Assembly: GCA_937944055.1 (NCBI GenBank)
Contig: CALDZJ010000005.1
Coordinates: 1-64,000 of the forward strand
From: an uncultured Verrucomicrobiales bacterium
GTDB lineage: Bacteria > Verrucomicrobiota > Verrucomicrobiia > Verrucomicrobiales > Akkermansiaceae
Length of the DNA stretch: 64,000 nucleotides
Direction: 5' to 3'
The notes under the pieces were generated by a model, which was not told where the DNA came from, did no database searches, and worked only from the letters and a program-made list of their open reading frames with translations. Positions 1 through 64,000 of this stretch are shown here, in pieces. Numbering within the stretch: position 1 is the stretch's first letter; each line of letters starts with the position of its first letter. Made by a program: the position numbers and the translations under genes.

Positions 1-1
1 A

Positions 2-2452
2 GGTGGGCTCGTCGATCCAGCGATCAGTGGAGCAGTCAATAATACGTTTGCAAACGTCCGAGAGGCGGTTGCGATCGCTCTGGATGTGCCGACCTCGCCC
101 ACTGATGCGACCCCGGTGCTTTATCAAGATAATGCCACTTATACCTTCAGCCTTGATCGAGTCAGGCAAAGTTTGCCAATGGGCGGGCAAGATAATACGG
201 AAGGGCTCAATGCAGTGGAGGCTACGGTTTCTTTCCGCACGGTGAGTGGAACTGTTCTGGCAACGCAGATCTTCGCAGCACATACGCCCTTTGATAGCGT
301 TTCTAATGAGTCGATTAGCTACACGACTGCAGGTGGTCCAGAGGTAGGAGAGCCGATTCGTATCGTCATTGAATCGACCAACCCTGATGTCGATGGCCGT
401 TTTGCGGTCGATAACCTCTTGCTGGACGTGACGCTTGAGAACACTGGGGTTGCGCCACTCTTGAGCCCTACGACTCCAGCAGATGACACGGTGGGTGTGC
501 TTGTTTCCACGGACCTTACGGCTGAGTTTGATAAGCCAGTGCAACTTACGGGAGCAGGAAGTATCACCATCGTGAATCTCGCAGGAGGTGAGCGAGTGAT
601 CGATCTCGCAGATCCAAGTGCTGAGGCTGAGCTCGTCCTAACCCCAACGGCAGTGGGAACAATCTTAACGCTGGACCTGAATGAGAATCTGGAAGCTGGG
701 AGCGATTTCGCAGTTTTGATCAGTTCAGATGCTTTCGAGGATTTTGAAACTCCCGCAAATCCTTTTGCTGGAATTTCTGACGATACGACGTGGAATTTCT
801 CCACCACGGCTGACGGGGATGCCCCAGTTCTGACCTTAATTAGTCCGGCCGATGATGAAGTCGATGTCGATCAGGCTGCGAATTTGGTCGCAACCTTTAA
901 TGAAGATATCGTGGCAAATGCTGGTTCTATCGGGATTTTCAATCTCAGCAATGGAACGAATCTGATGCTTCCAATCGATGATCCTCAGGTGACGATCGCT
1001 GGGTCCACTTTGACTGTGGATTTGACTGACCTGCTTCTGGCGGGGAACCAGTATGGGATTTCTCTCCCGCAAGATTTAGTCGCAGATACCACCGGCAATC
1101 TCTTCGAGGGGAATGATCTGGAATTCTGGACGTTTACGACGCTGGCGGACACGACTCCTCCTAGCCTAACCCTGCCCACCTTTCCTTCCTTCGGTGGGAC
1201 AGATCATAATCAAGGCTTCATCCTGATGATTTTTGACGAGCTGACACAAGCCCCTGCGGCAGATGCGGCCTCTCCGACAAATATCACGATTCGCAATCTC
1301 ACCACTGGAGTGGATCAAGTCTTCGATGCGCGTAATCCAGCTGAAGTTGGCTTCGGGAACGGTTTCGTTAGCGTAAGTTTTGAACTCGCTCCAGGGGCCA
1401 ATTATGCAGTCATGATTGATCCCGGTAGTGTTCTGGATCTCTCTGGAAATCCTTTTGCCGGTATCACGGACTTTACGACTTGGACTTTCATGAGTGCTGA
1501 AACGGTGGAAAACACCCTTTACACGGAGAACTTCGATGGACTGGGAATTTCTGGAGGACAACGCACCTTTGGCCTTGGTTGGAGAGACACTGCTTGGGTC
1601 GAGTCGGGTGACTCTTTCCCCGAGTTTCGCGCAAACATCCGAGGGGTAGACTTCGTGAACGCCGCGGTTCAGCCGACCGTTAATGTTGCTTTCGCTGATG
1701 TGAGAGAAGCAGTCGCGGTGACTCTTGATCTGCCAGATGTCTTCGTCAGTAACGCGACCTACACCTTCAGTTTTGATCAGATTCGGGAAACAAATCCAGA
1801 TCTCAATGCGGTGGAGGCCCTCGTTTCGATTCAAGATGCAAATGGCACGGTTCTGGCGAGCGAGGAGTTCTCAGCACTGACGGACTTCGACACGGTTCTG
1901 GCCCGTAGCCTTTCCTACACCACAGAGGCTGGATCAGAGATCGGTCAGACAATTAGGATCGTCATTGAGTCGATTAATCCTGATGTTGATGGCCGTTTCT
2001 CACTTGATAATGTGATGCTCACCGAGCTTCTCTCCACCAATAGTGGGGGGAATAACTTCAGCAACTGGATCATTCAGTTCCCAGGCGTGGGTAGCGAGAA
2101 TGGATTAACAGATGATCCTGACGGAGACGGGGTGGAGAATGGGGTGGAGAACTTCTTCGGCACTGCACCTGATGTCTTCACTCAAGGGCTTGTTGCAGGA
2201 ACCCTTAGCAATGATGACTTCACCTTCACTCATCCGCAAGGGGAGCTGGCTGATGACTTGAGCTTCGTTTATCGCTGGTCGAAGGACCTTGATACTTTCC
2301 TTGATCAAGGGCAGACCGATGATGAGGGAACAACAGTTAGCTTCGTCCGCCAGTTGAACACTCCGGTGCTTGGGATGACTACGGTTACCGCAAGTGTGAG
2401 TGGCACGGCAACGGAGAAGCTCTTCTTCCAGGTCTTTGTGACCCAAGAATAA
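2..2452 (+). CDS. Secreted multi-domain Ig-like surface protein, 5' end missing
   Basis: The reading frame is open from the first bases of the window, so the N-terminus and signal peptide lie upstream. About 120 residues at the start form a beta-rich domain (NATYTFSLD, then IVIES.NPDVDGRF..DN) that occurs again near residues 540-690 of the visible part. Between the two copies are three repeats of about 110 residues that look like SbsA Ig-like (Big_5) domains, each ending in a TWNFST, FWTFTT or TWTFMS strand. The C-terminus has a DPDGDGVENGVENFFGT segment, the calcium-loop (thrombospondin-3 or dockerin-like) end common in exported verrucomicrobial proteins. It probably acts outside the cell in adhesion or carbohydrate contact, but no catalytic domain is visible. 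A strong terminator follows. Identity as a surface protein is fairly sure; the ligand is unknown. Confidence 0.8.
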   Translation, partial: GGLVDPAISGAVNNTFANVREAVAIALDVPTSPTDATPVLYQDNATYTFSLDRVRQSLPMGGQDNTEGLNAVEATVSFRTVSGTVLATQIFAAHTPFDSVSNESISYTTAGGPEVGEPIRIVIESTNPDVDGRFAVDNLLLDVTLENTGVAPLLSPTTPADDTVGVLVSTDLTAEFDKPVQLTGAGSITIVNLAGGERVIDLADPSAEAELVLTPTAVGTILTLDLNENLEAGSDFAVLISSDAFEDFETPANPFAGISDDTTWNFSTTADGDAPVLTLISPADDEVDVDQAANLVATFNEDIVANAGSIGIFNLSNGTNLMLPIDDPQVTIAGSTLTVDLTDLLLAGNQYGISLPQDLVADTTGNLFEGNDLEFWTFTTLADTTPPSLTLPTFPSFGGTDHNQGFILMIFDELTQAPAADAASPTNITIRNLTTGVDQVFDARNPAEVGFGNGFVSVSFELAPGANYAVMIDPGSVLDLSGNPFAGITDFTTWTFMSAETVENTLYTENFDGLGISGGQRTFGLGWRDTAWVESGDSFPEFRANIRGVDFVNAAVQPTVNVAFADVREAVAVTLDLPDVFVSNATYTFSFDQIRETNPDLNAVEALVSIQDANGTVLASEEFSALTDFDTVLARSLSYTTEAGSEIGQTIRIVIESINPDVDGRFSLDNVMLTELLSTNSGGNNFSNWIIQFPGVGSENGLTDDPDGDGVENGVENFFGTAPDVFTQGLVAGTLSNDDFTFTHPQGELADDLSFVYRWSKDLDTFLDQGQTDDEGTTVSFVRQLNTPVLGMTTVTASVSGTATEKLFFQVFVTQE

Positions 2453-2480
2453 GGAGCAAGTTCTCAATTCTATCATTTCC

Positions 2481-2514
2481 AAGAGCAGAGGGATTTTCCC
2501 TCTGCTCTTTTTTT
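2481..2514 (+). terminator. Rho-independent terminator of the Ig-like protein gene
   Basis: A perfect 12-bp stem (AAGAGCAGAGGG pairing with CCCTCTGCTCTT) closes a five-base loop and is followed by a run of T. It begins 28 bases after the stop codon. Confidence 0.9.
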
Positions 2515-2740
2515 AGGGCGCTCGGCAGGGCGCACTGATTTTTCCAAGGGATGCAGGAGAGCCTAAAAAAATGAACTCTCCCTCGGGTGTTTTTTTCTCC
2601 TCACTATGGCTGATTCGATTTCTTAAGATGGAGCAGTCAATGGATTCATTCGTTGTTATTAAGATTCCTTAATTATCAGGAGTTTAGAGTGATAGAGGCT
2701 TGTGGAAATTTCATTGAACAGAACTCTCTGAGGAGAGTCT

Positions 2741-2773
2741 ATGTCATCAGTTCCTGAATTTACGGCCTCATGA
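2741..2773 (+). CDS. Possible 10-codon leader ORF coupled to the next gene
   Basis: An ATG at 2741 is preceded at five bases by AGGAG, one of the clearest Shine-Dalgarno sites in a window where such sites are scarce. The frame reads MSSVPEFTAS and stops at 2771-2773, overlapping the ATG of the lipoprotein gene as ATGA. This arrangement would allow ribosomes to terminate and restart on the lipoprotein, which has no good ribosome binding site of its own. It is too short to judge by composition, so it could be chance. The remaining non-coding stretch 2453-2740 holds the terminator and nothing else I can recognise. Confidence 0.35.
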   Translation: MSSVPEFTAS

Positions 2774-3531
2774 AAATTTTATCTCTTACGATTCTTAAGT
2801 CCCTCGCAGTCCTTCTGAGCCTCTCTCTGACGAGTTGTCAAGTGAGCCCACTATGGGGGCCGCCATCGAGCGGCCTGTCTCAGGATTCGAACTCGGTGGG
2901 AGGGGCCTCGGTCCTAGCGCAGGCAGGTTATTTTACGCTTGCTCCTGATGAAGGGGGAGGTCGAGGGTCATATTTGACGGCGAGTCGCATGGCCCGCCCG
3001 AGTCCGGTGATGACGCAGCGCCCGCAAGTGATTGTGCCCCGCCAGCTCCAGCAGTCCCAGCGGCCCAGAACAGCTCCAGTGCCGCAGTTGGTGAGACCGC
3101 TGAGATCGCCTCAGGTGAGCAGAGGGAAGGTCCGTCTGGTGAATGGGCTTGCGATTGCGCCGCCAGATGCGCCGCCAGTCGTGCGTCGTGCGATCGCGGC
3201 TGGAAACCGCTTGCAAAATTTCCCTTACAAATGGGGTGGAGGCCATGCTATTCTGGACGATACGGGCTACGATTGTTCAGGTGCGGTGAGTTATGTGTTA
3301 CGGGAGGCGGGGATTATGCCGGATCAGCGAACTTCGAGAGGTTTTCTGAACTATGGGGAGGCCGGGGAGGGTGATTGGATCACGGTCTGGTCGAAGGATG
3401 GTCATGTTTTTATGATCATCGGTGGCTTGCGGCTTGATACAGGGGGCTCGACTCAGCGAACTGGGCCGCGTTGGAAGGCCAAAAGTCGTCATTATAAAGG
3501 CTTTCTTCCTCGTCACCCAAGGGGACTCTAG
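2770..3531 (+). CDS. NlpC/P60-like lipoprotein, probable peptidoglycan hydrolase
   Basis: The N-terminus is a lipoprotein signal (hydrophobic stretch, then LTSC with Cys23). Residues 30-135 are Pro/Arg/Gln-rich and probably a flexible linker. The C-terminal half resembles the NlpC/P60 cysteine peptidase fold: F-Y-K-W-G-G-G-H, then GYDCSGAVSYVL with the likely nucleophile Cys169, then KDGHVFMIIGG with His212, and a late GPRW. Such enzymes cut stem peptides of peptidoglycan; lipid anchoring would place it at a membrane facing the periplasm. The spacing of Cys and His fits, but the subfamily diverges from well-studied members, so the exact bond cut is not known. The start overlaps a possible leader ORF by ATGA. 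Confidence 0.75.
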   Translation: MKILSLTILKSLAVLLSLSLTSCQVSPLWGPPSSGLSQDSNSVGGASVLAQAGYFTLAPDEGGGRGSYLTASRMARPSPVMTQRPQVIVPRQLQQSQRPRTAPVPQLVRPLRSPQVSRGKVRLVNGLAIAPPDAPPVVRRAIAAGNRLQNFPYKWGGGHAILDDTGYDCSGAVSYVLREAGIMPDQRTSRGFLNYGEAGEGDWITVWSKDGHVFMIIGGLRLDTGGSTQRTGPRWKAKSRHYKGFLPRHPRGL

Positions 3532-3607
3532 CTTGCTTGGGCGGCGGTATTTTCTGAATTGAGTTGCCGCTTCCTCGTTTTGTTGGAAGGGTCCGGTCTC
3601 TTGATTT

Positions 3608-3856
3608 ATGGAATTTCCTGATTTAGCTAAGCTGCTGGAAGCTCGCCTCAGGGTGATAGCGGATCATGATTTTCGTGATCGGGATCCGGAGGCCCATCTG
3701 CAAGCTCTTCAAGAAGTGAGCGAGGAGATCGCGTGCTGGCATGAAGCGCATCGCGGTGAAATCGATGGTCATTTAGATCACTTCTTGAGCGGTGCAAGCT
3801 ATCAGAAAGCCCAGCTTTACCTTGAGAGCGGAACGAGGCGGCCCTGCGGGGAGTGA
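3608..3856 (+). CDS. Small protein of unknown function
   Basis: An 82-residue frame, rich in Glu, His and Leu and predicted mainly helical, with no membrane segment, signal or cysteine pair. I do not recognise a family. The composition (alternating Leu/Glu/Ala helices, EVSEEIACWHEAHRGEIDGHL) looks like a real soluble protein rather than a chance frame. It lies on the same strand as the lipoprotein gene, 76 bases after it, and meets the methyltransferase gene tail to tail. Confidence 0.5.
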   Translation: MEFPDLAKLLEARLRVIADHDFRDRDPEAHLQALQEVSEEIACWHEAHRGEIDGHLDHFLSGASYQKAQLYLESGTRRPCGE

Positions 3857-3885
3857 GTGATTTTTTTTACGGCCCGTTTAAGAGT

Positions 3886-4854
3886 TTAGGAAGGCTGCGA
3901 GAAGTCTCCGGTCAGTAAGGTGCTGTCTTCTGATTGAAAACGGTAGTCCTCGATTTCTACGCGCCATTTTGCATTCGAGTGGCCCTTGCCATAGGGTTCA
4001 TGGATGAAGTGGACTTTGATCCGCGTCCCTTTTTCCACGTAAATTGTTTTTCCGATGGGGAAGACGGTGCGTCCCCAGTGGGTGTCTGGGCAGCTGGGGG
4101 CATTTGAAAGCTCCACTGTTTGAGCGGATTTGGTCTCAAACCAAGCGGCGAGGGCATTGATTTCCCCTTCGCAGTTTGAAATGAATTCGAGTTCCGCTTC
4201 AAAGCGACCTCCTGCCTGTTCTGCGGTGCAGAGATGGCTGTCGACGGTCCACATGACTTGTCCCTCGCAGGCTAGATCTTCAGCTTTGATGTGATGACAG
4301 CTGGGTTCGGAGCGCCGCTGGGCATCGTCACCTACGATCGAGAGATTGACCCCGTAGGGACGACCATACCAAAATTCGATTTCCTCTTGTAGGTATTGGT
4401 CAAAAGCGGGAGCCATCAAAGAACTCGTGCTGCCCGGAATCATGACTCCATCAGGCTTTAGCCAACGGTCGCGAGCTTGGATGACAATGGGGAGAAGGTT
4501 TTCATCTACGCCGTAGCCGCCTAGCCACTCGGACACGATGATGTCGACCTTCTCTGGCAGTTCGAGCGTTTCCATTTCACCTTGAATGACGGTGATGCGA
4601 TCACTCAGGCCGTTTTGAGCGATGATTTGGGCGGCGGATTGCGCGACGGGTGAGCGCTCCACTGCGTAAACTTTTTTTGCTCCAGCTTGAGCGGCGAAAA
4701 TGCTTAGAATGCCGGTTCCAGAGCCGATGTCTAATACGACGGAGTGAGGCTTTACCAACTCGAACAAGGCGTCACGGAAGGCTTTGCAACGCACTTCATC
4801 TTGCAACATCGAGCCATGATTCGAGAGGTTCCGGTAGCTGATTTCAATCCCCAT
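3886..4854 (-). CDS. Protein arginine methyltransferase-like enzyme
   Basis: A 322-residue class I SAM-dependent methyltransferase with the full signature of the PRMT family. It has an N-terminal Y..L..H..ML.DEVR helix (residues 7-22), motif I VLDIGSGTGIL (40-50), an acidic residue after strand 2 (E67), the double-E loop SEWLGGYGVDE with E109 and E118 nine residues apart as in eukaryotic PRMTs, and a THW loop (258-260) leading into a C-terminal beta-barrel-like region. PRMTs transfer methyl groups to arginine side chains; a cytoplasmic protein substrate is likely but not indicated by neighbours. It stands alone after the tig-clpP terminator. Another small nucleophile as substrate is possible. 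Confidence 0.75.
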   Translation of the reverse strand: MGIEISYRNLSNHGSMLQDEVRCKAFRDALFELVKPHSVVLDIGSGTGILSIFAAQAGAKKVYAVERSPVAQSAAQIIAQNGLSDRITVIQGEMETLELPEKVDIIVSEWLGGYGVDENLLPIVIQARDRWLKPDGVMIPGSTSSLMAPAFDQYLQEEIEFWYGRPYGVNLSIVGDDAQRRSEPSCHHIKAEDLACEGQVMWTVDSHLCTAEQAGGRFEAELEFISNCEGEINALAAWFETKSAQTVELSNAPSCPDTHWGRTVFPIGKTIYVEKGTRIKVHFIHEPYGKGHSNAKWRVEIEDYRFQSEDSTLLTGDFSQPS

Positions 4855-4913
4855 AGGGGACTGCTACTGGGCCACCTTGAGATTTACAATCCTTTCTACT
4901 GACTCAGGGGTAA

Positions 4914-4951
4914 TAAAAAAGCGGAGGCCGGTCAGGGAGGCTTCCGCTTTT
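4914..4951 (-). terminator. Terminator of the tig-clpP operon
   Basis: Read on the minus strand, GCGGAAGCC pairs with GGCCTCCGC (13 pairs including flanking A/T and one G-T) around a nine-base loop, followed by six T. It lies 59 bases beyond the clpP stop codon. Confidence 0.85.
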
Positions 4952-5009
4952 GAGAGTGAGGAGAGTCAAAAATCTCTTTCGCTTTTTTCTCAGCCTTTAT
5001 GAACTCTTC

Positions 5010-5660
5010 TTAGCTTTTGTCCGCTTCTGGGAGCTGGGTCCGATTTTCTAGGACCTTATCGACGAGGCCATAGGCCATGGACTCCTCGGCGGACATGTAG
5101 TTATCGCGGTCGGCATCTTTTTCCACTTCTTCGGCGCTTTTGCCGGTGTGATGGGCGAGGATGTCATTTAAGCGTCGCTTTAGGCTATACATAAACTCTA
5201 CGGTCCGCTCAACGTCTGCCGCGGTTCCCTGAGCGCCGCCAGAAACCTGATGGATCATGACGTGGGAATTGGGAAGGCAGAAGCGCTTTCCTTTGGTGCC
5301 TGCTGTGAGGAGGACTGAGCCCATGGAGGCGCAAATGCCGATGCAATAGGTGTTCACGTCACAGGTGAGGAACTGCATGGTATCGTAGATTGCCAAGCCT
5401 GCGGTGACTGAGCCTCCGGGGGAGTTAATGTAGATGTGGATGTCTTTTTTAGGGTCCTGCATCTGGAGGAAGAGCATCTGGGCGATGACGGAGTTTGCCA
5501 CGCCATCGTCGATGCCGGTGCCGATGAAGATGATGCGGTCCTTGAGGAGACGTGAATAGATGTCAAAGGCGCGCTCGCCCCGCCCATCAGACTCGATGAC
5601 GGTGGGGATGAAGTAGTTATTCTGCGGAGTGGAGTCTCCGGAGTGAGAGGTGGGGATCAT
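5010..5660 (-). CDS. clpP: ATP-dependent Clp protease proteolytic subunit
   Basis: This 216-residue serine protease subunit forms the barrel chamber that degrades proteins fed in by ClpX or ClpA ATPases in the cytoplasm. The catalytic triad is visible as Ser112 (in ICASMGS), His137 (in VMIHQ) and Asp186 (in ADRDNYM), with the same spacings (25 and 49) as in E. coli ClpP. The INSPGGSV oligomer and substrate-binding loop is intact. It starts three bases after the tig stop codon, the widely conserved tig-clpP pairing, so it is probably read from the tig promoter. No clpX follows; the operon ends at a clear terminator. Confidence 0.97.
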
Positions 5661-5663
5661 GAA

Positions 5664-6995
5664 TTATTTTTCTTCAGTTTCAGGTTCGACTTCTGTGACG
5701 TTCGCGTGCTCTACCAAGAAGTCAATAGTCTTACTGAAGAGCATATTTTGGCGAATGTTTCCGAGCTGGCCATTTTTCTGCAGCTCTTTCATGTAGCCTT
5801 TGACCGGTTTTTTAGCTTGCTTGGCCATGACGGTAACGCGTTGGAGAACTTCGCTGTTTTCAACTTGAAATGCTTCTTTTTCTGCGATTTCGCTGAGGAG
5901 GAAGTTGGTTTTCAGGCTGCTCTTAGCGCGCACTTCTGCGGCTTCAAAAAGTCCGCCTTGTTTCTCTGAGACTTGCTCTTCTGTCATGCCAGCTTGCATG
6001 CCCTCGCGAACCATTGCATCAGCCTGGCTTTGGGTTTCAGACTTGAGGAAGTCTTCAGGAAGGTCGAAGTCGACGAGCTCGTTAAGTTTGGCGAGCACGC
6101 CATTAATTTTGATTTCTTCGAGCTGTTGCTTTTGGCGCATGTCGAGGTCGTCTTGGATGAGGGCCTTGATATCATCGAGCGATTTACCGGCTTCGATTTT
6201 AGCGGCAAAGTCATCGTCTAGCTCAGGGAGAGTTTCGCTTTTTAAGGCTGTGACCTTGACGGCGAAGACTGCTTCTTGTTCACGAATCGTCTCGATCGGG
6301 AAGTCCTCGGGCAAGGTGACGGTGATTTCTTTTTCATCGCCTGCCTTTGTGCCAATCAGCTGATCGGTGAAGCCTGGGAAGAAGGCCTCGTCTTCAATAC
6401 GGATCCAGTATCCCTCGTTGGAGGCGAGGGGTTTGGCCTGTTCGCCGCCCACTTCGTCGAGCGGCTTACCATCGATGGTGGCGGTGTAGTCGATGATGGC
6501 GAGGTCCCCTTTCTCGGCGGCCCGATCCTCGATGTCTCCGTAGTCTGCGAAGCGCTGGCGGAGCTGTTCGAGATTTTGCTCTACGGCCTCATCGGGGACT
6601 CCTGATTTTGGGACATCGATTGCGAGGCCTTTATACTCAGGGAGGGTGATTTCTGGAGCGGTGATGAGTTCTGCCTCGAAGCTTAGGGAGCCATCTGCTT
6701 GGTGGGTGATGTTTTCAGGATTCTTTACATTGAGGACTTTTAGGTCCTGATTTTCCTTCAGTGCGTCTTGGAAACTGTTCTGAATGAGACGTGACTCGAC
6801 TTCTTGATCGATGTCAGCGCCGTGGGATTTTTCAATGACGGCCTTTGGCGCTTTGCCGGGGCGGAATCCGGGGATGCGGGCCTGAGTGACAAAGGCTTTA
6901 AGCACCTTGTTGCGTTCCTCAGTGACCTTTTCGGCGGGAATCTCGACGCTTAGGGCGGCGAGGCATTTTTCTTTTTTCTCCAAGCGGATGTTCAT
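5664..6995 (-). CDS. tig: Trigger factor, ribosome-bound chaperone and prolyl isomerase
   Basis: This 443-residue protein begins MNIRLEKKEKCLAAL and carries the ribosome-binding loop as PGFRPGKAP near residue 45. A central FKBP-type isomerase domain (AIIDYTATIDGKP..., then the PGF..QLIG strand) follows, then a long helical C-terminal chaperone domain. It binds nascent chains at the ribosomal exit. The frame continues 22 codons upstream without ATG to a TTG, but that region holds a good promoter match and the protein alignment begins at the ATG at 6995, so I chose it. It is followed directly by clpP. Confidence 0.95.
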   Translation of the reverse strand: MNIRLEKKEKCLAALSVEIPAEKVTEERNKVLKAFVTQARIPGFRPGKAPKAVIEKSHGADIDQEVESRLIQNSFQDALKENQDLKVLNVKNPENITHQADGSLSFEAELITAPEITLPEYKGLAIDVPKSGVPDEAVEQNLEQLRQRFADYGDIEDRAAEKGDLAIIDYTATIDGKPLDEVGGEQAKPLASNEGYWIRIEDEAFFPGFTDQLIGTKAGDEKEITVTLPEDFPIETIREQEAVFAVKVTALKSETLPELDDDFAAKIEAGKSLDDIKALIQDDLDMRQKQQLEEIKINGVLAKLNELVDFDLPEDFLKSETQSQADAMVREGMQAGMTEEQVSEKQGGLFEAAEVRAKSSLKTNFLLSEIAEKEAFQVENSEVLQRVTVMAKQAKKPVKGYMKELQKNGQLGNIRQNMLFSKTIDFLVEHANVTEVEPETEEK

Positions 6996-7032
6996 GACGG
7001 ATAAAAGTGTTCGTTTTTTGACGCGGGGCGAG

Positions 7033-7061
7033 AAACTAGGGAGGAAGTGTGGATAGGTCAA
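7033..7061 (-). promoter_or_regulatory. Likely sigma-70-type promoter of tig-clpP
   Basis: On the minus strand TTGACC (7056-7061) and TAGTTT (7033-7038) are separated by exactly 17 bases. The start codon at 6995 lies about 30 bases beyond the expected transcription start. The match is by eye only. It supports the downstream ATG as the tig start. Confidence 0.5.
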
Positions 7062-7190
7062 GGGAGGGGAGCTGGGATTTATTTTTTAAAATTCTCAGTC
7101 CTCGAAGTGAGTAAGTTGGTGGGTCATTGACCTTGACGAGAGAGGCGTCCTTCGTCGTAATTACGTCCGACAAAAGTCCTGTCATACTTC

Positions 7191-9551
7191 ATGCGATATT
7201 CTCTCATTCCTAAACAATTATTTCGGCTCCTTTCGCTGGGCAGCTTCATGATGGCTGGCACGGCCATGCTTGGAACGGCGCAGGCTCAGAACTTCCTCCT
7301 GGAGGCTGAGCAGTTCGATGGCAAGAAGGTGTCATCGGTGCAGATCCGCTATCGTGGCGCGAAGACTGTGAATGAGGCTCGCTTACGCAGTCACATGGCG
7401 GTGGCGCCGGGTAAGGGTTACTCACAAACGATCTTGGACGGAGATATCAAGGCGCTCTATGCGAGTGGTTTGGTGGATGATGTGCAAATTTTCGCGGAAG
7501 ATGAGGCGGGCGGAGTGAAGGTGATCGCGGAGGTGGTCACACGGCCCTTGATTAGCGGGATCGGCTTTGATGGGAATGGGACCTTTTCTGATGGCAAGCT
7601 GGCGAAGGAGACGAAGCTGGGGGTGGGCCAGGTTTTAAGCGATTCGCAGATTATCAAGGCGCGGAAGAATATCGAGACTCTCTATGAGGGCTTTGGTTAT
7701 CCGGATATCACAGTGACTCATCGCTTGCAAGCGACGGAGCGTGAGGGCTTCGCAGATCTGGTCTTTATGATCGGAGAGGGGCAAAAGAGTGAAGTTTACA
7801 AGATCCGTTTTGAGGGGAATAACGCTCTGAAAGATGCGGATCTGCGCAAGGAGATGAGCACGAAGGAAAAGGGGTGGTTTTCTTGGTTCACGAAGTCAGG
7901 CCGGATTAATACGGTGGCCTTGGATGAGGACATTGCGAAGGTGGAAGACTTTTACCGGACGAAGGGGTATTGGCGGGCTAAGGTCGGAAGCCCAAAGCGG
8001 GTGGCTCGAAAAGGGGCGGGCGTGGATCTGGTGATTCCGGTGAATGAGGGGCCGAAGTATATTGTGAACTCGGTCAACTTCCCGGATATTAAAATCTTCA
8101 CCCGTGAGGAGCTTCTGCCTGCTTTGAGCTTGATCGGGAATATGCCATTTTCCTCGAAGAAGGTGCGGGATGATTTGCGGATGATTCGGAGTTACTATGG
8201 ATCGCGCGGTTATGCCGATGTCGCGGTGGTGCCGGATGTGCGTGAGGCTGCTGGATCTCGCGTAAATATCTTTTACCGAGTCACTCCGGGGACACGTAAG
8301 AAGGTGGGCCGAGTGAATATTCAGGGGAATACGAAGAGTCAGGATAAGGTGATCCGCCGTGAGATTCCGATGCGTCCTGGGGAGCCATTTAACTCGGTGG
8401 ACATGGATATTACGAAGCGCCGCCTCTCCAATCTGAACTACTTCGAGGATGTGCAGGTCACGGGATCAAATAGCGCGGAAGGTGGCTTCCGTGATGTCAA
8501 TATTCTCGTCAATGAGAAGAAAACGGGCTCTGTAAACTTCGGCGCTGGATTCAGCTCAGTTGATAACATTGTGGGCTTCATCAACTTAGAGCAGACCAAC
8601 TTTGATATTACGAATTGGGGGCGCTTTACGGGCGCAGGCCAGCGCTTTAGTTTGAGTCTCCGAGCTGGAGCCGAGCGCCGGGACTTCCGCCTTTCTCTGG
8701 TGGAGCCTTGGTTCCTTGGTAAGAAGTTGTCGCTCGGGACAGAGCTCTACTATCGTGATTTGCTCTTCCTGAGTGATGAGTATGATCAGACGAACATCGG
8801 AGGCTCTGTCTTCCTCCGCAAACCGGTGGGGCGGAAGGCCTTTGTAAAGGGGGAGTATCGCTTTGAGTCAATTGAGATTGAGGCTGAGCCTGATACCTCT
8901 CCGGTCTTTGTGGCGGAAGAGGGTGAGTTCATTCGTAGTTCTCTCTCGTTAAACTACGTCTATGATAGCCGCGATAGTAATAAGCTTCCACGGAGGGGAC
9001 ATAAGGTCGACTTAGGCGTGAGTCTTGCGGGCGGATTCCTCGGTGGAGATGTTGACACTTACAGCATCTCGGGAACGGGAACGAAGCATTGGAACTTTGC
9101 TTGGGATACCATCCTGACGGCTCGTGGTTCCTTTGCGGTGGTTGACGGCATCGGAGGAGATGATCGGGTGCCCATTTTCGAGCGCCAATTTTTGGGGGGA
9201 TCACGGGATTTACGAGGCTTTGAGTTTCGTGATATCGGGCCACGTGATACGGAAGGGGTAAATGCCACTAATGAGGTGCTGGGGGGTAGCTCTAGTTTCT
9301 TTGCCTCGCTGGAATTAACTTTCCCGATCACGGAGCGGGTTCGCGGTGCAGTCTTCTACGACTTCGGATTCGTGAATGAAGATCCGTGGGACTTTTCTGC
9401 GAGTAATTTAGCGAGCGATGCCGGAGTGGGCCTTCGCCTTGATCTCCCGATTGGTCCTTTGGCGATTGATTATGCCATTCCGATTCAGTCACCTGATGAG
9501 GAGGCTGATAAAGGGGGGCAATTTAATTTCTATCTGAACTACCAGTTCTAG
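7191..9551 (+). CDS. bamA: Outer membrane protein assembly factor BamA
   Basis: A 786-residue Omp85-family protein with a signal peptide ending near GTAQAQ (about residue 33). The first half contains tandem POTRA domains, recognisable by repeated G(N/F).......L.......G....F.......I...Y...GY.D patterns. The second half is a 16-strand barrel beginning near the VNFGAGFSSVD segment and ending in NYQF, with the C-terminal Phe of the outer-membrane insertion signal. It inserts beta-barrel proteins into the outer membrane, which shows the organism is diderm. It is divergent from tig across 195 bases and is closed by its own terminator; no skp or lpxD follows, unlike many proteobacteria. Confidence 0.95.
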   Translation: MRYSLIPKQLFRLLSLGSFMMAGTAMLGTAQAQNFLLEAEQFDGKKVSSVQIRYRGAKTVNEARLRSHMAVAPGKGYSQTILDGDIKALYASGLVDDVQIFAEDEAGGVKVIAEVVTRPLISGIGFDGNGTFSDGKLAKETKLGVGQVLSDSQIIKARKNIETLYEGFGYPDITVTHRLQATEREGFADLVFMIGEGQKSEVYKIRFEGNNALKDADLRKEMSTKEKGWFSWFTKSGRINTVALDEDIAKVEDFYRTKGYWRAKVGSPKRVARKGAGVDLVIPVNEGPKYIVNSVNFPDIKIFTREELLPALSLIGNMPFSSKKVRDDLRMIRSYYGSRGYADVAVVPDVREAAGSRVNIFYRVTPGTRKKVGRVNIQGNTKSQDKVIRREIPMRPGEPFNSVDMDITKRRLSNLNYFEDVQVTGSNSAEGGFRDVNILVNEKKTGSVNFGAGFSSVDNIVGFINLEQTNFDITNWGRFTGAGQRFSLSLRAGAERRDFRLSLVEPWFLGKKLSLGTELYYRDLLFLSDEYDQTNIGGSVFLRKPVGRKAFVKGEYRFESIEIEAEPDTSPVFVAEEGEFIRSSLSLNYVYDSRDSNKLPRRGHKVDLGVSLAGGFLGGDVDTYSISGTGTKHWNFAWDTILTARGSFAVVDGIGGDDRVPIFERQFLGGSRDLRGFEFRDIGPRDTEGVNATNEVLGGSSSFFASLELTFPITERVRGAVFYDFGFVNEDPWDFSASNLASDAGVGLRLDLPIGPLAIDYAIPIQSPDEEADKGGQFNFYLNYQF

Positions 9552-9609
9552 TTCTAAAGAAGGAGATCCCAGATCTTTGCGGAGAGATTCGCAGGGAGAG
9601 ATTTATAAG

Positions 9610-9641
9610 AACGCGCTTCCGAAATGGAGCGCGTTTTTTTT
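9610..9641 (+). terminator. Terminator after bamA
   Basis: ACGCGCTTCC and GGAGCGCGT pair with one bulged T around GAAAT and are followed by eight T. It lies 58 bases after the bamA stop codon and just before the end of the convergent hisH. Confidence 0.8.
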
Positions 9642-9651
9642 AAGGGTCGAT

Positions 9652-10284
9652 TTAGGATTTTTCGGAGGGTGGATTCTCCGAGAGGAAGTTTCCGAGGAGT
9701 TGGAGGCCGGCGTGCTGGCTTTTTTCTGGGTGGAACTGGGTTGCGAAGAGTCTTCCTTTTTCGATCGCAGCGCAGAAGTCTTCTTGTCCGTATTGGCAGG
9801 TGGCAGAGATGAACTGCTGAGGAACGCCGACGGGGTAGAAGGAGTGGACGAAATAGAAGTAGGGATGGTCCGTGAAATTTTGCCAAGCGAGCGAGTTGGG
9901 ATTTTTTAAGGAGGTGGAGTTCCACCCCATGTGCGGGATCTTTATCCCGCTGCTGGTGAAGCGTTTTACGCTGCCGGGAATGATGCTGAGTCCGGCCGTG
10001 CCCGGTGATTCTTCACTGGCTTCAAAGAGGAGTTGGTAGCCGACGCAGATCCCAAAGTAGGGCTTATCAGCGGCGATCCATTCTCGCAGCGGCTCGGCGA
10101 GCCCAAGACGGTGAAGACTCTCCATGCAGTCGCCGAAGGCTCCTTGGCCGGGGAAGATGAGGTGAGTGAAATTCGCGAGTTCTTCTGGCTTCGTGACGAG
10201 GCTAGGCTCATGGCCGAGCTGGCGGCATGCGTTAATGACGCTGCGGAGATTCCCCCGACCGTAGTCGATCATTCCGAGTTTCAT
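9652..10284 (-). CDS. hisH: Imidazole glycerol phosphate synthase, glutamine amidotransferase subunit
   Basis: This 210-residue class I glutamine amidotransferase supplies ammonia to HisF in histidine synthesis. The catalytic Cys80 lies in YFGICVGYQLLF (more often GICLGMQ), and His185 and Glu187 lie in QFHPEKS. The N-terminus MKLGMIDYGRGNLRSV and the FPGQGAF oxyanion region match the family. It follows hisB by 25 bases on the same strand, and both are likely co-transcribed. HisF is not in the window, so histidine genes are scattered in this genome. Confidence 0.95.
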   Translation of the reverse strand: MKLGMIDYGRGNLRSVINACRQLGHEPSLVTKPEELANFTHLIFPGQGAFGDCMESLHRLGLAEPLREWIAADKPYFGICVGYQLLFEASEESPGTAGLSIIPGSVKRFTSSGIKIPHMGWNSTSLKNPNSLAWQNFTDHPYFYFVHSFYPVGVPQQFISATCQYGQEDFCAAIEKGRLFATQFHPEKSQHAGLQLLGNFLSENPPSEKS

Positions 10285-10309
10285 GATGATTTACTGAGGC
10301 TTGAGAGGC

Positions 10310-10900
10310 TTAGAGAAGCTCTTTGGTGGAGGGAATGCCTTCTCGGCGAGGATCATTCTCGGATGCGAGGCGCAGGGCAACGGCGAGGGATTTAAAAATT
10401 GATTCCGCGATGTGGTGACCATCACGCCCGTAGAGGACCTCGATGTGGAGGTTACAGCGTAGGTTAGAGGCGAGGGCACGGCAGAATTCTTCTACTAATG
10501 TGAAGGGGAAGTTTTGCGCATCGGGGGTGTTTTCTGGAGCGCGGAGCTCGAGTTGGGGGCGGTTACTTAAGTCGATGACCGAGCGGCAGAGAGTCTCATC
10601 CATGGGGACGTAGGCATGACCGTATCGGCGGATTCCGGATTTGTCCCCTAAGGCTTGTTTGAGGCATTCTCCGAGGACGATGGCGCTGTCTTCTACGGTG
10701 TGGTGGAAATCGACTTCGGTATCACCATCCACTGCGAGCTGTAAATCGATGAGGGAGTGGCGGGAGAAAAGGGTGAGCATGTGGTCGAAGAAGGGGACTC
10801 CGGTGGTGATTTCTGACCGGCCGGAGCCATCAAGATCCAAGCTCAGTTTGATTTTGGTCTCAGCGGTATTGCGTTCCTGTGATGCTGTTCTAGCGCTCAT
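10310..10900 (-). CDS. hisB: Imidazoleglycerol-phosphate dehydratase
   Basis: This 196-residue monofunctional enzyme dehydrates imidazoleglycerol phosphate in histidine synthesis. The two metal-binding motifs are present: FHHTVEDSAI in the first half and GRDGHHIAESIFK in the second, along with GVPFFDHML. The frame extends upstream to 10942, but the family start MSARTAS.ERNTAETKI corresponds to the ATG at 10900. There is no fused phosphatase domain. HisH lies immediately downstream. Confidence 0.95.
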   Translation of the reverse strand: MSARTASQERNTAETKIKLSLDLDGSGRSEITTGVPFFDHMLTLFSRHSLIDLQLAVDGDTEVDFHHTVEDSAIVLGECLKQALGDKSGIRRYGHAYVPMDETLCRSVIDLSNRPQLELRAPENTPDAQNFPFTLVEEFCRALASNLRCNLHIEVLYGRDGHHIAESIFKSLAVALRLASENDPRREGIPSTKELL

Positions 10901-10960
10901 GATTCTTAGAAATGAGAGTGACGGAATTCCCTGAGAGGGCAAGACCGGGATGTGAGGGAC

Positions 10961-13192
10961 TTAGTTTCCTGAGATGTGTGTGTTGAGAATTTGGCGTAAG
11001 ACTGGCACGCTGGTGGCGCTGCCTACGATTTCTCCATTTTGGATAAGCGTGACTGAGACAGTGCCTGCTTGGGCTGGCTGTTTGAGCGCGGCATCACTGG
11101 CTTTGGCGGCCCGGATGGAGAGAAAGGGGAGGTGCTTTTGGGAGTTGAGGGTGCGCAGGATTTCTTGCCCCATTGCGCTTTTGGGGTCTCCTTTCACGAT
11201 GGCGAGGAGAGGGCTGTTCCCGAGGGCGCAGGAGGCAATGTAGTCGGTGTGGTTGACGGGATTTCTTGCGCTGAGCTCGGACATGCATTTTTGATGTCGT
11301 TCTTGGAGGATACGATATTTCTCGTCTCCGGTGATGGCCCATGCGCGGTTGAAGCTCTGATCCAGAACTCCGAGGGATGATTCTCCAAAAATCATGGCCT
11401 GATTGTGTTGGCGGATCTTAAAGACCTGCTCGTTTTCTGGGATCTCTGCAAGAAGGCCATTTTCCGCTTTTAGTTTCAGAATTGCTTCATCGAGAATCTG
11501 GAGCGCGAGGCTGAGCCATTCTTCGTCTAAGGTCGCTTGGTAAAGGGAGATTAAAGCATGCGAGCTGGTGGCGTAATCAATGCAGCGCGCTTGGAGAAAG
11601 CTCTGTTCTTTCGGTATTCTGGAGAAGCCTTTCTCGGGGTCTTGGTAATCGCGGATGATTTGCTGAGCGCTGGCGAGGCTGCTTTGATAATCTGCCACTT
11701 TTCCGGAAATGACCGCCTGGGCAACTTGCGCTTTTAGGATGACGGCAAGATCGCTCAGGCAAAGGGTGCTCTCGCGAACGTAGGTGATATTTTCCTTACG
11801 ATGCTTGAGTAATTTCGCGGAGATTTCTGCGAGAGAATTCTGGATTTCCGAGATGCTTTGATTGAACTGGGTGGCGATTGTTTGCAGGGGAACGCGGCGG
11901 CGGAGGGTATTGAGCTCGAAGAAATTTGCCAAGGGGTCAACTTCTGAGGGGATATTCCCTTCTTTCTTGAGAGAGAAGGCGCTCACGGCGAGGGGGAGTT
12001 CTACTTCAGAAAGAATCTCTTTCAGGGTCTCGATCTTCCAAAGAAATTTGCCAGAATCATCCGGATCTTTTGCGGGAGAACTGCTGGAGATTGATTGAGA
12101 AAGCCAGACGTTTTTGATCTGCTCGATGAGTAAGCGGCCTTCTTCCAAGAAAGTCGGTTCATTCAGGATCGTTCCAACTCGGAACATCATGTGAGCCATT
12201 CTTGCTTGCGCGGAAATTTTTTTCGAAAATGAGGGGAGTGACCAGTCGTCCGTTCGACGTGCAAAGAAGTAGGAGTGATCGAGGTGGTCTTTGATCGCTT
12301 CTTGACGGAGTGCGATGCTGACCGCCTTGGCGGCGACGGCACAGCGCTGCCGGACCTCGTCGGTGAGGAGCTTTGAGCGGCTTCCGATTGCTAGGAGCTC
12401 TAGGCTGCTGGTGGGAATTAAGCCGCCGACGTGATCTAGGTCACGGTCCTCGGGGCTATAAAGTGAGCTAAGCTGGCGGGTGGCATTGCGGAAGCTGAGA
12501 TTGCGGTCATTGCTGCCTTCTGAGGGGGTGACGCTCAGGTCGATTCTCCGTTGTCGGTTGAGGTTATCCGAGCGGCTATTTTCGACCGCGTACTCGGAGA
12601 ACTGAGTCCAAGTGTCCTCGACCATGGCCAGGGTATTGCTGAGCAAGATTTCGAGCTCTTTCTCGGGGAGGTCCCCGACGGGGATCCAAGTGATGGGGGA
12701 ACCCTCGTGACTGAGCCAGATTAAGTAGGGGAATGTGGCTGCACGTTTGATTTCACTGGAGAGGTAGTAGGTGAGAATGCCGATTTCCGGAAAGGTGTTA
12801 ATATCGATCACGGTGCAGAGATTCCGTGATGCCGCTAGTTCTCTTAGTTTGGCATTTTCTGAGAGTGATTTCCCGAGATTGCGGGAGGCACCTCCGAGGT
12901 TCGAGCCCACGAGTGCCATGATGGGACTCTGGGCTGATTCCGCTTTTCCTAGGATGGTGGGGTCCCACCTTTGCCAGGCGATGGCGTCATTGGCAAAGCT
13001 TCGGGTGAAATCGCTGCGGCCATTGGCCAGTTCATTCTTAAAGTGATCCAGCGGGACAGCTTCCTCAGGATTATCAAAAAAATTGTCCTCGTTTTGACGA
13101 TCTCGTTTGCTTTTCTCGCGGTCACTATTTTCACACGAAAGGGCAAAAAAGGAGAGGAAACTTAGGATAGCTGAAAGAGAGGAAAAGCGCAT
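10961..13192 (-). CDS. Divergent YyaL/DUF255-like lipoprotein without active-site cysteines
   Basis: A 743-residue protein beginning with a hydrophobic signal ending in FALSC, so probably lipid-anchored. Residues about 65-180 follow the outline of the thioredoxin-like DUF255 domain (NDAIAWQRW..., SPIMALVGS, ...CTVIDINTFPEIG), but the CHWC motif is absent. Residues about 240-720 resemble the (alpha/alpha)6 hairpin part of YyaL/Spata20 proteins; the segment DHSYFFARRTDDWSLPSFSKK parallels the family's G-F-RYSVD..W.VPHFEKM. The role is unknown even for intact members. Loss of the cysteines and the export signal suggest a structural or binding role. It is divergent from parA. Family membership is inferred from motif outline only. 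Confidence 0.55.
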   Translation of the reverse strand: MRFSSLSAILSFLSFFALSCENSDREKSKRDRQNEDNFFDNPEEAVPLDHFKNELANGRSDFTRSFANDAIAWQRWDPTILGKAESAQSPIMALVGSNLGGASRNLGKSLSENAKLRELAASRNLCTVIDINTFPEIGILTYYLSSEIKRAATFPYLIWLSHEGSPITWIPVGDLPEKELEILLSNTLAMVEDTWTQFSEYAVENSRSDNLNRQRRIDLSVTPSEGSNDRNLSFRNATRQLSSLYSPEDRDLDHVGGLIPTSSLELLAIGSRSKLLTDEVRQRCAVAAKAVSIALRQEAIKDHLDHSYFFARRTDDWSLPSFSKKISAQARMAHMMFRVGTILNEPTFLEEGRLLIEQIKNVWLSQSISSSSPAKDPDDSGKFLWKIETLKEILSEVELPLAVSAFSLKKEGNIPSEVDPLANFFELNTLRRRVPLQTIATQFNQSISEIQNSLAEISAKLLKHRKENITYVRESTLCLSDLAVILKAQVAQAVISGKVADYQSSLASAQQIIRDYQDPEKGFSRIPKEQSFLQARCIDYATSSHALISLYQATLDEEWLSLALQILDEAILKLKAENGLLAEIPENEQVFKIRQHNQAMIFGESSLGVLDQSFNRAWAITGDEKYRILQERHQKCMSELSARNPVNHTDYIASCALGNSPLLAIVKGDPKSAMGQEILRTLNSQKHLPFLSIRAAKASDAALKQPAQAGTVSVTLIQNGEIVGSATSVPVLRQILNTHISGN

Positions 13193-13349
13193 TTGAAAGC
13201 AATGATGAAGAGAAGCTAGCGAGAGTCTAAGAAATTTGGATGAAATGACCAGACAAAGGCTTTCGGAAATGCTTTCCTCCCTCCAGTTGTTAGCGGAATA
13301 CGCTCATTAGAATCCAGATAATCCAGATAATCCCTTCTTCCCCATCCCA

Positions 13350-14144
13350 GTGATTACACTAGCCATTACCAGCCAAAAAGGTGGCGTCGGTAAAACGACC
13401 CTTGCGATCAATCTCGCCCACGCCTTCGCCAATAGCGGAAAACGGACCCTCCTTGTTGATTCTGATCCGCAGGGTTCAGTGGGCCTTTCCTTAACTCGCC
13501 AATCTCGGCACCTTTCCGGGTTTTACGACATGCTGGGCAATCCTGCAGTCAGCGCGGAAAAGGTCATCATTCCCACGCGCATGGCGACTCTTAGCTTGGT
13601 GGCCTCAGGCCATAGCAGTGCCTATGAACTCGGCGGCGGCTCGATGGGGGTGACCTTGCATCGAGTTCGTTGTTTCTTAGCTGAGGTAGAGGCTCTGGAA
13701 TACGATGTCTGTATTATTGATACGGCGGCGGGGCTCTTCGGGGCAACGGCCGATGTCTTGAGCGCTGTCAATGGCGTCATTGTCCCACAACAAGCCGAGC
13801 CTCTCGGAGTGCGCTCGGTGCCTAAAATGCTGGAAGCACTCACGCGAATGCGCGTCGTGAATCCAGAGCTCCAAGTTCTGGGAGTGGTCCTAACGATGGT
13901 GAAGGATGAACTCCCTGAGAGTGTGGAATCCGCCGCAGCGCTTCGCAATCTCTTGCCAGAAGAGATGGTGATGCAGACCGTTATTCCGCGCGATGACCTC
14001 TATGTTCGTGCCAGTGCTCGAGGGCTCCCCGTGGGAGTGATGGAGGAGGGCGCGGAATCGCTCGTGACTTTCGCGGCCTTGCGGGCTGAATTAGAACAAC
14101 GCATTATTCCAACCACTTCAGAAGCGATTGATTATGCAAAGTGA
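13350..14144 (+). CDS. ParA/MinD-family ATPase
   Basis: A 264-residue P-loop ATPase with the deviant Walker A motif KGGVGKTT (residues 10-17), the switch segment DSDPQGS, and IDTAAG as Walker B. Such proteins form nucleotide-dependent dimers on DNA or membrane and position plasmids, chromosomes or protein complexes. There is no ParB or parS nearby. Instead the next gene overlaps its end by 11 bases and encodes a protein with a roadblock-like C-terminus, which suggests positioning of a protein complex, or polarity control, rather than chromosome partition. The start at 13350 is a GTG; no strong ribosome site precedes it. Confidence 0.85.
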   Translation: MITLAITSQKGGVGKTTLAINLAHAFANSGKRTLLVDSDPQGSVGLSLTRQSRHLSGFYDMLGNPAVSAEKVIIPTRMATLSLVASGHSSAYELGGGSMGVTLHRVRCFLAEVEALEYDVCIIDTAAGLFGATADVLSAVNGVIVPQQAEPLGVRSVPKMLEALTRMRVVNPELQVLGVVLTMVKDELPESVESAAALRNLLPEEMVMQTVIPRDDLYVRASARGLPVGVMEEGAESLVTFAALRAELEQRIIPTTSEAIDYAK

Positions 14145-15516
14145 AGCGGTAAACCAATGGCTTGATGCGGCCCATGTGCGATCTTTGGCAGAGGGCTTAC
14201 TCGTTCCAAATCCCCATCAAAGAGGATTCGCGAGCGAGAAGATATTCGGAGCCTCCTTTGAGGGATACGCCGAGCAGGCTGAAAAAAAGGAAGCGGTGAG
14301 CTCGCTCGCTCGTCAAAGTCTTTCCGACGCTCAAAACCGAGCAGTGTCATCTGGGATTCTTCGCGCTCGAGAAGGAAGCGCGACCTCAAATCCCGCGAAT
14401 CCCCCGCAAGCAAATCCCCCGCAAGCGAGTCCTGCGCAAGCAAATCCCCCGCAAGCGAGTCCTGCGCAAGCGAGTCCTGCGCAAGCCACTGCTCCAGCCG
14501 CTCCAGTAGCCACCGCTCCAGCCGCAGCCGCAGTAGCTGTAGCGCCAGCTCCACCGCAGCCTAGCCTTTCGACTCCAGAGCCTGCGGAACGCGCGCCTCA
14601 AAGTGCTCCTCAAAGCGCCCCTCCAGAAAAGCGAGCGTCCGAGCAGGCCCCCGCAGCTTCTCAGAGCCCAGCGGCCCCAGCTCCAGCCGTTGAGCAAGCT
14701 TCTCTCGCAAAGGAAGAGACGCTAAAGAGCGGGGAAGATCTTCACAGAGCGACTCAATCCACGCAGTCCACTCAGCCTAAGGAGGACAGTCCTCGTTCTG
14801 ACTCAGGTTCGTCCGTGCCGCTTGAGAAACAGAAACGAGCAACTGTGACAGTGAGGCCATCCCGATCAGGAGGGGAAACTGAGGCCACGTCCACGCTCCC
14901 TCAATTTGCTCAAATTCAAGCGCCTGCCCAAGCGCCTGCCCAAGCGCAAGCTCAAGCTCCGCTTCAAGCTGAGCCACCCGCTCAGTTAAAGGCTCAATCA
15001 GGAGCTGCTTCGGCTCCCAAGACTTCCATTGAGTCTCCTTTTAAAATTAGTTCGCAGGCCGCGGCTTCCTCTCGTGTGGCGGGTGACTCCTCGCCGATGC
15101 AGGACTCCTCGCCACCCGTGCGCGAGGCCTTCCGCCCACTCCCTCTCTCTACTCGCCTACATGCTTTTGGGATCTGGTTAAAGGAGCAGATCCCGACTCG
15201 TTCTTACTTCATCTGTGATCGACATGGCCAAATCGTGGTGGATGAGGTAGGGAGTGATAAGTTGGTAAAAGTAGCCCGCACCCTTGCCCATGCCTCTAGC
15301 AGCGCAGGGAGACAAGTGGGCGAGGAGCAGAACCTCGGCTCGCTTCACGTGAAGATCGGCGTCGATAAAGTCATGGAAGTGGTTCCGCGCCAGTCCCATT
15401 TCGGCTTGGTCGTGCTCGGCATCATCGTGCAGCGGCCTCTTTCCCGTGATGCGGTGGCATCGGTTTCGCGGGCCTTAGGCACTGCGCTTGCAGAGCCATC
15501 AGCGCCTCGTAAGTGA
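14134..15516 (+). CDS. Pro/Ala-rich protein with roadblock/LC7-like C-terminal domain
   Basis: A 460-residue protein starting at the ATG at 14134, inside the end of the ParA gene. Residues 1-80 are ordinary and partly helical. Residues 85-330 are low-complexity Pro/Ala/Gln/Ser, with six NPPQA/SPAQA repeats. Residues about 335-455 form a compact domain with the pattern of roadblock/LC7 proteins: YFICDRHGQIVVDE, a helix, a LGSLHVKIGVDKV strand pair and FGLVVLGIIV. Roadblock proteins regulate small GTPases or P-loop ATPases, so this one is a plausible partner of the upstream ParA. Its last 18 bases overlap the convergent ABC gene. The domain call is moderate; the disordered linker is plain. Confidence 0.65.
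   Translation: MQSEAVNQWLDAAHVRSLAEGLLVPNPHQRGFASEKIFGASFEGYAEQAEKKEAVSSLARQSLSDAQNRAVSSGILRAREGSATSNPANPPQANPPQASPAQANPPQASPAQASPAQATAPAAPVATAPAAAAVAVAPAPPQPSLSTPEPAERAPQSAPQSAPPEKRASEQAPAASQSPAAPAPAVEQASLAKEETLKSGEDLHRATQSTQSTQPKEDSPRSDSGSSVPLEKQKRATVTVRPSRSGGETEATSTLPQFAQIQAPAQAPAQAQAQAPLQAEPPAQLKAQSGAASAPKTSIESPFKISSQAAASSRVAGDSSPMQDSSPPVREAFRPLPLSTRLHAFGIWLKEQIPTRSYFICDRHGQIVVDEVGSDKLVKVARTLAHASSSAGRQVGEEQNLGSLHVKIGVDKVMEVVPRQSHFGLVVLGIIVQRPLSRDAVASVSRALGTALAEPSAPRK
14398..14487 (+). repeat. Six tandem 15-bp repeats encoding NPPQA/SPAQA
   Basis: Six in-frame 15-base units alternate between two near-identical versions (aatcccccgcaagcg and agtcctgcgcaagcg). Third-position identity between copies suggests recent slippage expansion inside the linker-coding part. 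Confidence 0.85.
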
Positions 15517-18500
15517 GAGCTTGAGGAGGTGGATGGCCGGAGCGAGGAAGACGAGCGTGAGAGTCAGCAGGAAGAATCGGCAATACCATTGCGTGCTAAT
15601 GGTGAAGCCGAGGAAGGGCTTTTGCTTCGCTAAGAAAATATTGGGGCGGTCGCTGCGCCGTCCATCCAGCCTAGAACTTTCGGCGAGTTCCACTAAATTT
15701 TCGACTCGTTCGTTGACGAAAAATTGGGAAACCGAGCGCAGCTCTTCGTCTTCTCTTTCTGTCTCGGTGGCGCTCTCTGCGGCGGCCTCTTCTAGGGCTA
15801 AAAGGCGCTCTAGTTCAGCGAGCGGATCGGTCAAGATGCTCTCAGCTCTGTCTGCGTCAGGAGCGACGGCTGCGAAGATGACTCGGAGTTCCTCACTTTC
15901 TTTTTGCAGCTGTTCCTGCTCGCTGGGATTGAGGGTTTTGAGTTCCTTGAGGCGTTCAATGTCTTTTTGAAGTGGGCGCCGCACTTGCTCGAAGCGATTC
16001 TCAGTGGCTTGGCTCACAATGCTCCCCTCAAAAGCGTAGCGCAGAGGCATAATGGTGGAGGGAACCGGCTCGCCCCCTGAATCACGGCCATCATCTGCGC
16101 CGACGAAGAGGCCACGGTTCATTTCCTTAAAAGGGATGAGTGCCCCCGCGAGAAGGATTTGGGGAACCAAAATCAATGGGATTGCGCTGAGGGCGGTGCG
16201 TTCTGACTTCGCAATCACCGAGATTAAGAGAGCCAGTGCGGTGCCGCAGCAGCCTGTCAAGATCATCCATGAAAGTTGGGCCCAAAAGAGGTCATAAATA
16301 TCAAGAATACTGTGGGCCACTGCGATGAAAACTGCGGACTGCACGGAGACCATCGCGGTGAGAATCAGGAACTTCGAGCCGAGGTAAAGGATGGGGTGAG
16401 GGCGGCAATTTCGCTCACGTCGGAGTAGGGGCCGATCACGCAGGACCTCCGTCGCGCTATTGGTCAGGCCAAAAAACATCGCCACCGTCACGGCGAGAAA
16501 AAGGTAAGAGGGGAGATGTAGCGCGGAGTGGAACAGGTAGCTTCCCTCGGCAGAAGCACGCAGGGTGATGGCGATCAAGCCGGCGAGCAAAGGAGCCTCA
16601 AGGAAGATGGAGTAAAAGGTGCCACGATGGCGAAACTTCGACTTCGCAGCCCGCTGGAGGTGGGTTTTAAAAATCATCCACTTCTGTCTCCGTCCGTGCT
16701 CTGGTGGCTCGGGCGCAGGGACTTGGTCATCTGCGGTGGGGACCTCCATGCCACCAGTCGCTTGGCTATTTCTAGAAAGAGAAAGGTGATCTATCACGCG
16801 CTGGTTCTCGAAGCGCTCTTGCCAAAAATCTGGGGGAAAGCGGCGCTTCATTTTCCCCGCGGTATGGAGCCGTGGCATCGGCGTTTCTAAGACGTCAAAG
16901 ACGAAGTCAGCGCCGCGATGAGTCATCCCCTCAGCGAGGGGAAGTTGGAGATCTTTTGAGGCGGCATCGAAGTAGCGGACGAGGTCTTTTGGCGGACCAT
17001 AGAAGGCCATTTTACCTCCGCGATCGAGAAGTAGAACCAGATCGAAGGCCTCCAAAACCTTCTCACTCGGACGGTGAAGAGAGGCCACCACAATCTTATC
17101 TTGTGCGAAGCCGTGCAGCGCATCGATGACATGCTCCGCATCCTTTGAGGAAAGCCCAGAAATGGGTTCATCAAAGAGAAAAATCTCGCCTCCGCCGATG
17201 AGATCTAAGCCAGCATTTAAGCGTGAGCGCTCCCCGCCGCTGAGGCTTTTTGAGCCCGGTGATCCCACGCGGCGTCCCCCGATTTGGTCGAGGCCTAACT
17301 CGCCCAGCAGGTAGTTCACCCGCTTCTGAATGGCATGTTCCGCCAAGTGGGGGCGGCGGATCGCAGCGGCATGGGCCAGATGTTCACGCGCGCTGAGTTG
17401 CTCACTCAGAGCATCCTCCTGCGGCATGAATGAGATGAGCGGAGAGAGCCGGCTTTGGCGCTCATAAAGAGAGAGCCCATTCAGGCGCACATGGCCGCTC
17501 TTCGGGCTGCGTTGTCCGGCTAAGATTTCTAAAAGAGTGCTTTTGCCGCTGCCACTCGGCCCGATGATGCACATCATTTGCCCCCGCTCGAGCTGGAAGG
17601 AGAGACTATCAATCGCTTTCCCGCCTTTCCAAAAACTGTGATTTAAATTCTCCACCTGAAGGTGGCGGACGAGGTTTCTTTCCTCATCGAGAATGTTATC
17701 AGAAAAGCGGCAGCGCAGGGCCTGGCGACTGCTCAGGCGGATCATCGAGCCATCTGGAAGGGCCGCCGAGGTGACGGGGAGACCATTGGCATAAATTGTT
17801 TGGGTGGACTCGATGACTTTAAATTCCCCTAAGCCAGTCTTGGGATCGAAGTCGAATTCGAGGAGGAATTTATCCGCCAATCCCGGTGTGAGGAGCAAGC
17901 TATCGCCCGAGAGATGGGCCGGGTCATTTGAGACGCGCACCTTCCGCCGCCCTGGCGGGAGGACAAAGCGTTGTCCCGTTTGTTGGGTGAGGCGTCTGAG
18001 AGACTCCAGCGGGAGCGGATCTTTTTCCCGAACGTGAATGAGATCATGATAATCGCACTGATACTCCGTTCCAGAACTCAGGGCACGGCGTTCCCCATCC
18101 GTGAGCATCTCATCTTGCAGTGGGATGAGGTGCACACGGTGGCCGAAGGTGAGCTTAGCGAGCGCTTGGCGGGATCTGCTCCGGCTCAGGGTGAGTTCCT
18201 CCTCATTTTCTACGAGGTAAAGTGGTGGAGGGAGGCCCTTTTTTCCAATCTGTAAAAAGAAGGCGAGATCTTGGTAACTCAGGCGCCAATTCCCCGCGAT
18301 GACCTCATCTGAGGGGCGGATCTGCAAGAGGCGATCGGCATCCAGCGAGTGGCCCCGGACGTTGAGCGCTTTGTTTTTTAAATTCCGTAAGAGGATGAGT
18401 CCGCCTGCTTGGTAACAGCGGAAATGGGGGGGCTCGGCGGCGTCCGCTTCCTCTGGAAGCCTCACCTCGTTGGACGAAGCAGTGCCAAAGTCCACCCGTG

Positions 18501-18960
18501 TGAGTTGGTCAGAGCTTGGAGCATCCACTGTGCTTAATTCTGCGATCACAGCTTGGGCAAGCTTCTTAGTTCCCAGCTCCTTCATCACCTCCGTGAAGCG
18601 CTCTTTCTCACTGCTGAGGTCACCACCCGCGCGAATCACAGAGTAAAGCTGGAGTGAAAATGCCGTCTTATGCTCGGCGGGGAGATTCTTTTTAAGGTGC
18701 TTTAGCGCATCATGAATCGGCTGAGGCTGAGCCACCGCTGATTCTAACTTAAGCCCTAAGATGCCATGGTCCACATCAGGGAAAATCGTGCGCGCGAAGT
18801 CATACACAATCTCTAGCTCCCGATGAGAAGCGACCCCATCCTGAATGATGAAAGAGGCAAACACCTCAGAGAGTGCGCCAGCCGTCCGCTCATGCCGCGC
18901 CTCAAGCGAATCTCGGAAAAGGAGCCGCTTAACTTTGGTGAGGATTCGACGGGGACCCAT
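15499..18960 (-). CDS. TerB-like/FHA-like/ABC ATPase/ABC-2 membrane fusion protein
   Basis: A 1153-residue protein. Residues about 20-150 look like a TerB domain (helical, ..IIQDGVASHRELEIVYDFA and later RAGGDLSSEKERFTEVM). Residues 190-420 contain two beta-rich segments; the second (SNDPAHLSGDSLLLTPG...IYANGLPVTSAALPDGSMIRL) has the outline of an FHA domain. An ABCG-type ATPase follows, with Walker A GPSGSGKST near 470, signature LSGGERSR near 570 and Walker B IFLFDEP near 590. Then come about six membrane helices of ABC-2 type (790-990), an acidic coiled-coil insert, and a last helix near the C-terminus. The order FHA-ABC-TM recalls mycobacterial Rv1747; substrate unknown. It is convergent with the roadblock-like gene and overlaps it by 18 bases. 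Confidence 0.75.
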   Translation of the reverse strand: MGPRRILTKVKRLLFRDSLEARHERTAGALSEVFASFIIQDGVASHRELEIVYDFARTIFPDVDHGILGLKLESAVAQPQPIHDALKHLKKNLPAEHKTAFSLQLYSVIRAGGDLSSEKERFTEVMKELGTKKLAQAVIAELSTVDAPSSDQLTRVDFGTASSNEVRLPEEADAAEPPHFRCYQAGGLILLRNLKNKALNVRGHSLDADRLLQIRPSDEVIAGNWRLSYQDLAFFLQIGKKGLPPPLYLVENEEELTLSRSRSRQALAKLTFGHRVHLIPLQDEMLTDGERRALSSGTEYQCDYHDLIHVREKDPLPLESLRRLTQQTGQRFVLPPGRRKVRVSNDPAHLSGDSLLLTPGLADKFLLEFDFDPKTGLGEFKVIESTQTIYANGLPVTSAALPDGSMIRLSSRQALRCRFSDNILDEERNLVRHLQVENLNHSFWKGGKAIDSLSFQLERGQMMCIIGPSGSGKSTLLEILAGQRSPKSGHVRLNGLSLYERQSRLSPLISFMPQEDALSEQLSAREHLAHAAAIRRPHLAEHAIQKRVNYLLGELGLDQIGGRRVGSPGSKSLSGGERSRLNAGLDLIGGGEIFLFDEPISGLSSKDAEHVIDALHGFAQDKIVVASLHRPSEKVLEAFDLVLLLDRGGKMAFYGPPKDLVRYFDAASKDLQLPLAEGMTHRGADFVFDVLETPMPRLHTAGKMKRRFPPDFWQERFENQRVIDHLSLSRNSQATGGMEVPTADDQVPAPEPPEHGRRQKWMIFKTHLQRAAKSKFRHRGTFYSIFLEAPLLAGLIAITLRASAEGSYLFHSALHLPSYLFLAVTVAMFFGLTNSATEVLRDRPLLRRERNCRPHPILYLGSKFLILTAMVSVQSAVFIAVAHSILDIYDLFWAQLSWMILTGCCGTALALLISVIAKSERTALSAIPLILVPQILLAGALIPFKEMNRGLFVGADDGRDSGGEPVPSTIMPLRYAFEGSIVSQATENRFEQVRRPLQKDIERLKELKTLNPSEQEQLQKESEELRVIFAAVAPDADRAESILTDPLAELERLLALEEAAAESATETEREDEELRSVSQFFVNERVENLVELAESSRLDGRRSDRPNIFLAKQKPFLGFTISTQWYCRFFLLTLTLVFLAPAIHLLKLSLTRR

Positions 18961-19055
18961 GGTGAACTGTGAGGTTTATAGACAGAGGACGGGCATAAGA
19001 CAAGGGAGGCATCACAGCATTGCTAAGCGGGGTAAAAAGAGGCAAGCTCGCCGCG

Positions 19056-19616
19056 ATGAAACGTTACGTTCTTATTCTCCCCCTCCTTGTCACTTTAATC
19101 GGCCTCGGCATCGTCAGCTGCGGTAGCGATGCCCCCCGCGTGATTTCTAAAGTCAAAAGAGCCCCCGGGCCCACCGAACTCGCCGTTTGGTTAAAAAGTA
19201 CCTCAAGCATTCGCTGGCTCCCACGCCAAGTGAGCGGCCGCTATGATGGAGCCTCTGCCCTCGATAATATCCGCCAAGCCGCCGCCGGAAATGCGGCGAA
19301 GAGAAGCTCCTACGGAACCGCGCCCGGAGGATACGTTCGGCTAGATCCTCGCATGCTGCGCGCCATGAAAGTGATGGCTCAAGAAGGATACACCTTCCGC
19401 GTGACCTCGATGGCTGGGGCCTCCCACAGCCGCACCTCTCGTCACTACGCTGGCCTCGCCTTCGACATCGACCTCATCAATGGTCGTAAAGTGGGCCGCA
19501 GTAATCCCTACTGGCGGAAGTTCCTCGCTCGCTGCCGTGAAATGGGCGCTACTGAAACTCTCGGGCCTGGTGACAAGGGTCACTCGACTCACATTCACGC
19601 AGCTTGGCCACGCTAG
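19056..19616 (+). CDS. LAS-family zinc peptidase lipoprotein
   Basis: A 186-residue protein with a lipoprotein signal (Cys22 in GIVSC). The C-terminal half carries the zinc motif of the LAS group (lysostaphin, D-Ala-D-Ala metallopeptidase, hedgehog): His130 and Asp137 in SRHYAGLAFDID as H-x(6)-D, and H179-I-H181 in GHSTHIHAAW. Such enzymes cut peptides in peptidoglycan, so this is probably a wall-remodelling carboxypeptidase or endopeptidase facing the periplasm. The ATG at 19056 was chosen because the signal peptide starts there; a TTG 36 bases earlier is in frame. Confidence 0.75.
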   Translation: MKRYVLILPLLVTLIGLGIVSCGSDAPRVISKVKRAPGPTELAVWLKSTSSIRWLPRQVSGRYDGASALDNIRQAAAGNAAKRSSYGTAPGGYVRLDPRMLRAMKVMAQEGYTFRVTSMAGASHSRTSRHYAGLAFDIDLINGRKVGRSNPYWRKFLARCREMGATETLGPGDKGHSTHIHAAWPR

Positions 19617-19617
19617 G

Positions 19618-20922
19618 TCATTTTTTCCGCAGGTGCTGGCGGAACTTCCGGTAGCGTCGAGCGATGAATTCTTCGTCGTAGACCTTTGTGAGAAGGTCAA
19701 GGTAGCCGTTGCTGAGTTCTTCGACGGACATTGAATCAGGTTGGAAGTTGATGTCGAAGAGAGTGCAAGTTTCGGAGGCGCCTTCGACGAGGATGCGTCC
19801 TTCTTCGCTGAGTCGCTGATGGAGGGGCGTCCCGGGGAAAGGAGTCAGGTAAGTTATTTGCACATCGTAAAGGCCACTCTGCTTAACAAAGTCGAGAACA
19901 TGGCCGAAGCTTTCGGGGCCGTCACCATCCATGCCAAAGATGAAGCAGCCATTTACGGTGATGCCATGTTTTTGAATGGTTTCAATCGCTTGCAGGTATC
20001 GATCCGTGCGCCGGGCTTTCCAATTTGTTTTTTGTTCGACGCCATCCATGGTTGCGAAGCTGGGGCTTTCGAAACCAATTAGGATTTGTCGGCAACCAGC
20101 ATCGCGAATCATTTTGAGCAAGTCTTCGTCATCAGCGACGGAAACATCGGTTTCGGTGAACCAGCGGACTTGTTCTTTGGCGAGAGCCTTCATGAGCTCT
20201 TTACCGTGGCGTTTGTCGGCGAAGGTGTTGTCGTCAGCAAATTCGATGAAGGGTTTTTGGTAGAGCTCTTTGAGGAGGCGGATTTCGGCGATGACACGTT
20301 CGACGGGTTTGACTCGGAACTTTGGCGAGAGTCGCATGGACGCGGCGCAGAATTCGCAAGAAAGTGGGCAGCCGCGTTGGGTTTGCACGGTGAAACGAGG
20401 GTAGCGATTAGGGTCTAGGAGCTCGAAGCGCGGAATAGGTGAGTTTGTGAAATCGAATGAGCCAAAGGCTTTCGCGTTGTAGGTGGGCTTGAGTTTATTG
20501 GCGAGGAGATCGGCCATCATTTGAGGCCAGATGACTTCACCTTCTCCGATGGCGAGGCAATCGACGTGGGTCTGCGCTTCTTGGGGGCAGAGGGTGGCGT
20601 GAAGTCCGCCGAGGATGACGGTCGTCCCGATTTCTCGGAAGCGTGCGGCAAGACGGTAGGATTCCTTGGCCGTCGCGGTGAGCGTTGAAAGGGCGACGGC
20701 GTCAAAATGGGCAGGGAGATTATCTTGGTCGACATCGCGGACTTCGAGATATTCCAGCTCGATTTCAGGTGGGGTCATCCCTGCCAGGGTGAGGAGGCCG
20801 AGGGATGGGAGAGCTTCGATCTCTTTTGCGCGGCCGCTGAGACTGGGGAAGCTCAGGCCTTTAGCGAGGATTTCGGCGTCACAGACGCGAAGTCCACTGA
20901 TGGCGATGAGTCCAACTCTCAT
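19618..20922 (-). CDS. B12-binding-domain radical SAM protein
   Basis: A 434-residue protein of the B12-binding radical SAM class. Residues 1-150 form a Rossmann-like cobalamin-binding domain (LSTLTATAKESYRLAARFRE, VILGGLHATLCPQEA..HVDCLAIGEGE). The radical SAM core follows, with cluster ligands Cys185, Cys189 and Cys192 in RGCPLSCEFCAAS. The strands EFADDNTF, QILIGFES and GCFIFGMDGD follow the usual TIM-barrel order. The usual DxHxxG cobalamin-ligand motif is not seen, so cobalamin may bind base-off, or not at all. The substrate is unknown; methyl transfer or ring chemistry in lipid or natural-product synthesis are typical. It lies three bases downstream of a membrane protein gene on the same strand. 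Confidence 0.85.
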   Translation of the reverse strand: MRVGLIAISGLRVCDAEILAKGLSFPSLSGRAKEIEALPSLGLLTLAGMTPPEIELEYLEVRDVDQDNLPAHFDAVALSTLTATAKESYRLAARFREIGTTVILGGLHATLCPQEAQTHVDCLAIGEGEVIWPQMMADLLANKLKPTYNAKAFGSFDFTNSPIPRFELLDPNRYPRFTVQTQRGCPLSCEFCAASMRLSPKFRVKPVERVIAEIRLLKELYQKPFIEFADDNTFADKRHGKELMKALAKEQVRWFTETDVSVADDEDLLKMIRDAGCRQILIGFESPSFATMDGVEQKTNWKARRTDRYLQAIETIQKHGITVNGCFIFGMDGDGPESFGHVLDFVKQSGLYDVQITYLTPFPGTPLHQRLSEEGRILVEGASETCTLFDINFQPDSMSVEELSNGYLDLLTKVYDEEFIARRYRKFRQHLRKK

Positions 20923-20925
20923 GAT

Positions 20926-22095
20926 TTAGGGAGTGGGTTTTTGGTCCTCTTCGGTTGAGGGGAAGTATTGATAGGGATCGATGCCGGGAGTGAATTTTGC
21001 AGCGAATTCGATGACAAAGGGTGCCTCTTCGAGGTCGTGATAGAGTATCTCGAAATTTCTGCTCTGGCGGGAATTGGTTACACTGCCTGATTCTAACCAA
21101 GTCGAAACGTCACTTGAGAATTCATCGTAAAGCCAAGAAGGCCACTCTTTAAAAGAGGCCAGACAGAGTGCTGCTTGTGGGCTGTTGTAAAATAGTGTTT
21201 CGGCGAGAAGGCGTCTATGAGGAGGAAAATCATCCTTCGATTTTGAGTCCGCAAACCGGGCGGCCTCCGCAAAATTTTCTTTGCGTATGAAACCTTGAAA
21301 GATCTGAAGGTTACTGAGTCGCTTTTGGGGTGAAATAGAAGCAATCCCCCAGAGAGAAATTGCGATAACTGGAACGATCCAAGTGAGAACAGAGATTTTT
21401 GTGTCGTAGCCGGTTGGCTTTGTTTGGACGTCACCACGTTTGGAGCAGAAGGCAAGGCAGAAGGCTACGAGGAAGAGAACGACTGATCCCATGGTGATGG
21501 TATGAGTCGCTGCGAGCAGGAACTCCTCGGATTCCGTGAGACTCATGCCACCCATGATCCCGACTATGTCGATGGTCTTTAAGTTGGTGGCAAAGAACAT
21601 CTCTATCGACGCGGGAATGGCGATGAGCGCGAAGGATCTGACGGGATGAAAGTTGAATAGGACCTGCGTGACTCGGATCATTAAGGCAACGCGCCAGAAG
21701 GAGACGATGAGTAGGATGACGAAGTTGAAAATCGTCGAGTTGAGCGAATTGGTATATTGCTCAACGGGTATTCCATAAAGCCAGGCCAACGGTGCTGTCA
21801 TCGCGAAGCAGCGAAGGAAAGGAATGTATCTTTCAAAGTTGTAGGTCTTCCGCTTGAGATTCCCGAAGATCTTGATGAAGCCATAAATGAAGACTGACGA
21901 AAGGAGAGTCATACCAATCGGACCGCCGATCCAGAGGAGTTCTTTGTGGAGGAGGTGGTGATCGTAGTTGCGAGCAAGACCTGCTGTTACGATGAAAAGG
22001 AAGCCCAAGATCAGGCTATGCTTTGCGCTCGCAATCTTTTCGACCGCTTCGCGTTTTCCAAAAAGGAATTGGATGAGGGTCTTTGGGGTGATCAT
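20926..22095 (-). CDS. Multi-pass membrane protein of unknown function
   Basis: A 389-residue protein with a short cytoplasmic-type start (MITPKTLIQFLFGKREAVEKIA) and about six or seven hydrophobic segments between residues 28 and 250. A soluble C-terminal part of about 130 residues looks like short helical repeats (AEAARFADSK..., RRLLAETLFYNSPQAALCLASF). I have an impression that the N-terminal motif recurs in planctomycete and verrucomicrobial membrane proteins, but cannot name a family. It sits 18 bases downstream of tsaD and three bases before the radical SAM gene, so it is probably in a tsaD-led or UbiA-led operon. Confidence 0.65.
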   Translation of the reverse strand: MITPKTLIQFLFGKREAVEKIASAKHSLILGFLFIVTAGLARNYDHHLLHKELLWIGGPIGMTLLSSVFIYGFIKIFGNLKRKTYNFERYIPFLRCFAMTAPLAWLYGIPVEQYTNSLNSTIFNFVILLIVSFWRVALMIRVTQVLFNFHPVRSFALIAIPASIEMFFATNLKTIDIVGIMGGMSLTESEEFLLAATHTITMGSVVLFLVAFCLAFCSKRGDVQTKPTGYDTKISVLTWIVPVIAISLWGIASISPQKRLSNLQIFQGFIRKENFAEAARFADSKSKDDFPPHRRLLAETLFYNSPQAALCLASFKEWPSWLYDEFSSDVSTWLESGSVTNSRQSRNFEILYHDLEEAPFVIEFAAKFTPGIDPYQYFPSTEEDQKPTP

Positions 22096-22113
22096 GGCAG
22101 TGGGAGCTTTCGG

Positions 22114-23121
22114 CTAGGTTTTCGCGAGTGCTAAGTTGGGGTCGATGCCGATGTTTAGGTCGTCGGCTGGGCGGTTTTCGGAGGCGAGGAGGGCGGCGAG
22201 GGCGATCATGCCGGCGTTATCCGTGGTGAGGGCGGGTGGGGTGAGTTGAACTTGGAGGCCTGCGGCTTCGGCGGACTGGATGAGCTTTTCTTGCAGGGTG
22301 CGATTGCAGGCGACTCCTCCGGAAAGGGTGATGATTTTGTGGTCAAATTTCTTAGCGGCTTTGATCGATTTTTTAACGAGGGAATCGATGACGGAGGCTT
22401 GGAAGGAGGCACAGAGGTCGGCGAGGTGCTCCTTGGGGTCTTCCAGTTTTTGGATTTGGTAGAGGACGGCTGTTTTGAGTCCGGAGAAGGAGAAGTTGAA
22501 GGGGGCTTCTTTTAAAACGGCTCGGGGAAAGGCGAAGGCTTTTGGGTTGCCAGAGCGGGCGAGTTTTTCAATCTCGGGGCCGCCGGGGTAGGGCAGCGAG
22601 AGCATACGGCCCACTTTATCAAAGGCTTCACCTGCGGCGTCATCGATGGTGCGGCCGATGAGGCGGTAATTATCATGACCTTGAACATCGATGAGCATGG
22701 TGTGACCTCCCGAGACGATGAGTCCGAGGTGTGGGGGGATCTCGCCGGACTCCATGAAGGGTGAGAGGAGGTGGCCTTCCATGTGGTTGATGCCGTAGAA
22801 GGGTTTTCCGGAGGCGGCGGCGAGGCCTTTGGCGTAGGCGAGGCCGACAAGAAGGGAGGAGGCGAGGCCGGGGCCGCGAGTGGCTGCGAAGGTGTCGATA
22901 TCATCGAGAGTGAGCCCGGCATCATCGAGCGATTGCTGGACGAGGGGGCGGATGCGCTGAGCATGGTTCCGGCAGGCGACCTCGGGGACGACTCCGCCGA
23001 ACTCGCGGTGAATTTCAATCTGCGATGAGATGAGCGAACTGAGGAGCTCTGGCCCATTTTCGCCTCGGTGAATGATCGCGACGGCGGTTTCGTCACAGGA
23101 GGATTCAATGGCGAGAAGCAT
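22114..23121 (-). CDS. tsaD: tRNA N6-adenosine threonylcarbamoyltransferase
   Basis: This 335-residue protein places threonylcarbamoyl on A37 of tRNAs that read ANN codons, with TsaB, TsaE and TsaC as partners. It has the ASKHA start MLLAIESSCDETA, the metal-binding motif HMEGHLLSPF, the phosphate loop VSGGHTML and the late ITLSGGVACN. The length is standard. It begins three bases after the end of the UbiA-family gene on the same strand, so the two are probably co-transcribed. Confidence 0.97.
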   Translation of the reverse strand: MLLAIESSCDETAVAIIHRGENGPELLSSLISSQIEIHREFGGVVPEVACRNHAQRIRPLVQQSLDDAGLTLDDIDTFAATRGPGLASSLLVGLAYAKGLAAASGKPFYGINHMEGHLLSPFMESGEIPPHLGLIVSGGHTMLIDVQGHDNYRLIGRTIDDAAGEAFDKVGRMLSLPYPGGPEIEKLARSGNPKAFAFPRAVLKEAPFNFSFSGLKTAVLYQIQKLEDPKEHLADLCASFQASVIDSLVKKSIKAAKKFDHKIITLSGGVACNRTLQEKLIQSAEAAGLQVQLTPPALTTDNAGMIALAALLASENRPADDLNIGIDPNLALAKT

Positions 23122-23124
23122 GGT

Positions 23125-24039
23125 TTAAGTGGCGGGAGCAATTTTTTGGAGGCCAAGAGCGGCGAGGGCGAGGAGAGGAGGAATGATCCAAAAAATGAAG
23201 TGAGGAGCGATGATAAAGATGAAGAGAAAGTCGACTAAGGGAATGGCGGCGAGGGTGCGTGAAACGAAGGCTCCTACATCATGAGTGCTACGGAGTCGCC
23301 TTACGATGAAAGCGAGAACGATTACAAACAGGGCGAGAGGGATGACGGCAGCGGGATAAAAGAGAATTTGCGGGCCTGAGAAAAAGATGATGGGGGCGCA
23401 GAGGCAGAGGATGGGAAAGGTTTTGGCAACTTCACCAATCGGATTTTTTGAGGTTTCAGCTCGGGCAGTGAGGGAGATGCCGAGGATGTATCCGCCTAGT
23501 CCTAGGGCGAGAAGGGGGAAGATGGCCCAGGACTGGGGGCTGATTTTGGTGAACTGTTCCCAAGAAAGCAGGGAAAAAGCGGCGAGGGGATAGATCAAAG
23601 CGCGAGCCCCCGCCATGAAGATGAAGCTGGCGGGGTGCAGCTTATGCCACTTCGTGTAGATCAGGATGCAGAGGAGGATGCCTAGCGCGAAGAGAGCAGA
23701 AACTGGGGTGACCAGCGCACTCAGAATAATCCCAGCTCCGAGGAGGCTGAGTGCAAGAAGGAGGATGCTTTGGCGTGACCAGCGAGCGGCTGGAATGGGG
23801 CGCTCAGGACGATGCTCCCGATCAAAGGCAACATCATGCCAGTCATTCAAAAAACATCCGCCAAGATAGAGGCAGGATAGGGAGAGCGCGATGAGGCAGA
23901 GGCAGAGGGGGCAAATGTGTCCGCTGTCAGGGAAGCTTCCGTAGCCGATTAAGAGGCCAAGGAGGGCGTTCGACCAAACCGTGGGAAGGTTGGCAAAGCG
24001 GCTCATCGCGAGCAGGTCGATCACTTTTTGGCGGCTCAC
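23125..24039 (-). CDS. UbiA-family prenyltransferase-like membrane protein
   Basis: A 304-residue membrane protein with about eight or nine helices. It has the first Asp-rich motif of UbiA enzymes intact, N65-D66-x-x-D69-x-x-x-D73 in LNDWHDVAFDREHRPERP, which binds the magnesium-prenyl diphosphate. The second Asp-rich motif expected near residues 190-200 is weak: the region reads SLTARAETSKNPIGE. It therefore may use an unusual acceptor, or belong to one of the UbiA side branches of unknown activity. It lies directly upstream of tsaD and 20 bases downstream of the Minf_1886-family gene. Confidence 0.8.
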   Translation of the reverse strand: MSRQKVIDLLAMSRFANLPTVWSNALLGLLIGYGSFPDSGHICPLCLCLIALSLSCLYLGGCFLNDWHDVAFDREHRPERPIPAARWSRQSILLLALSLLGAGIILSALVTPVSALFALGILLCILIYTKWHKLHPASFIFMAGARALIYPLAAFSLLSWEQFTKISPQSWAIFPLLALGLGGYILGISLTARAETSKNPIGEVAKTFPILCLCAPIIFFSGPQILFYPAAVIPLALFVIVLAFIVRRLRSTHDVGAFVSRTLAAIPLVDFLFIFIIAPHFIFWIIPPLLALAALGLQKIAPAT

Positions 24040-24059
24040 TTTTTCGGTCGCTGGGATGG

Positions 24060-24443
24060 CTAGGCGGCGATGAAGGGGGCGGTGAAGGCTTCCTCGAAGG
24101 TGAAGATCTCGTCAAAGTCATCGAGGCTGTCTGAATCTTGTTTTCCGAAGACGCCGTTCTCGATGAAGAGGAAGACGATCTCGCCGACGTTGCGGCATTT
24201 CACAATGCCCCAATCTTGTAAGAGAGTGGCCCCCATGGGGCCGTATTCATGGAGCACGTAGTCGCGGAATCCGTGCAGTAGTTCCTTGCCACTCACGTGG
24301 CGCTTTTCACCGTTGCTCTCCTTGGAGAGGCGATCGACCGTGAAGTCTAGTGCTTCTCGTACGAGGAAATAGGCTCCGGGCTGGAAGCGCTTTTCTTTCT
24401 TAAGGATGGCGGTGACAGCGTGCTCGAATTGGTTGGACTGCAT
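24060..24443 (-). CDS. Minf_1886-family conserved protein
   Basis: A 127-residue soluble protein with the pattern of the Minf_1886 family of Verrucomicrobiota and Planctomycetota: KRFQPGAYFLVREALDFT, then RHVSGKELLHGFRDYVL, YGPMGATLLQDWGI, VGEIVFLFIENGVF and a closing acidic DSLDDFDEIFTF segment. No function is known and no catalytic residues are obvious. It heads the UbiA-tsaD gene run and follows the rpoD terminator. Recognition is from memory of the family pattern. Confidence 0.8.
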   Translation of the reverse strand: MQSNQFEHAVTAILKKEKRFQPGAYFLVREALDFTVDRLSKESNGEKRHVSGKELLHGFRDYVLHEYGPMGATLLQDWGIVKCRNVGEIVFLFIENGVFGKQDSDSLDDFDEIFTFEEAFTAPFIAA

Positions 24444-24484
24444 GGGCGTGAGAGTGAGGTGAACTTAATGGAAGGGGGCTTTTA

Positions 24485-24518
24485 CAAAAAACCCGCTCAT
24501 CTGTCGATCAGCGGGCTT
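24485..24518 (-). terminator. Terminator of rpoD
   Basis: On the minus strand CCCGCTGATC and GATGAGCGGG pair over ten positions with one mismatch around GACA, and TTTTTTGT follows. It lies just past the rpoD stop codon at 24536. Confidence 0.75.
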
Positions 24519-24535
24519 TGGGAAAGGGTGGAAGC

Positions 24536-26497
<1,962 letters not shown>

Positions 26498-26678
26498 GGT
26501 TGTAGAATGGGATTGCGGAGTGCAGGGGCACACCTCACCTATTATGGGCCAGCAGTGTGAATTTGCCGGATGAGTGTTGTTCGGGAGGATTGGGGTTTGG
26601 TCAAGTATTTTCCAAGTCGTTCCGGCCTTCTAAGGAAGGAAAGGGCAGCCTGTGAGGCGGGTTCCGGAGCTTTTTTTT

Positions 26679-27452
26679 CTAAAGGTCGCCACGCGTCACT
26701 TGGTATTTCTTGCCACAGCGAGGGCATTGGAGATTGAGCGTGGCGTCATTACCAAAAAGCTCTTCTGGCTTGTCTTTCCAAGCACTCAGGGTCGGGAGGA
26801 TTTTTTCCAGCGAGCATGCGCAGGAGAATTTAAATTTTCTGGTTTCCAGGACCTTGCTTTGTTCTTTCTCGAGAATCTGGGCGACTGATTCGGCATTGAG
26901 GCTAGTGAGCCATTCTTCATCAAAGTCAGGCTGTGCGGCGATAAGCGCATAGTGATCATCAGGAAGGCGGAAAGCGCGGCCGGGGCGCTGTTCTGACTGT
27001 TCGTAAAAGTGGCTGATCCATTCGAGAGGATCGCTACTTTCGACCTCGATGGTGGAATTCCGCGTTTCATTCCCGGGGGTAATGGTCTGGGAGTAGAGGA
27101 AGTTACGATCCGGCTCGCGGACATCCTTCGTAAAGACGCGCCCAGTGATGTATTCGTGGACCGAGGATCCGGTGGCGAAGAAATTAACGCGCGGGGCGCG
27201 GAGGTTCGCGGTCCAAGCGATGGTCTCGGCCCAAGGGCGGGCGACGAGATGAAGGGTGAGGACGGCGAGGAGATCCTTGAGCGAGGTATCGAGATTTTCA
27301 GGGTGACGTTCTCCGATGTCCATGAGATGGAGGTAGTAGTCGGTGAAGACGGGGGTGAGATCTGCGCGCAGCATTAGGCAGTTACGATGGCGGATAAAGA
27401 TGGACTCGACTTTCGTAAACTCGGCGACAGGTTCCGGGGGAAGATCAGACAT
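26679..27452 (-). CDS. hslO: Hsp33-family redox-regulated chaperone
   Basis: A 257-residue protein with the Hsp33 architecture: a mixed alpha/beta N-terminal domain, a linker, and a C-terminal zinc switch with Cys211-x-Cys213 (FSCACSLEKI) and Cys243-x-x-Cys246 (LQCPRCGKKYQV). In the family, oxidation of these cysteines releases zinc and activates holdase activity in the cytoplasm during oxidative stress. The N-terminal domain is divergent from E. coli, but the cysteine switch is intact. The methyltransferase gene lies 21 bases upstream on the same strand, so they may share a transcript. Confidence 0.85.
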   Translation of the reverse strand: MSDLPPEPVAEFTKVESIFIRHRNCLMLRADLTPVFTDYYLHLMDIGERHPENLDTSLKDLLAVLTLHLVARPWAETIAWTANLRAPRVNFFATGSSVHEYITGRVFTKDVREPDRNFLYSQTITPGNETRNSTIEVESSDPLEWISHFYEQSEQRPGRAFRLPDDHYALIAAQPDFDEEWLTSLNAESVAQILEKEQSKVLETRKFKFSCACSLEKILPTLSAWKDKPEELFGNDATLNLQCPRCGKKYQVTRGDL

Positions 27453-27473
27453 GGATGGTGGTGAGTAGAAGGT

Positions 27474-28307
27474 TTAGAGAAGTTGCTGGGAAGCTTGGAC
27501 TTCGTCAATGCTGAGTCGCTCGCGGGCCGTGGCGAGGTAGTCTTCATCAATGTCGAAGCCGGTGTAGCGGGGGATCTGCATGCGCTGTGCGGCGAGGGCA
27601 GAGCTGCCTATCCCAGCGAAGGGATCAAGGAGGTGCTGTGTGTCATTTTGGCCGTGAAGGCGGATGCATTGCTCCACGAGGGCGATCGGGAATGTCGCGG
27701 GGTGGGGGCGTTCTTTTTTTCGCGATTGGATGGTATCGTACGGGATGAACCAGTTATTCCCACGGCAGCGCTTATCTTCCCCTCCGGTGTGGCCCCAGCG
27801 CGTGATGTTTGATTTGTCCGCATACTCGACTCCCGCGGCGCGGCGCTGCAGGGGAACTTCTCCGGATCGCGTTAGGTGGAAGAGATACTCGTGGCAGTCA
27901 TTGACGTAGCGCTTCGAGTTCAGGGGTTTAAAGTGACCGGCGGAAATGGTCTCGCCCTTTTTTGTTTCGACCGAGATCGACTTAATCCAGTGGAAGGTGT
28001 TTTGGAGGATGAATTGTGGGCCGCTCGGATCCTGAGTGAGTGCGAGGATCAGTTGGTGGGGCAGGAGCGGGTCAGAGGGGGCTGCTCCCACATTAAGAAA
28101 AAATGAGGCTTGCTCGCTCATCACGCGCCTTAGCTCGCTCGCCCATTCTTGGCACCAATGAATGAAGCTAGGGCGGTCTGAGTGGTCATCGTAGGTGCCG
28201 TAGTCGATGCCGATATTGTAGGGAGGAGAAGTGACGACGAGGTCGATACAGCCTTCTTGTAGCTTCTGCATGCCGGCGAGGCAGTCCGAGTGGATGAGTT
28301 CGATCAC
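27474..28307 (-). CDS. Orphan DNA adenine-N6 or cytosine-N4 methyltransferase
   Basis: A beta-class DNA methyltransferase of 278 residues from the GTG at 28307 (MIELIHSDCLAGMQKL, the usual family start). The catalytic motif IV TSPPYN is near residue 26 and the SAM-binding FxGxG motif DPFAGIGSSALAA near residue 230, in the order IV...I. It modifies double-stranded DNA at a site I cannot predict. No restriction endonuclease or specificity subunit is beside it, so it is probably solitary. The frame continues to a TTG at 28424, adding 39 poorly conserved residues. Its start region is divergent from tRNA-Asn. Confidence 0.85.
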   Translation of the reverse strand: MIELIHSDCLAGMQKLQEGCIDLVVTSPPYNIGIDYGTYDDHSDRPSFIHWCQEWASELRRVMSEQASFFLNVGAAPSDPLLPHQLILALTQDPSGPQFILQNTFHWIKSISVETKKGETISAGHFKPLNSKRYVNDCHEYLFHLTRSGEVPLQRRAAGVEYADKSNITRWGHTGGEDKRCRGNNWFIPYDTIQSRKKERPHPATFPIALVEQCIRLHGQNDTQHLLDPFAGIGSSALAAQRMQIPRYTGFDIDEDYLATARERLSIDEVQASQQLL

Positions 28308-28505
28308 GCTGGCAGTTTTGTGGGGAAAGAGGGGGGATGAAAAGGTTTGTCTTTTGGGTTCTGGATCTGCGTTTCGCAGGAGTTCAGACCGTTTCACAGA
28401 TGAGGGTCCTTCGAGGATCGTCAAAAAAAGTGATTTTAGGGCTATATTTTTCTTGATGATTCTCGTCGAGCGAGCCAGATTCCGCGCGCACCGAAAGGTG
28501 AAAAA

Positions 28506-28580
28506 TCCGGCGTAGCTCAGTGGTAGAGCGGGTGACTGTTAATCACTAGGTCCTTGGTTCGAACCCAAGCGCCGGAGCCA
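28506..28580 (+). tRNA. tRNA-Asn (GTT anticodon), CCA encoded
   Basis: The cloverleaf folds fully: acceptor TCCGGCG with CGCCGGA, D-arm GCTC/GAGC, anticodon stem GGTGA/TCACT with loop CTGTTAA (anticodon GTT at 28538-28540), a five-base variable region, and T-arm with GTTCGAA. Discriminator G and CCA are encoded. A strong terminator follows. Confidence 0.97.
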
Positions 28581-28583
28581 TAT

Positions 28584-28625
28584 GAAGCTCTCTTACCGAA
28601 AGGTGAGAGAGCTTCTTCTTTTTTT
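28584..28625 (+). terminator. Terminator of tRNA-Asn
   Basis: GAAGCTCTCTTACC and GGTGAGAGAGCTTC form 14 pairs with one G-T around a GAAA tetraloop, followed by TTCTTTTTTT. It starts four bases after the tRNA. Confidence 0.9.
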
Positions 28626-29043
28626 AATCGGGGCTTTTTAGGCGGAGGGTGATGGCTTGAAGTGCGAGGCCAAGAAGGCTAGCAGCGAGGGCTAGAGCGG
28701 CGGCCTGAACAGGAATGATTATTAGAGAAATGGCAGCTTGGGCATCGGCAGAGAGATCATTGTCATGGTGCCAATCTGCTAAAAAGAAAAGGGCAACGAT
28801 TGCGCTCAAGGTCGTAGGCAAGTAGTAAGGAGGCTTTGAGATCAGGGCGGTGAAGAGGATGACAAGGGCCGGAATCATCCCGAAGATTTCGATGAAGACG
28901 ATTTTTCCGATCAATTCCCTTAGCTCTCCCTCGCTCCCCAAGTATTGTAAAAGCCATTTACTTCCTTGAGTAAGACGCGAGAGAAAAGGCATGGCAAGAC
29001 AGAGGAGAGATGCGATGATCGCGATCTTAAAGGAGGGCTTCAT
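28624..29043 (-). CDS. Small membrane protein of unknown function
   Basis: A 139-residue protein with four hydrophobic segments (about residues 6-24, 45-68, 75-92 and 100-132) and a short loop with HHDND between the third and fourth. No family is recognised. Its stop codon lies inside the T-tract of the tRNA-Asn terminator, which therefore separates the two convergent transcripts. The composition is typical of an inner membrane protein and I believe the gene is real. Confidence 0.6.
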   Translation of the reverse strand: MKPSFKIAIIASLLCLAMPFLSRLTQGSKWLLQYLGSEGELRELIGKIVFIEIFGMIPALVILFTALISKPPYYLPTTLSAIVALFFLADWHHDNDLSADAQAAISLIIIPVQAAALALAASLLGLALQAITLRLKSPD

Positions 29044-29098
29044 TTTTTGAGATTTGGTCTCTTTGAAGGGAATGAGTTTTTCTTTTCTTTCTTTCTTT

Positions 29099-29128
29099 TT
29101 GACCCTGTTTTCGTTCTCCCATTACGGT
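29099..29128 (+). promoter_or_regulatory. Possible promoter of maf and the kinase gene
   Basis: TTGACC (29099-29104) and TACGGT (29123-29128) are spaced 18 bases apart. Transcription would start near 29135, which favours the ATG at 29148 over the GTG at 29127. The -10 match is weak. Confidence 0.35.
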
Positions 29129-29147
29129 GGCGAGGTTTGCGAGAATT

Positions 29148-29756
29148 ATGATAGGTTTATTTGACGGAAGGGTCGATTGGAATTTGGTTTTGGCCTCGGG
29201 TTCACCACGGCGTCGTGAGTTGCTGCGAGAGGCAGGTTTGTCTTTCCAAATTCTCTCTCCGGAGGTGGAGGAGCTGGGTCCGGGGGAGCTCCCTCCTCGG
29301 GACTTGGCGCTGGCGAATGCTCGCTTGAAGTGTCTGGCGGTTTCGATGGCTCATCCTGAGGCGATGGTGATCGGCGCGGATACGGTAGTGGCGCTCGGAG
29401 GGCAATCTTTCGGGAAGCCGGTGGATCTCCAAGAGGCGGCGCAAAATCTCCGTCTTTTTCGTGGGAGGGTGCAGGAGGTGATGACGGGGGTGGTGCTTTC
29501 CCATGGTGAGCGGGTTTGTGAATTCGTGGATACCGCTTACGTGAAATTTTCTGAGTATTCAGATGAGGTGATCGCGGAGTATTTGGAAAAAGTTCCGGTG
29601 CTCGATAAGGCGGGCGGCTATGCCATTCAGGATCATGGAGAGATGATTATTGAGAAATTTGAGGGCGATTATCAGACGATCGTCGGTCTTCCGGTTTCCT
29701 TGGTTCTGGACCAATTGGAGCGGATGGGTTTTCCTGTGTCACCTTCAAGTCAATGA
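29148..29756 (+). CDS. maf: Maf-family nucleotide pyrophosphatase
   Basis: A 202-residue house-cleaning enzyme that hydrolyses non-canonical or modified nucleoside triphosphates (dTTP/UTP or m7GTP in known members) to monophosphates. The family signatures are LASGSPRRRELL at the start, VIGADTVV in the middle, GKP after it, and DKAGGYAIQ with the catalytic-site acidic residue. It overlaps the following kinase-like gene by four bases (ATGA), which indicates translational coupling. I chose the ATG at 29148; a GTG at 29127 is in frame but sits in the probable promoter. Confidence 0.93.
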   Translation: MIGLFDGRVDWNLVLASGSPRRRELLREAGLSFQILSPEVEELGPGELPPRDLALANARLKCLAVSMAHPEAMVIGADTVVALGGQSFGKPVDLQEAAQNLRLFRGRVQEVMTGVVLSHGERVCEFVDTAYVKFSEYSDEVIAEYLEKVPVLDKAGGYAIQDHGEMIIEKFEGDYQTIVGLPVSLVLDQLERMGFPVSPSSQ

Positions 29757-30697
29757 GTGAACTCCCGGCACGATACCCCCTCATTCTGAATCCTAAGGCG
29801 AAGGGTGAGAAGGGGAAGCGGGCGCTTAAGTTCATTATGGAGAATGCCACGCGCTTTACGATTTACGCGACGCGGAGCCGAGAGGAGGCGATCGAGCTGG
29901 CGCAGGGATTTGCGGCGCAGGGCGCGGAGCTTGTCATTGCGGCCGGGGGCGATGGGACTCTCAATGCTGTGATCGAGGGCTTGGCGGGATCACAGACTGC
30001 GCTGGGGGTCTTTCCTACGGGGACGATGAATGTCTTCGCGCGTGAGATGGGGATTCCCTACGATCAGTTGAAGGATGCGATGAAGGTGATCGAGGAGGGG
30101 CATAGCGAGGAGGTGGATCTTTTCGCGATGAATGGCGCGCCTTTTGTCCAGATGGCGGGGATCGGATTTGATGCTCAAGTGATTGAGCAGACGACTTGGG
30201 AACGTAAAAAGCGCTATGGGCCGCTGGCCTACGTCCTTTCTGCGACCAAGGTGATTCGTGAAAGTCCGCCGAAGTTGAAAGTGCGCTGTCAGGATGGGCG
30301 GGAGGTGGAGGGGGTCGCTCTTTTTGTGGGGAATGGCTCGCTGTATGGAGGGCAATTTCCTCTCTTCAAAAAGGCGAGTAATCGCGACAAGCTGCTGGAT
30401 GTGGTGGTCTTTAAGGAGTTTGGTTTCCAGTTCGTGAAGGATTCCTTGAAGGGGCTGGTGAAAGGGGGGATCGATCCAGATTCTCACGGAGACAGTGTGG
30501 AGTATCTTCAGACGGAGAGCCTCTGTGTGAGCTCGGCAGAAGAGGTCCCAGTGGAGGTGGATGGGGAGTTGTGGGGCCGTTCGACAAGGGTGGATTTTTT
30601 ATCAACTGGCAGGACCTTACGGGTCTTCGCGCCAAAAGAGCCAAAGGGGAAGCGACGATATGCCTTGTTGCGCAATCTTTCTCCGTGGGCCGATTAA
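29753..30697 (+). CDS. Diacylglycerol/lipid kinase-family protein
   Basis: A 314-residue protein of the DAGK catalytic family (YegS/DgkB type). It has the N-terminal phosphate-binding INPKAKGEKGK-like segment (LILNPKAKG), the nucleotide loop AGGDGTLNAVIEGL, PTGTMNVFAREMGIP (more usually GTxNDFAR), and a late VEVDGE motif. It should phosphorylate a lipid such as diacylglycerol at the inner face of the membrane, but sphingoid bases or other lipids are also possible for this family. It is coupled to maf by an ATGA overlap. Confidence 0.88.
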   Translation: MSELPARYPLILNPKAKGEKGKRALKFIMENATRFTIYATRSREEAIELAQGFAAQGAELVIAAGGDGTLNAVIEGLAGSQTALGVFPTGTMNVFAREMGIPYDQLKDAMKVIEEGHSEEVDLFAMNGAPFVQMAGIGFDAQVIEQTTWERKKRYGPLAYVLSATKVIRESPPKLKVRCQDGREVEGVALFVGNGSLYGGQFPLFKKASNRDKLLDVVVFKEFGFQFVKDSLKGLVKGGIDPDSHGDSVEYLQTESLCVSSAEEVPVEVDGELWGRSTRVDFLSTGRTLRVFAPKEPKGKRRYALLRNLSPWAD

Positions 30698-30713
30698 GGA
30701 GAAGCTAAAGCGC

Positions 30714-30754
30714 CAAAAAAAATGCGCTTTCAGAACTGGTCTGAAGGCGCATTT
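30714..30754 (-). terminator. Terminator of the baeRF-like gene
   Basis: AAATGCGCCTTCAGA pairs with TCTGAAAGCGCATTT (15 positions, one wobble) and on the minus strand is followed by about eight T. The stem is also usable for the convergent kinase transcript. Confidence 0.85.
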
Positions 30755-30803
30755 AAGCGGGGAGCGGCCTGGGCGCGGAGCGCTCGACGGGGGGGCTCCG
30801 AAT

Positions 30804-31892
30804 TTAGGCCGCGTGTTCCATGACCCCTTCCAATTTCTCCTGAGTGTTTTCCTGTGAAATCACCTTGGGGAGGTAGCGGAGAAGAGCGCCAACTCCTCCC
30901 TGCTCCTCGAGAAGAGGGGAGTTCCGCACGGTTTCGATCTGGATGCTGTGCAGGCTGGCGAGCCGGACGAGGCGCTCTCGATCATCGTGCGCTAGAGAGC
31001 TGGAAATGACGAGATGATCTGCCCAGCTGCTTCTGAGCGCGTTTTCAGTGGCGGCGACTCCGAGAGTGGCGAGACCGTTCGTGCGGACTGCCTGGAAGAG
31101 GCTTTTGACCAGTCCAGTGGATTCATCATGCTCAATCGAGAGGTAGCTTTCGATCGCTTCTTCAAGAATCTGCTGAATCCGCTGATCTTTGATTCCGGTC
31201 CGAATTTTATCGATCACTTTTTCCTGAAGATTCTTAGGGAGCGCCTCCTGAAGGCGGTTCACATAGCGAGGCTCACCAGCGATAATCAGGGCATTGTGCC
31301 CGCGCTTGTCCATCAATCCCTCGATGATCTCTACCTTCTCCTTGAGGAACTTTAGATCACGGTCGCGACGATGATTCTGGTAATGCTCACGCGTCCACTC
31401 CCGCCCGTTTCTCTTACGGATGTCGGGGCGTTCTGCGAGGAGTTCAGTGGAGGCTTCACCGAGATTGATTTCGATAATGCGGGCTGATTCTTGCGTGGTG
31501 AGAACGACAACGAAGCGATTGAAACGGTCCTTGATTTCCACCAGCGGGAAGATCGCAGGGCGGTCACTGGCGTGGAAAAAATCAGTCATGGGGACCTTGA
31601 AAGTGAGGGGCAGGAAGAAGGGCTGCTCGCCTGCTCTGGAAAAGATGGCGGCGCTCTTTTCCTTGGCCCACTTTGCATGGAGCCATTCCTGAATTTTTTC
31701 GCTTGCTCGATCAAACTGGGCCCGGCTTTCTTCGTCGAGACTCTTTCGGCTTGTTTTGGCCCAAGTGTCAAAGCGCTCCATTAATGCTGTGTGAGAGCTC
31801 TGAAGGTTAAAATAGGCGCTCAGGATGGGTGCTTCGCCAGCTGGGAGGTTCGCAAGGGACAGGATGTTCTTTCTTAAGGATGCGTAGTTCAT
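30804..31892 (-). CDS. baeRF-family protein, bacterial eRF1/Pelota-like
   Basis: A 362-residue protein with the domain outline of bacterial homologues of archaeo-eukaryotic release factors. The N-terminal part begins SLANLPAGEAPILSAYFNL. A middle part (residues about 115-250) has a catalytic-domain-like RNase H fold (FVVVLTTQESARIIEINLG, then GHNALIIAGEPRYVNRLQEALPKNL). The C-terminal L7Ae-like domain ends VGALLRYLP, like the GGIGAILRY of eRF1. The GGQ motif needed for peptide release is absent, so it is not a canonical release factor; ribosome rescue or RNA binding are possible. It is monocistronic with its own terminator. Confidence 0.7.
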   Translation of the reverse strand: MNYASLRKNILSLANLPAGEAPILSAYFNLQSSHTALMERFDTWAKTSRKSLDEESRAQFDRASEKIQEWLHAKWAKEKSAAIFSRAGEQPFFLPLTFKVPMTDFFHASDRPAIFPLVEIKDRFNRFVVVLTTQESARIIEINLGEASTELLAERPDIRKRNGREWTREHYQNHRRDRDLKFLKEKVEIIEGLMDKRGHNALIIAGEPRYVNRLQEALPKNLQEKVIDKIRTGIKDQRIQQILEEAIESYLSIEHDESTGLVKSLFQAVRTNGLATLGVAATENALRSSWADHLVISSSLAHDDRERLVRLASLHSIQIETVRNSPLLEEQGGVGALLRYLPKVISQENTQEKLEGVMEHAA

Positions 31893-32072
31893 AGTTTTTT
31901 CGGTTTAGATAATTGAGATTATTACGAATCTAAAAGCATGCAATTAATTTCGTGTCTTTTTTTTGAGAATGTCTGATTGAAGAATGATCTTGAAGAGAGA
32001 GACTAAGAAGAGGCCGTGCTTGCTCGTTCTGCCTTTCGTAAATTGTAAATCGTAAATTGCTTTTCAGAAGAG

Positions 32073-32702
32073 ATGTCCCAATCCCTAGTCATTGTGACTC
32101 CTCGGCTCATTCGGCGGCATAATGTGCGCTGTGCGGGGCGGGCTGTGTTATGGGGCTTAGGGGCGGGTTCAGTCTTTTTGGTGATTTTTTTATTTTTCTG
32201 GGTTTTGGTGAGTTTGTTTACGGGTGAGAGGGCATTGACGAGGGCGGTGGTAGGAGGGGCCTTTTTTTTCGGAGTGGGTCTTTTCTTGCTGGGGCATTTT
32301 CATCTTAAGAAGAAGGGCCCTCAGGATTGGGAGCGCATTGCTCAAAAGCCAGATCGCCAAGCGGGGATGCGTTTATCGAGGTTAAGTAAGCAGGATTATG
32401 GGCAAGTGGGGCAGGGGCTTTTTGGTCTTTTCCTTTCCGGGCCCGAGTGGTTGGGGAGAATTGCGGAGGAGTGGCGCAGTGTGATTCCAGCAACTTTAGA
32501 GAGCGCAGAGGAATTAGAATCTCTGCGGCAGCATCTCGCGGCTCGGGAGGCGTGGGTGCCGATTGCGGATTTTTCAAAGCATGAGGAGGGGATCGCTCTC
32601 TTGACGAGGTTGAACCTCCTTGCGATTCGCGAACTCGCTGGAGAATGGCATTTTCATGTGACGGTGCAGGGTGTGGTCCCGCGCGGGGAGTCAACTCGCT
32701 GA
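32073..32702 (+). CDS. Two-helix membrane protein of unknown function
   Basis: A 209-residue protein with two adjacent membrane helices (about residues 25-48 and 59-77, separated by a short RALTRAV loop). It has a cytoplasmic C-terminal domain of about 120 residues rich in Glu, Leu and Trp (LAAREAWVPIADFSKHEEGIALLTRLNLLAI). The end looks like a small winged-helix-like alpha/beta module, but no family is certain. It precedes the DUF1080 gene by 60 bases. Confidence 0.6.
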   Translation: MSQSLVIVTPRLIRRHNVRCAGRAVLWGLGAGSVFLVIFLFFWVLVSLFTGERALTRAVVGGAFFFGVGLFLLGHFHLKKKGPQDWERIAQKPDRQAGMRLSRLSKQDYGQVGQGLFGLFLSGPEWLGRIAEEWRSVIPATLESAEELESLRQHLAAREAWVPIADFSKHEEGIALLTRLNLLAIRELAGEWHFHVTVQGVVPRGESTR

Positions 32703-32761
32703 GGGCGGAGCTGAATCATGTGCTGGTGATCCGCTGTGCTTCCTGATAATCAGTTCCTGAG

Positions 32762-33925
32762 ATGAGGTTGAAAAAATGTGTGATGTTGTTTTCTCTGATG
32801 AGTTTTGGGGGGGTGAGCGGGGCTGAGCTTGATCCAGCTCAGGAGCCTTGGTTTGAGAGATACTGTCAGCAGAAGAATGCGCCGGAGGTGACGGAGATGT
32901 TGCTCAATGAGAGCGGGGAGCCGGAGTTGCTGGAGGGCTTTGTGGATCTCCTCGCAGCGGGGAACCTGGAGGATTGGGAAATGAAAGGCGGGCGCGCGAA
33001 ATTTGCGCTGAAGGAGGGAGTGCTCATCGGGACCTGCATTCCGGGTGAGGCGAGTAGTTACCTGTGTACGAAGCGGAAGGACTATCGTGATTTTATTTTT
33101 AGTGGAGAGGTGAAATGGGAAGTGGATTTGAATTCCGGCGTGATGTTTCGCGGGAAATCGAATGAGAAGCATGCCGTTTATGGTCCGCAGGTCGAGATGG
33201 AGGGGATTGTTAATTCTCGTGGTTGGTCTGGTGCGATTTACGGTCAAAGTTGTGGTGGTTATTGGTATCCGCTTTGGCTCAAAGAACATGCTGCTGCGCG
33301 GAAGGCTCTTAAGAAGAAGGGGTGGAATCGGGTCACAATCGAGGCCCGTGGGAAGGTGGTGAAGACTTGGGTGAATGGCATCCCGGCTTCCCATTGGGCT
33401 GGAAGTGGGGACTACCTTTCCGGCTATCTCGGTGTGCAGGTTCATAAGGCGAAGGGTGGGGAAGTTCTCTGGAGGAATCTTAAGGTGAAGGAGCTGCCCT
33501 CCGAGCAGGAGCGCCTTGCGGAGCTGGATGCTTATTGGGCGGAGCTGTCTCGGACCGTTCAGGAGGGGGACTTTAAGGGGTATGAGGCGGCCCTCCATCC
33601 GGAGGGGGTGCTTGTTTCGGGAAGTCAGAAGAAGAGTTCTCGTCTGGCGATGGCTCTGGCTGGCTGGAAGAAGGACTTTGATCGCACAAAGAGCGGAGAG
33701 ATGCGGGCTGAGGTGGAATTCCGCTTTTCGCAGCGCCTTGGGGATGAAAATACGGCGCATGAGACTGGGATGTTTCGCTATGCGAGCGCGATGCGGGGTG
33801 GTGAGATGGAGGAGGTTTATATTCACTTAGAAGCCCTCTTGGTGAAAAAGGAAGGCTGGAAAATTATGATGGAATTCCAAAGGGGCAAGGGAACGCGTGA
33901 GGAGTGGGAGAGCTTAAAACGCTAG
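32762..33925 (+). CDS. Exported DUF1080 (3-keto-disaccharide hydrolase-like) protein
   Basis: A 387-residue protein with a signal peptide ending near GGVSGAE. Residues about 50-240 form a concanavalin-like DUF1080 domain (GFVDLLAAGNLEDWEMKGG...FALKEGVLIG, YRDFIFSGEVKWEV..NSGVMFRG, WNRVTIEARGKVVKTWVNG, GYLGVQVH). Residues about 245-380 look like an NTF2/SnoaL-type domain (YWAELSRTVQEGDFKGYEAALHPEGVLV). DUF1080 proteins are abundant in Verrucomicrobiota and Planctomycetota; some hydrolyse 3-keto-glycosides. The NTF2-like fusion may bind the substrate or mediate dimerisation. It is probably periplasmic. Confidence 0.8.
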   Translation: MRLKKCVMLFSLMSFGGVSGAELDPAQEPWFERYCQQKNAPEVTEMLLNESGEPELLEGFVDLLAAGNLEDWEMKGGRAKFALKEGVLIGTCIPGEASSYLCTKRKDYRDFIFSGEVKWEVDLNSGVMFRGKSNEKHAVYGPQVEMEGIVNSRGWSGAIYGQSCGGYWYPLWLKEHAAARKALKKKGWNRVTIEARGKVVKTWVNGIPASHWAGSGDYLSGYLGVQVHKAKGGEVLWRNLKVKELPSEQERLAELDAYWAELSRTVQEGDFKGYEAALHPEGVLVSGSQKKSSRLAMALAGWKKDFDRTKSGEMRAEVEFRFSQRLGDENTAHETGMFRYASAMRGGEMEEVYIHLEALLVKKEGWKIMMEFQRGKGTREEWESLKR

Positions 33926-33963
33926 GGCTTGGACAAGTGAAAATCTTGCCTTAGAGTCACGAG

Positions 33964-36156
33964 GTGGATTTCCAACTTGTGAGTGACTTTGGGCCGAAGG
34001 GTGATCAGGAGCAGGCGATCGCCAAGCTGGTGAAGTCGATTAAGGCGGGCAATAGGCACCAAACGCTGCGCGGTGTGACGGGCTCAGGTAAGACCTTTAC
34101 GATGGCGAATATCATCGAGGAGATTCAGAAGCCTACTCTCATTATGAGTCACAATAAGACCTTGGCGGCTCAATTGTATTCTGAATTTAAGGCCTTCTTC
34201 CCGAATAATGCGGTGGAGTATTTTGTCTCCTACTTCGATTACTATCAACCGGAGGCCTACATCCCCCGTTCAGATACTTACATCGAAAAAGATTCATCCA
34301 TTAATGAGGAGATCGAGCGCCTACGGCTCAGTACGATGGGTTCTCTGATCACGCGGGAAGATACCATCGTAGTGGCGAGCGTGAGCTGCATCTATGGATT
34401 AGGAAACCCACAGGACTATAAAGATATGATGTTCGGCGTTTCACAGGGTGAGGAATTGGGCCGTGATGAATTTCTCACGGAACTGGTGAATCTGCTCTTC
34501 GAGCGAAATGACATCTCCTTCCAGCGAGGAAACTTCCGGGTGCGTGGCGATGTGGTGGAGGTGCGGCCGGCTTACTTGGAGGAGACAGCAATCCGGATTG
34601 AATTCTTTGGGGATGAGGTCGATCGCATTAGCTCGATCGATACGATGAGCGGACAGATGATCGAGGAGATGACGCACTATGTGTTCTATCCTGCAAAGCA
34701 ATTTGTGAGCTCCAAGGAAAAGCTCAAATCTGCGATGGTCGCGATCCGGCAGGAGCTCGATGATCGCATCGCGTGGTTTGAGAAAAACGGAAAATTGATC
34801 GAGGCGCAGCGGATCCGAATGCGCACAGAGTATGATTTAGAGATGATGCAGGAGATGGGGTTTTGTCAGGGGATCGAGAACTACTCTCGTCACATTACGG
34901 GGCGTAATCCGGGAGATCGGCCCTATACGCTACTCGACTTTTTTCCGGACGATTACCTTCTACTGGCTGATGAAAGTCATGCCACCCTTCCTCAGGTGAG
35001 GGGCATGTTTGAGGGTGATAAGAGCCGCAAATCAGTCTTGGTGGATCATGGGTTCCGACTCCCCAGCGCGATGGATAACCGGCCGCTGCGCTTTGATGAA
35101 TATATGAAGATGACAAAGCGCCGTCTCTATGTGAGTGCGACTCCCGGGCCCTTTGAGATCGTCAATTCTCGGGCTGACAATACGACATTTATCCCGATTA
35201 AGTCACGGAAGGAGGATGATTTTGATCCGACTTTTTTTAAGCGTCTTACGATTCAGGCGAGTGGCTCGACGGAAGATTTAGAGGACTTCGATGTGTCACG
35301 AAGTGGCGGGCAATTGATCGTGGAGCAAATCATTCGGCCCACTGGCTTGCTTGATCCAATCCTGACGATGAGGCCGCTGAAAGCTCAGATCGATGAGACG
35401 ATCGAGTTTTGCCAACAGCGAGTGGAAAAAAATGAGCGTGTGCTCATTACCACGCTGACAAAGAAGACGGCGGAGGACTTGACCGAGTATCTGCAGGGGG
35501 TAGACCTCAAAGTCCGTTACATTCACTCAGATGTAGATGCGATCGAGCGGGTCGAGATTTTACGAGCCTTGCGAGCGGCGGAGTTTGATATTCTGGTGGG
35601 GATTAATCTTCTCCGAGAGGGGCTAGATCTGCCTGAGGTCTCCTTAGTCTGTATCTTGGATGCCGATAAGGAGGGCTTCTTACGGAATGAAACAAGTCTA
35701 ATCCAGACGGCAGGCCGTGCGGCGCGGCATGTTCACGGGGAGTGCGTTCTGTTCTGCGATACGGTGACGGACTCGATTCAATGCCTCCTCGATGTCACCG
35801 AGTATCGCCGAGGGGTGCAGCAGGAGTATAATGAAAAGCACGGGATCACGCCAAGGAGTGTGAAGCGTGCGGTGCAGAAGAGTCTGCATGACCGCGAGGT
35901 GACGAGTCAGACTGGGCAGGCGCTAAATAGCTCACTGGTGGCAGAAGATGAGATGGTCTTTAATGCGGTGGAGGTGATCCGTGAGATGGAAGAGGAGATG
36001 CAAAAAGCCTCCGCGAAACTCGAGTTCGAGAAGGCGGCGCACCTCCGCGATCAGATCAAAGAACTGAAGAAGCGAGCTGGAATTGAACAGCCGAAGCCGA
36101 AGAGCAGAGGCCCTGTCACTTTGAAACTCGCCAAGAAAAGGGGCAAGGGCCAGTAG
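33964..36156 (+). CDS. uvrB: UvrABC excinuclease subunit B
   Basis: A 730-residue helicase-like repair protein that holds damaged DNA for incision by UvrC. Walker A GVTGSGKTF lies near residues 38-46, the beta-hairpin region follows in VSYFDYYQPEAYIP, DEAD-like DESH in LLLADESHATLPQ, and helicase motifs V and VI in GINLLREGLDLPE and QTAGRAARH. The C-terminal UVR motif (MEEEMQKASAKLEFEKAAHLRDQIK) binds UvrC or UvrA. It starts with GTG at 33964. It is convergent with typA with only 14 bases between the two stops. Confidence 0.97.
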   Translation: MDFQLVSDFGPKGDQEQAIAKLVKSIKAGNRHQTLRGVTGSGKTFTMANIIEEIQKPTLIMSHNKTLAAQLYSEFKAFFPNNAVEYFVSYFDYYQPEAYIPRSDTYIEKDSSINEEIERLRLSTMGSLITREDTIVVASVSCIYGLGNPQDYKDMMFGVSQGEELGRDEFLTELVNLLFERNDISFQRGNFRVRGDVVEVRPAYLEETAIRIEFFGDEVDRISSIDTMSGQMIEEMTHYVFYPAKQFVSSKEKLKSAMVAIRQELDDRIAWFEKNGKLIEAQRIRMRTEYDLEMMQEMGFCQGIENYSRHITGRNPGDRPYTLLDFFPDDYLLLADESHATLPQVRGMFEGDKSRKSVLVDHGFRLPSAMDNRPLRFDEYMKMTKRRLYVSATPGPFEIVNSRADNTTFIPIKSRKEDDFDPTFFKRLTIQASGSTEDLEDFDVSRSGGQLIVEQIIRPTGLLDPILTMRPLKAQIDETIEFCQQRVEKNERVLITTLTKKTAEDLTEYLQGVDLKVRYIHSDVDAIERVEILRALRAAEFDILVGINLLREGLDLPEVSLVCILDADKEGFLRNETSLIQTAGRAARHVHGECVLFCDTVTDSIQCLLDVTEYRRGVQQEYNEKHGITPRSVKRAVQKSLHDREVTSQTGQALNSSLVAEDEMVFNAVEVIREMEEEMQKASAKLEFEKAAHLRDQIKELKKRAGIEQPKPKSRGPVTLKLAKKRGKGQ

Positions 36157-36170
36157 GGTGTAGTGGCTTT

Positions 36171-37997
36171 TTAGGCGCCCATGTTCGCAGCCTTATTGGC
36201 ACGTTTACGCTCGTTCGGGTCAAGAATGCGTTTGCGAAGACGGAGATGATTCGGGGTGACTTCTACGAGTTCATCTGGGTCGATGTATTCGATGGCGCGC
36301 TCGAGCGAGAACTTGAGTGCGGGAGGAAGCTTAACGGTGTTATCTTTACCGGCTGAGCGAATGTTATCGAGCTTTTTAGCCTTCACGGGGTTCACGGGAA
36401 GGTCATCGGCGCGGGAGTTCTCACCAACGATCATGCCAGTGTAGACTTCCTCGGTGGGGTTCACGAAGAGGGTGCCGCGGCCTTCCAATGCGGTGAGACT
36501 GTAAGCAGTAGCGGGGCCGGTATCCATCGAGACAAGTGTTCCAGCTTGGCGAGTCACGATGGCACCAGCCCAGGGCTTATACTCATCAAAGAGATGGGAC
36601 ATGATTCCGTGACCGGAGGTGATATTGACCAGCTCAAATTCCAGACCAATGATCCCACGGGTGGGGATGTTCGCGGTGATGAGAGTGCGCTGGGAGGAGT
36701 CGTTGGTTTCCATGTTTTCCAGAACTCCTTTACGATCGTTCAAGATCTTGAGGATGGAGTTGGCATACTCGGTGGGCATTTCGAGGAAGAGAGTTTCCCA
36801 TGGCTCGAGGCGCTTGCCATTTTCATCTTCTTGGAGAATGACGGTGGGGCGAGAGACTAAAATTTCAAAGCCTTCGCGGCGCATCGTTTCTACTAGAACA
36901 GCGATCTGCATCGCGCCGCGAGCAGAAACTGCGAAGGTGCCGGCGAGATCGGTTTCTTCGACATGGATGGAGACATTGGTCTTCATTTCGCGGAAGAGGC
37001 GCTCATGAATGACGCGGGATTGGACATGCTTTCCATCTTTCCCGGCGAAGGGTCCATCGTTGATGGAAAACTGCATTTGGACTGAAGGGGGATCGATCGC
37101 GACGGCTGGGAGTGGTTCCGCATCTTCATCTCCGGCGATTGTCTCGCCGATGTCGGCGTCTTCAAATCCTGAGATGCCGACGATGTTACCCGCGATGCCG
37201 TTTTCAGTGTCTTGGATTCCGAGGTTATTATATTCGAAGATCTTACCAACCTTGGTGCGGACCTTGCTGCCATCTTTCTTAAAGCGGAAGACGGTATCGT
37301 TTTTCTTGATGGAGCCGGCGACGATTTTACCGATCGCAATGCGGCCTACGTAGTCATCCCAGTCGATATTTGAGACGAGCATTTTGAAAGGCGCGTCTTC
37401 ATCGACGACGGGAGCAGGAATGTTCGCGACGATAGCATCGAGCAGGGGGGCGCAGTCGCCCTCGGTGGCATCATGTTGAGTGGAGAAGAATCCGTTTTTC
37501 GCAGATCCGTAAAGGGTGGGGGCCTCGAATTGATCTTCGGTCGCCTCCAGCTCGAGGAAAAGCTCGAGCACTTTGTCATGGACGGCGAGGGGATCTGAGT
37601 TCGGGCGGTCGATCTTATTGACTACGATGATGGGCTTTAGTCCTTCTTCGAGAGCCTTGCGTAGAACGAAGCGAGTCTGGGCCTGAGGTCCGCCAAAGGC
37701 ATCCACCACAAGAATCACGCCATCGACCATTTTCATGACCCGCTCGACCTCACCACCGAAGTCGGCGTGGCCTGGGGTATCGACAATATTGATGGTGTAA
37801 CCGTCCCAGGGAACGGCGGTGTTTTTCGCCTTAATCGTGATCCCTTTCTCACGCTCTAAATCCATGGAATCCATGGCGCGTTCGGTGACGGCTTGGTTTT
37901 CGCGGTAAGCGCCACCGGCCTTGAGGAGTTCGTCGACGAGAGTGGTTTTACCGTGGTCAACGTGAGCGATGATGGCGAGATTTCGGAACTTAGACAT
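36171..37997 (-). CDS. typA: Ribosome-associated GTPase TypA/BipA
   Basis: A 608-residue translational GTPase. G1 is [15 protein letters not shown] (residues 11-25), the switch segment has [13 protein letters not shown]3 is [15 protein letters not shown] and G4 NKIDRP. Domain II, an EF-G-like fold and the TypA-specific C-terminal domain follow ([39 protein letters not shown]). It aids ribosome assembly and stress or cold growth. The ATG at 37997 starts [12 protein letters not shown]; the frame runs further upstream without homology. A short hairpin lies in its leader. Confidence 0.96.
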
Positions 37998-38380
37998 GGT
38001 GGTGGCGGATGGATACGGTCCCCTCAAACGTTGAGGGAGGCCGCTCCTTGCCTCAGAAATGCCAGAATAGCAAGAAATCGCTCGATTTGAATGAATCAAA
38101 AATCAGGGTCAGTGATTTTGGTTCTAAAAATTTCGGTAAAGTGAGCGGCGGAAATCGTGAGCTGAGGAGGGGGTGAATTCCGTTTCTTCAATTAATCATT
38201 CTGAGAAAAATTCGGGGGACAGAAGAGGAGATTCGCGACTAAGATCGCTTGGAAGAGTCGCCGAGGAGGAGTGCTGAACGCAATTTTTGACTGGTAATCA
38301 TGATGGCTGAAGTTCATCCCTGCAAATTTGAAGTGCCGAAATTTCCCGCGCAGGTCCATAAACAAGGGCTTGCGCTCGCC
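37998..38380 (-). other. 383-base gap between DAHP synthase and typA, holding a leader hairpin
   Basis: A perfect 7-bp inverted repeat (CCCTCAA, loop ACG, TTGAGGG at 38021-38037) lies 24 bases upstream of the typA start and would form a hairpin in its leader mRNA. A 5-bp palindrome TTTGA..TCAAA lies near 38087. No good -35/-10 pair, terminator or convincing small gene was found in the rest; an ATG-led frame at 38299 runs only 36 codons into the DAHP synthase end. Confidence 0.5.
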
Positions 38381-39421
38381 TTAGAGCGCGGCTGCGGCCT
38401 CTCGGATTAGGGTCTCAGTTGTCTCCCAATTGATGCACTGATCGGTGATCGATTGGCCATAGGTCAGTTGGTCGAGAGCTTGCGGGAACTTTTGATGACC
38501 CTCGACGAGATGGCTCTCCAACATCGCTCCGATCACGGAGAGGTCTCCGCTGGCTCGTTGGCGGATAATCTCCTTAAAGACGGCGGGCATTTGCGCTGAT
38601 TTCTTTCCGCAATTCGCGTGCGAGGCATCGATCATGATGCTGGGAGGAAGATCATTTTTGAGCAGGGTATCGCGGGTTTTCTTGATTGAGTCAGCATCGT
38701 AATTCGGGCCTAGATCACCGCCTCGCAGGATGAGGTGGCAGTGGGGATTCCCTGCGGTGGAGACGGCCGAGGCGACCCCTTGATGAGAGACTCCGAGGAA
38801 AGTTTGGGCTTGTGAGGCTGCTTTGATCGCGTTGATCGCGGCGCTGAGGTCCCCTGAGGTGGTGTTTTTAAAACCAAGCGGCATGGAGAGTCCGGAAGCC
38901 ATTTGGCGGTGAGTTTGGCTTTCAGAAGTGCGGGCTCCGATCGCGGACCATGAGATGAGGTCGGCGATGTATTGCGGCGTGATGGGATCGAGCAGCTCAG
39001 TCGCTGTAGGGAGGCCAAGACTGAGCATTTCGCTCAGCACCTCGCGCGCTAGGGTGAGGCCTTTGTGAATGTTATCTGAGCCATCGAGATCTGGGTCCAT
39101 AATGAGCCCTTTCCAGCCAACGGTGGTGCGGGGTTTTTCGAAATAAACCCGCATGACGATGAGGATTTTTTCTTTCACCTCCTCAGCCAAGGCGGCGAGT
39201 TTCTCCGCGTAGACTCGGCAAGCTTCAGTGTCATGAATCGAGCAGGGACCGACGACGAGGAGGAAGCGTGAGTCCGGAACGAAGAGTGAATCCCGCACGG
39301 CTTCCCGCGAGCGCAGGACGAGTTCAGCCTGCGAGTCCGTGCGGGCGACGTCTTGCATGAGGATCGCGGGTGAGGGCAGCGGGGCGTTGCGGAGGACGTT
39401 GACGTCAGAGATTTTTGCCAT
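38381..39421 (-). CDS. 3-deoxy-7-phosphoheptulonate synthase (DAHP synthase, type I)
   Basis: A 346-residue enzyme that condenses phosphoenolpyruvate with erythrose 4-phosphate in the first step of the shikimate pathway. It matches the AroF/AroG/AroH type: LLVVGPCSIHD, RVYFEKPRTTVGWKGLI.DPD, IGARTSESQTHRQMASGLSMPLGFKN, and the metal-site DASHANCGKK. Which amino acid inhibits it cannot be read from the sequence, so no symbol among aroF, aroG and aroH is given. It stands upstream of typA on the same strand and is divergent from the M42 peptidase gene, with starts 60 bases apart. Confidence 0.95.
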   Translation of the reverse strand: MAKISDVNVLRNAPLPSPAILMQDVARTDSQAELVLRSREAVRDSLFVPDSRFLLVVGPCSIHDTEACRVYAEKLAALAEEVKEKILIVMRVYFEKPRTTVGWKGLIMDPDLDGSDNIHKGLTLAREVLSEMLSLGLPTATELLDPITPQYIADLISWSAIGARTSESQTHRQMASGLSMPLGFKNTTSGDLSAAINAIKAASQAQTFLGVSHQGVASAVSTAGNPHCHLILRGGDLGPNYDADSIKKTRDTLLKNDLPPSIMIDASHANCGKKSAQMPAVFKEIIRQRASGDLSVIGAMLESHLVEGHQKFPQALDQLTYGQSITDQCINWETTETLIREAAAAL

Positions 39422-39481
39422 AAAACGGCAAGTCTTGAGTTTTTGGGTTCAAGTATCAAGCCTCGGTTGATAGAGGGAGGC

Positions 39482-40552
39482 ATGCAAGCTAAAGGAATCC
39501 AACTTCTCGAGTCTCTCACGCAAGCTCACAGCGTCCCCGGTCATGAAGATGAAGTGAGGGAAATTTTTATCAATGAACTCAGAGCTCATGGTGAAATGGG
39601 AAGTGATAAAACGGGCTCGGTGTATTGCGTGAAGGGGAGCAGTGGTCCGCGGGTCATGGTGGCAGGTCACATGGATGAGATTGGCTTCCGTGTGCAGAAT
39701 ATTTTAGCGAATGGTTATTTAAAAATGGTCCCGGTGGGTGGTTGGTGGGGTCACACCCTGCTGGCACAGCGCGTGGAGGTGAAGACCCGTGAGGGGGTAA
39801 AAATCATTGGCACGATCGCTTCACGCCCGCCTCATTTTCTCTCTGAATCTGAGCGTAATAGCGTGATCGGGGTGCCAAATATGTTTGTCGATATCGGGGC
39901 GCGTTCGCGCAAGGAAGTTGAGGATTGGGGGATCAATCTCGGTGACCCAATCTGCCCATGGAGCCCTTGGACTCCGATGCATCAGCCGGATTGGTATATG
40001 ACCAAGGCTTTCGATAATCGTGTCGGCATGGCGGGAGCGATCCAGGTCGGACAAGGAGAGGTGCCTCAAAATTGCCAACTCATCGTAGCGGGCTCAGTGC
40101 AAGAAGAGATGGGGCTGCGAGGGGCTAAGACTTTGGCCAATGTCACTAAGCCAGATGTCGCGATCGTCTTAGAAGGGCCTCCAGGAGATGATACTCCGGG
40201 GATGCCTCTCGGCGAGTGCCAAGGAGCACTGGGTGGAGGGGTGCAAATCCGTCTGCATGACCCCAGCGCGATCATGAATCCTCGCTTAGCGCAATTCGCG
40301 ATCGAGGTGGCGCGGCGGGAGGGGATCCCGCATCAGGTCACGGTGAGAGCTAGCGGAGGGACTGATGCCGGGGCCTTCCACCTCGCCAATGAAGGAGTGC
40401 CTTCAGTGGTGCTGGGAACTCCTGCGAGATACATTCATTCTCACAATTCCATCATCTGTGCGGCGGACTATCACGCGATGGTTGCTCTGAGTCAGGCGAT
40501 GGTGAATCAGCTCGATGAAGAGATAGTGAGTTCTTTCACTCGCTACCTATAA
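39482..40552 (+). CDS. M42-family aminopeptidase
   Basis: A 356-residue di-zinc aminopeptidase (glutamyl aminopeptidase/TET type). Metal and catalytic residues are His63 and Asp65 (VAGHMDEIGF), Asp178 (KAFDNRVG), Glu208-Glu209 (VQEEMGLRG), Glu231 (VLEGPPGDD) and a late His in YIHSHNS. Family members form dodecameric tetrahedra in the cytoplasm and trim peptides from the N-terminus. The ATG at 39482 has AGGGAGG just upstream, so it is preferred to an in-frame GTG or ATG upstream. Its stop codon overlaps the inverted repeat preceding the flotillin operon. Confidence 0.93.
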   Translation: MQAKGIQLLESLTQAHSVPGHEDEVREIFINELRAHGEMGSDKTGSVYCVKGSSGPRVMVAGHMDEIGFRVQNILANGYLKMVPVGGWWGHTLLAQRVEVKTREGVKIIGTIASRPPHFLSESERNSVIGVPNMFVDIGARSRKEVEDWGINLGDPICPWSPWTPMHQPDWYMTKAFDNRVGMAGAIQVGQGEVPQNCQLIVAGSVQEEMGLRGAKTLANVTKPDVAIVLEGPPGDDTPGMPLGECQGALGGGVQIRLHDPSAIMNPRLAQFAIEVARREGIPHQVTVRASGGTDAGAFHLANEGVPSVVLGTPARYIHSHNSIICAADYHAMVALSQAMVNQLDEEIVSSFTRYL

Positions 40553-40571
40553 TTTTTCATTAGAATTATAG
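40547..40571. promoter_or_regulatory. 8-bp AT-rich inverted repeat upstream of the flotillin/ATPase operon
   Basis: CTATAATT and AATTATAG form a perfect inverted repeat around a nine-base spacer. The left arm contains TATAAT and the right arm overlaps TATAGT, both good -10 hexamers, but neither has a convincing -35 at 16-18 bases. It lies 36 bases before the operon's first ATG. It may be an operator, or a chance AT-rich palindrome at the end of the peptidase gene. Confidence 0.4.
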
Positions 40572-40607
40572 TGGATCTAAGACGTCTCATCTGATTTTCT
40601 TCTTGTC

Positions 40608-41243
40608 ATGAAGGAGATTTGGAATGAGGCGTTTTTGATTTATAATCTCCCTCTCACTCTGATTCTGGGCTGCATGACTTTATTCTGGGTGGCCAGCCTG
40701 TGTGGGTTAGGTGATCTAGATTCTGATGTGGACCTCAACCTAGAGGGTGATGTTGATGGGGATCTTCACGGGAGTGATGGCGTGTTCGGCTTCATCATGA
40801 GGGCGGTGAATGCACAGGATATTCCCGTGATGCTTGTCTTAAGTCTCCTCTCGCTCTTCATGTGGATTATTGCGATTGCGAGTAATTTTTATCTAAACAC
40901 GAGCCAAAGTGGGCTCATCGCCTCAGGGCTATTTATTGGGAATTTTATACTCAGCGTCATTTTGGTGAAGTTGGTGACTCAGCCTCTGCGCCCGATGTTC
41001 CGCTCGATCAAGAATGATAAAGAGCATCAAGAGCCGTTGGTGGGCTCCTCCGGAATTGTGAAGAGTCGGCTGGTGGACGCCGACTTTGGGCAGTGCGAAG
41101 TGATCCGCCCCAAGGGCGCTCCAGCTCTTCTTAACTGCCGACTGGCCGAGGGAGAGCGCTCTTTGGCCCGCGGCGAGGAGATTCTCGTCATCGGGCAGGA
41201 TCCTGAAACCCAAAAATTCATCATCAAATCTCTTAAAAATTAA
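40608..41243 (+). CDS. YqiJ-like membrane protein with OB-fold C-terminus
   Basis: A 211-residue protein with three membrane segments (about residues 12-33, 71-90 and 100-125), an acidic Asp-rich loop (DLDSDVDLNLEGDVDGDLHG), and a C-terminal OB-fold-like domain (LVGSSGIVKSRLVDADFGQCEVI..., ARGEEILVIGQDPE), the form of YqiJ/NfeD proteins that pair with flotillins. It is the first gene of a run with the flotillin gene three bases downstream and the giant ATPase after that. It probably partners the flotillin in the inner membrane. Confidence 0.8.
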   Translation: MKEIWNEAFLIYNLPLTLILGCMTLFWVASLCGLGDLDSDVDLNLEGDVDGDLHGSDGVFGFIMRAVNAQDIPVMLVLSLLSLFMWIIAIASNFYLNTSQSGLIASGLFIGNFILSVILVKLVTQPLRPMFRSIKNDKEHQEPLVGSSGIVKSRLVDADFGQCEVIRPKGAPALLNCRLAEGERSLARGEEILVIGQDPETQKFIIKSLKN

Positions 41244-41245
41244 AA

Positions 41246-43282
41246 ATGAACGAATCTATGAAAATGTATGAAATGATCCCGTTAGCTCTCGCTCAAGAGT
41301 TACTCGTCATCGGAGGAGTCGCGGTTCTTGTGCTCGTCGGTCTTGCTGTTTTTATTCTCCTCACTTTCTACCGGAAGGTGGAGAAGGGAACGGCTCTCGT
41401 CCGCACTGGTTTAGGTGGAACGAAGGTCTATTTTAACGGAGGCGTGGTCGTGCCGGTGGCCCATCGTGCTGACATGATGGATATCTCCTTGAAGCGGATT
41501 GAAATCGACCGGACCGGAAAAAATGGCCTCATTTGTAAGGATAATCTCCGCGCTGATATCAAGGTCGCCTTCTTTGTGCGCGTGAATAATGCCGGGGATG
41601 ATGTCTTGCGAGTCGCAGAGTCAATCGGTTGTGATCGGGCCTCGTCTGAAGAGGAAATCCGCGCTCTTTTTGATGCGAAGTTTTCAGAAGCACTCAAGAC
41701 TGTGGGTAAGCGCTTTGACTTTATCGCGCTTTATGAAGATCGCGATACCTTCCGTGATGAGATTTTGAAAGTCATCGGGACGGATCTGAATGGTTTTGTG
41801 TTGGATGATGCCGCGATTGACTATCTGGAGCAGACTCCGCTGAGCATGCTGGACCCAGACAACATCCTCGATGCGGAAGGAATCAAAAAAATCACCGAAT
41901 TGACCGCGAGTCAGGCTAAGCTCGCTAATAATATTCAGCGAGATAAGGAAAAGGTCCTGAAGCAGCAAGATGTGGAGGCCCGCGAGGCCATTCTAGAGCT
42001 GGAACGTCAACTCGCCGAGACGGAGGCCAAGCAAAAACGTGAAGTCGATACAGTGCAGTTCCGCGAAGAGGCCGAGGCCCAAAAAGTGCAGGAAGAAGAG
42101 CGCCAAAAGGCCGAGCAAGCCCGCATCGCCGCTGAAGAGGAAATTGAAATTTCGGAGGAAAATAAGCAGCGTCAAGTTCTCGTCGCCCAGCGCAATAAGG
42201 AGCGCACGGATGGGGTGGAATTAGAGCGGGTGGAGCGCGAAAGAATGCTGGAGGAGATCGAGCGGAAGCGGGTCACCGAGCTGAAATCGATCGAGGCCGA
42301 GAAGGCAGTCGAGGTTCAGAAAAAGGAGATTCAGGAGGTGATTCGGGAGCGGGTGGCCGTTGAAAAAGGAGTGGTTGAAGAGCAGCAACGTATTAAAGAT
42401 ACGGAGGAATTTGCGACGGCTGATCGCTATAAGCAGGTGACGGTCACGAATGCTGAGGCGAACGCGCAAGAGTCCTTAATCAGTAAAATTAAAGAGGCTG
42501 AAGCTCAGAAGGAGTCTGCGCAATTGCGGGCTGATGAGAATGCCTACGCGGTCTTAAAGGAGGCGGAGGCTGCGAGATCTGCCGCTGAGATGCGCGCTTC
42601 TGAGCGCGTCATCCAAGCGGAAGCTGAGGAGACGGCCGCCGAGAAAGAATCTGCGGCGAAGAAGATGCTCGCCGAGGGCATCGTGAAAGAGTCCGCTGCG
42701 GAGGGAATCGCCGAAGCCGATGTGCTCCGCGCGAAGGGCGAGGCAGATGCGAAGGCGATCGAGCAAAAAGCGGCGGCGATGAAGCTCTTCGAGGAAGCTG
42801 GGCAAGAACATGAGGAGTTTAAGCTGGAACTTGCTAAGGAGAAAGATGTGGAGCTCGCGGAGATCGATGTGCAGCGCCAGATTGCCGAGCAACAGGCAGT
42901 GGTGGTGGGAGAGGCCCTGAAGTCAGCCAATATCGATATCGTGGGTGGTGAGACTGAGTTCTTCGACCGGATCACGAAGGCGATCACGACCGGTAAAGTA
43001 GTGGATCGCACGGTTGGCAATAGTCGCGTGTTGGATGATGTGAAGGAGACCTTCTTCAATGGTGACCCAGAATATTTCAAGAGCCAGTTATCCACTTGGA
43101 TCGATGACTTCGGGATTAAGAGCGAAGATCTGAAAAACCTCAGCATTAGCGCCCTACTCGGGAATTTAGTCAGCACGGCTCGTGGGGAAGAGCGGCAGAA
43201 AATCGTCGGAATGCTCGGAGCGGCTGAGAGGTTTGGAGTCGGCGAAATGAAAGCAGCAGACCTTCTAAAAAAGCTCGGCTAG
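41246..43282 (+). CDS. Flotillin (YqiK-like) SPFH-domain membrane scaffold protein
   Basis: A 678-residue protein with one N-terminal membrane helix (residues about 16-41), then an SPFH domain (KVEKGTALVRTGLGGTKVYFNGG... LRADIKVAFFVRVNNA). A very long charged coiled coil (residues about 210-540, Glu/Lys/Ala/Arg heptads) and a flotillin-type C-terminal domain follow (NIDIVGGETEFFDRITKAI... LSISALLGNL). Flotillins form lipid-linked oligomeric assemblies that organise membrane domains. The length resembles YqiK. It lies between the OB-fold membrane gene and the giant AAA+ ATPase, suggesting that the flotillin recruits or houses the ATPase at the membrane. Confidence 0.9.
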   Translation: MNESMKMYEMIPLALAQELLVIGGVAVLVLVGLAVFILLTFYRKVEKGTALVRTGLGGTKVYFNGGVVVPVAHRADMMDISLKRIEIDRTGKNGLICKDNLRADIKVAFFVRVNNAGDDVLRVAESIGCDRASSEEEIRALFDAKFSEALKTVGKRFDFIALYEDRDTFRDEILKVIGTDLNGFVLDDAAIDYLEQTPLSMLDPDNILDAEGIKKITELTASQAKLANNIQRDKEKVLKQQDVEAREAILELERQLAETEAKQKREVDTVQFREEAEAQKVQEEERQKAEQARIAAEEEIEISEENKQRQVLVAQRNKERTDGVELERVERERMLEEIERKRVTELKSIEAEKAVEVQKKEIQEVIRERVAVEKGVVEEQQRIKDTEEFATADRYKQVTVTNAEANAQESLISKIKEAEAQKESAQLRADENAYAVLKEAEAARSAAEMRASERVIQAEAEETAAEKESAAKKMLAEGIVKESAAEGIAEADVLRAKGEADAKAIEQKAAAMKLFEEAGQEHEEFKLELAKEKDVELAEIDVQRQIAEQQAVVVGEALKSANIDIVGGETEFFDRITKAITTGKVVDRTVGNSRVLDDVKETFFNGDPEYFKSQLSTWIDDFGIKSEDLKNLSISALLGNLVSTARGEERQKIVGMLGAAERFGVGEMKAADLLKKLG

Positions 43283-43379
43283 TGAAGTCAACTGACTGAG
43301 GAGCCGCGGACGAGAGAAGACCATCAAGGTCTCGCAAGCAGCTCCCCATTATTAGGTTCACGCTTAGAACCCATTCCAA

Positions 43380-46300
43380 ATGCCAGAAGAACAACAGCAG
43401 CTAGAGGGCGGTGCCTATGAGGTGATCCGCGCGCGTCTTGAAAAGGGCGGGAGTGAGCTTCAAGCTCGGCTCACCGCGCTCAATGATGCCCGGCAAGAGG
43501 TCTTCGGCGCAGTTGAGACTGAGCTCATCTCGACTGAGCGCATCTCGACCGAGCATAATTGTGTTCCTCGTGATCTCGTCGCGGTGGGGGAAAACCGCTT
43601 TCTTTTTGGCTACAATATCCAATTCGGTCTGAAAGCGACTACCGGAGTGGAGGATGTTTTTGCTGCGTATGATTACGATCCAGAAAGACATTCCTTCCGT
43701 CTTGCCGATCTTTCAGAGGTTTTTGCTGACTCGGGATTTGTCGATGATTTTAGATATCTTTTCAAATACTACCGTGAGGCGGTTTTTGTGAAATTCATGG
43801 TGATCGGGCCGCATCTTTTTATGGCGATGCGGATTGGCAAAGCGATCACGGATCTGAAGGCCTTTAAATGGCTCATTAAGGGTGATGGGACCTTGGAGTA
43901 TCTTGGGAATCGTTTTGACCATGAGTATCAATTTCCAGCGCAGCAGGAGTTCGAGTGGCAGCGTGCTCATCGTGATATGCAGCGCTCAGGAGAGCATCCA
44001 CATGTTTCGATTGAGGATCGTGTGTTTGTCGAGACGGTGGGCGGAGACCTCACAATTAAGGTCGAGGATAATACGGCCTCTGGTGCGGGGATTTACCAAG
44101 AAGCGGTGAGTGAACTTGATCAGACTCTCGATGATGCGGAGATTTTTTACGCCACGGTAGGTCCGTTGATCTTACTCCGGATTCTCCCTTATCGCGAGGA
44201 GCTGCATCGCTATCTCGTCTTTAATGAGAAGACGCAAACAGTGCATCGGATTGATGCGATCGGTCATTCTTGCGTGCTACTTCCGGACGATCAGGGGCTG
44301 ATTTTTTCCAATGGTTACCTCTTGTTGACGGGGGAGTCTAAAGTCTTTGAGACCGATCTCACAGACATGCGCTTTGAGCGCCGAGTGCTGAGCGCAAATG
44401 GGGAAGACACTCTCTTCGTCTTCTACAATCGCCTCAGCGGTGACTATGTCCTCCTTTCTTATAATATGATCAGCCAGTCGGTGGAAACGCCGGTGATTTG
44501 TAGCGGGTATTCGCTCTTTCCGGATGGGCGGATGATCGTGTTCCGGAGCGAGAGTGAGGCCTCGAAGCATCATGCTTTACAAATCTGGCAGACTTCCTAC
44601 TTGAGCGATGAGGTGGCTTCAAGTCAGGCCTCGAGCAGTGATTCACTCCTGTTTAAAATTGGCAATGCGGAACTCGTCCGAGGAATGGCTGAGTGTCGTG
44701 AAGTGCTCACCTTGCTTCGGAAAGATGATACGTATGGCGATCTCTATCTCGATTTAAGTAAAAAAACGGGAGATATCAGCGATTCCTATTTTTGGCTAGC
44801 GCAGGAGGAAGTTGGCGATCTTGCCTCTCCGCTCCAAGATATCCGAGGAGCTGCGACGTCGGCGATTGATGAGTTCGAAAAAGTGCAAGGCTTGCGCCGC
44901 TCGACTGGGGAGCGGACCCAAGCAGTCCGCGACACGGCGGAAGAACTTTTACGGGCAATCCGGCATTCGCCGGCGGATGATATCTTTGGCTTTGTGCACC
45001 ATTTAGCGGAGCTACGGAGGAGCCGCGGAGAGGTCATCGGCTTACGTGATCTGCGCTACGTGGATACGCTTTTGGTGGAGACTCTTGAGGAGGATATTGT
45101 GGAGGCCACGGAGAGGACCGCCAAGCAGACGGTGGCCTTTTTGCTAAAGCCGGAGTCCCTCGTGCCTTATCAAACCGCGGTCGAAGAGCAGGAAACCCGC
45201 GTGCCGCAGCTCGCTAAGGTGGTGGAGGCTGATCAAGTCGCTGAGGCCCTAGATGCTGCTGGGGCGGAGCTAGAGATGCTCATCGAAATTGTCGGGAACC
45301 TGAAGATCGAGGATGCCACGCAGACGACGGCGATCATAGATCGTATTTCTGCGATTTACGCGACCTTGAATGGGGTCCGAGCGGGGCTGAAGAATAAGCG
45401 GCTCGATCTCGCGAAAGGCGAGGGGCTTGCCCAATTTGGGGCGCAAATGAAGCTGCTGAGTCAGGCGGTGGTCAATTATTTAGACCTCTGTGACAGCCCG
45501 AAAAAGTGCGAGGAATATCTCACAAAAGTCATGGTCCAGCTGGAGGAGCTGGAAGGGAATTTTGCGGAATTTGATGACTACGTGGAGGAGCTCTCTGGGA
45601 AACGAGAAGAGATTTACGAGGCTTTTGAAAGCCGTAAGCAAGCCCTCCTCGAAAAGAAAAATCGCCGGACAAATCAGCTCGTGAAGTCTGCGGAGCGGAT
45701 TCTCTCGGGCATCAAGAACCGCTTGGAAGGCTTTGCGGAAATTAATGAGATTAACGGCTACTTCGCGAGCGATCTCATGATCGAGAAGGTGCGCGATATC
45801 ATCGAGGAGCTCACGGAGCTGGGGGATGCCGTGAAGGGGGATGATTTACAGACTCGGCTGAAAACGACCCGTGATGACGCGGTGCGCTCATTGAAGGATC
45901 GGAAGGAGCTCTTCGTAGATGGACAAGCGATTATTAAATTTGGGAAGCATCGTTTTTCAGTCAATGAGCAGGAGTTAGAGCTGAGTATTGTGCCGAAGGA
46001 TGGCGAGATGTGCTTCCATCTGAGCGGGACGAATTTCTTCGAGCCCGTGCTGGATGGGGATTTTCTGGCCACTGAATCGGTTTGGGAGCAGGAGGTGATT
46101 TCTGAGACGGATGAGGTCTATCGTGCGGAGTGGTTAGCTTATCAATTTCTCCTCCATGGGGGAGAGCAAAGCTTAGAGCAGTTCATGCAGCCTCGCTATC
46201 AGGAAGGCTATCTCAAGGGGGTGCATGATCTAGATGCCGCGCAGCTGATCGAGGTCCTCTCGCCGATGCGGGCAGGTGCCGGATTACTTCGCTTTAGCTC

Positions 46301-48359
46301 TAAGATCCGTGCCAAGGCTCTTTTAAAATGGGCCGGCTTAGCTGAGGAACTACGCTCGGATCTTTCGATCCGTCTTCGCGCTCACGGTGAGAAGTTACGG
46401 GCCTTCGGGGCGAGCGAGTTTGCGCAGATTCAGCGAGGCACTTTTCTGGAGGAGCTGAGCCGCCACTTTAGCGAGGATGAGGCGCAATACCTTTTCGATG
46501 AGATTTCAAATGGCCCGGATTTCGTGGTTTCGAAAGCGGCAGTGGCTCTCACTGATCGCTTGAAATCGGAATTACTTTCTAAGCGAGCCGCTAAGGTCTT
46601 TGAGGCGGCCTTGGCCGAGTTCCAGGACTCTTTGGAAGGGCGCTTTGCGGTGGCGCTTGATTGGTTGGGTTCCCTGACCGACCGGGATGAAAGCTACGAG
46701 GCCGCTTACTGGATTGCGAAGGGGGGATATGAGGAACGCTGGGTCAAAGAGGCGGATCTTTCCGCACGCGTGGAGGGATTGAAGGGAGGTCACGCTCGCA
46801 TTCAGAAAGGCCAGATGGAGCTAGATTACCATGAATTTATGGATCGGCTCGGAGCCTTTGCTCGGAATGAGGTGCCCACTTTTAGCGCTTATTTGGAATC
46901 AAAACAGAACTTGGTCGATGAGAAGCGCAAGGCAATGCGTTTGGATGAGTTCAAACCTCGTGTGATGTCTGCCTTCGTACGAAATCGCCTCATTAATGAG
47001 GTCTACCTTCCGATGGTGGGTGATAATTTAGCGAAGCAAATGGGAACCGCCGGTGATGAGACTCGGACGGATCGGATGGGCCTTCTCCTGCTCATTTCCC
47101 CGCCGGGCTATGGAAAGACGACCCTGATGGAATACATCGGGAATCGCCTCGGTCTGACTTTCATGAAGATTAATGGGCCGGCACTGGGCCATCATGTGAC
47201 GTCCTTAGATCCAGAAGACGCGCCAAATGCCTCCGCGAAGGAAGAAATCGAGAAACTCAATCTTGCCTTAGAAATGGGCGATAATGTCATGATTTATCTC
47301 GATGATATTCAGCACACCCACTCCGAGTTTCTTCAAAAATTCATTAGTCTTTGCGACGGGCAACGTAAGATTGAAGGTGTCTATAACGGGAAGGCCAAGA
47401 CCTATGATCTGCGCGGGAAAAAGATCGCGGTCGTAATGGCTGGGAATCCCTACACCGAAACGGGCGGGAAATTCCAGATTCCCGACATGCTCGCAAACCG
47501 TGCTGACACCTATAACTTAGGAGACATCTTGGGTGATCACGAGGAAGCCTTTAAGGTGAGCTTTGTCGAGAACTGCCTCACCTCGAACCGGGTCCTCAGC
47601 CAGCTTGCGAGTAAGAGCCAGAAGGATGTCTATGCGGCTCTTGCCGTCGCTGAGACTGGCAGCACAGAAGGGGTTGATTTTGAGGGGAATTACACCCCGG
47701 CTGAGATTGAGGAATTTGCACAAACGCTCAAACGCCTCCTCCGAGTGCGTGATAGCATCATGCGCGTGAATATGGAATACATTCGCAGTGCGGCGCAGGA
47801 GGATGCCTATCGCTTAGAGCCTGCCTTTAAACTGCAAGGATCCTATCGTAACATGAACCGCATCGCCGAGAAGGTCCTTCCCCTCATGACGATGGAGGAG
47901 GTCGAAGGGCTCATTTTTGATCACTATGAAAATGAATCTCAAACTCTCACCACTGGAGCGGAGGCTAATCTTTTAAAATTCAAGGAAATGGAAGGCGTGC
48001 TTTCCGAGGGGGAGAAGACTCGCTGGGCTCAAATTAAGAAAGACTTCGGGAAGCAAAAACTCCTCGGTGGAGCGGGTGAGAATGATCCTGTGGCCCGGGT
48101 GGTGGCTCAGATGACTCAGTTTAACGATGGCCTAGAAGCCATCAGTCAAGGATTGGCTAGGCCGCCCGCGCTTGCGGAGGGCTCGATCGCTCAGCTGCAG
48201 GCCATCATCGAGGGGCTCCGTGCTGTCCCGGTGCAAGTTGATATCAACGTGGTCCCCGTGCAGGACGAAGGCGATAGCATTGAGAGCATTTCTAAAAAGG
48301 CAAAGTCTCCCCCAATTGATATCAAACCAGAGCTGCGCCAGGGGGCGGACCTCGAGTGA
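43380..48359 (+). CDS. Giant AAA+ ATPase of the family labelled DNA repair ATPase
   Basis: A 1659-residue soluble protein. Residues about 60-460 are beta-rich with repeated short strands, perhaps propeller-like. Residues about 500-830 are helical with coiled-coil stretches, and a region up to 1150 is mixed. The AAA+ core has Walker A PPGYGKTT near 1240, Walker B VMIYLDDIQH near 1302, and a sensor-like VVMAGNPYTETGG near 1350. The TAGANxx-type order and length match proteins labelled DNA repair ATPase in databases, a name without firm experimental basis. It follows the flotillin gene by 97 bases and is met tail to tail by the winged-helix gene. The function is unknown; membrane-associated remodelling is inferred. 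Confidence 0.8.
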   Translation: MPEEQQQLEGGAYEVIRARLEKGGSELQARLTALNDARQEVFGAVETELISTERISTEHNCVPRDLVAVGENRFLFGYNIQFGLKATTGVEDVFAAYDYDPERHSFRLADLSEVFADSGFVDDFRYLFKYYREAVFVKFMVIGPHLFMAMRIGKAITDLKAFKWLIKGDGTLEYLGNRFDHEYQFPAQQEFEWQRAHRDMQRSGEHPHVSIEDRVFVETVGGDLTIKVEDNTASGAGIYQEAVSELDQTLDDAEIFYATVGPLILLRILPYREELHRYLVFNEKTQTVHRIDAIGHSCVLLPDDQGLIFSNGYLLLTGESKVFETDLTDMRFERRVLSANGEDTLFVFYNRLSGDYVLLSYNMISQSVETPVICSGYSLFPDGRMIVFRSESEASKHHALQIWQTSYLSDEVASSQASSSDSLLFKIGNAELVRGMAECREVLTLLRKDDTYGDLYLDLSKKTGDISDSYFWLAQEEVGDLASPLQDIRGAATSAIDEFEKVQGLRRSTGERTQAVRDTAEELLRAIRHSPADDIFGFVHHLAELRRSRGEVIGLRDLRYVDTLLVETLEEDIVEATERTAKQTVAFLLKPESLVPYQTAVEEQETRVPQLAKVVEADQVAEALDAAGAELEMLIEIVGNLKIEDATQTTAIIDRISAIYATLNGVRAGLKNKRLDLAKGEGLAQFGAQMKLLSQAVVNYLDLCDSPKKCEEYLTKVMVQLEELEGNFAEFDDYVEELSGKREEIYEAFESRKQALLEKKNRRTNQLVKSAERILSGIKNRLEGFAEINEINGYFASDLMIEKVRDIIEELTELGDAVKGDDLQTRLKTTRDDAVRSLKDRKELFVDGQAIIKFGKHRFSVNEQELELSIVPKDGEMCFHLSGTNFFEPVLDGDFLATESVWEQEVISETDEVYRAEWLAYQFLLHGGEQSLEQFMQPRYQEGYLKGVHDLDAAQLIEVLSPMRAGAGLLRFSSKIRAKALLKWAGLAEELRSDLSIRLRAHGEKLRAFGASEFAQIQRGTFLEELSRHFSEDEAQYLFDEISNGPDFVVSKAAVALTDRLKSELLSKRAAKVFEAALAEFQDSLEGRFAVALDWLGSLTDRDESYEAAYWIAKGGYEERWVKEADLSARVEGLKGGHARIQKGQMELDYHEFMDRLGAFARNEVPTFSAYLESKQNLVDEKRKAMRLDEFKPRVMSAFVRNRLINEVYLPMVGDNLAKQMGTAGDETRTDRMGLLLLISPPGYGKTTLMEYIGNRLGLTFMKINGPALGHHVTSLDPEDAPNASAKEEIEKLNLALEMGDNVMIYLDDIQHTHSEFLQKFISLCDGQRKIEGVYNGKAKTYDLRGKKIAVVMAGNPYTETGGKFQIPDMLANRADTYNLGDILGDHEEAFKVSFVENCLTSNRVLSQLASKSQKDVYAALAVAETGSTEGVDFEGNYTPAEIEEFAQTLKRLLRVRDSIMRVNMEYIRSAAQEDAYRLEPAFKLQGSYRNMNRIAEKVLPLMTMEEVEGLIFDHYENESQTLTTGAEANLLKFKEMEGVLSEGEKTRWAQIKKDFGKQKLLGGAGENDPVARVVAQMTQFNDGLEAISQGLARPPALAEGSIAQLQAIIEGLRAVPVQVDINVVPVQDEGDSIESISKKAKSPPIDIKPELRQGADLE

Positions 48360-48373
48360 GTTTTTTTAAAAAC

Positions 48374-49363
48374 CTAGTTCCCCGTGAGGAAGGGTTTCAC
48401 TTTGCCCAGTTCAAGTGAGCCACCGAGCCAAGCGAGAAGTTGATTCATCTCCGGGTGATCGTTTCGTAGGGCTTGGAGGGAGTCCCAGCCACAATGGGTG
48501 CGGCCCCGAGAGGAGGAGATTTTCTCAATTTTGAGCCGTCCCATGAGAGCCTCGGTTTCTCGATCCATGGCATTTTGAATCTGCGCAGGATGGGGGAGGT
48601 CATCCAGATCGGCAGGAGAGAGGCCAAAGCTTGTGACTCCGATGCCTAGCTCAGCCGCGAGACTCCGGACTTGGTCACCGAGCGACTCATCCTGAATCGA
48701 CCCAGCGAGGAAGAGCTCACCGGAGTTCGCCCAAGGGGAGGCACTCAAGGTCTGAAAGAGATCTTCTCGGAAGCTATCGTGATTTGTTTCCACCCTCATG
48801 CGGACAGATTCTAGGCGATAGGGTGGGAGGCCCAGAGTTTGTTTGAGCGCAAGGTGTGCGGAATCAAGCTCCAAGCCATCATCATCAAACTGCCCATGTT
48901 CCCAGTCGACGAGAACCATTTCAGGGAACTTCCACAGGTTACCCAATGGGGCGCCGGATGAGAGGGATTCACGGAACTCAAAGGTGAATTTATTGCAGGT
49001 TTCCGCGTATTTTTGCACGATTGCGCGGAATTTCCCGAGCCGCAGCATCGCTTGGTCGATCGAGTTGTTATCTCCGAGTTCATCGAGCCGGCCTTGCTGC
49101 ATGGCTACTAGCTCCTGCGCGCCAGAGAGAGCGGGCATCGCAGCTCCTCGCTTATAATATCCCTGCCCCTTTTCCACCTTCGCGATGGGTGAGCTGGGGT
49201 CACAAGACATGACTGAGAAGTGATAGCGGAGAGAGGCGTCTGAGTAAGCTCCATCCATATTGAGTCTGAGTAGGCGGATCAGTTCAGTTCCCTTGATGGC
49301 TTCCTTGGGATTGGCAGGCAGGATCTCGGAAAGGAGGTCTGTTAATTGTGTTCGGAGACTCAT
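48374..49363 (-). CDS. Winged-helix protein with COG2958/HrgA-like nuclease-fold domain
   Basis: A 329-residue protein. Residues about 1-75 look like a winged helix (GTELIRLLRLNMDGAYSDASLRYHFSVM, then KVEKGQGYYKR wing). Residues about 150-250 resemble the COG2958/HrgA family, whose pattern is a strand, FELK, then REAFFQAVSNSSWANEGYL and a final FGIGV: here VRMRVETNHDSFREDLFQTLSASPWANSGELFLAG and LAAELGIGVTSFG. Where that family has a D...E-x-K nuclease signature, the Glu-x-Lys is replaced (MRVE), so it may be inactive. It ends 14 bases from the giant ATPase stop codon. A regulatory or defensive link with that operon is inference only. Confidence 0.5.
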   Translation of the reverse strand: MSLRTQLTDLLSEILPANPKEAIKGTELIRLLRLNMDGAYSDASLRYHFSVMSCDPSSPIAKVEKGQGYYKRGAAMPALSGAQELVAMQQGRLDELGDNNSIDQAMLRLGKFRAIVQKYAETCNKFTFEFRESLSSGAPLGNLWKFPEMVLVDWEHGQFDDDGLELDSAHLALKQTLGLPPYRLESVRMRVETNHDSFREDLFQTLSASPWANSGELFLAGSIQDESLGDQVRSLAAELGIGVTSFGLSPADLDDLPHPAQIQNAMDRETEALMGRLKIEKISSSRGRTHCGWDSLQALRNDHPEMNQLLAWLGGSLELGKVKPFLTGN

Positions 49364-49555
49364 AGAGAAAGTTTAATGCGATGAAAGAGGCGAGGACTGA
49401 TGCAAGGCGATGAGCCCCACTTTGGGCAAGCCCCAAGTCACGAGAATGTTAAAAAAAATCTCATTCTATGACTTATAGGTGAATTTAGGGCACTTTTCAG
49501 CCGAATGGATCAATTCCTCTTGCCGTCTTAATTCATGAACTGTTACCAACGCGCC

Positions 49556-50242
49556 ATGAAAGCTCTTGCGACTCTCGTCATCTCTCTCACTCTCTCCCTT
49601 TTCTCAAGTGCTCAAACGGCGGAGGAGATTATGAGTTCCGTTCGTCAGGTCGCGGTGCTTCAAGGAGACCAAGACCTTAACGGAGTGATTCGCAAAGGGG
49701 CTCAAAAAACCCCACTGACCTTGTTCCTGCGAGGGAAAGATATTCAATTCGCCCTCAATGGAGGAGCCGAGCGCTTCCACCTGCGTCTCAATGAAGATAG
49801 CCAGCAGTTACGGGAGCTCGTCGGCGGGAGATCAAACCCATTTCCGCCAGCCAAAATTTCTGCCCCGATCGCTAACACGGACGTCAGCTATGAAGACCTA
49901 GCCCTCACCTTTCTCTACTGGCCCAATCCCCGCATCATCCAAGAAGAGAAAATTGAAGGGCAGCTGTGTTGGCGTCTCCACGTAGAGAATCCTCAGGCAT
50001 CCGGCCGCTACCGTCAGGTGAGTGTCTGGGTCTCTAAAAAGCAACGCGCCCTCATGCGAGTCGTAGGATACGGACCTCGTCCAGACTCAGTCGCGATCAA
50101 GCAATTTGAAATCACCAAGGTCATGAAGGCCAATGGGGTTTACACCGTGAAGACGATGAAGGTCAGCAGCTTCGGGAAGGATCGCCGCGTGAACGGCATC
50201 ACCTACCTCGAATTTAAGAAGCCCAAGCGCAAGGCGCGTTAG
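49556..50242 (+). CDS. LolA-like outer-membrane lipoprotein-sorting family protein
   Basis: A 228-residue exported protein from the ATG at 49556 (MKALATLVISLTLSLFSSAQ signal peptide; an earlier ATG at 49535 is in frame). The mature part is a beta-sheet wrap of the LolA/LppX type seen in proteins annotated outer membrane lipoprotein-sorting protein: DVSYEDLALTFLYWPNPRIIQEEKIEGQLCWRLHVENP, then QVSVWVSKKQRALMRVVGYG and VYTVKTMKVSSFGKD. It probably carries a lipid in the periplasm. The stop codon is part of the first unit of a 21-bp tandem repeat array. Confidence 0.7.
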   Translation: MKALATLVISLTLSLFSSAQTAEEIMSSVRQVAVLQGDQDLNGVIRKGAQKTPLTLFLRGKDIQFALNGGAERFHLRLNEDSQQLRELVGGRSNPFPPAKISAPIANTDVSYEDLALTFLYWPNPRIIQEEKIEGQLCWRLHVENPQASGRYRQVSVWVSKKQRALMRVVGYGPRPDSVAIKQFEITKVMKANGVYTVKTMKVSSFGKDRRVNGITYLEFKKPKRKAR

Positions 50243-50380
50243 AGGCCACGCAAGGCGCGTTAGAGGCCACGCAAGGCGCGTTAGAGGCCACGCAAGGCGC
50301 GTTAGAGGCCACGCAAGGCGCGTTAGAAACCACGCAAGGCGCGTTAGAAACCACGCAAGGCGCGTTAGAAGCCGCGCAAG
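50228..50380. repeat. 21-bp tandem repeats between two convergent stop codons
   Basis: Seven copies of a 21-base unit, each containing caaggcgcgttaga, at exact 21-base steps (core starts 50230, 50251, 50272, 50293, 50314, 50335, 50356), and a degenerate eighth. The first copy contains the TAG stop of the LolA-like gene; the last holds the TAA stop of the convergent lipoprotein gene. Since 21 is a multiple of three, every copy keeps a stop codon in both gene frames. The first five or so copies have gaggcc and later ones gaaacc. Confidence 0.95.
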
Positions 50381-50595
50381 ATGCTCTGAATATTCCGCAC
50401 GATTCCTACGGTGGAAGCCGTGTTCTGGATCGAGCGGGTCACATTACCGTTGCCGATTCTGCTTCCGCTGTTGGCTCCGTTCGCTCCACCTTGTGGGCCT
50501 GGAGCAGGAGTCGCTGAGTTCGAGGCACAGCTGGAAAGGGCGGTGAAGGAAAGGGCGAGAGTTAAAAGGAAAGCGGGAGAGGAGAAATTTTTCAT
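50365..50595 (-). CDS. Small lipoprotein of unknown function
   Basis: A 76-residue protein with a lipoprotein signal ending in ALSSC (about residue 23), then a short Gly/Asn/Ala-rich linker (TPAPGPQGGANGANSGS) and a C-terminal helix-like NVTRSIQNTASTVGIVRNIQSIL. No family is recognised. The ATG at 50595 begins the signal peptide (MKNFSSPAFLLTLALSFTAL). Its stop codon TAA lies within the last unit of the tandem repeat array. It may be anchored in either membrane. Confidence 0.55.
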   Translation of the reverse strand: MKNFSSPAFLLTLALSFTALSSCASNSATPAPGPQGGANGANSGSRIGNGNVTRSIQNTASTVGIVRNIQSILRGF

Positions 50596-50665
50596 GAACT
50601 TGGGGGGAGGTCGTTTTTGATTCCAAAAATTTGATTTTGAAGTGGGGAGTCTGTCACCGCCCGGG

Positions 50666-51883
50666 CTAGGCGTCCAGATCAAAGGCGGTGTGCACCACGC
50701 GCGCGGCTTCCTCGATCTGCTCTTCTTCCACCGTGACAGAAATTTTAATTTCGGAGGTCGAAATCATTCCGATATTAACTCCAGCCTTGCCGAGGGCATC
50801 GAACATTTTGGCGGCGACTCCGGAATGGCTACGCATCCCGATTCCCACGCAAGAGAGCTTCGCGATGCCGGCCTCGGTCTCAATGCTGGCATCGCCACCG
50901 AGGTCAGCAAGCACTGGCTTCAGCGCACTTTGAGCGCGGCCCAGATCACTGGTATGCATCGTGAAAGAATGGCGGGCGAGGCGATCGCTCGCGATGTTTG
51001 AGACGATCATGTCAATATTAACCTCAGCATCAGCGAGCGCGCCGAGGATGCGCCCAGACATGCCGGGGTGATCTGGGATTCCGGTGATGGTGACTCGGGC
51101 TTGGGAGCGCTCGATCGAGACTCCGCGGATGACGACTGATTCCATAGCTTCGTGTTCTTCGGTGACGATGGTCCCCGGGTTGTTGTTGAGTGATGATTTA
51201 ACTTCGAATTTTACGCCATATTTTTTGGCAAACTCGACTGAGCGGGACTGCATGACCTTCGTCCCCACCGAGGCGAGTTCTAGAAGTTCATCGTAAGAAA
51301 TTTCTGGGAGTTTACGGGCTTTTTTGACCACTCGTGGATCAGCGGTATAGACCCCATCGACATCTGTGAGGATCTGGCAGAGGTCTGCCTCCACCGAGGA
51401 GGCCACCGCGATGGCCGAGAGATCAGAGCCCCCACGGCCGAGCGTGTGGATCATCCCTTCTTCGGTGATTCCTTGGAAACCTGCGACGATTACGGTGCGA
51501 TCTTCAGCGAGGTAGCGCTTGAGGAGGCTGGGATCAATTTTCTCGATCCGTCCACGGGTGTGCGAACCACTTGTGGTGATGCCGGCCTGCCTTCCAGTCG
51601 CCGAAACGGCCTCGATCCCTAGTTCATTCAGCGCGATCGAGAGGAGCGCGATTGATTGTTGCTCGCCGGATGAGAGAAGGACATCCATTTCGCGCTCCGT
51701 GGGCTCATCAGAAAGCTCTGCGGCGAGGGCAATGAGCCGATCAGTCACTCCGCCCATCGCAGAAATGACGGCGATGACCTGATTCCCCTGATCGCGTTCT
51801 TTTTTAATCCGCTTGGCAACGTTCCGAATGCGATCAATCGAGCCGACCGAGGTGCCGCCGTATTTTTGGACGATGAGAGCCAT
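50666..51883 (-). CDS. lysC: Aspartate kinase
   Basis: A 405-residue enzyme that phosphorylates aspartate at the head of the lysine, threonine and methionine pathways. The amino-acid-kinase start is MALIVQKYGGTSVGS, with GRGGSDLSA in the middle and the sugar- and phosphate-contact loop VDGVYTADPR. The last ~150 residues contain two ACT domains (VTITGIPDHPGMSGRILGALADAEVNIDMI, and LSCVGIGMRSHSGVAAKMFDALGKAGVNIGMIS), so allosteric inhibition by lysine and/or threonine is expected. The ATG at 51883 is the family start. No other pathway gene is adjacent except hom 0.9 kb away on the same strand. Confidence 0.96.
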   Translation of the reverse strand: MALIVQKYGGTSVGSIDRIRNVAKRIKKERDQGNQVIAVISAMGGVTDRLIALAAELSDEPTEREMDVLLSSGEQQSIALLSIALNELGIEAVSATGRQAGITTSGSHTRGRIEKIDPSLLKRYLAEDRTVIVAGFQGITEEGMIHTLGRGGSDLSAIAVASSVEADLCQILTDVDGVYTADPRVVKKARKLPEISYDELLELASVGTKVMQSRSVEFAKKYGVKFEVKSSLNNNPGTIVTEEHEAMESVVIRGVSIERSQARVTITGIPDHPGMSGRILGALADAEVNIDMIVSNIASDRLARHSFTMHTSDLGRAQSALKPVLADLGGDASIETEAGIAKLSCVGIGMRSHSGVAAKMFDALGKAGVNIGMISTSEIKISVTVEEEQIEEAARVVHTAFDLDA

Positions 51884-51940
51884 GAATGAGCTGTCTTTAG
51901 AGGGCTGGGCTGCTTTAGGCAAGCTTGAGCCATTTGAGAA

Positions 51941-51977
51941 AAAAAATCCTCCACCTTTTCGGAGAAAGGCGGAGGAT
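51941..51977 (-). terminator. Terminator of the PEP-CTERM gene
   Basis: On the minus strand ATCCTCCGCCTTT pairs with AAAGGTGGAGGAT, one G-T pair, around a short loop, followed by eight T. It lies 27 bases past the PEP-CTERM stop codon and before lysC. Confidence 0.85.
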
Positions 51978-52003
51978 CATAGGGAGAGAGAAAATGAGGC
52001 CTC

Positions 52004-52702
52004 TTAACGGCGGCGGCGTAGCAAGCCAAGCAGTGCAAGACCTCCCAAGAGAGCGGTGGAGGGCTCTGGAATTTGAAAAGAGCCCTCAACGACAAGTGAG
52101 TCGCTAAAGAGCCGGAATTGCTCTGAGTCTGCGTTAAAAGAGTTTCCATTAGGAAAGGTAGCGGTAACAGTTACGGTAGTGACCGGATCTCCGCTGACCT
52201 GGTTACCACTCAGGGTAGCACTGGTATGATTTCCCGATTGTGCCTGAAATGTCGCTACGGAACTTACGCCAAGTAACAGCTCGAAATTAAGAGCGTTCGG
52301 CTGAGTGGAACTAAATACAGCTCCTCCAAACTCTAGCTGACTCGCGAATGTAGCGGTGACATTAAAAGTTCCGGGAATGAAGTTTGCTGGGACCGGGGGG
52401 AGATCGACCTGCCAACTGATCACGCTGTTGGTAAAGTCAGCACCAGTGCTAGCGAGGTCTCGACCAATGACATCGCCAAGGCCGGGAGCAAAGTCGCTGC
52501 CAACCGTTGTCGATCCGGCATCAATTTGTAGAGGCGCAGTGTTTACAACAATTCCAAGGTAGTCTCCGGAGGGGCTGGAGCCGAAACCGCTAACATTGAT
52601 TGAGGCGGAATCGTCACTCAGAGGACCGAAGGTTACTGTGGTCATTGCTGAACCAAAGCTAGAGGAGAGTGCGAACAAAATAAGAGGTTTTGAGTAGGCC
52701 AT
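52004..52702 (-). CDS. PEP-CTERM exported protein
   Basis: A 232-residue protein with a signal peptide (MAYSKPLILFALSSSFGSAM), a Ser/Thr/Gly-rich beta-sheet body without a recognised catalytic domain, and a C-terminal PEP-CTERM sorting signal: PEPSTALLGG, a hydrophobic stretch and a final RRRR. Such proteins are recognised by exosortase, cleaved near the Pro-Glu-Pro and released to the surface or biofilm. Several short Asn/Thr/Ser repeats are typical. No exosortase gene is in the window. There is a palindrome AACAATTGTT seven bases upstream of the start. Confidence 0.85.
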   Translation of the reverse strand: MAYSKPLILFALSSSFGSAMTTVTFGPLSDDSASINVSGFGSSPSGDYLGIVVNTAPLQIDAGSTTVGSDFAPGLGDVIGRDLASTGADFTNSVISWQVDLPPVPANFIPGTFNVTATFASQLEFGGAVFSSTQPNALNFELLLGVSSVATFQAQSGNHTSATLSGNQVSGDPVTTVTVTATFPNGNSFNADSEQFRLFSDSLVVEGSFQIPEPSTALLGGLALLGLLRRRR

Positions 52703-52779
52703 TATAACAACAATTGTTTGTCAAGAGTAAGCAGTTAGCGGGCCATTGGAAGAAATTAATAAAATTATTTTCCTTTTTT

Positions 52780-54084
52780 TCAAAGAGTCTCGATGCGAAA
52801 GACAACCGGTCGCGCAGTGAGGCAATCCAGTTTTTCCACCTCGGTGAGGGCGATTTTGAGCCGCCCGAAGGAGCATTTATGGAGGAGGAACACCATTTCT
52901 AGGAAGTCAGCGTCAGGGTTGTTCGCATCAACCGGAGAGTGGGTCCCTGAGATGCCGATTTGATGTTCGGCGAGAATTGTAGCGATGTTGGCGATCACGC
53001 CGGGTTGGTCCGTGACGGAGAAACGGACGTAATAGGAGGTCACGGTATCGTTGATTTCCACCAGAGAGCCGCTCTCTCGATAGGGGAGGAAGCCTCGGTC
53101 ACTGCGGTCGCTACGAGCGGCTTCCACCAAATCGGATACGACTGATGAGGCGGTGGGGCCTTGACCAGCACCGCGTCCGTAGAAGAGGGAGTCGCCAAGA
53201 TGATCACCCTTTAATGCGACGGCATTAAAGACGCCGTGAACTGAGGCAAGGATGTGAGTTTTTGAGAGAAATGAGGGCTGCGTGCGGATTTCAATTTTAC
53301 CATCGTCGCGCTCGATGACGAGGGAGAGCAGCTTGACAACATAGCCCAGATCTGAGGCGAACTTGATATCGAGAGGAGTCACTTTCTCGATCCCTCGCAC
53401 GTAAACTTCCTTATAGTTGACTAAGAAACCATGAGCGAGAGAAGCGAGCAGAATGGTCTTGTGAGCGGCATCCCAGCCGTTGACATCCAGCGTCTCATCC
53501 GCTTCGGCGTAGCCTAGGTCTTTCGCCTCTTTCAGGGCCTCAGAGTAGGCGAGGCCCGCCTCAGTCATCCGCTGTAAGATGTAATTTGAGGTTCCGTTGA
53601 TAATGCCGGCGATGGTCTCAATGCGGTTAGCAATGAGTGATTCTTGCACCGCCTTAATGATGGGAATGCCACCGGCCACGGCCGCTTCAAAGTGGATCGC
53701 CGTCTGTTCTTGCTTTGAGAGCGCAAAGAGCTCAGCCCCTCGCTCGGCTAGCAGGGCCTTATTTCCTGTCACCACCGGTTTCCCGGCCCGCAGGGCCGCT
53801 GCCACGAGGTCAAAGGCGGCCTCGGTCCCACCGATGAGCTCCACCACGATGTCTACTGCTGGGTCATTGACCAGTTCCATCAGATCGCTGGTAAAGAGCT
53901 CAGCTGGGGCCTCGATTTCTCGTTTCTTCGCAAGGTCCCGCACTGCGATTCTTCGGATTTCCAGCGCGGCGCTCCCTTGAGAACGGTCCGAAATCATCCC
54001 GCCATGCTCTTGCAGGATTTGCCAAAGGCCTGATCCCACTGTGCCAAATCCCGCCAGTCCGATTCCTGAAATACTAGAGCTCAC
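52780..54084 (-). CDS. hom: Homoserine dehydrogenase with ACT domain
   Basis: A 434-residue enzyme that reduces aspartate semialdehyde to homoserine for threonine and methionine synthesis. The NAD(P)-binding GLAGFGTVGSGLW opens the protein. The catalytic region has the conserved GGIPIIKAVQ, GIINGTSNYIL and YAEADETLDVNGWDAAHK segments, and the end is an ACT domain (RFSVTDQPGVIANIATILAEHQIGISG) expected to sense threonine. The frame goes upstream to 54150, but the GTG at 54084 gives the usual N-terminus. Its start region is divergent from the TonB-like/OmpA gene. Confidence 0.95.
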   Translation of the reverse strand: MSSSISGIGLAGFGTVGSGLWQILQEHGGMISDRSQGSAALEIRRIAVRDLAKKREIEAPAELFTSDLMELVNDPAVDIVVELIGGTEAAFDLVAAALRAGKPVVTGNKALLAERGAELFALSKQEQTAIHFEAAVAGGIPIIKAVQESLIANRIETIAGIINGTSNYILQRMTEAGLAYSEALKEAKDLGYAEADETLDVNGWDAAHKTILLASLAHGFLVNYKEVYVRGIEKVTPLDIKFASDLGYVVKLLSLVIERDDGKIEIRTQPSFLSKTHILASVHGVFNAVALKGDHLGDSLFYGRGAGQGPTASSVVSDLVEAARSDRSDRGFLPYRESGSLVEINDTVTSYYVRFSVTDQPGVIANIATILAEHQIGISGTHSPVDANNPDADFLEMVFLLHKCSFGRLKIALTEVEKLDCLTARPVVFRIETL

Positions 54085-54174
54085 GCGGCGAGTCTTATGC
54101 TCATTGGGGGGGCAAAAACAGGAGAAATCTCTTCGATCGTTGAATTGCACAGCCCCTCGGTGCCGTTATACTCA

Positions 54175-55431
54175 ATGCAGATGGCACAAGAATACTCATG
54201 GGAGACTGGCAGCAGCTACACTCCGCCGCGGCGTGAAGGGCTGGGCTGGTATGTCTTGGTGGCGGTGGTGCTGGCTCTTCTCATTCATGTCGGCGCGCTT
54301 ATCGTGGCGAGCAGCACGTTCTACCAAGCCGAGATTGCGGAGCCCCAAGAATGGGAATCTCAGCCGATGCGGGTCACGAGTGTGGAGACTGAGCCGGAGG
54401 AGATCGCAGAGGCTCCGCCGGAAGAGGAGCTGGAGCGGCCCGTCGATGACAGTGAACTCATTGACAATACCGAGGATGCGATTGCCGAGTTGCAGAATAC
54501 CGAGATCGATATCGACACCCAGATTGAGGAGGCCGCACTCCCTGAGATGAAGATTGAAAAGCCCAAGCTCGTGGGAGTGGAAGAGGGTGAATTACTCAAG
54601 CCGGTCATTGGGGCAGATGAAAATCCGGACATCCCAGATCCCGGTCAAATGAAAATCGATTTCCCGGTGGCCAAGGCGAATCAGCTCGTGGTGGTCGACG
54701 ATGGCGCTCCCTTGGCAGATGTTTTGGATCCAAATTCTGTCGTCGCGGAGTTGGGTAATATGAAAGGGGCGGGTGGCGAGAGTGTCGATGGAGTGATCGA
54801 GGGCTATACCGGGCTAGCGGCTTATGCCAAAATGGCCCCCGGTGAGTTGCAGCGTAATAAGGCCTCGATCGGGAGTGATCTACTTTTCGAATTTAATGAA
54901 TCGACCCTGCGGGATGATGCCCGTTTGACCTTAATGACGGTGGCGATGCTCATTGACCGTAATCCCGGCATGTATTGCTGGGTGGAGGGACATACGGACC
55001 TCTTCGGTGGTGATGAATTTAATCGCAGGCTCTCTTTGAAACGCGGGCAGGCCGTGAAGGATTGGCTCGTGCGGGCTCTGCAACTGGATCCAAAATACAT
55101 CATCGTGCGCCCCTTTGGCCGCACTGCTCCAATCGTGACGGAAGGGGATCGGGAAGAACAAGCGCCAAACCGCCGAGTTGACATTAAAATGAGAAAGACG
55201 GTTCCGCTTCCGGTCGATACTGGCAAGGCCTTCATCGTTCCTGATGACGAGGCTGACATTCCAAAAGCCCTCATCGTAGAGGAAGCTGAAGGGCTTGAAA
55301 AGCCGATCGAAGAAAAGGAAGAAAAGGAAGAAAAAGCGGAAAGCATCCCAGAGGCCCAAAGAGTGCCAGAGGCCCAAAGAGTGCCAGAACCGGGAGCTGG
55401 CATTCCCGCCGCGATCCCGGTGGGCGAATAG
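54175..55431 (+). CDS. TonB-like anchored OmpA-family protein
   Basis: A 418-residue protein with a cytoplasmic start and one membrane helix (residues about 25-47, YVLVAVVLALLIHVGALIV). An acidic, Glu/Pro-rich segment (50-200, PEEIAEAPPEEELERP) spans the periplasm as in TonB. Residues about 232-345 form an OmpA peptidoglycan-binding domain (LLFEFNESTLRDDARLTLMTVA, VEGHTDLFGGDEFNRRLSLKRGQAVKDWL, NRRVDIKM). A final Glu/Lys and Pro tail has an EAQRVP duplication. It probably tethers the inner membrane to the wall. The ATG at 54175 was preferred; another ATG at 54181 is equally possible. Confidence 0.8.
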   Translation: MQMAQEYSWETGSSYTPPRREGLGWYVLVAVVLALLIHVGALIVASSTFYQAEIAEPQEWESQPMRVTSVETEPEEIAEAPPEEELERPVDDSELIDNTEDAIAELQNTEIDIDTQIEEAALPEMKIEKPKLVGVEEGELLKPVIGADENPDIPDPGQMKIDFPVAKANQLVVVDDGAPLADVLDPNSVVAELGNMKGAGGESVDGVIEGYTGLAAYAKMAPGELQRNKASIGSDLLFEFNESTLRDDARLTLMTVAMLIDRNPGMYCWVEGHTDLFGGDEFNRRLSLKRGQAVKDWLVRALQLDPKYIIVRPFGRTAPIVTEGDREEQAPNRRVDIKMRKTVPLPVDTGKAFIVPDDEADIPKALIVEEAEGLEKPIEEKEEKEEKAESIPEAQRVPEAQRVPEPGAGIPAAIPVGE

Positions 55432-55651
55432 AAGCAAGTCACGAGGAATCTTGAGAAAGAGTCATCAAAAAAGACTGATGGCGAGCTCCGCTCCGCGCCC
55501 TAAGGCCCCGTCCTGAAGTCGTCTGGCGATTTGATGCCTCGTCCTTGAGTTTATCTTCATCATCTTGTAGCGTCGCTGAGACCTCGCACGCCAGCCTCAT
55601 GTAGGTAGTTCTGGAGATGGATGCGGGATCATTGAGACCTTAGATATTATT

Positions 55652-56449
55652 GTGGTGAGAATTCTACCCGAACCCCCGATCTGGAAAGCAGCCATCGCCT
55701 TTGATTTTGATGATACCCTCGTCATGAAGGGGGAGAGCGGGCCACTCGATCCTCATTTTTTTGAGTGCATTCAGTGGGTGCGGGCCTCTTATGGAGCGGC
55801 TTGGGGCATTGCCACGGGGCGTTCACTTTACCAATTGGTGGAGGGGTTTAATGAGGCTTCCTTCCCGGTTCTGCCAGACTTCGTGATCGCCCGGGAGCGT
55901 GAAATCTATTTCCCCGGGCAATTTGGGCGCTGGGTCCCGCATGAGGATTGGAATGGGCGCTGCGAGCGCGATCACGATCGACTTTTCCGCAAGAGTAAGC
56001 GCGTCTTTCGCAAGGTAAGAACCTTCATTGAGGGGCAGACCTCGGCGCGCTGGGTTTCGGTGGAGGGGGATGCGGCGGGGATCGTCGCTAGTTCTGATGC
56101 GGAGATGGATGAGATTCAGAACTTCATCGAGGGCCTTTCAAAAAAAGCGGATCTCAGCTTCGAGCGGAACTCGATCTATCTCCGCTTCAGCCATCGTAAC
56201 TATCATAAAGGGAGCGGCTTGGTGGAGGCGGCGGAGCGCTGGGGCATCGGCCCGAGTCGTATTCTTACGGTGGGTGATAATTTGAATGATCTGAGCATGT
56301 TTCAGCCTGAGATTTGCGATGCCTGTGGCTGCCCTTCAAATGCGGTGGAGGCGGTGAAGGAGTATATCTCGAGACGTGGAGGCAAAGTGGCGAATAAGCC
56401 AGGGAGCGCTGGCGTGATCGAGGTCCTAGGCCATTACTTTGCGCCATGA
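55652..56449 (+). CDS. HAD-superfamily Cof-type phosphatase
   Basis: A 265-residue HAD hydrolase of the class with a C2 cap. Motif I is AIAFDFDDTLV (nucleophile and acid/base Asp), the catalytic Thr or Ser of motif II appears in IATGRS, and the Mg-binding Asp in VGDNLNDLSMF, followed by SNAVEAVKEY. It should dephosphorylate a sugar phosphate, trehalose phosphate or a cofactor, but the substrate cannot be predicted. It starts with GTG at 55652. The stop codon overlaps the LysE gene by four bases (ATGA). Confidence 0.85.
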   Translation: MVRILPEPPIWKAAIAFDFDDTLVMKGESGPLDPHFFECIQWVRASYGAAWGIATGRSLYQLVEGFNEASFPVLPDFVIAREREIYFPGQFGRWVPHEDWNGRCERDHDRLFRKSKRVFRKVRTFIEGQTSARWVSVEGDAAGIVASSDAEMDEIQNFIEGLSKKADLSFERNSIYLRFSHRNYHKGSGLVEAAERWGIGPSRILTVGDNLNDLSMFQPEICDACGCPSNAVEAVKEYISRRGGKVANKPGSAGVIEVLGHYFAP

Positions 56450-57054
56450 TGGGCGAGCTTTTCTCCTTCGCACTCGTGGTTTTCTTAGGCCAGTTTAGTC
56501 CCGGGCCGGATATGATCTTACTCACGCGGACCGCTCTGGCGGAGGGCCGGAAAGCGGGTTGCTGGATGGTGCTAGGAATCGTGAGCGGCCTGAGTTTTCA
56601 TGCTGCTTTGGCGATTGGCGCAATGGCGGCCCTCTTCTCCTTCATCGAGAATGCGGCGAGCGGTGCGGGGCTTTTGCGGGGGCTACATTGGCTGGCCGCC
56701 GCTTATCTCACTTGGCTGGCTTTTGGTCTTTTGAGGAAAAAAACTCGCTCGGATGAGCCGGGTCTCTCAGGGCGCAGTCCCTATTTTCGCGGGCTTTTTT
56801 GTAATCTGCTTAATCCCAAAGTGCTCATTTTCTTCGCCAGTGTGGTGGCTCCATTTTTAGCAGGGAGTCGCCCAGATTGGTGGCCCTTCGCGCTGGGCTT
56901 GCTCATTGTGGGAGAGGGGCTCGTCTTCTGGACCTTATGGGTGTGTTTTTTACAAAATCCGAGAATTCGCAATGGTTATTTGCGGCTGGGGCGGACGATC
57001 GACCTCGTCTTCGCCCTTCTGCTTTTTGGGCTAGCTCTGCATCTCTTGCGCTGA
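56446..57054 (+). CDS. LysE/RhtB-family amino acid exporter
   Basis: A 202-residue membrane protein with about six helices and the family start LGQFSPGPDMILLTRTALAEGRKAG. The GPxD and GxxxG-rich helix packing segments and the NLLNPKVLIFFASVVAPF central motif are clear. Such proteins export amino acids or homoserine lactones by proton exchange in the inner membrane. It is translationally coupled to the HAD phosphatase gene upstream by an ATGA overlap. The substrate is unknown. Confidence 0.88.
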   Translation: MMGELFSFALVVFLGQFSPGPDMILLTRTALAEGRKAGCWMVLGIVSGLSFHAALAIGAMAALFSFIENAASGAGLLRGLHWLAAAYLTWLAFGLLRKKTRSDEPGLSGRSPYFRGLFCNLLNPKVLIFFASVVAPFLAGSRPDWWPFALGLLIVGEGLVFWTLWVCFLQNPRIRNGYLRLGRTIDLVFALLLFGLALHLLR

Positions 57055-57134
57055 GGCAAGCGGGAGTTTCTTAATGTCTGGCTTTCTAGGAAGGTTCGTC
57101 TTTTTAAATTTTCCCTGAGTTTGCCTCACTCCTG

Positions 57135-58217
57135 TTATGCGAGGAACTTCGGAAGTTCTGCGTCTAGGGCATCGAGCATTTCTTGCATCGTCTCGCGTGT
57201 TTCATTTCCCATGTTCGAGATGCGGAAGGTCTTGCCTTTGATTTTTCCGTATCCTCCGTTGATGGCGATGCCGTGATTCGCGATGATGGATTTAATCCAG
57301 CCTGCTTGATCAAGCCCTTCGGGAGTGACGAAGCAGGAGAGGGAGAGGGAGCGATATCCTTCAGGCGGGAGGAGGGTGAAGCCGTGGCGCGCGCCCCACT
57401 GGTGAACCATTGCATTATTCGCTTGGTGCCGCTGGTAGCGATTCTCCAGTCCCTCGGCGAGCATCGCCTCGACCCGCTCGCGGAGAGCGTAAAGATGCGG
57501 AATGGCGGGAGTCGATGGAGTGTTATTCTTAGCGTCATTCTTGGCAAACTCGCAGAAATCGAAGTAGTAGCCGCGATCCTCGAGCAGCGCGGCGCGTTCC
57601 AGAGCGGCCTCTGAGGTGACGAAGACGGCGAGCCCGGGGGGAAGCGCAATCGCCTTCTGGACCCCTGCGAGCAGGACATCGATCCCCAGCTCGTCGTAAT
57701 TGATGGGCATTGCGGAGAGTGAGGAAACGGTATCGACCACGAGCAAGACGTCATCAAAGGATTTGACGACTTCCGCAATCTCCTTCAGCGGGTTCAGCAC
57801 CCCGGTGGAGGTTTCATTGTGGACCAAGGTTACGGTGTCGAAGCCGCCCTCCGCCAGCTTCTCGCGCAGCGTCTCGGGATCGATGGGCTGGCCCCACTCT
57901 ACTTTGATTTTCTCGGCCTCTTTTCCGCAGCTTTGGGCGACGCCATACCATTTATCTGAAAAGGCTCCACAGCAGAGATTGAGGACCTTTTTCTGGACGA
58001 GGTTACGAATGCAGCCCTCCATCACGCCCCATGCGGAGGAGGTGGAGAAAAAGACGGGCCGGGTGGTGCCTACGATTTGCCGGATCCCGGGCTGAATCGA
58101 GGCGTAGAGGTCTTCAAAGTCCTTTCCGCGGTGGCCGATTCCGGGCCCAGCCATCGCGGCGTAGGTTTCTGGAGCAACGTCGACGGGACCTGGGATGAAG
58201 AGCTTTGGCTTGGACAT
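57135..58217 (-). CDS. Class V aminotransferase (alanine-glyoxylate/phosphoserine type)
   Basis: A 360-residue PLP enzyme. It starts LFIPGPVDVAPETYAAMAGPGIGHRGKDFEDLY; the PLP-Lys188 is in LAGVQKAIALPPG and Asp162 in VDTVSS binds the pyridine nitrogen. The family includes alanine-glyoxylate and serine-glyoxylate aminotransferases and, in some phyla, phosphoserine aminotransferase. The sequence does not settle which, so no symbol is given; a phosphoserine role would supply serine. It is monocistronic, opposite the polysaccharide deacetylase gene. Confidence 0.9.
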   Translation of the reverse strand: MSKPKLFIPGPVDVAPETYAAMAGPGIGHRGKDFEDLYASIQPGIRQIVGTTRPVFFSTSSAWGVMEGCIRNLVQKKVLNLCCGAFSDKWYGVAQSCGKEAEKIKVEWGQPIDPETLREKLAEGGFDTVTLVHNETSTGVLNPLKEIAEVVKSFDDVLLVVDTVSSLSAMPINYDELGIDVLLAGVQKAIALPPGLAVFVTSEAALERAALLEDRGYYFDFCEFAKNDAKNNTPSTPAIPHLYALRERVEAMLAEGLENRYQRHQANNAMVHQWGARHGFTLLPPEGYRSLSLSCFVTPEGLDQAGWIKSIIANHGIAINGGYGKIKGKTFRISNMGNETRETMQEMLDALDAELPKFLA

Positions 58218-58381
58218 GGGGCGGGAAATTGCCGTCTGAAGCTACGACTGTCGAGCGGATTTCAAGGTGCTTTATCAATTCGGCGAGATAGTCAAGGAAG
58301 AGGCTGAAATTCTTCCCACTTAGCCCTCGGGAAATGCGTGACATTGCTAATCTGAGGCATCATATTCACGACCCCATTCCC

Positions 58382-59227
58382 ATGAAGCGACGTAAGATTT
58401 TAAAGCTAAGCTCTGGAGCGATCATTGCGCTACCAGCCTGTTCTGCAAAGAGAGACCATCTCACGCCTGATGCGGTTCAGTCGCTCTCTCCTCCTCCGGT
58501 GAACGCTAGCTCGCAACCGGTAAAAGTGGGGGCGAATACGCAATACCGCCCCCCCGCATACGTGAATCAAGGCCTACGCAATCCGAATATGAATCTGCCT
58601 TCGCAATTCAGCGGGACCACCGTGAGCCATTCTCGTGGACTCTCGACGAATCCTTATGTCGCGATGACTTTTGATGATGGGCCTCATCCTCAGAATACTC
58701 CGCGCCTTCTGGATATGCTCCGTGCTCGGAATATCAAAGCGACCTTCTATGTCATTGGCGGGAACGTGGACCGCTACCCGCACATCGTGCGCCGCATCGT
58801 CGCGGAGGGACATGAAATCGGTAATCATACTTACACGCACCGTAAGCTCACTTCTTTGAGCGATTCTGAGGTGAAAAAAGAGATGCGCCGCACGGAAGAT
58901 GCCATCGTGAGAGCGGCGGGAGTGAAGCCGCGCACCATGCGCCCTCCTTATGGAGCGCTCTTGACTCGCCAGCGCAGCGCGGTGTTCTCCGACTTTGGCT
59001 ATCCGACGATTATGTGGTCCGTGGATCCGCAAGATTGGAAGCGCCCCGGACCCTCCGTGGTGGCCTCACGGATTCTCAAGGGGGCCCATAATGGGGCCAT
59101 CATTCTGGCTCACGATCTGCATGCTCCGACGGTGGATGCCATGCCGAAGGCCTTTGATGGACTCCTTTCACGCGGCTTCCAATTCATTTCAGTTTCCCAG
59201 CTTCTCGCTCAAAAAGGGCAGGCTTAA
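58382..59227 (+). CDS. Polysaccharide deacetylase (NodB family), lipoprotein
   Basis: A 281-residue protein with a twin-arginine-like start (MKRRKILKLSSG) and a lipobox ending at Cys20 (ALPAC), so probably a Tat-exported lipoprotein. The NodB domain (residues 92-275) has all five motifs: TFDDGP (96-101), HTYTH with H149 and H153, RPPYG, DPQDW and LAHDLH. It should deacetylate N-acetylated glycans such as peptidoglycan or a capsule. The frame extends upstream, but the ATG at 58382 starts the signal peptide. A proline-rich linker (residues 30-90) separates the anchor and the domain. Confidence 0.9.
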   Translation: MKRRKILKLSSGAIIALPACSAKRDHLTPDAVQSLSPPPVNASSQPVKVGANTQYRPPAYVNQGLRNPNMNLPSQFSGTTVSHSRGLSTNPYVAMTFDDGPHPQNTPRLLDMLRARNIKATFYVIGGNVDRYPHIVRRIVAEGHEIGNHTYTHRKLTSLSDSEVKKEMRRTEDAIVRAAGVKPRTMRPPYGALLTRQRSAVFSDFGYPTIMWSVDPQDWKRPGPSVVASRILKGAHNGAIILAHDLHAPTVDAMPKAFDGLLSRGFQFISVSQLLAQKGQA

Positions 59228-59268
59228 GACGGCCATTCTAAGAGTCTTTCTTTCTCTCATCTCCCATC

Positions 59269-60984
59269 ATGTTCGGCGAACGCTACTTTGCGACGCGATC
59301 ACGCCTGACCGAGGTGGTCTCAGGCGTGCGTGAGCTCGGTGAGAAGGCGGGCGCTGATGTGGGCCATCTTGCGGATGAAGGGGACTTTCTAAAAGGCCTC
59401 CGCAGCCCCTTTCTTTTTGTGGTTTGCGGAGAGGTTAATGCGGGGAAATCTACCTTGGTTAATGGGCTCTTTGGAGAGGAGTTGTGTAAGGTGAATGTCC
59501 TGCCGGAAACGGAGAAGGTTCATTGGTACCGCTGGGGGGAGGAGTCGAAGACGGTCAATACGACTCCGACTTTGGAGGAGCGCTATCGGGCGATCGATTT
59601 CTTACAGGACTTTAATATTGTCGATACCCCTGGGACGAATTCGGTGATTCCGGGGCACCAGCCCATCACGGAGCGCTTCCTGCCCGTTGCAGATCTTCTT
59701 CTTTTTGTCTTCCCGGTGAGTAATCCATGGGGAGCGGCCACTTGGCAATTCATCTCCCGTCTTCCGCAGGAGCAGTTACAAAATGTCGCCTTTGTCCTTC
59801 AACAGTCCGACTTGCGGAGCGATGAAGATTTGGCGGTGATTTTAGAGCACATGCGGACCTTGGCGGAGCAGAAGACTGGAGCGCGGCCGGAGGTCTTTCC
59901 GGTTTCTGGAAGGATGGCGATGGAGGCCAAGAAAGCGCAGCCCTTCTCCTCACACCTTTGGCAGAAGAGTGGCTATCCCGCGCTGGAGGCCTTTATCTCA
60001 AAGCGCGTTTCTGGGAACCCGGAGCGGCGGCGAGTCCTGCAAGATGTGCGGGACTCCACGCAGGTGGCTCTGCGGCGCATCGAGGAGAAGATTGAGAAGC
60101 GAACGGCCACCCTTGATAGTGATCAGCGCTTCCTCCGTGAATTAGAGAATGAGGTCGATGGTCGCCGTGAGGGACAGGCTAAGATTCTCTCAGAGCGGCT
60201 CACGGGGCTCGGAGAGGTTTTTCTAAGGCAGGGAAATCAAGCAATTGATATTTTGGCATCGCGGATGTCGATCCCGCAGAGTTTTATCTCGCTCTTCCAG
60301 CAAGAGGCCCTCCCGACTCAGATTGAGAAAGGTCTCACGGAAGCGGTGCAGGAAGCGGTGCAAGAATCGGCCGCTCAGGATGGCAAGGAACTCGTCAGGA
60401 ATTGTCGCAGTCATTGGGACACTGTGGAGCCTCGGATTAAGGAGAATTTACAAGTGAAGGCCCCAGATTTCGATAAGGATGCGGAATCGCTCTCTGGCAC
60501 GAGCGAGCGCTTTGTGCGGAGGCTGGGGCGCTCGGCCAAGCAAGCAGTGGCGCATTTGAAACTGAGAGGAACGCTAGATATGCAGATGGAAAATCGGCGT
60601 GCGGTGCTCCGCCGTTATATGGTGGCGGTGCTTTGCGCCTTGATTGCCGCTGGGGTCTTCGGCGGGATGAGTCTCTCAGTCTGGCCTTGGCTTGCGGTGA
60701 GTGTGGCGCTGATTCTTCTCGGGCTGGCCGCTTACTATGCCTCGAAATCCCGTGATGCTCTTTGCCAAGATTTTACTGAGCGGATCGAGGATCTTCGCCA
60801 GCCCTTTGCGGACTCTCTGGCGACTGATTATAAGGAAGGGGTGCGCGAATTCTATGTTGAGTATGGCGGACTTTTTGAGATTGTGCGGCGGCGGATCGCG
60901 GATCAGAAGCTTCTCCTGAAGCCGCAGCTTGAGCGGTGGAATGATCTGTTCTTGGAGCTTAAGGCGATCGAGCAAGAAATTTAG
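59269..60984 (+). CDS. Dynamin-like GTPase with two membrane helices
   Basis: A 571-residue bacterial dynamin-like protein. G1 GEVNAGKST (54-62) and G3 DTPGT (119-123) are clear. Where G4 should read (N/T)KxD the sequence has QQSD (178-181). A helical stalk follows (residues about 265-440), then two membrane helices (about 448-490, AVLCALIAAGVFGGMSLSVWPWLAVSVALILLGLAAY), then a C-terminal helix. These proteins bind and remodel membranes. It is not coupled to a partner dynamin gene, unlike many bacterial pairs. The 2-oxo acid dehydrogenase genes follow after 24 bases. Confidence 0.8.
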   Translation: MFGERYFATRSRLTEVVSGVRELGEKAGADVGHLADEGDFLKGLRSPFLFVVCGEVNAGKSTLVNGLFGEELCKVNVLPETEKVHWYRWGEESKTVNTTPTLEERYRAIDFLQDFNIVDTPGTNSVIPGHQPITERFLPVADLLLFVFPVSNPWGAATWQFISRLPQEQLQNVAFVLQQSDLRSDEDLAVILEHMRTLAEQKTGARPEVFPVSGRMAMEAKKAQPFSSHLWQKSGYPALEAFISKRVSGNPERRRVLQDVRDSTQVALRRIEEKIEKRTATLDSDQRFLRELENEVDGRREGQAKILSERLTGLGEVFLRQGNQAIDILASRMSIPQSFISLFQQEALPTQIEKGLTEAVQEAVQESAAQDGKELVRNCRSHWDTVEPRIKENLQVKAPDFDKDAESLSGTSERFVRRLGRSAKQAVAHLKLRGTLDMQMENRRAVLRRYMVAVLCALIAAGVFGGMSLSVWPWLAVSVALILLGLAAYYASKSRDALCQDFTERIEDLRQPFADSLATDYKEGVREFYVEYGGLFEIVRRRIADQKLLLKPQLERWNDLFLELKAIEQEI

Positions 60985-61008
60985 TCTCGGGTTAGGATTT
61001 TCTAAAAT

Positions 61009-62031
61009 ATGGCATCGCACTCTCCGGCATCTTCAAAGGCAGGCATCCGCTTCGATTCAGATTTAAAGCTGAGAACCCTCAAGGGGATGATTCTTTCCCG
61101 AACTTTAGAGTCGAAGTTATCGAGTCTCTACAAGGCTGGGAAAATCGTGGGAGGAGTGTATTTGGGAACTGGGCAGGAGGCTTTTTCTGCCTCGCTTGGA
61201 TGTTGTTTGGATCAGGAGACTGATATTTTTGCGCCTCTGATTCGTGATCAAGCAGGACGCACGGCCTTCGGTGAGCCCTTGATTGATGCCACTCGGACTT
61301 ATCTCGGCTCGGTCTTAGGTCCGATGAAAGGGCGGGATGGTAATATCCACCGGGGACGGCCGCGTGAGAGACGCCCGGCTATGATTAGTCATTTAGGAAC
61401 GTCGGTGTCCTTGGTGGCGGGCATGCTGATGGCGCGGCGGATGCAGGGGCAGCTGAGCGGGGTGGTCGGGGCGACTTGTGTGGGTGATGGTGCGACCTCG
61501 ACTGGGGCTTTTCATGAAGGGCTGAACCTTGTGGCGGTAGAAAAATTACCAATGGTGGTGATGGTGGCAGATAATCAATTCGCCTACTCCACGCCGCGCG
61601 ATCGCCAGTTCGCCTGTGAAAAACTCATCGACCGAGCGAGAGGATATGGCGTGCACGGAACTGAGCTAGATGCCACTGATATGAGCGCTTGCTTGGAGGG
61701 AGTCTGGAAGGCGGTGGCAGCGGCGCGGGCGGGTGAGGGACCACAACTCGTGGTGGGCAAGTTATTACGCCTTTGTGGGCACGGCGAGCATGATGACGGC
61801 TCTTATGTGGCGTCCCAGTTGAGGGAATCAAGCATTGGGCGAGACTGCTTGCAGGTGGGAATTGAGCAAATGATCGAGCAAGGATTAGCGAGTCCGGAGG
61901 AAATTGTGGAATGGCAAGAGGAGGCTAGTGAGATGGTTCAAGAGGCGGTGGCAAGGGCTCAAAAAGAGCCGACCCCTGATCCTTATCAGGAAGATTGGCG
62001 CGCTTTATCAGAAGGGGGAATGGCGTCATGA
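61009..62031 (+). CDS. 2-oxo acid dehydrogenase E1 component, alpha subunit
   Basis: A 340-residue thiamine-diphosphate enzyme subunit. The ThDP signature runs from GDGATSTGAFHEGLNLVAVEKLP (GDG at 159-161) to ADNQFAYSTP (N189). The phosphorylation-loop region includes RGRPRERRP. It decarboxylates a 2-oxo acid and passes the acyl group to the E2 lipoyl arm. The sequence style (YLGTGQEAFSASLG...DIFAPLIRDQAGR) suggests a branched-chain or acetoin/pyruvate type; I cannot choose between them by eye. It overlaps the beta subunit by ATGA. Confidence 0.88.
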   Translation: MASHSPASSKAGIRFDSDLKLRTLKGMILSRTLESKLSSLYKAGKIVGGVYLGTGQEAFSASLGCCLDQETDIFAPLIRDQAGRTAFGEPLIDATRTYLGSVLGPMKGRDGNIHRGRPRERRPAMISHLGTSVSLVAGMLMARRMQGQLSGVVGATCVGDGATSTGAFHEGLNLVAVEKLPMVVMVADNQFAYSTPRDRQFACEKLIDRARGYGVHGTELDATDMSACLEGVWKAVAAARAGEGPQLVVGKLLRLCGHGEHDDGSYVASQLRESSIGRDCLQVGIEQMIEQGLASPEEIVEWQEEASEMVQEAVARAQKEPTPDPYQEDWRALSEGGMAS

Positions 62032-62993
62032 GTGTTACTTATATTGATGCGATTCATCGGGCTCAGCTCGATCTCCTACGAGAGCGAAATGATGTCTTTT
62101 TGTATGGCCAAGATATTGGTTCCTTTGGGGGTGCCTTTAAGGCGACGAAGGGCTTACAAGAGGAGTTTCCTGAGCGGGTTTTGGATTCTCCCATTAGTGA
62201 AGACGCCATGGTGGGGATGGCGATCGGTGCGGCTCTGAGTGGAATGCGACCGATTGTGGAGATGCAGTTCGCTGATTTTTCCTCGATTGCTTTTAATCAA
62301 ATCGTGAATCATGCGGGCACGCATTTTTATCGGACTGGGATGCCGGTGCCCCTGACGATAAGGCTCCCCTGTGGTGGGACGCCGGGATCTGGCCCTTTTC
62401 ACAGCCAAATGGTAGAGACCCTGTATGGCCATTACCCAGGGATCATCGTGGCGACTCCGGCGACGGTTTCAGACGCCTATCATTTGTTAAAACAGGCGGT
62501 TGAACTGGATGATCCTGTCATTTTTTGCGAGCATAAGTTTCTCTACCGCTGGCTGAAAACGGCGGAGATTGAAGCCAAACCGCTGCCGCTGGGAGTGGCG
62601 CGCATCGCAAGGCCTGGCAAGCACGCGACGGTGGTGACTTATAGTGCCATGGTGCATGAGGCGGTTCGTGCGGCCGATCGGATGGCGGCCGAGGGGTGGG
62701 AAATCGAGGTGGTTGATCTTAGAGCGGTGAAGCCGCTGGATATGGATACGGTGCTGGCCTCAGTGGCGCGGACTGGGAGGCTCTTGGCTCTCGGGGAAGC
62801 CTTCCCTTGGGGTGGGGTGACCGCGGAGATTCTCTCCCAAGTGGTGACGCAGGGGTTTCATCTTCTTGATGCTCCGCCGATGCGCTTGAATGCGAAGGAT
62901 ACGCCTATTCCTTATCATCCTGATCTTTGGGCGGCGCATCGACCCACTCCAGAATCGATCATCGAGAAACTCCGTGAACTTCTAAATTTCTAA
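62028..62993 (+). CDS. 2-oxo acid dehydrogenase E1 component, beta subunit
   Basis: A 321-residue transketolase-like subunit. The sequence VFLYGQDIGSFGGAFKATKGLQEEFPERVLDSPISE, EMQFADFSSIAFNQIVNHAGTHFYRTG and FCEHKFLYR follow the branched-chain E1 beta pattern, in which the last reads ExKxLYR. It pairs with the alpha subunit to form the active site. The start ATG at 62028 overlaps the TGA of the alpha gene, and E2 starts six bases after its stop. This is therefore a single operon for a complex. Confidence 0.9.
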   Translation: MSVTYIDAIHRAQLDLLRERNDVFLYGQDIGSFGGAFKATKGLQEEFPERVLDSPISEDAMVGMAIGAALSGMRPIVEMQFADFSSIAFNQIVNHAGTHFYRTGMPVPLTIRLPCGGTPGSGPFHSQMVETLYGHYPGIIVATPATVSDAYHLLKQAVELDDPVIFCEHKFLYRWLKTAEIEAKPLPLGVARIARPGKHATVVTYSAMVHEAVRAADRMAAEGWEIEVVDLRAVKPLDMDTVLASVARTGRLLALGEAFPWGGVTAEILSQVVTQGFHLLDAPPMRLNAKDTPIPYHPDLWAAHRPTPESIIEKLRELLNF

Positions 62994-62999
62994 TTCGGT

Positions 63000-64000
63000 A
63001 TGCCTCAAGTTCCTATCATCATGCCCCAGCTCGGCGAGTCGATCGCCGAGGCTAAAATCGTGCGTCTTAAGATCGCCATCGGAGATACGGTGGTGGCAGA
63101 TCAGGAAATTATCGAGGTGGAGACGAATAAGGCGACGATGGCGGTGACGACGCTTTGCGGCGGAGTGGTGACGGAGATTCGTGGAGAAGAGGGGCAAGAT
63201 TATGCGGTGGGGAGCCTTTTGGGGATTCTTGAGGCAAGTGAGCATGAGATTACGCGCACGGGGGCTCCCGTCATTGATGATCCGGTGGATGAAACTGCTC
63301 CAGAGAATGAAGATGAGGCAAATCTCCACTTCCGGCAGAGCGAGAAAAGTTATGAAGAGCCGCGCCTTGTAGAACCGAGCGTGAAGGGGCTGCCGGTGCC
63401 TGCGGGAATGAAAGGCGCTCATTATATTTCTCCTCGGATGAGGGCGCGAATGGATGAACTTGGGCTCCGGGAAGCTGATATTTCGGCAATTGTGGGAAGT
63501 GGGGCTGGGGGGCGCGTGACGGTGGACGATCTAGAAAATTTCCTCGATTACATTAGGGACTGGCCTCACAGCACCGCCTCGACGATGCGGCTGGCTGTTG
63601 CCGATGCGATGCGGCGAAGTTGGTCGCGCCCCCTCGCCACGGTGGGGCTACCGGTGGTGTTGGACAGAGTTTTGGAACATCGTGCGCAACAAAATCCGAA
63701 GCCCGGGCTCACTCTCTATGTCCTGCGAGCCTTCGCGATCGCGCTAGCGGAAGAGCCGGCGACGGCGGGCTTCTTAATTGGTGAAAAAATCGTCCATCCT
63801 CGAGCCTTCGACATCGGGGTGGCAGTGCAAGTGGAAGATGGGGTGATGGTTCCAGTTTTGCGCAATGTGGATCAGCTACGTGTGCAAGAGCTGGCAGAAG
63901 CTTACGGAGCGTTGGTCGATGAGGCGAGAAGCCGCCGCTTGAAGCCGGAGCAAACACAGGGAGGGATTGCCACCGTGACGAACTTTGGGACTTTCGGCTT
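63000..64000 (+). CDS. 2-oxo acid dehydrogenase E2 acyltransferase, 3' end missing
   Basis: The frame opens at the ATG at 63000 and is still open at the window edge, giving at least 333 residues. The N-terminal lipoyl domain carries the modified lysine at residue 44 in EVETNKATMAV, where many enzymes have ETDKA. A peripheral-subunit-binding domain follows (YISPRMRARMDELGLREADISAI, then GAGGRVTVDDL), and then the start of the catalytic acyltransferase domain (FDIGVAVQVEDGVMVPVLRN). It transfers the acyl group to coenzyme A. The E3 lipoamide dehydrogenase is not visible. Confidence 0.88.
   Translation, partial: MPQVPIIMPQLGESIAEAKIVRLKIAIGDTVVADQEIIEVETNKATMAVTTLCGGVVTEIRGEEGQDYAVGSLLGILEASEHEITRTGAPVIDDPVDETAPENEDEANLHFRQSEKSYEEPRLVEPSVKGLPVPAGMKGAHYISPRMRARMDELGLREADISAIVGSGAGGRVTVDDLENFLDYIRDWPHSTASTMRLAVADAMRRSWSRPLATVGLPVVLDRVLEHRAQQNPKPGLTLYVLRAFAIALAEEPATAGFLIGEKIVHPRAFDIGVAVQVEDGVMVPVLRNVDQLRVQELAEAYGALVDEARSRRLKPEQTQGGIATVTNFGTFG

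Follow-up and report, generated by a model that had tools for sequence, protein, structure and literature searches.

A 21-bp tandem array between two convergent genes of an uncultured Verrucomicrobiales bacterium and its probable origin in a four-base overlap of stop codons

Convergent genes can overlap by 4 nt at their ends, and four tetramers are possible in such overlaps, namely CTAA, TTAA, CTAG and TTAG (PMC2174442). Stop codons can also be covered by repeated sequences, as in Beggiatoaceae, where TAACTGA heptamer repeats run over the stop codons of genes. These repeats form one dispersed 7-nt family, present at many loci and providing stops in all three frames, for which a translational role was proposed (PMC4679880). 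The locus described here is a 21-bp tandem array that carries stop codons and lies between a LolA-like gene and a small lipoprotein gene. It was found in a stretch of 64,000 nucleotides from an uncultured Verrucomicrobiales bacterium (assembly GCA_937944055.1, contig CALDZJ010000005.1), which is referred to below as the window. The array is very probably a lineage-specific minisatellite that replication slippage produced where the two convergent genes meet, and near-neutral in its effect. The features of the locus, with the basis on which each was assigned, are listed below.

49535..50242, + strand: gene of a LolA-like outer-membrane lipoprotein-sorting protein, 235 aa, with its last four codons and TAG in unit 1 (Pfam PF17131, E 3.6e-11)
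50227..50233, + strand: left GCGCAAG of a 7-bp direct repeat, in the LolA-like coding sequence (sequence; collapsed junction)
50228..50380, no strand: 21-bp tandem array, seven units of types A A A A B B C followed by CGCAAG (Tandem Repeats Finder and unit comparison)
50239..50242, no strand: first TTAG double-stop tetramer, supplying the TAG of the LolA-like gene (sequence)
50365..50368, no strand: last TTAG double-stop tetramer, supplying the TAA of the lipoprotein gene (sequence and relatives)
50365..50595, - strand: gene of a small predicted lipoprotein, 76 aa, ending SILRGF-stop, with its TAA in unit 7 (homologues at the same junction in the congeners G010 and G013)
50374..50380, + strand: right GCGCAAG of the 7-bp direct repeat, in the lipoprotein coding sequence, approximately codons L-R of SILRGF on the - strand (sequence; collapsed junction)

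Tandem Repeats Finder describes the array by a period of 21, 7.3 copies, 96% matches, no indels and a score of 264. It consists of seven full units and a final CGCAAG of 6 nt. Units 1-4 all read CGCAAGGCGCGTTAGAGGCCA, while units 5-6 end in ...GAAACCA and differ from them at two positions. Unit 7, which ends in ...GAAGCCG, differs again and is the variant nearest to the sequence of relatives, so that the order of unit types along the array is AAAABBC. When the window was randomised 100 times by a first-order Markov model, the top score was 69 and the mean of the maxima 45.7, against 264 for the real sequence. The seven exact-period copies pointed out in the initial annotation are therefore far beyond chance, and the other structural claims made there were borne out as well. 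The array emerges from the 3' end of the LolA-like gene, unit 1 encoding R-K-A-R-stop of the open reading frame at 49535-50242, and the TAA of the opposite gene is given by the last copy, as TTA at 50365-50367 inside unit 7. Moreover, every 21-bp unit contains TAG in the frame of the + gene and TAA in the frame of the - gene. Two things account for this regularity: the unit length is divisible by three, and the copied segment would itself be a double-stop junction. The genes make use of the first TAG and the last TAA alone; the five double stops between them are met by neither gene.

A single junction wrongly expanded during short-read metagenome assembly would also appear as a tandem array, and the genome, in 108 contigs and with 92% completeness, looks like a metagenome bin. 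An artefact of this kind is nevertheless most improbable. The unit types A, B and C differ in ordered blocks, and the longest exact repeat within the array, 79 nt, is below the usual read length. In addition, assembly errors usually collapse such arrays rather than expand them.

The 21-bp unit was not found elsewhere in the genome (2.59 Mb, 92% complete, 108 contigs) when up to 3 mismatches were allowed. Its seven copies occur at this locus only, and the scatter at non-gene ends that the initial annotation proposed to look for was not observed. Among 26 congeners searched for the unit, only two isolated matches with 3 mismatches appeared, fewer than for a reversed control pattern, and no array was present. 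In a sample of approximately 304 kb of the genome, the array at 50228-50380 is the strongest and the sole long one at a gene junction; the other arrays over the same threshold are weaker and lie mostly within open frames. A second strong tandem array, with a 15/30/45-bp period, is located in the window at 14395-14486, inside a 462-aa open frame, and probably represents a low-complexity region of a protein.

Both genes bordering the array look real. The LolA-like protein has matches in 54 of the 58 genomes searched, and the small lipoprotein shows an LSSC lipobox (identified by eye), although no Pfam family was matched by its 76 aa. The next gene past the lipoprotein gene combines amino-acid-kinase and ACT domains, an architecture by which it is an aspartate kinase, and it provides synteny. 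The array covers only the last codons and the stop of each gene and otherwise lies outside coding sequence. Four of its six reading frames are open throughout, because the unit length is a multiple of three, and one of them, another + frame, gives QGALEAT repeats with a heptad period. It is conceivable that the array encodes such peptide repeats, either appended by a frameshift or forming a separate small protein, but this is extremely unlikely. The open frames through the array are without ATG, the open stretch of the QGALEAT frame starts at 50218, no more than 10 bases ahead of the array, and the peptide repeats have no counterpart in relatives. This reading was accordingly dropped.

The origin of the array becomes clearer when its place is compared with the corresponding junction in relatives. 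In two congeners, G010 and G013, the same LolA-like and lipoprotein genes stand tail to tail and share a 4-nt overlap of stop codons, CTAA in G010 and CTAG in G013. In the latter, the LolA-like gene ends with GGG CGC TAG and the lipoprotein gene, on the other strand, with CAA GGC TTC TAG. Removal of six units, or 126 bp, from the window leaves GCG CGT TAG and CGC GGC TTC TAA, joined by the tetramer TTAG. This collapsed window aligns without gaps to G013 at the junction and is collinear with G010 save for a single in-frame difference of 3 bases within the lipoprotein gene. The + stops are TAA in G010, TAG in G013 and TAG in the collapsed window; in the same order, the - stops are TAG, TAG and TAA, and the homologous C-termini of the lipoprotein are TRTIQNTASTVGIFRNLQSIFRSGF, TRSIQNTASTVGIVRNIQSILQGF and TRSIQNTASTVGIVRNIQSILRGF, each followed by the stop. 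A YTAR tetramer is thus common to the stops of both genes in all three cases. In the present window the genes no longer overlap: their ends, which share 4 nt in the reconstructed ancestral junction, are now 122 bp apart. As far as the aligned sequences tell, what has been amplified into the repeated units is the former double-stop junction. Within the array, unit 7 agrees through its GAAGCC with the G013 junction and looks ancestral among the units.

Not all members of the genus have the overlap: in two close relatives, G026 and G004, the corresponding gene ends are separated by a gap. The sequence that follows the LolA-like gene was free of tandem arrays in 20 congeners and 6 other genera of the family, in each of which at least 150 bases of it were available. 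The array is therefore a change particular to this lineage, as opposed to a conserved element. In one further genome (G016, L010/L038), the contig stops 13 nt past the homologous part of the LolA-like gene, and a repeat at that place could be the cause.

These junctions also bear on the suggestion that the array serves as a two-way transcript end. According to this reading, the units would together make up a region in which both converging transcripts are terminated or paused. The position of the array, exactly between convergent genes which would otherwise overlap, fits such a role. Furthermore, each unit contains a short ACGC/GCGT stem, and two units folded as single-stranded DNA do somewhat better than shuffled sequences (z -1.58 and -2.05). 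On the other hand, the terminator scan gave no intrinsic-terminator-like site at the array, and a GC-rich hairpin with a U tract was not found there on either strand. Folded as RNA, the whole array gave unremarkable energies for either strand when set against shuffles (z +0.47 and -1.38), and Rfam returned no match. In other words, neither the terminator and promoter scans nor the RNA and DNA folding nor Rfam gave grounds to regard the array as a terminator or as an RNA element. A conventional solution exists in a relative with separated genes: in G004, a terminator-like 13-bp stem with a U tract lies on the - strand between the gene ends (L041:3731-3760), whereas the scan of G026 (L039) gave short candidates only. 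Since G010 and G013 do without any spacer and the array is confined to this lineage, a functional bidirectional transcription end is very unlikely, and the suggestion is left unsupported by these sequence-based predictions.

The preferred reading, a minisatellite born by slippage, is further indicated by a short direct repeat at the collapsed junction, which can be written as AA-GCGCAAG-GCGCGTTAGAAGCC-GCGCAAG-ATG. The two 7-mers are 21 bp apart, the arrangement to be expected of a substrate for replication slippage. One belongs to the coding end of the LolA-like gene and the other to that of the lipoprotein gene; because both lie in conserved coding sequence, the right GCGCAAG is not merely a partial trailing copy of the unit. 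The exact repeat is absent from G010 and G013, and it probably arose in this lineage, or was sharpened later.

The following course of events may be proposed. Before the expansion, the LolA-like and lipoprotein genes would have overlapped by 4 bases, with TTAG read as TAG on one strand and as TAA on the other. Mispairing between the GCGCAAG copies, 21 bp apart across the junction, could then have duplicated 21 bp, and the longer repeat thus created may have grown to seven copies by further slippage or unequal recombination. Point changes would have gathered during this expansion, giving the unit types C, B and A. With both stops in every copy, the copy number would leave both proteins unchanged, and the one effect to be seen is the greater distance between the gene ends. 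The states before and after the expansion are seen; what we infer is that slippage took place, in which order the units expanded and that the array is near-neutral. The arrangement of identical units in blocks (AAAABBC) agrees with local duplication, which predicts such blocks. The small ACGC/GCGT stem that the units can form might help slippage.

The initial annotation had offered, as its second possibility, a slippage product under the constraint that each copy retain stops for both genes. Slippage is supported by the unexpanded junctions in relatives and by the 7-bp repeat that brackets one unit. The constraint has to be understood differently: it would be inherited and not selected copy by copy, because the duplicated segment corresponds to the ancestral 4-nt stop overlap. 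The striking double stop of each unit is then an inheritance from a four-base overlap and not a designed device. It might still be supposed that slippage at convergent stop overlaps is a selectively useful way for compact genomes to part gene ends, which would reduce transcript interference while proteins stay unchanged and let the copy number tune antisense overlap; this we consider very unlikely.

Stop-bearing arrays of other kinds were encountered in a scan of 289 genomes of the order for stop tetramers spaced by 21 bp, which is biased in that it selects for such tetramers. A class of similar 21-bp arrays was considered and dropped, as most of those found lie within open frames according to a simple ORF rule. 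By the same rule, 21-bp arrays in three other genomes of the family (L050 in G204, L055 in G035 and L056 in G234) lie in short open frames. The genome G204 has 21-bp arrays on several contigs (TTAAGCCTCCGTAATCGACGC), and a 21-bp unit containing GGTCGTACCAG is common to two genomes of one genus. The scan also returned heptamer arrays with tetramers of the TTAG, CTAG or TTAA type (L045, L046, L051, L060, L063, L067 and L068), with units such as TTAATCC, GGTTAGA and GCTAGAT, and an array of 129 copies of GCCTCTA in G040. Seven of ten heptamer loci, a sample biased by selection for stop tetramers, have one of their ends no more than about 10 nt from the 3' end of a predicted gene or contain its stop; the arrays L046 and L067 lie between convergent genes.

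The locus offers a clean case, with the unexpanded site available in sister species, in which stuttering of DNA copying separates overlapping gene ends and leaves both proteins untouched. Repeats of this type are ordinary, and no new mechanism comes to light here; what is uncommon is how clearly the origin can be traced. In practice, the array could serve as a strain marker.

Of the systems described so far, the TAACTGA repeats resemble the array in that tandem repeats carrying stops extend over the 3' end of a gene. They are dispersed, whereas the array is a single-locus structure of 21-bp units between convergent genes, with an unrelated sequence. The relation to 4-nt convergent overlaps is closer, as the reconstructed junction has TTAG and the relatives have CTAA and CTAG, that is, three of the four possible tetramers (PMC2174442). 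Unlike in those overlaps, here the overlap has been multiplied and the genes no longer overlap. By its head-to-tail units, few variants and single locus, the array resembles intergenic bacterial minisatellites or VNTR loci, and it shares with those formed by slipped-strand mispairing a correctly spaced short direct repeat and absence from sister species. On a comparison of one genome per species, it belongs with the intergenic minisatellites, and it differs from the typical ones in that its unit contains a convergent double-stop tetramer.
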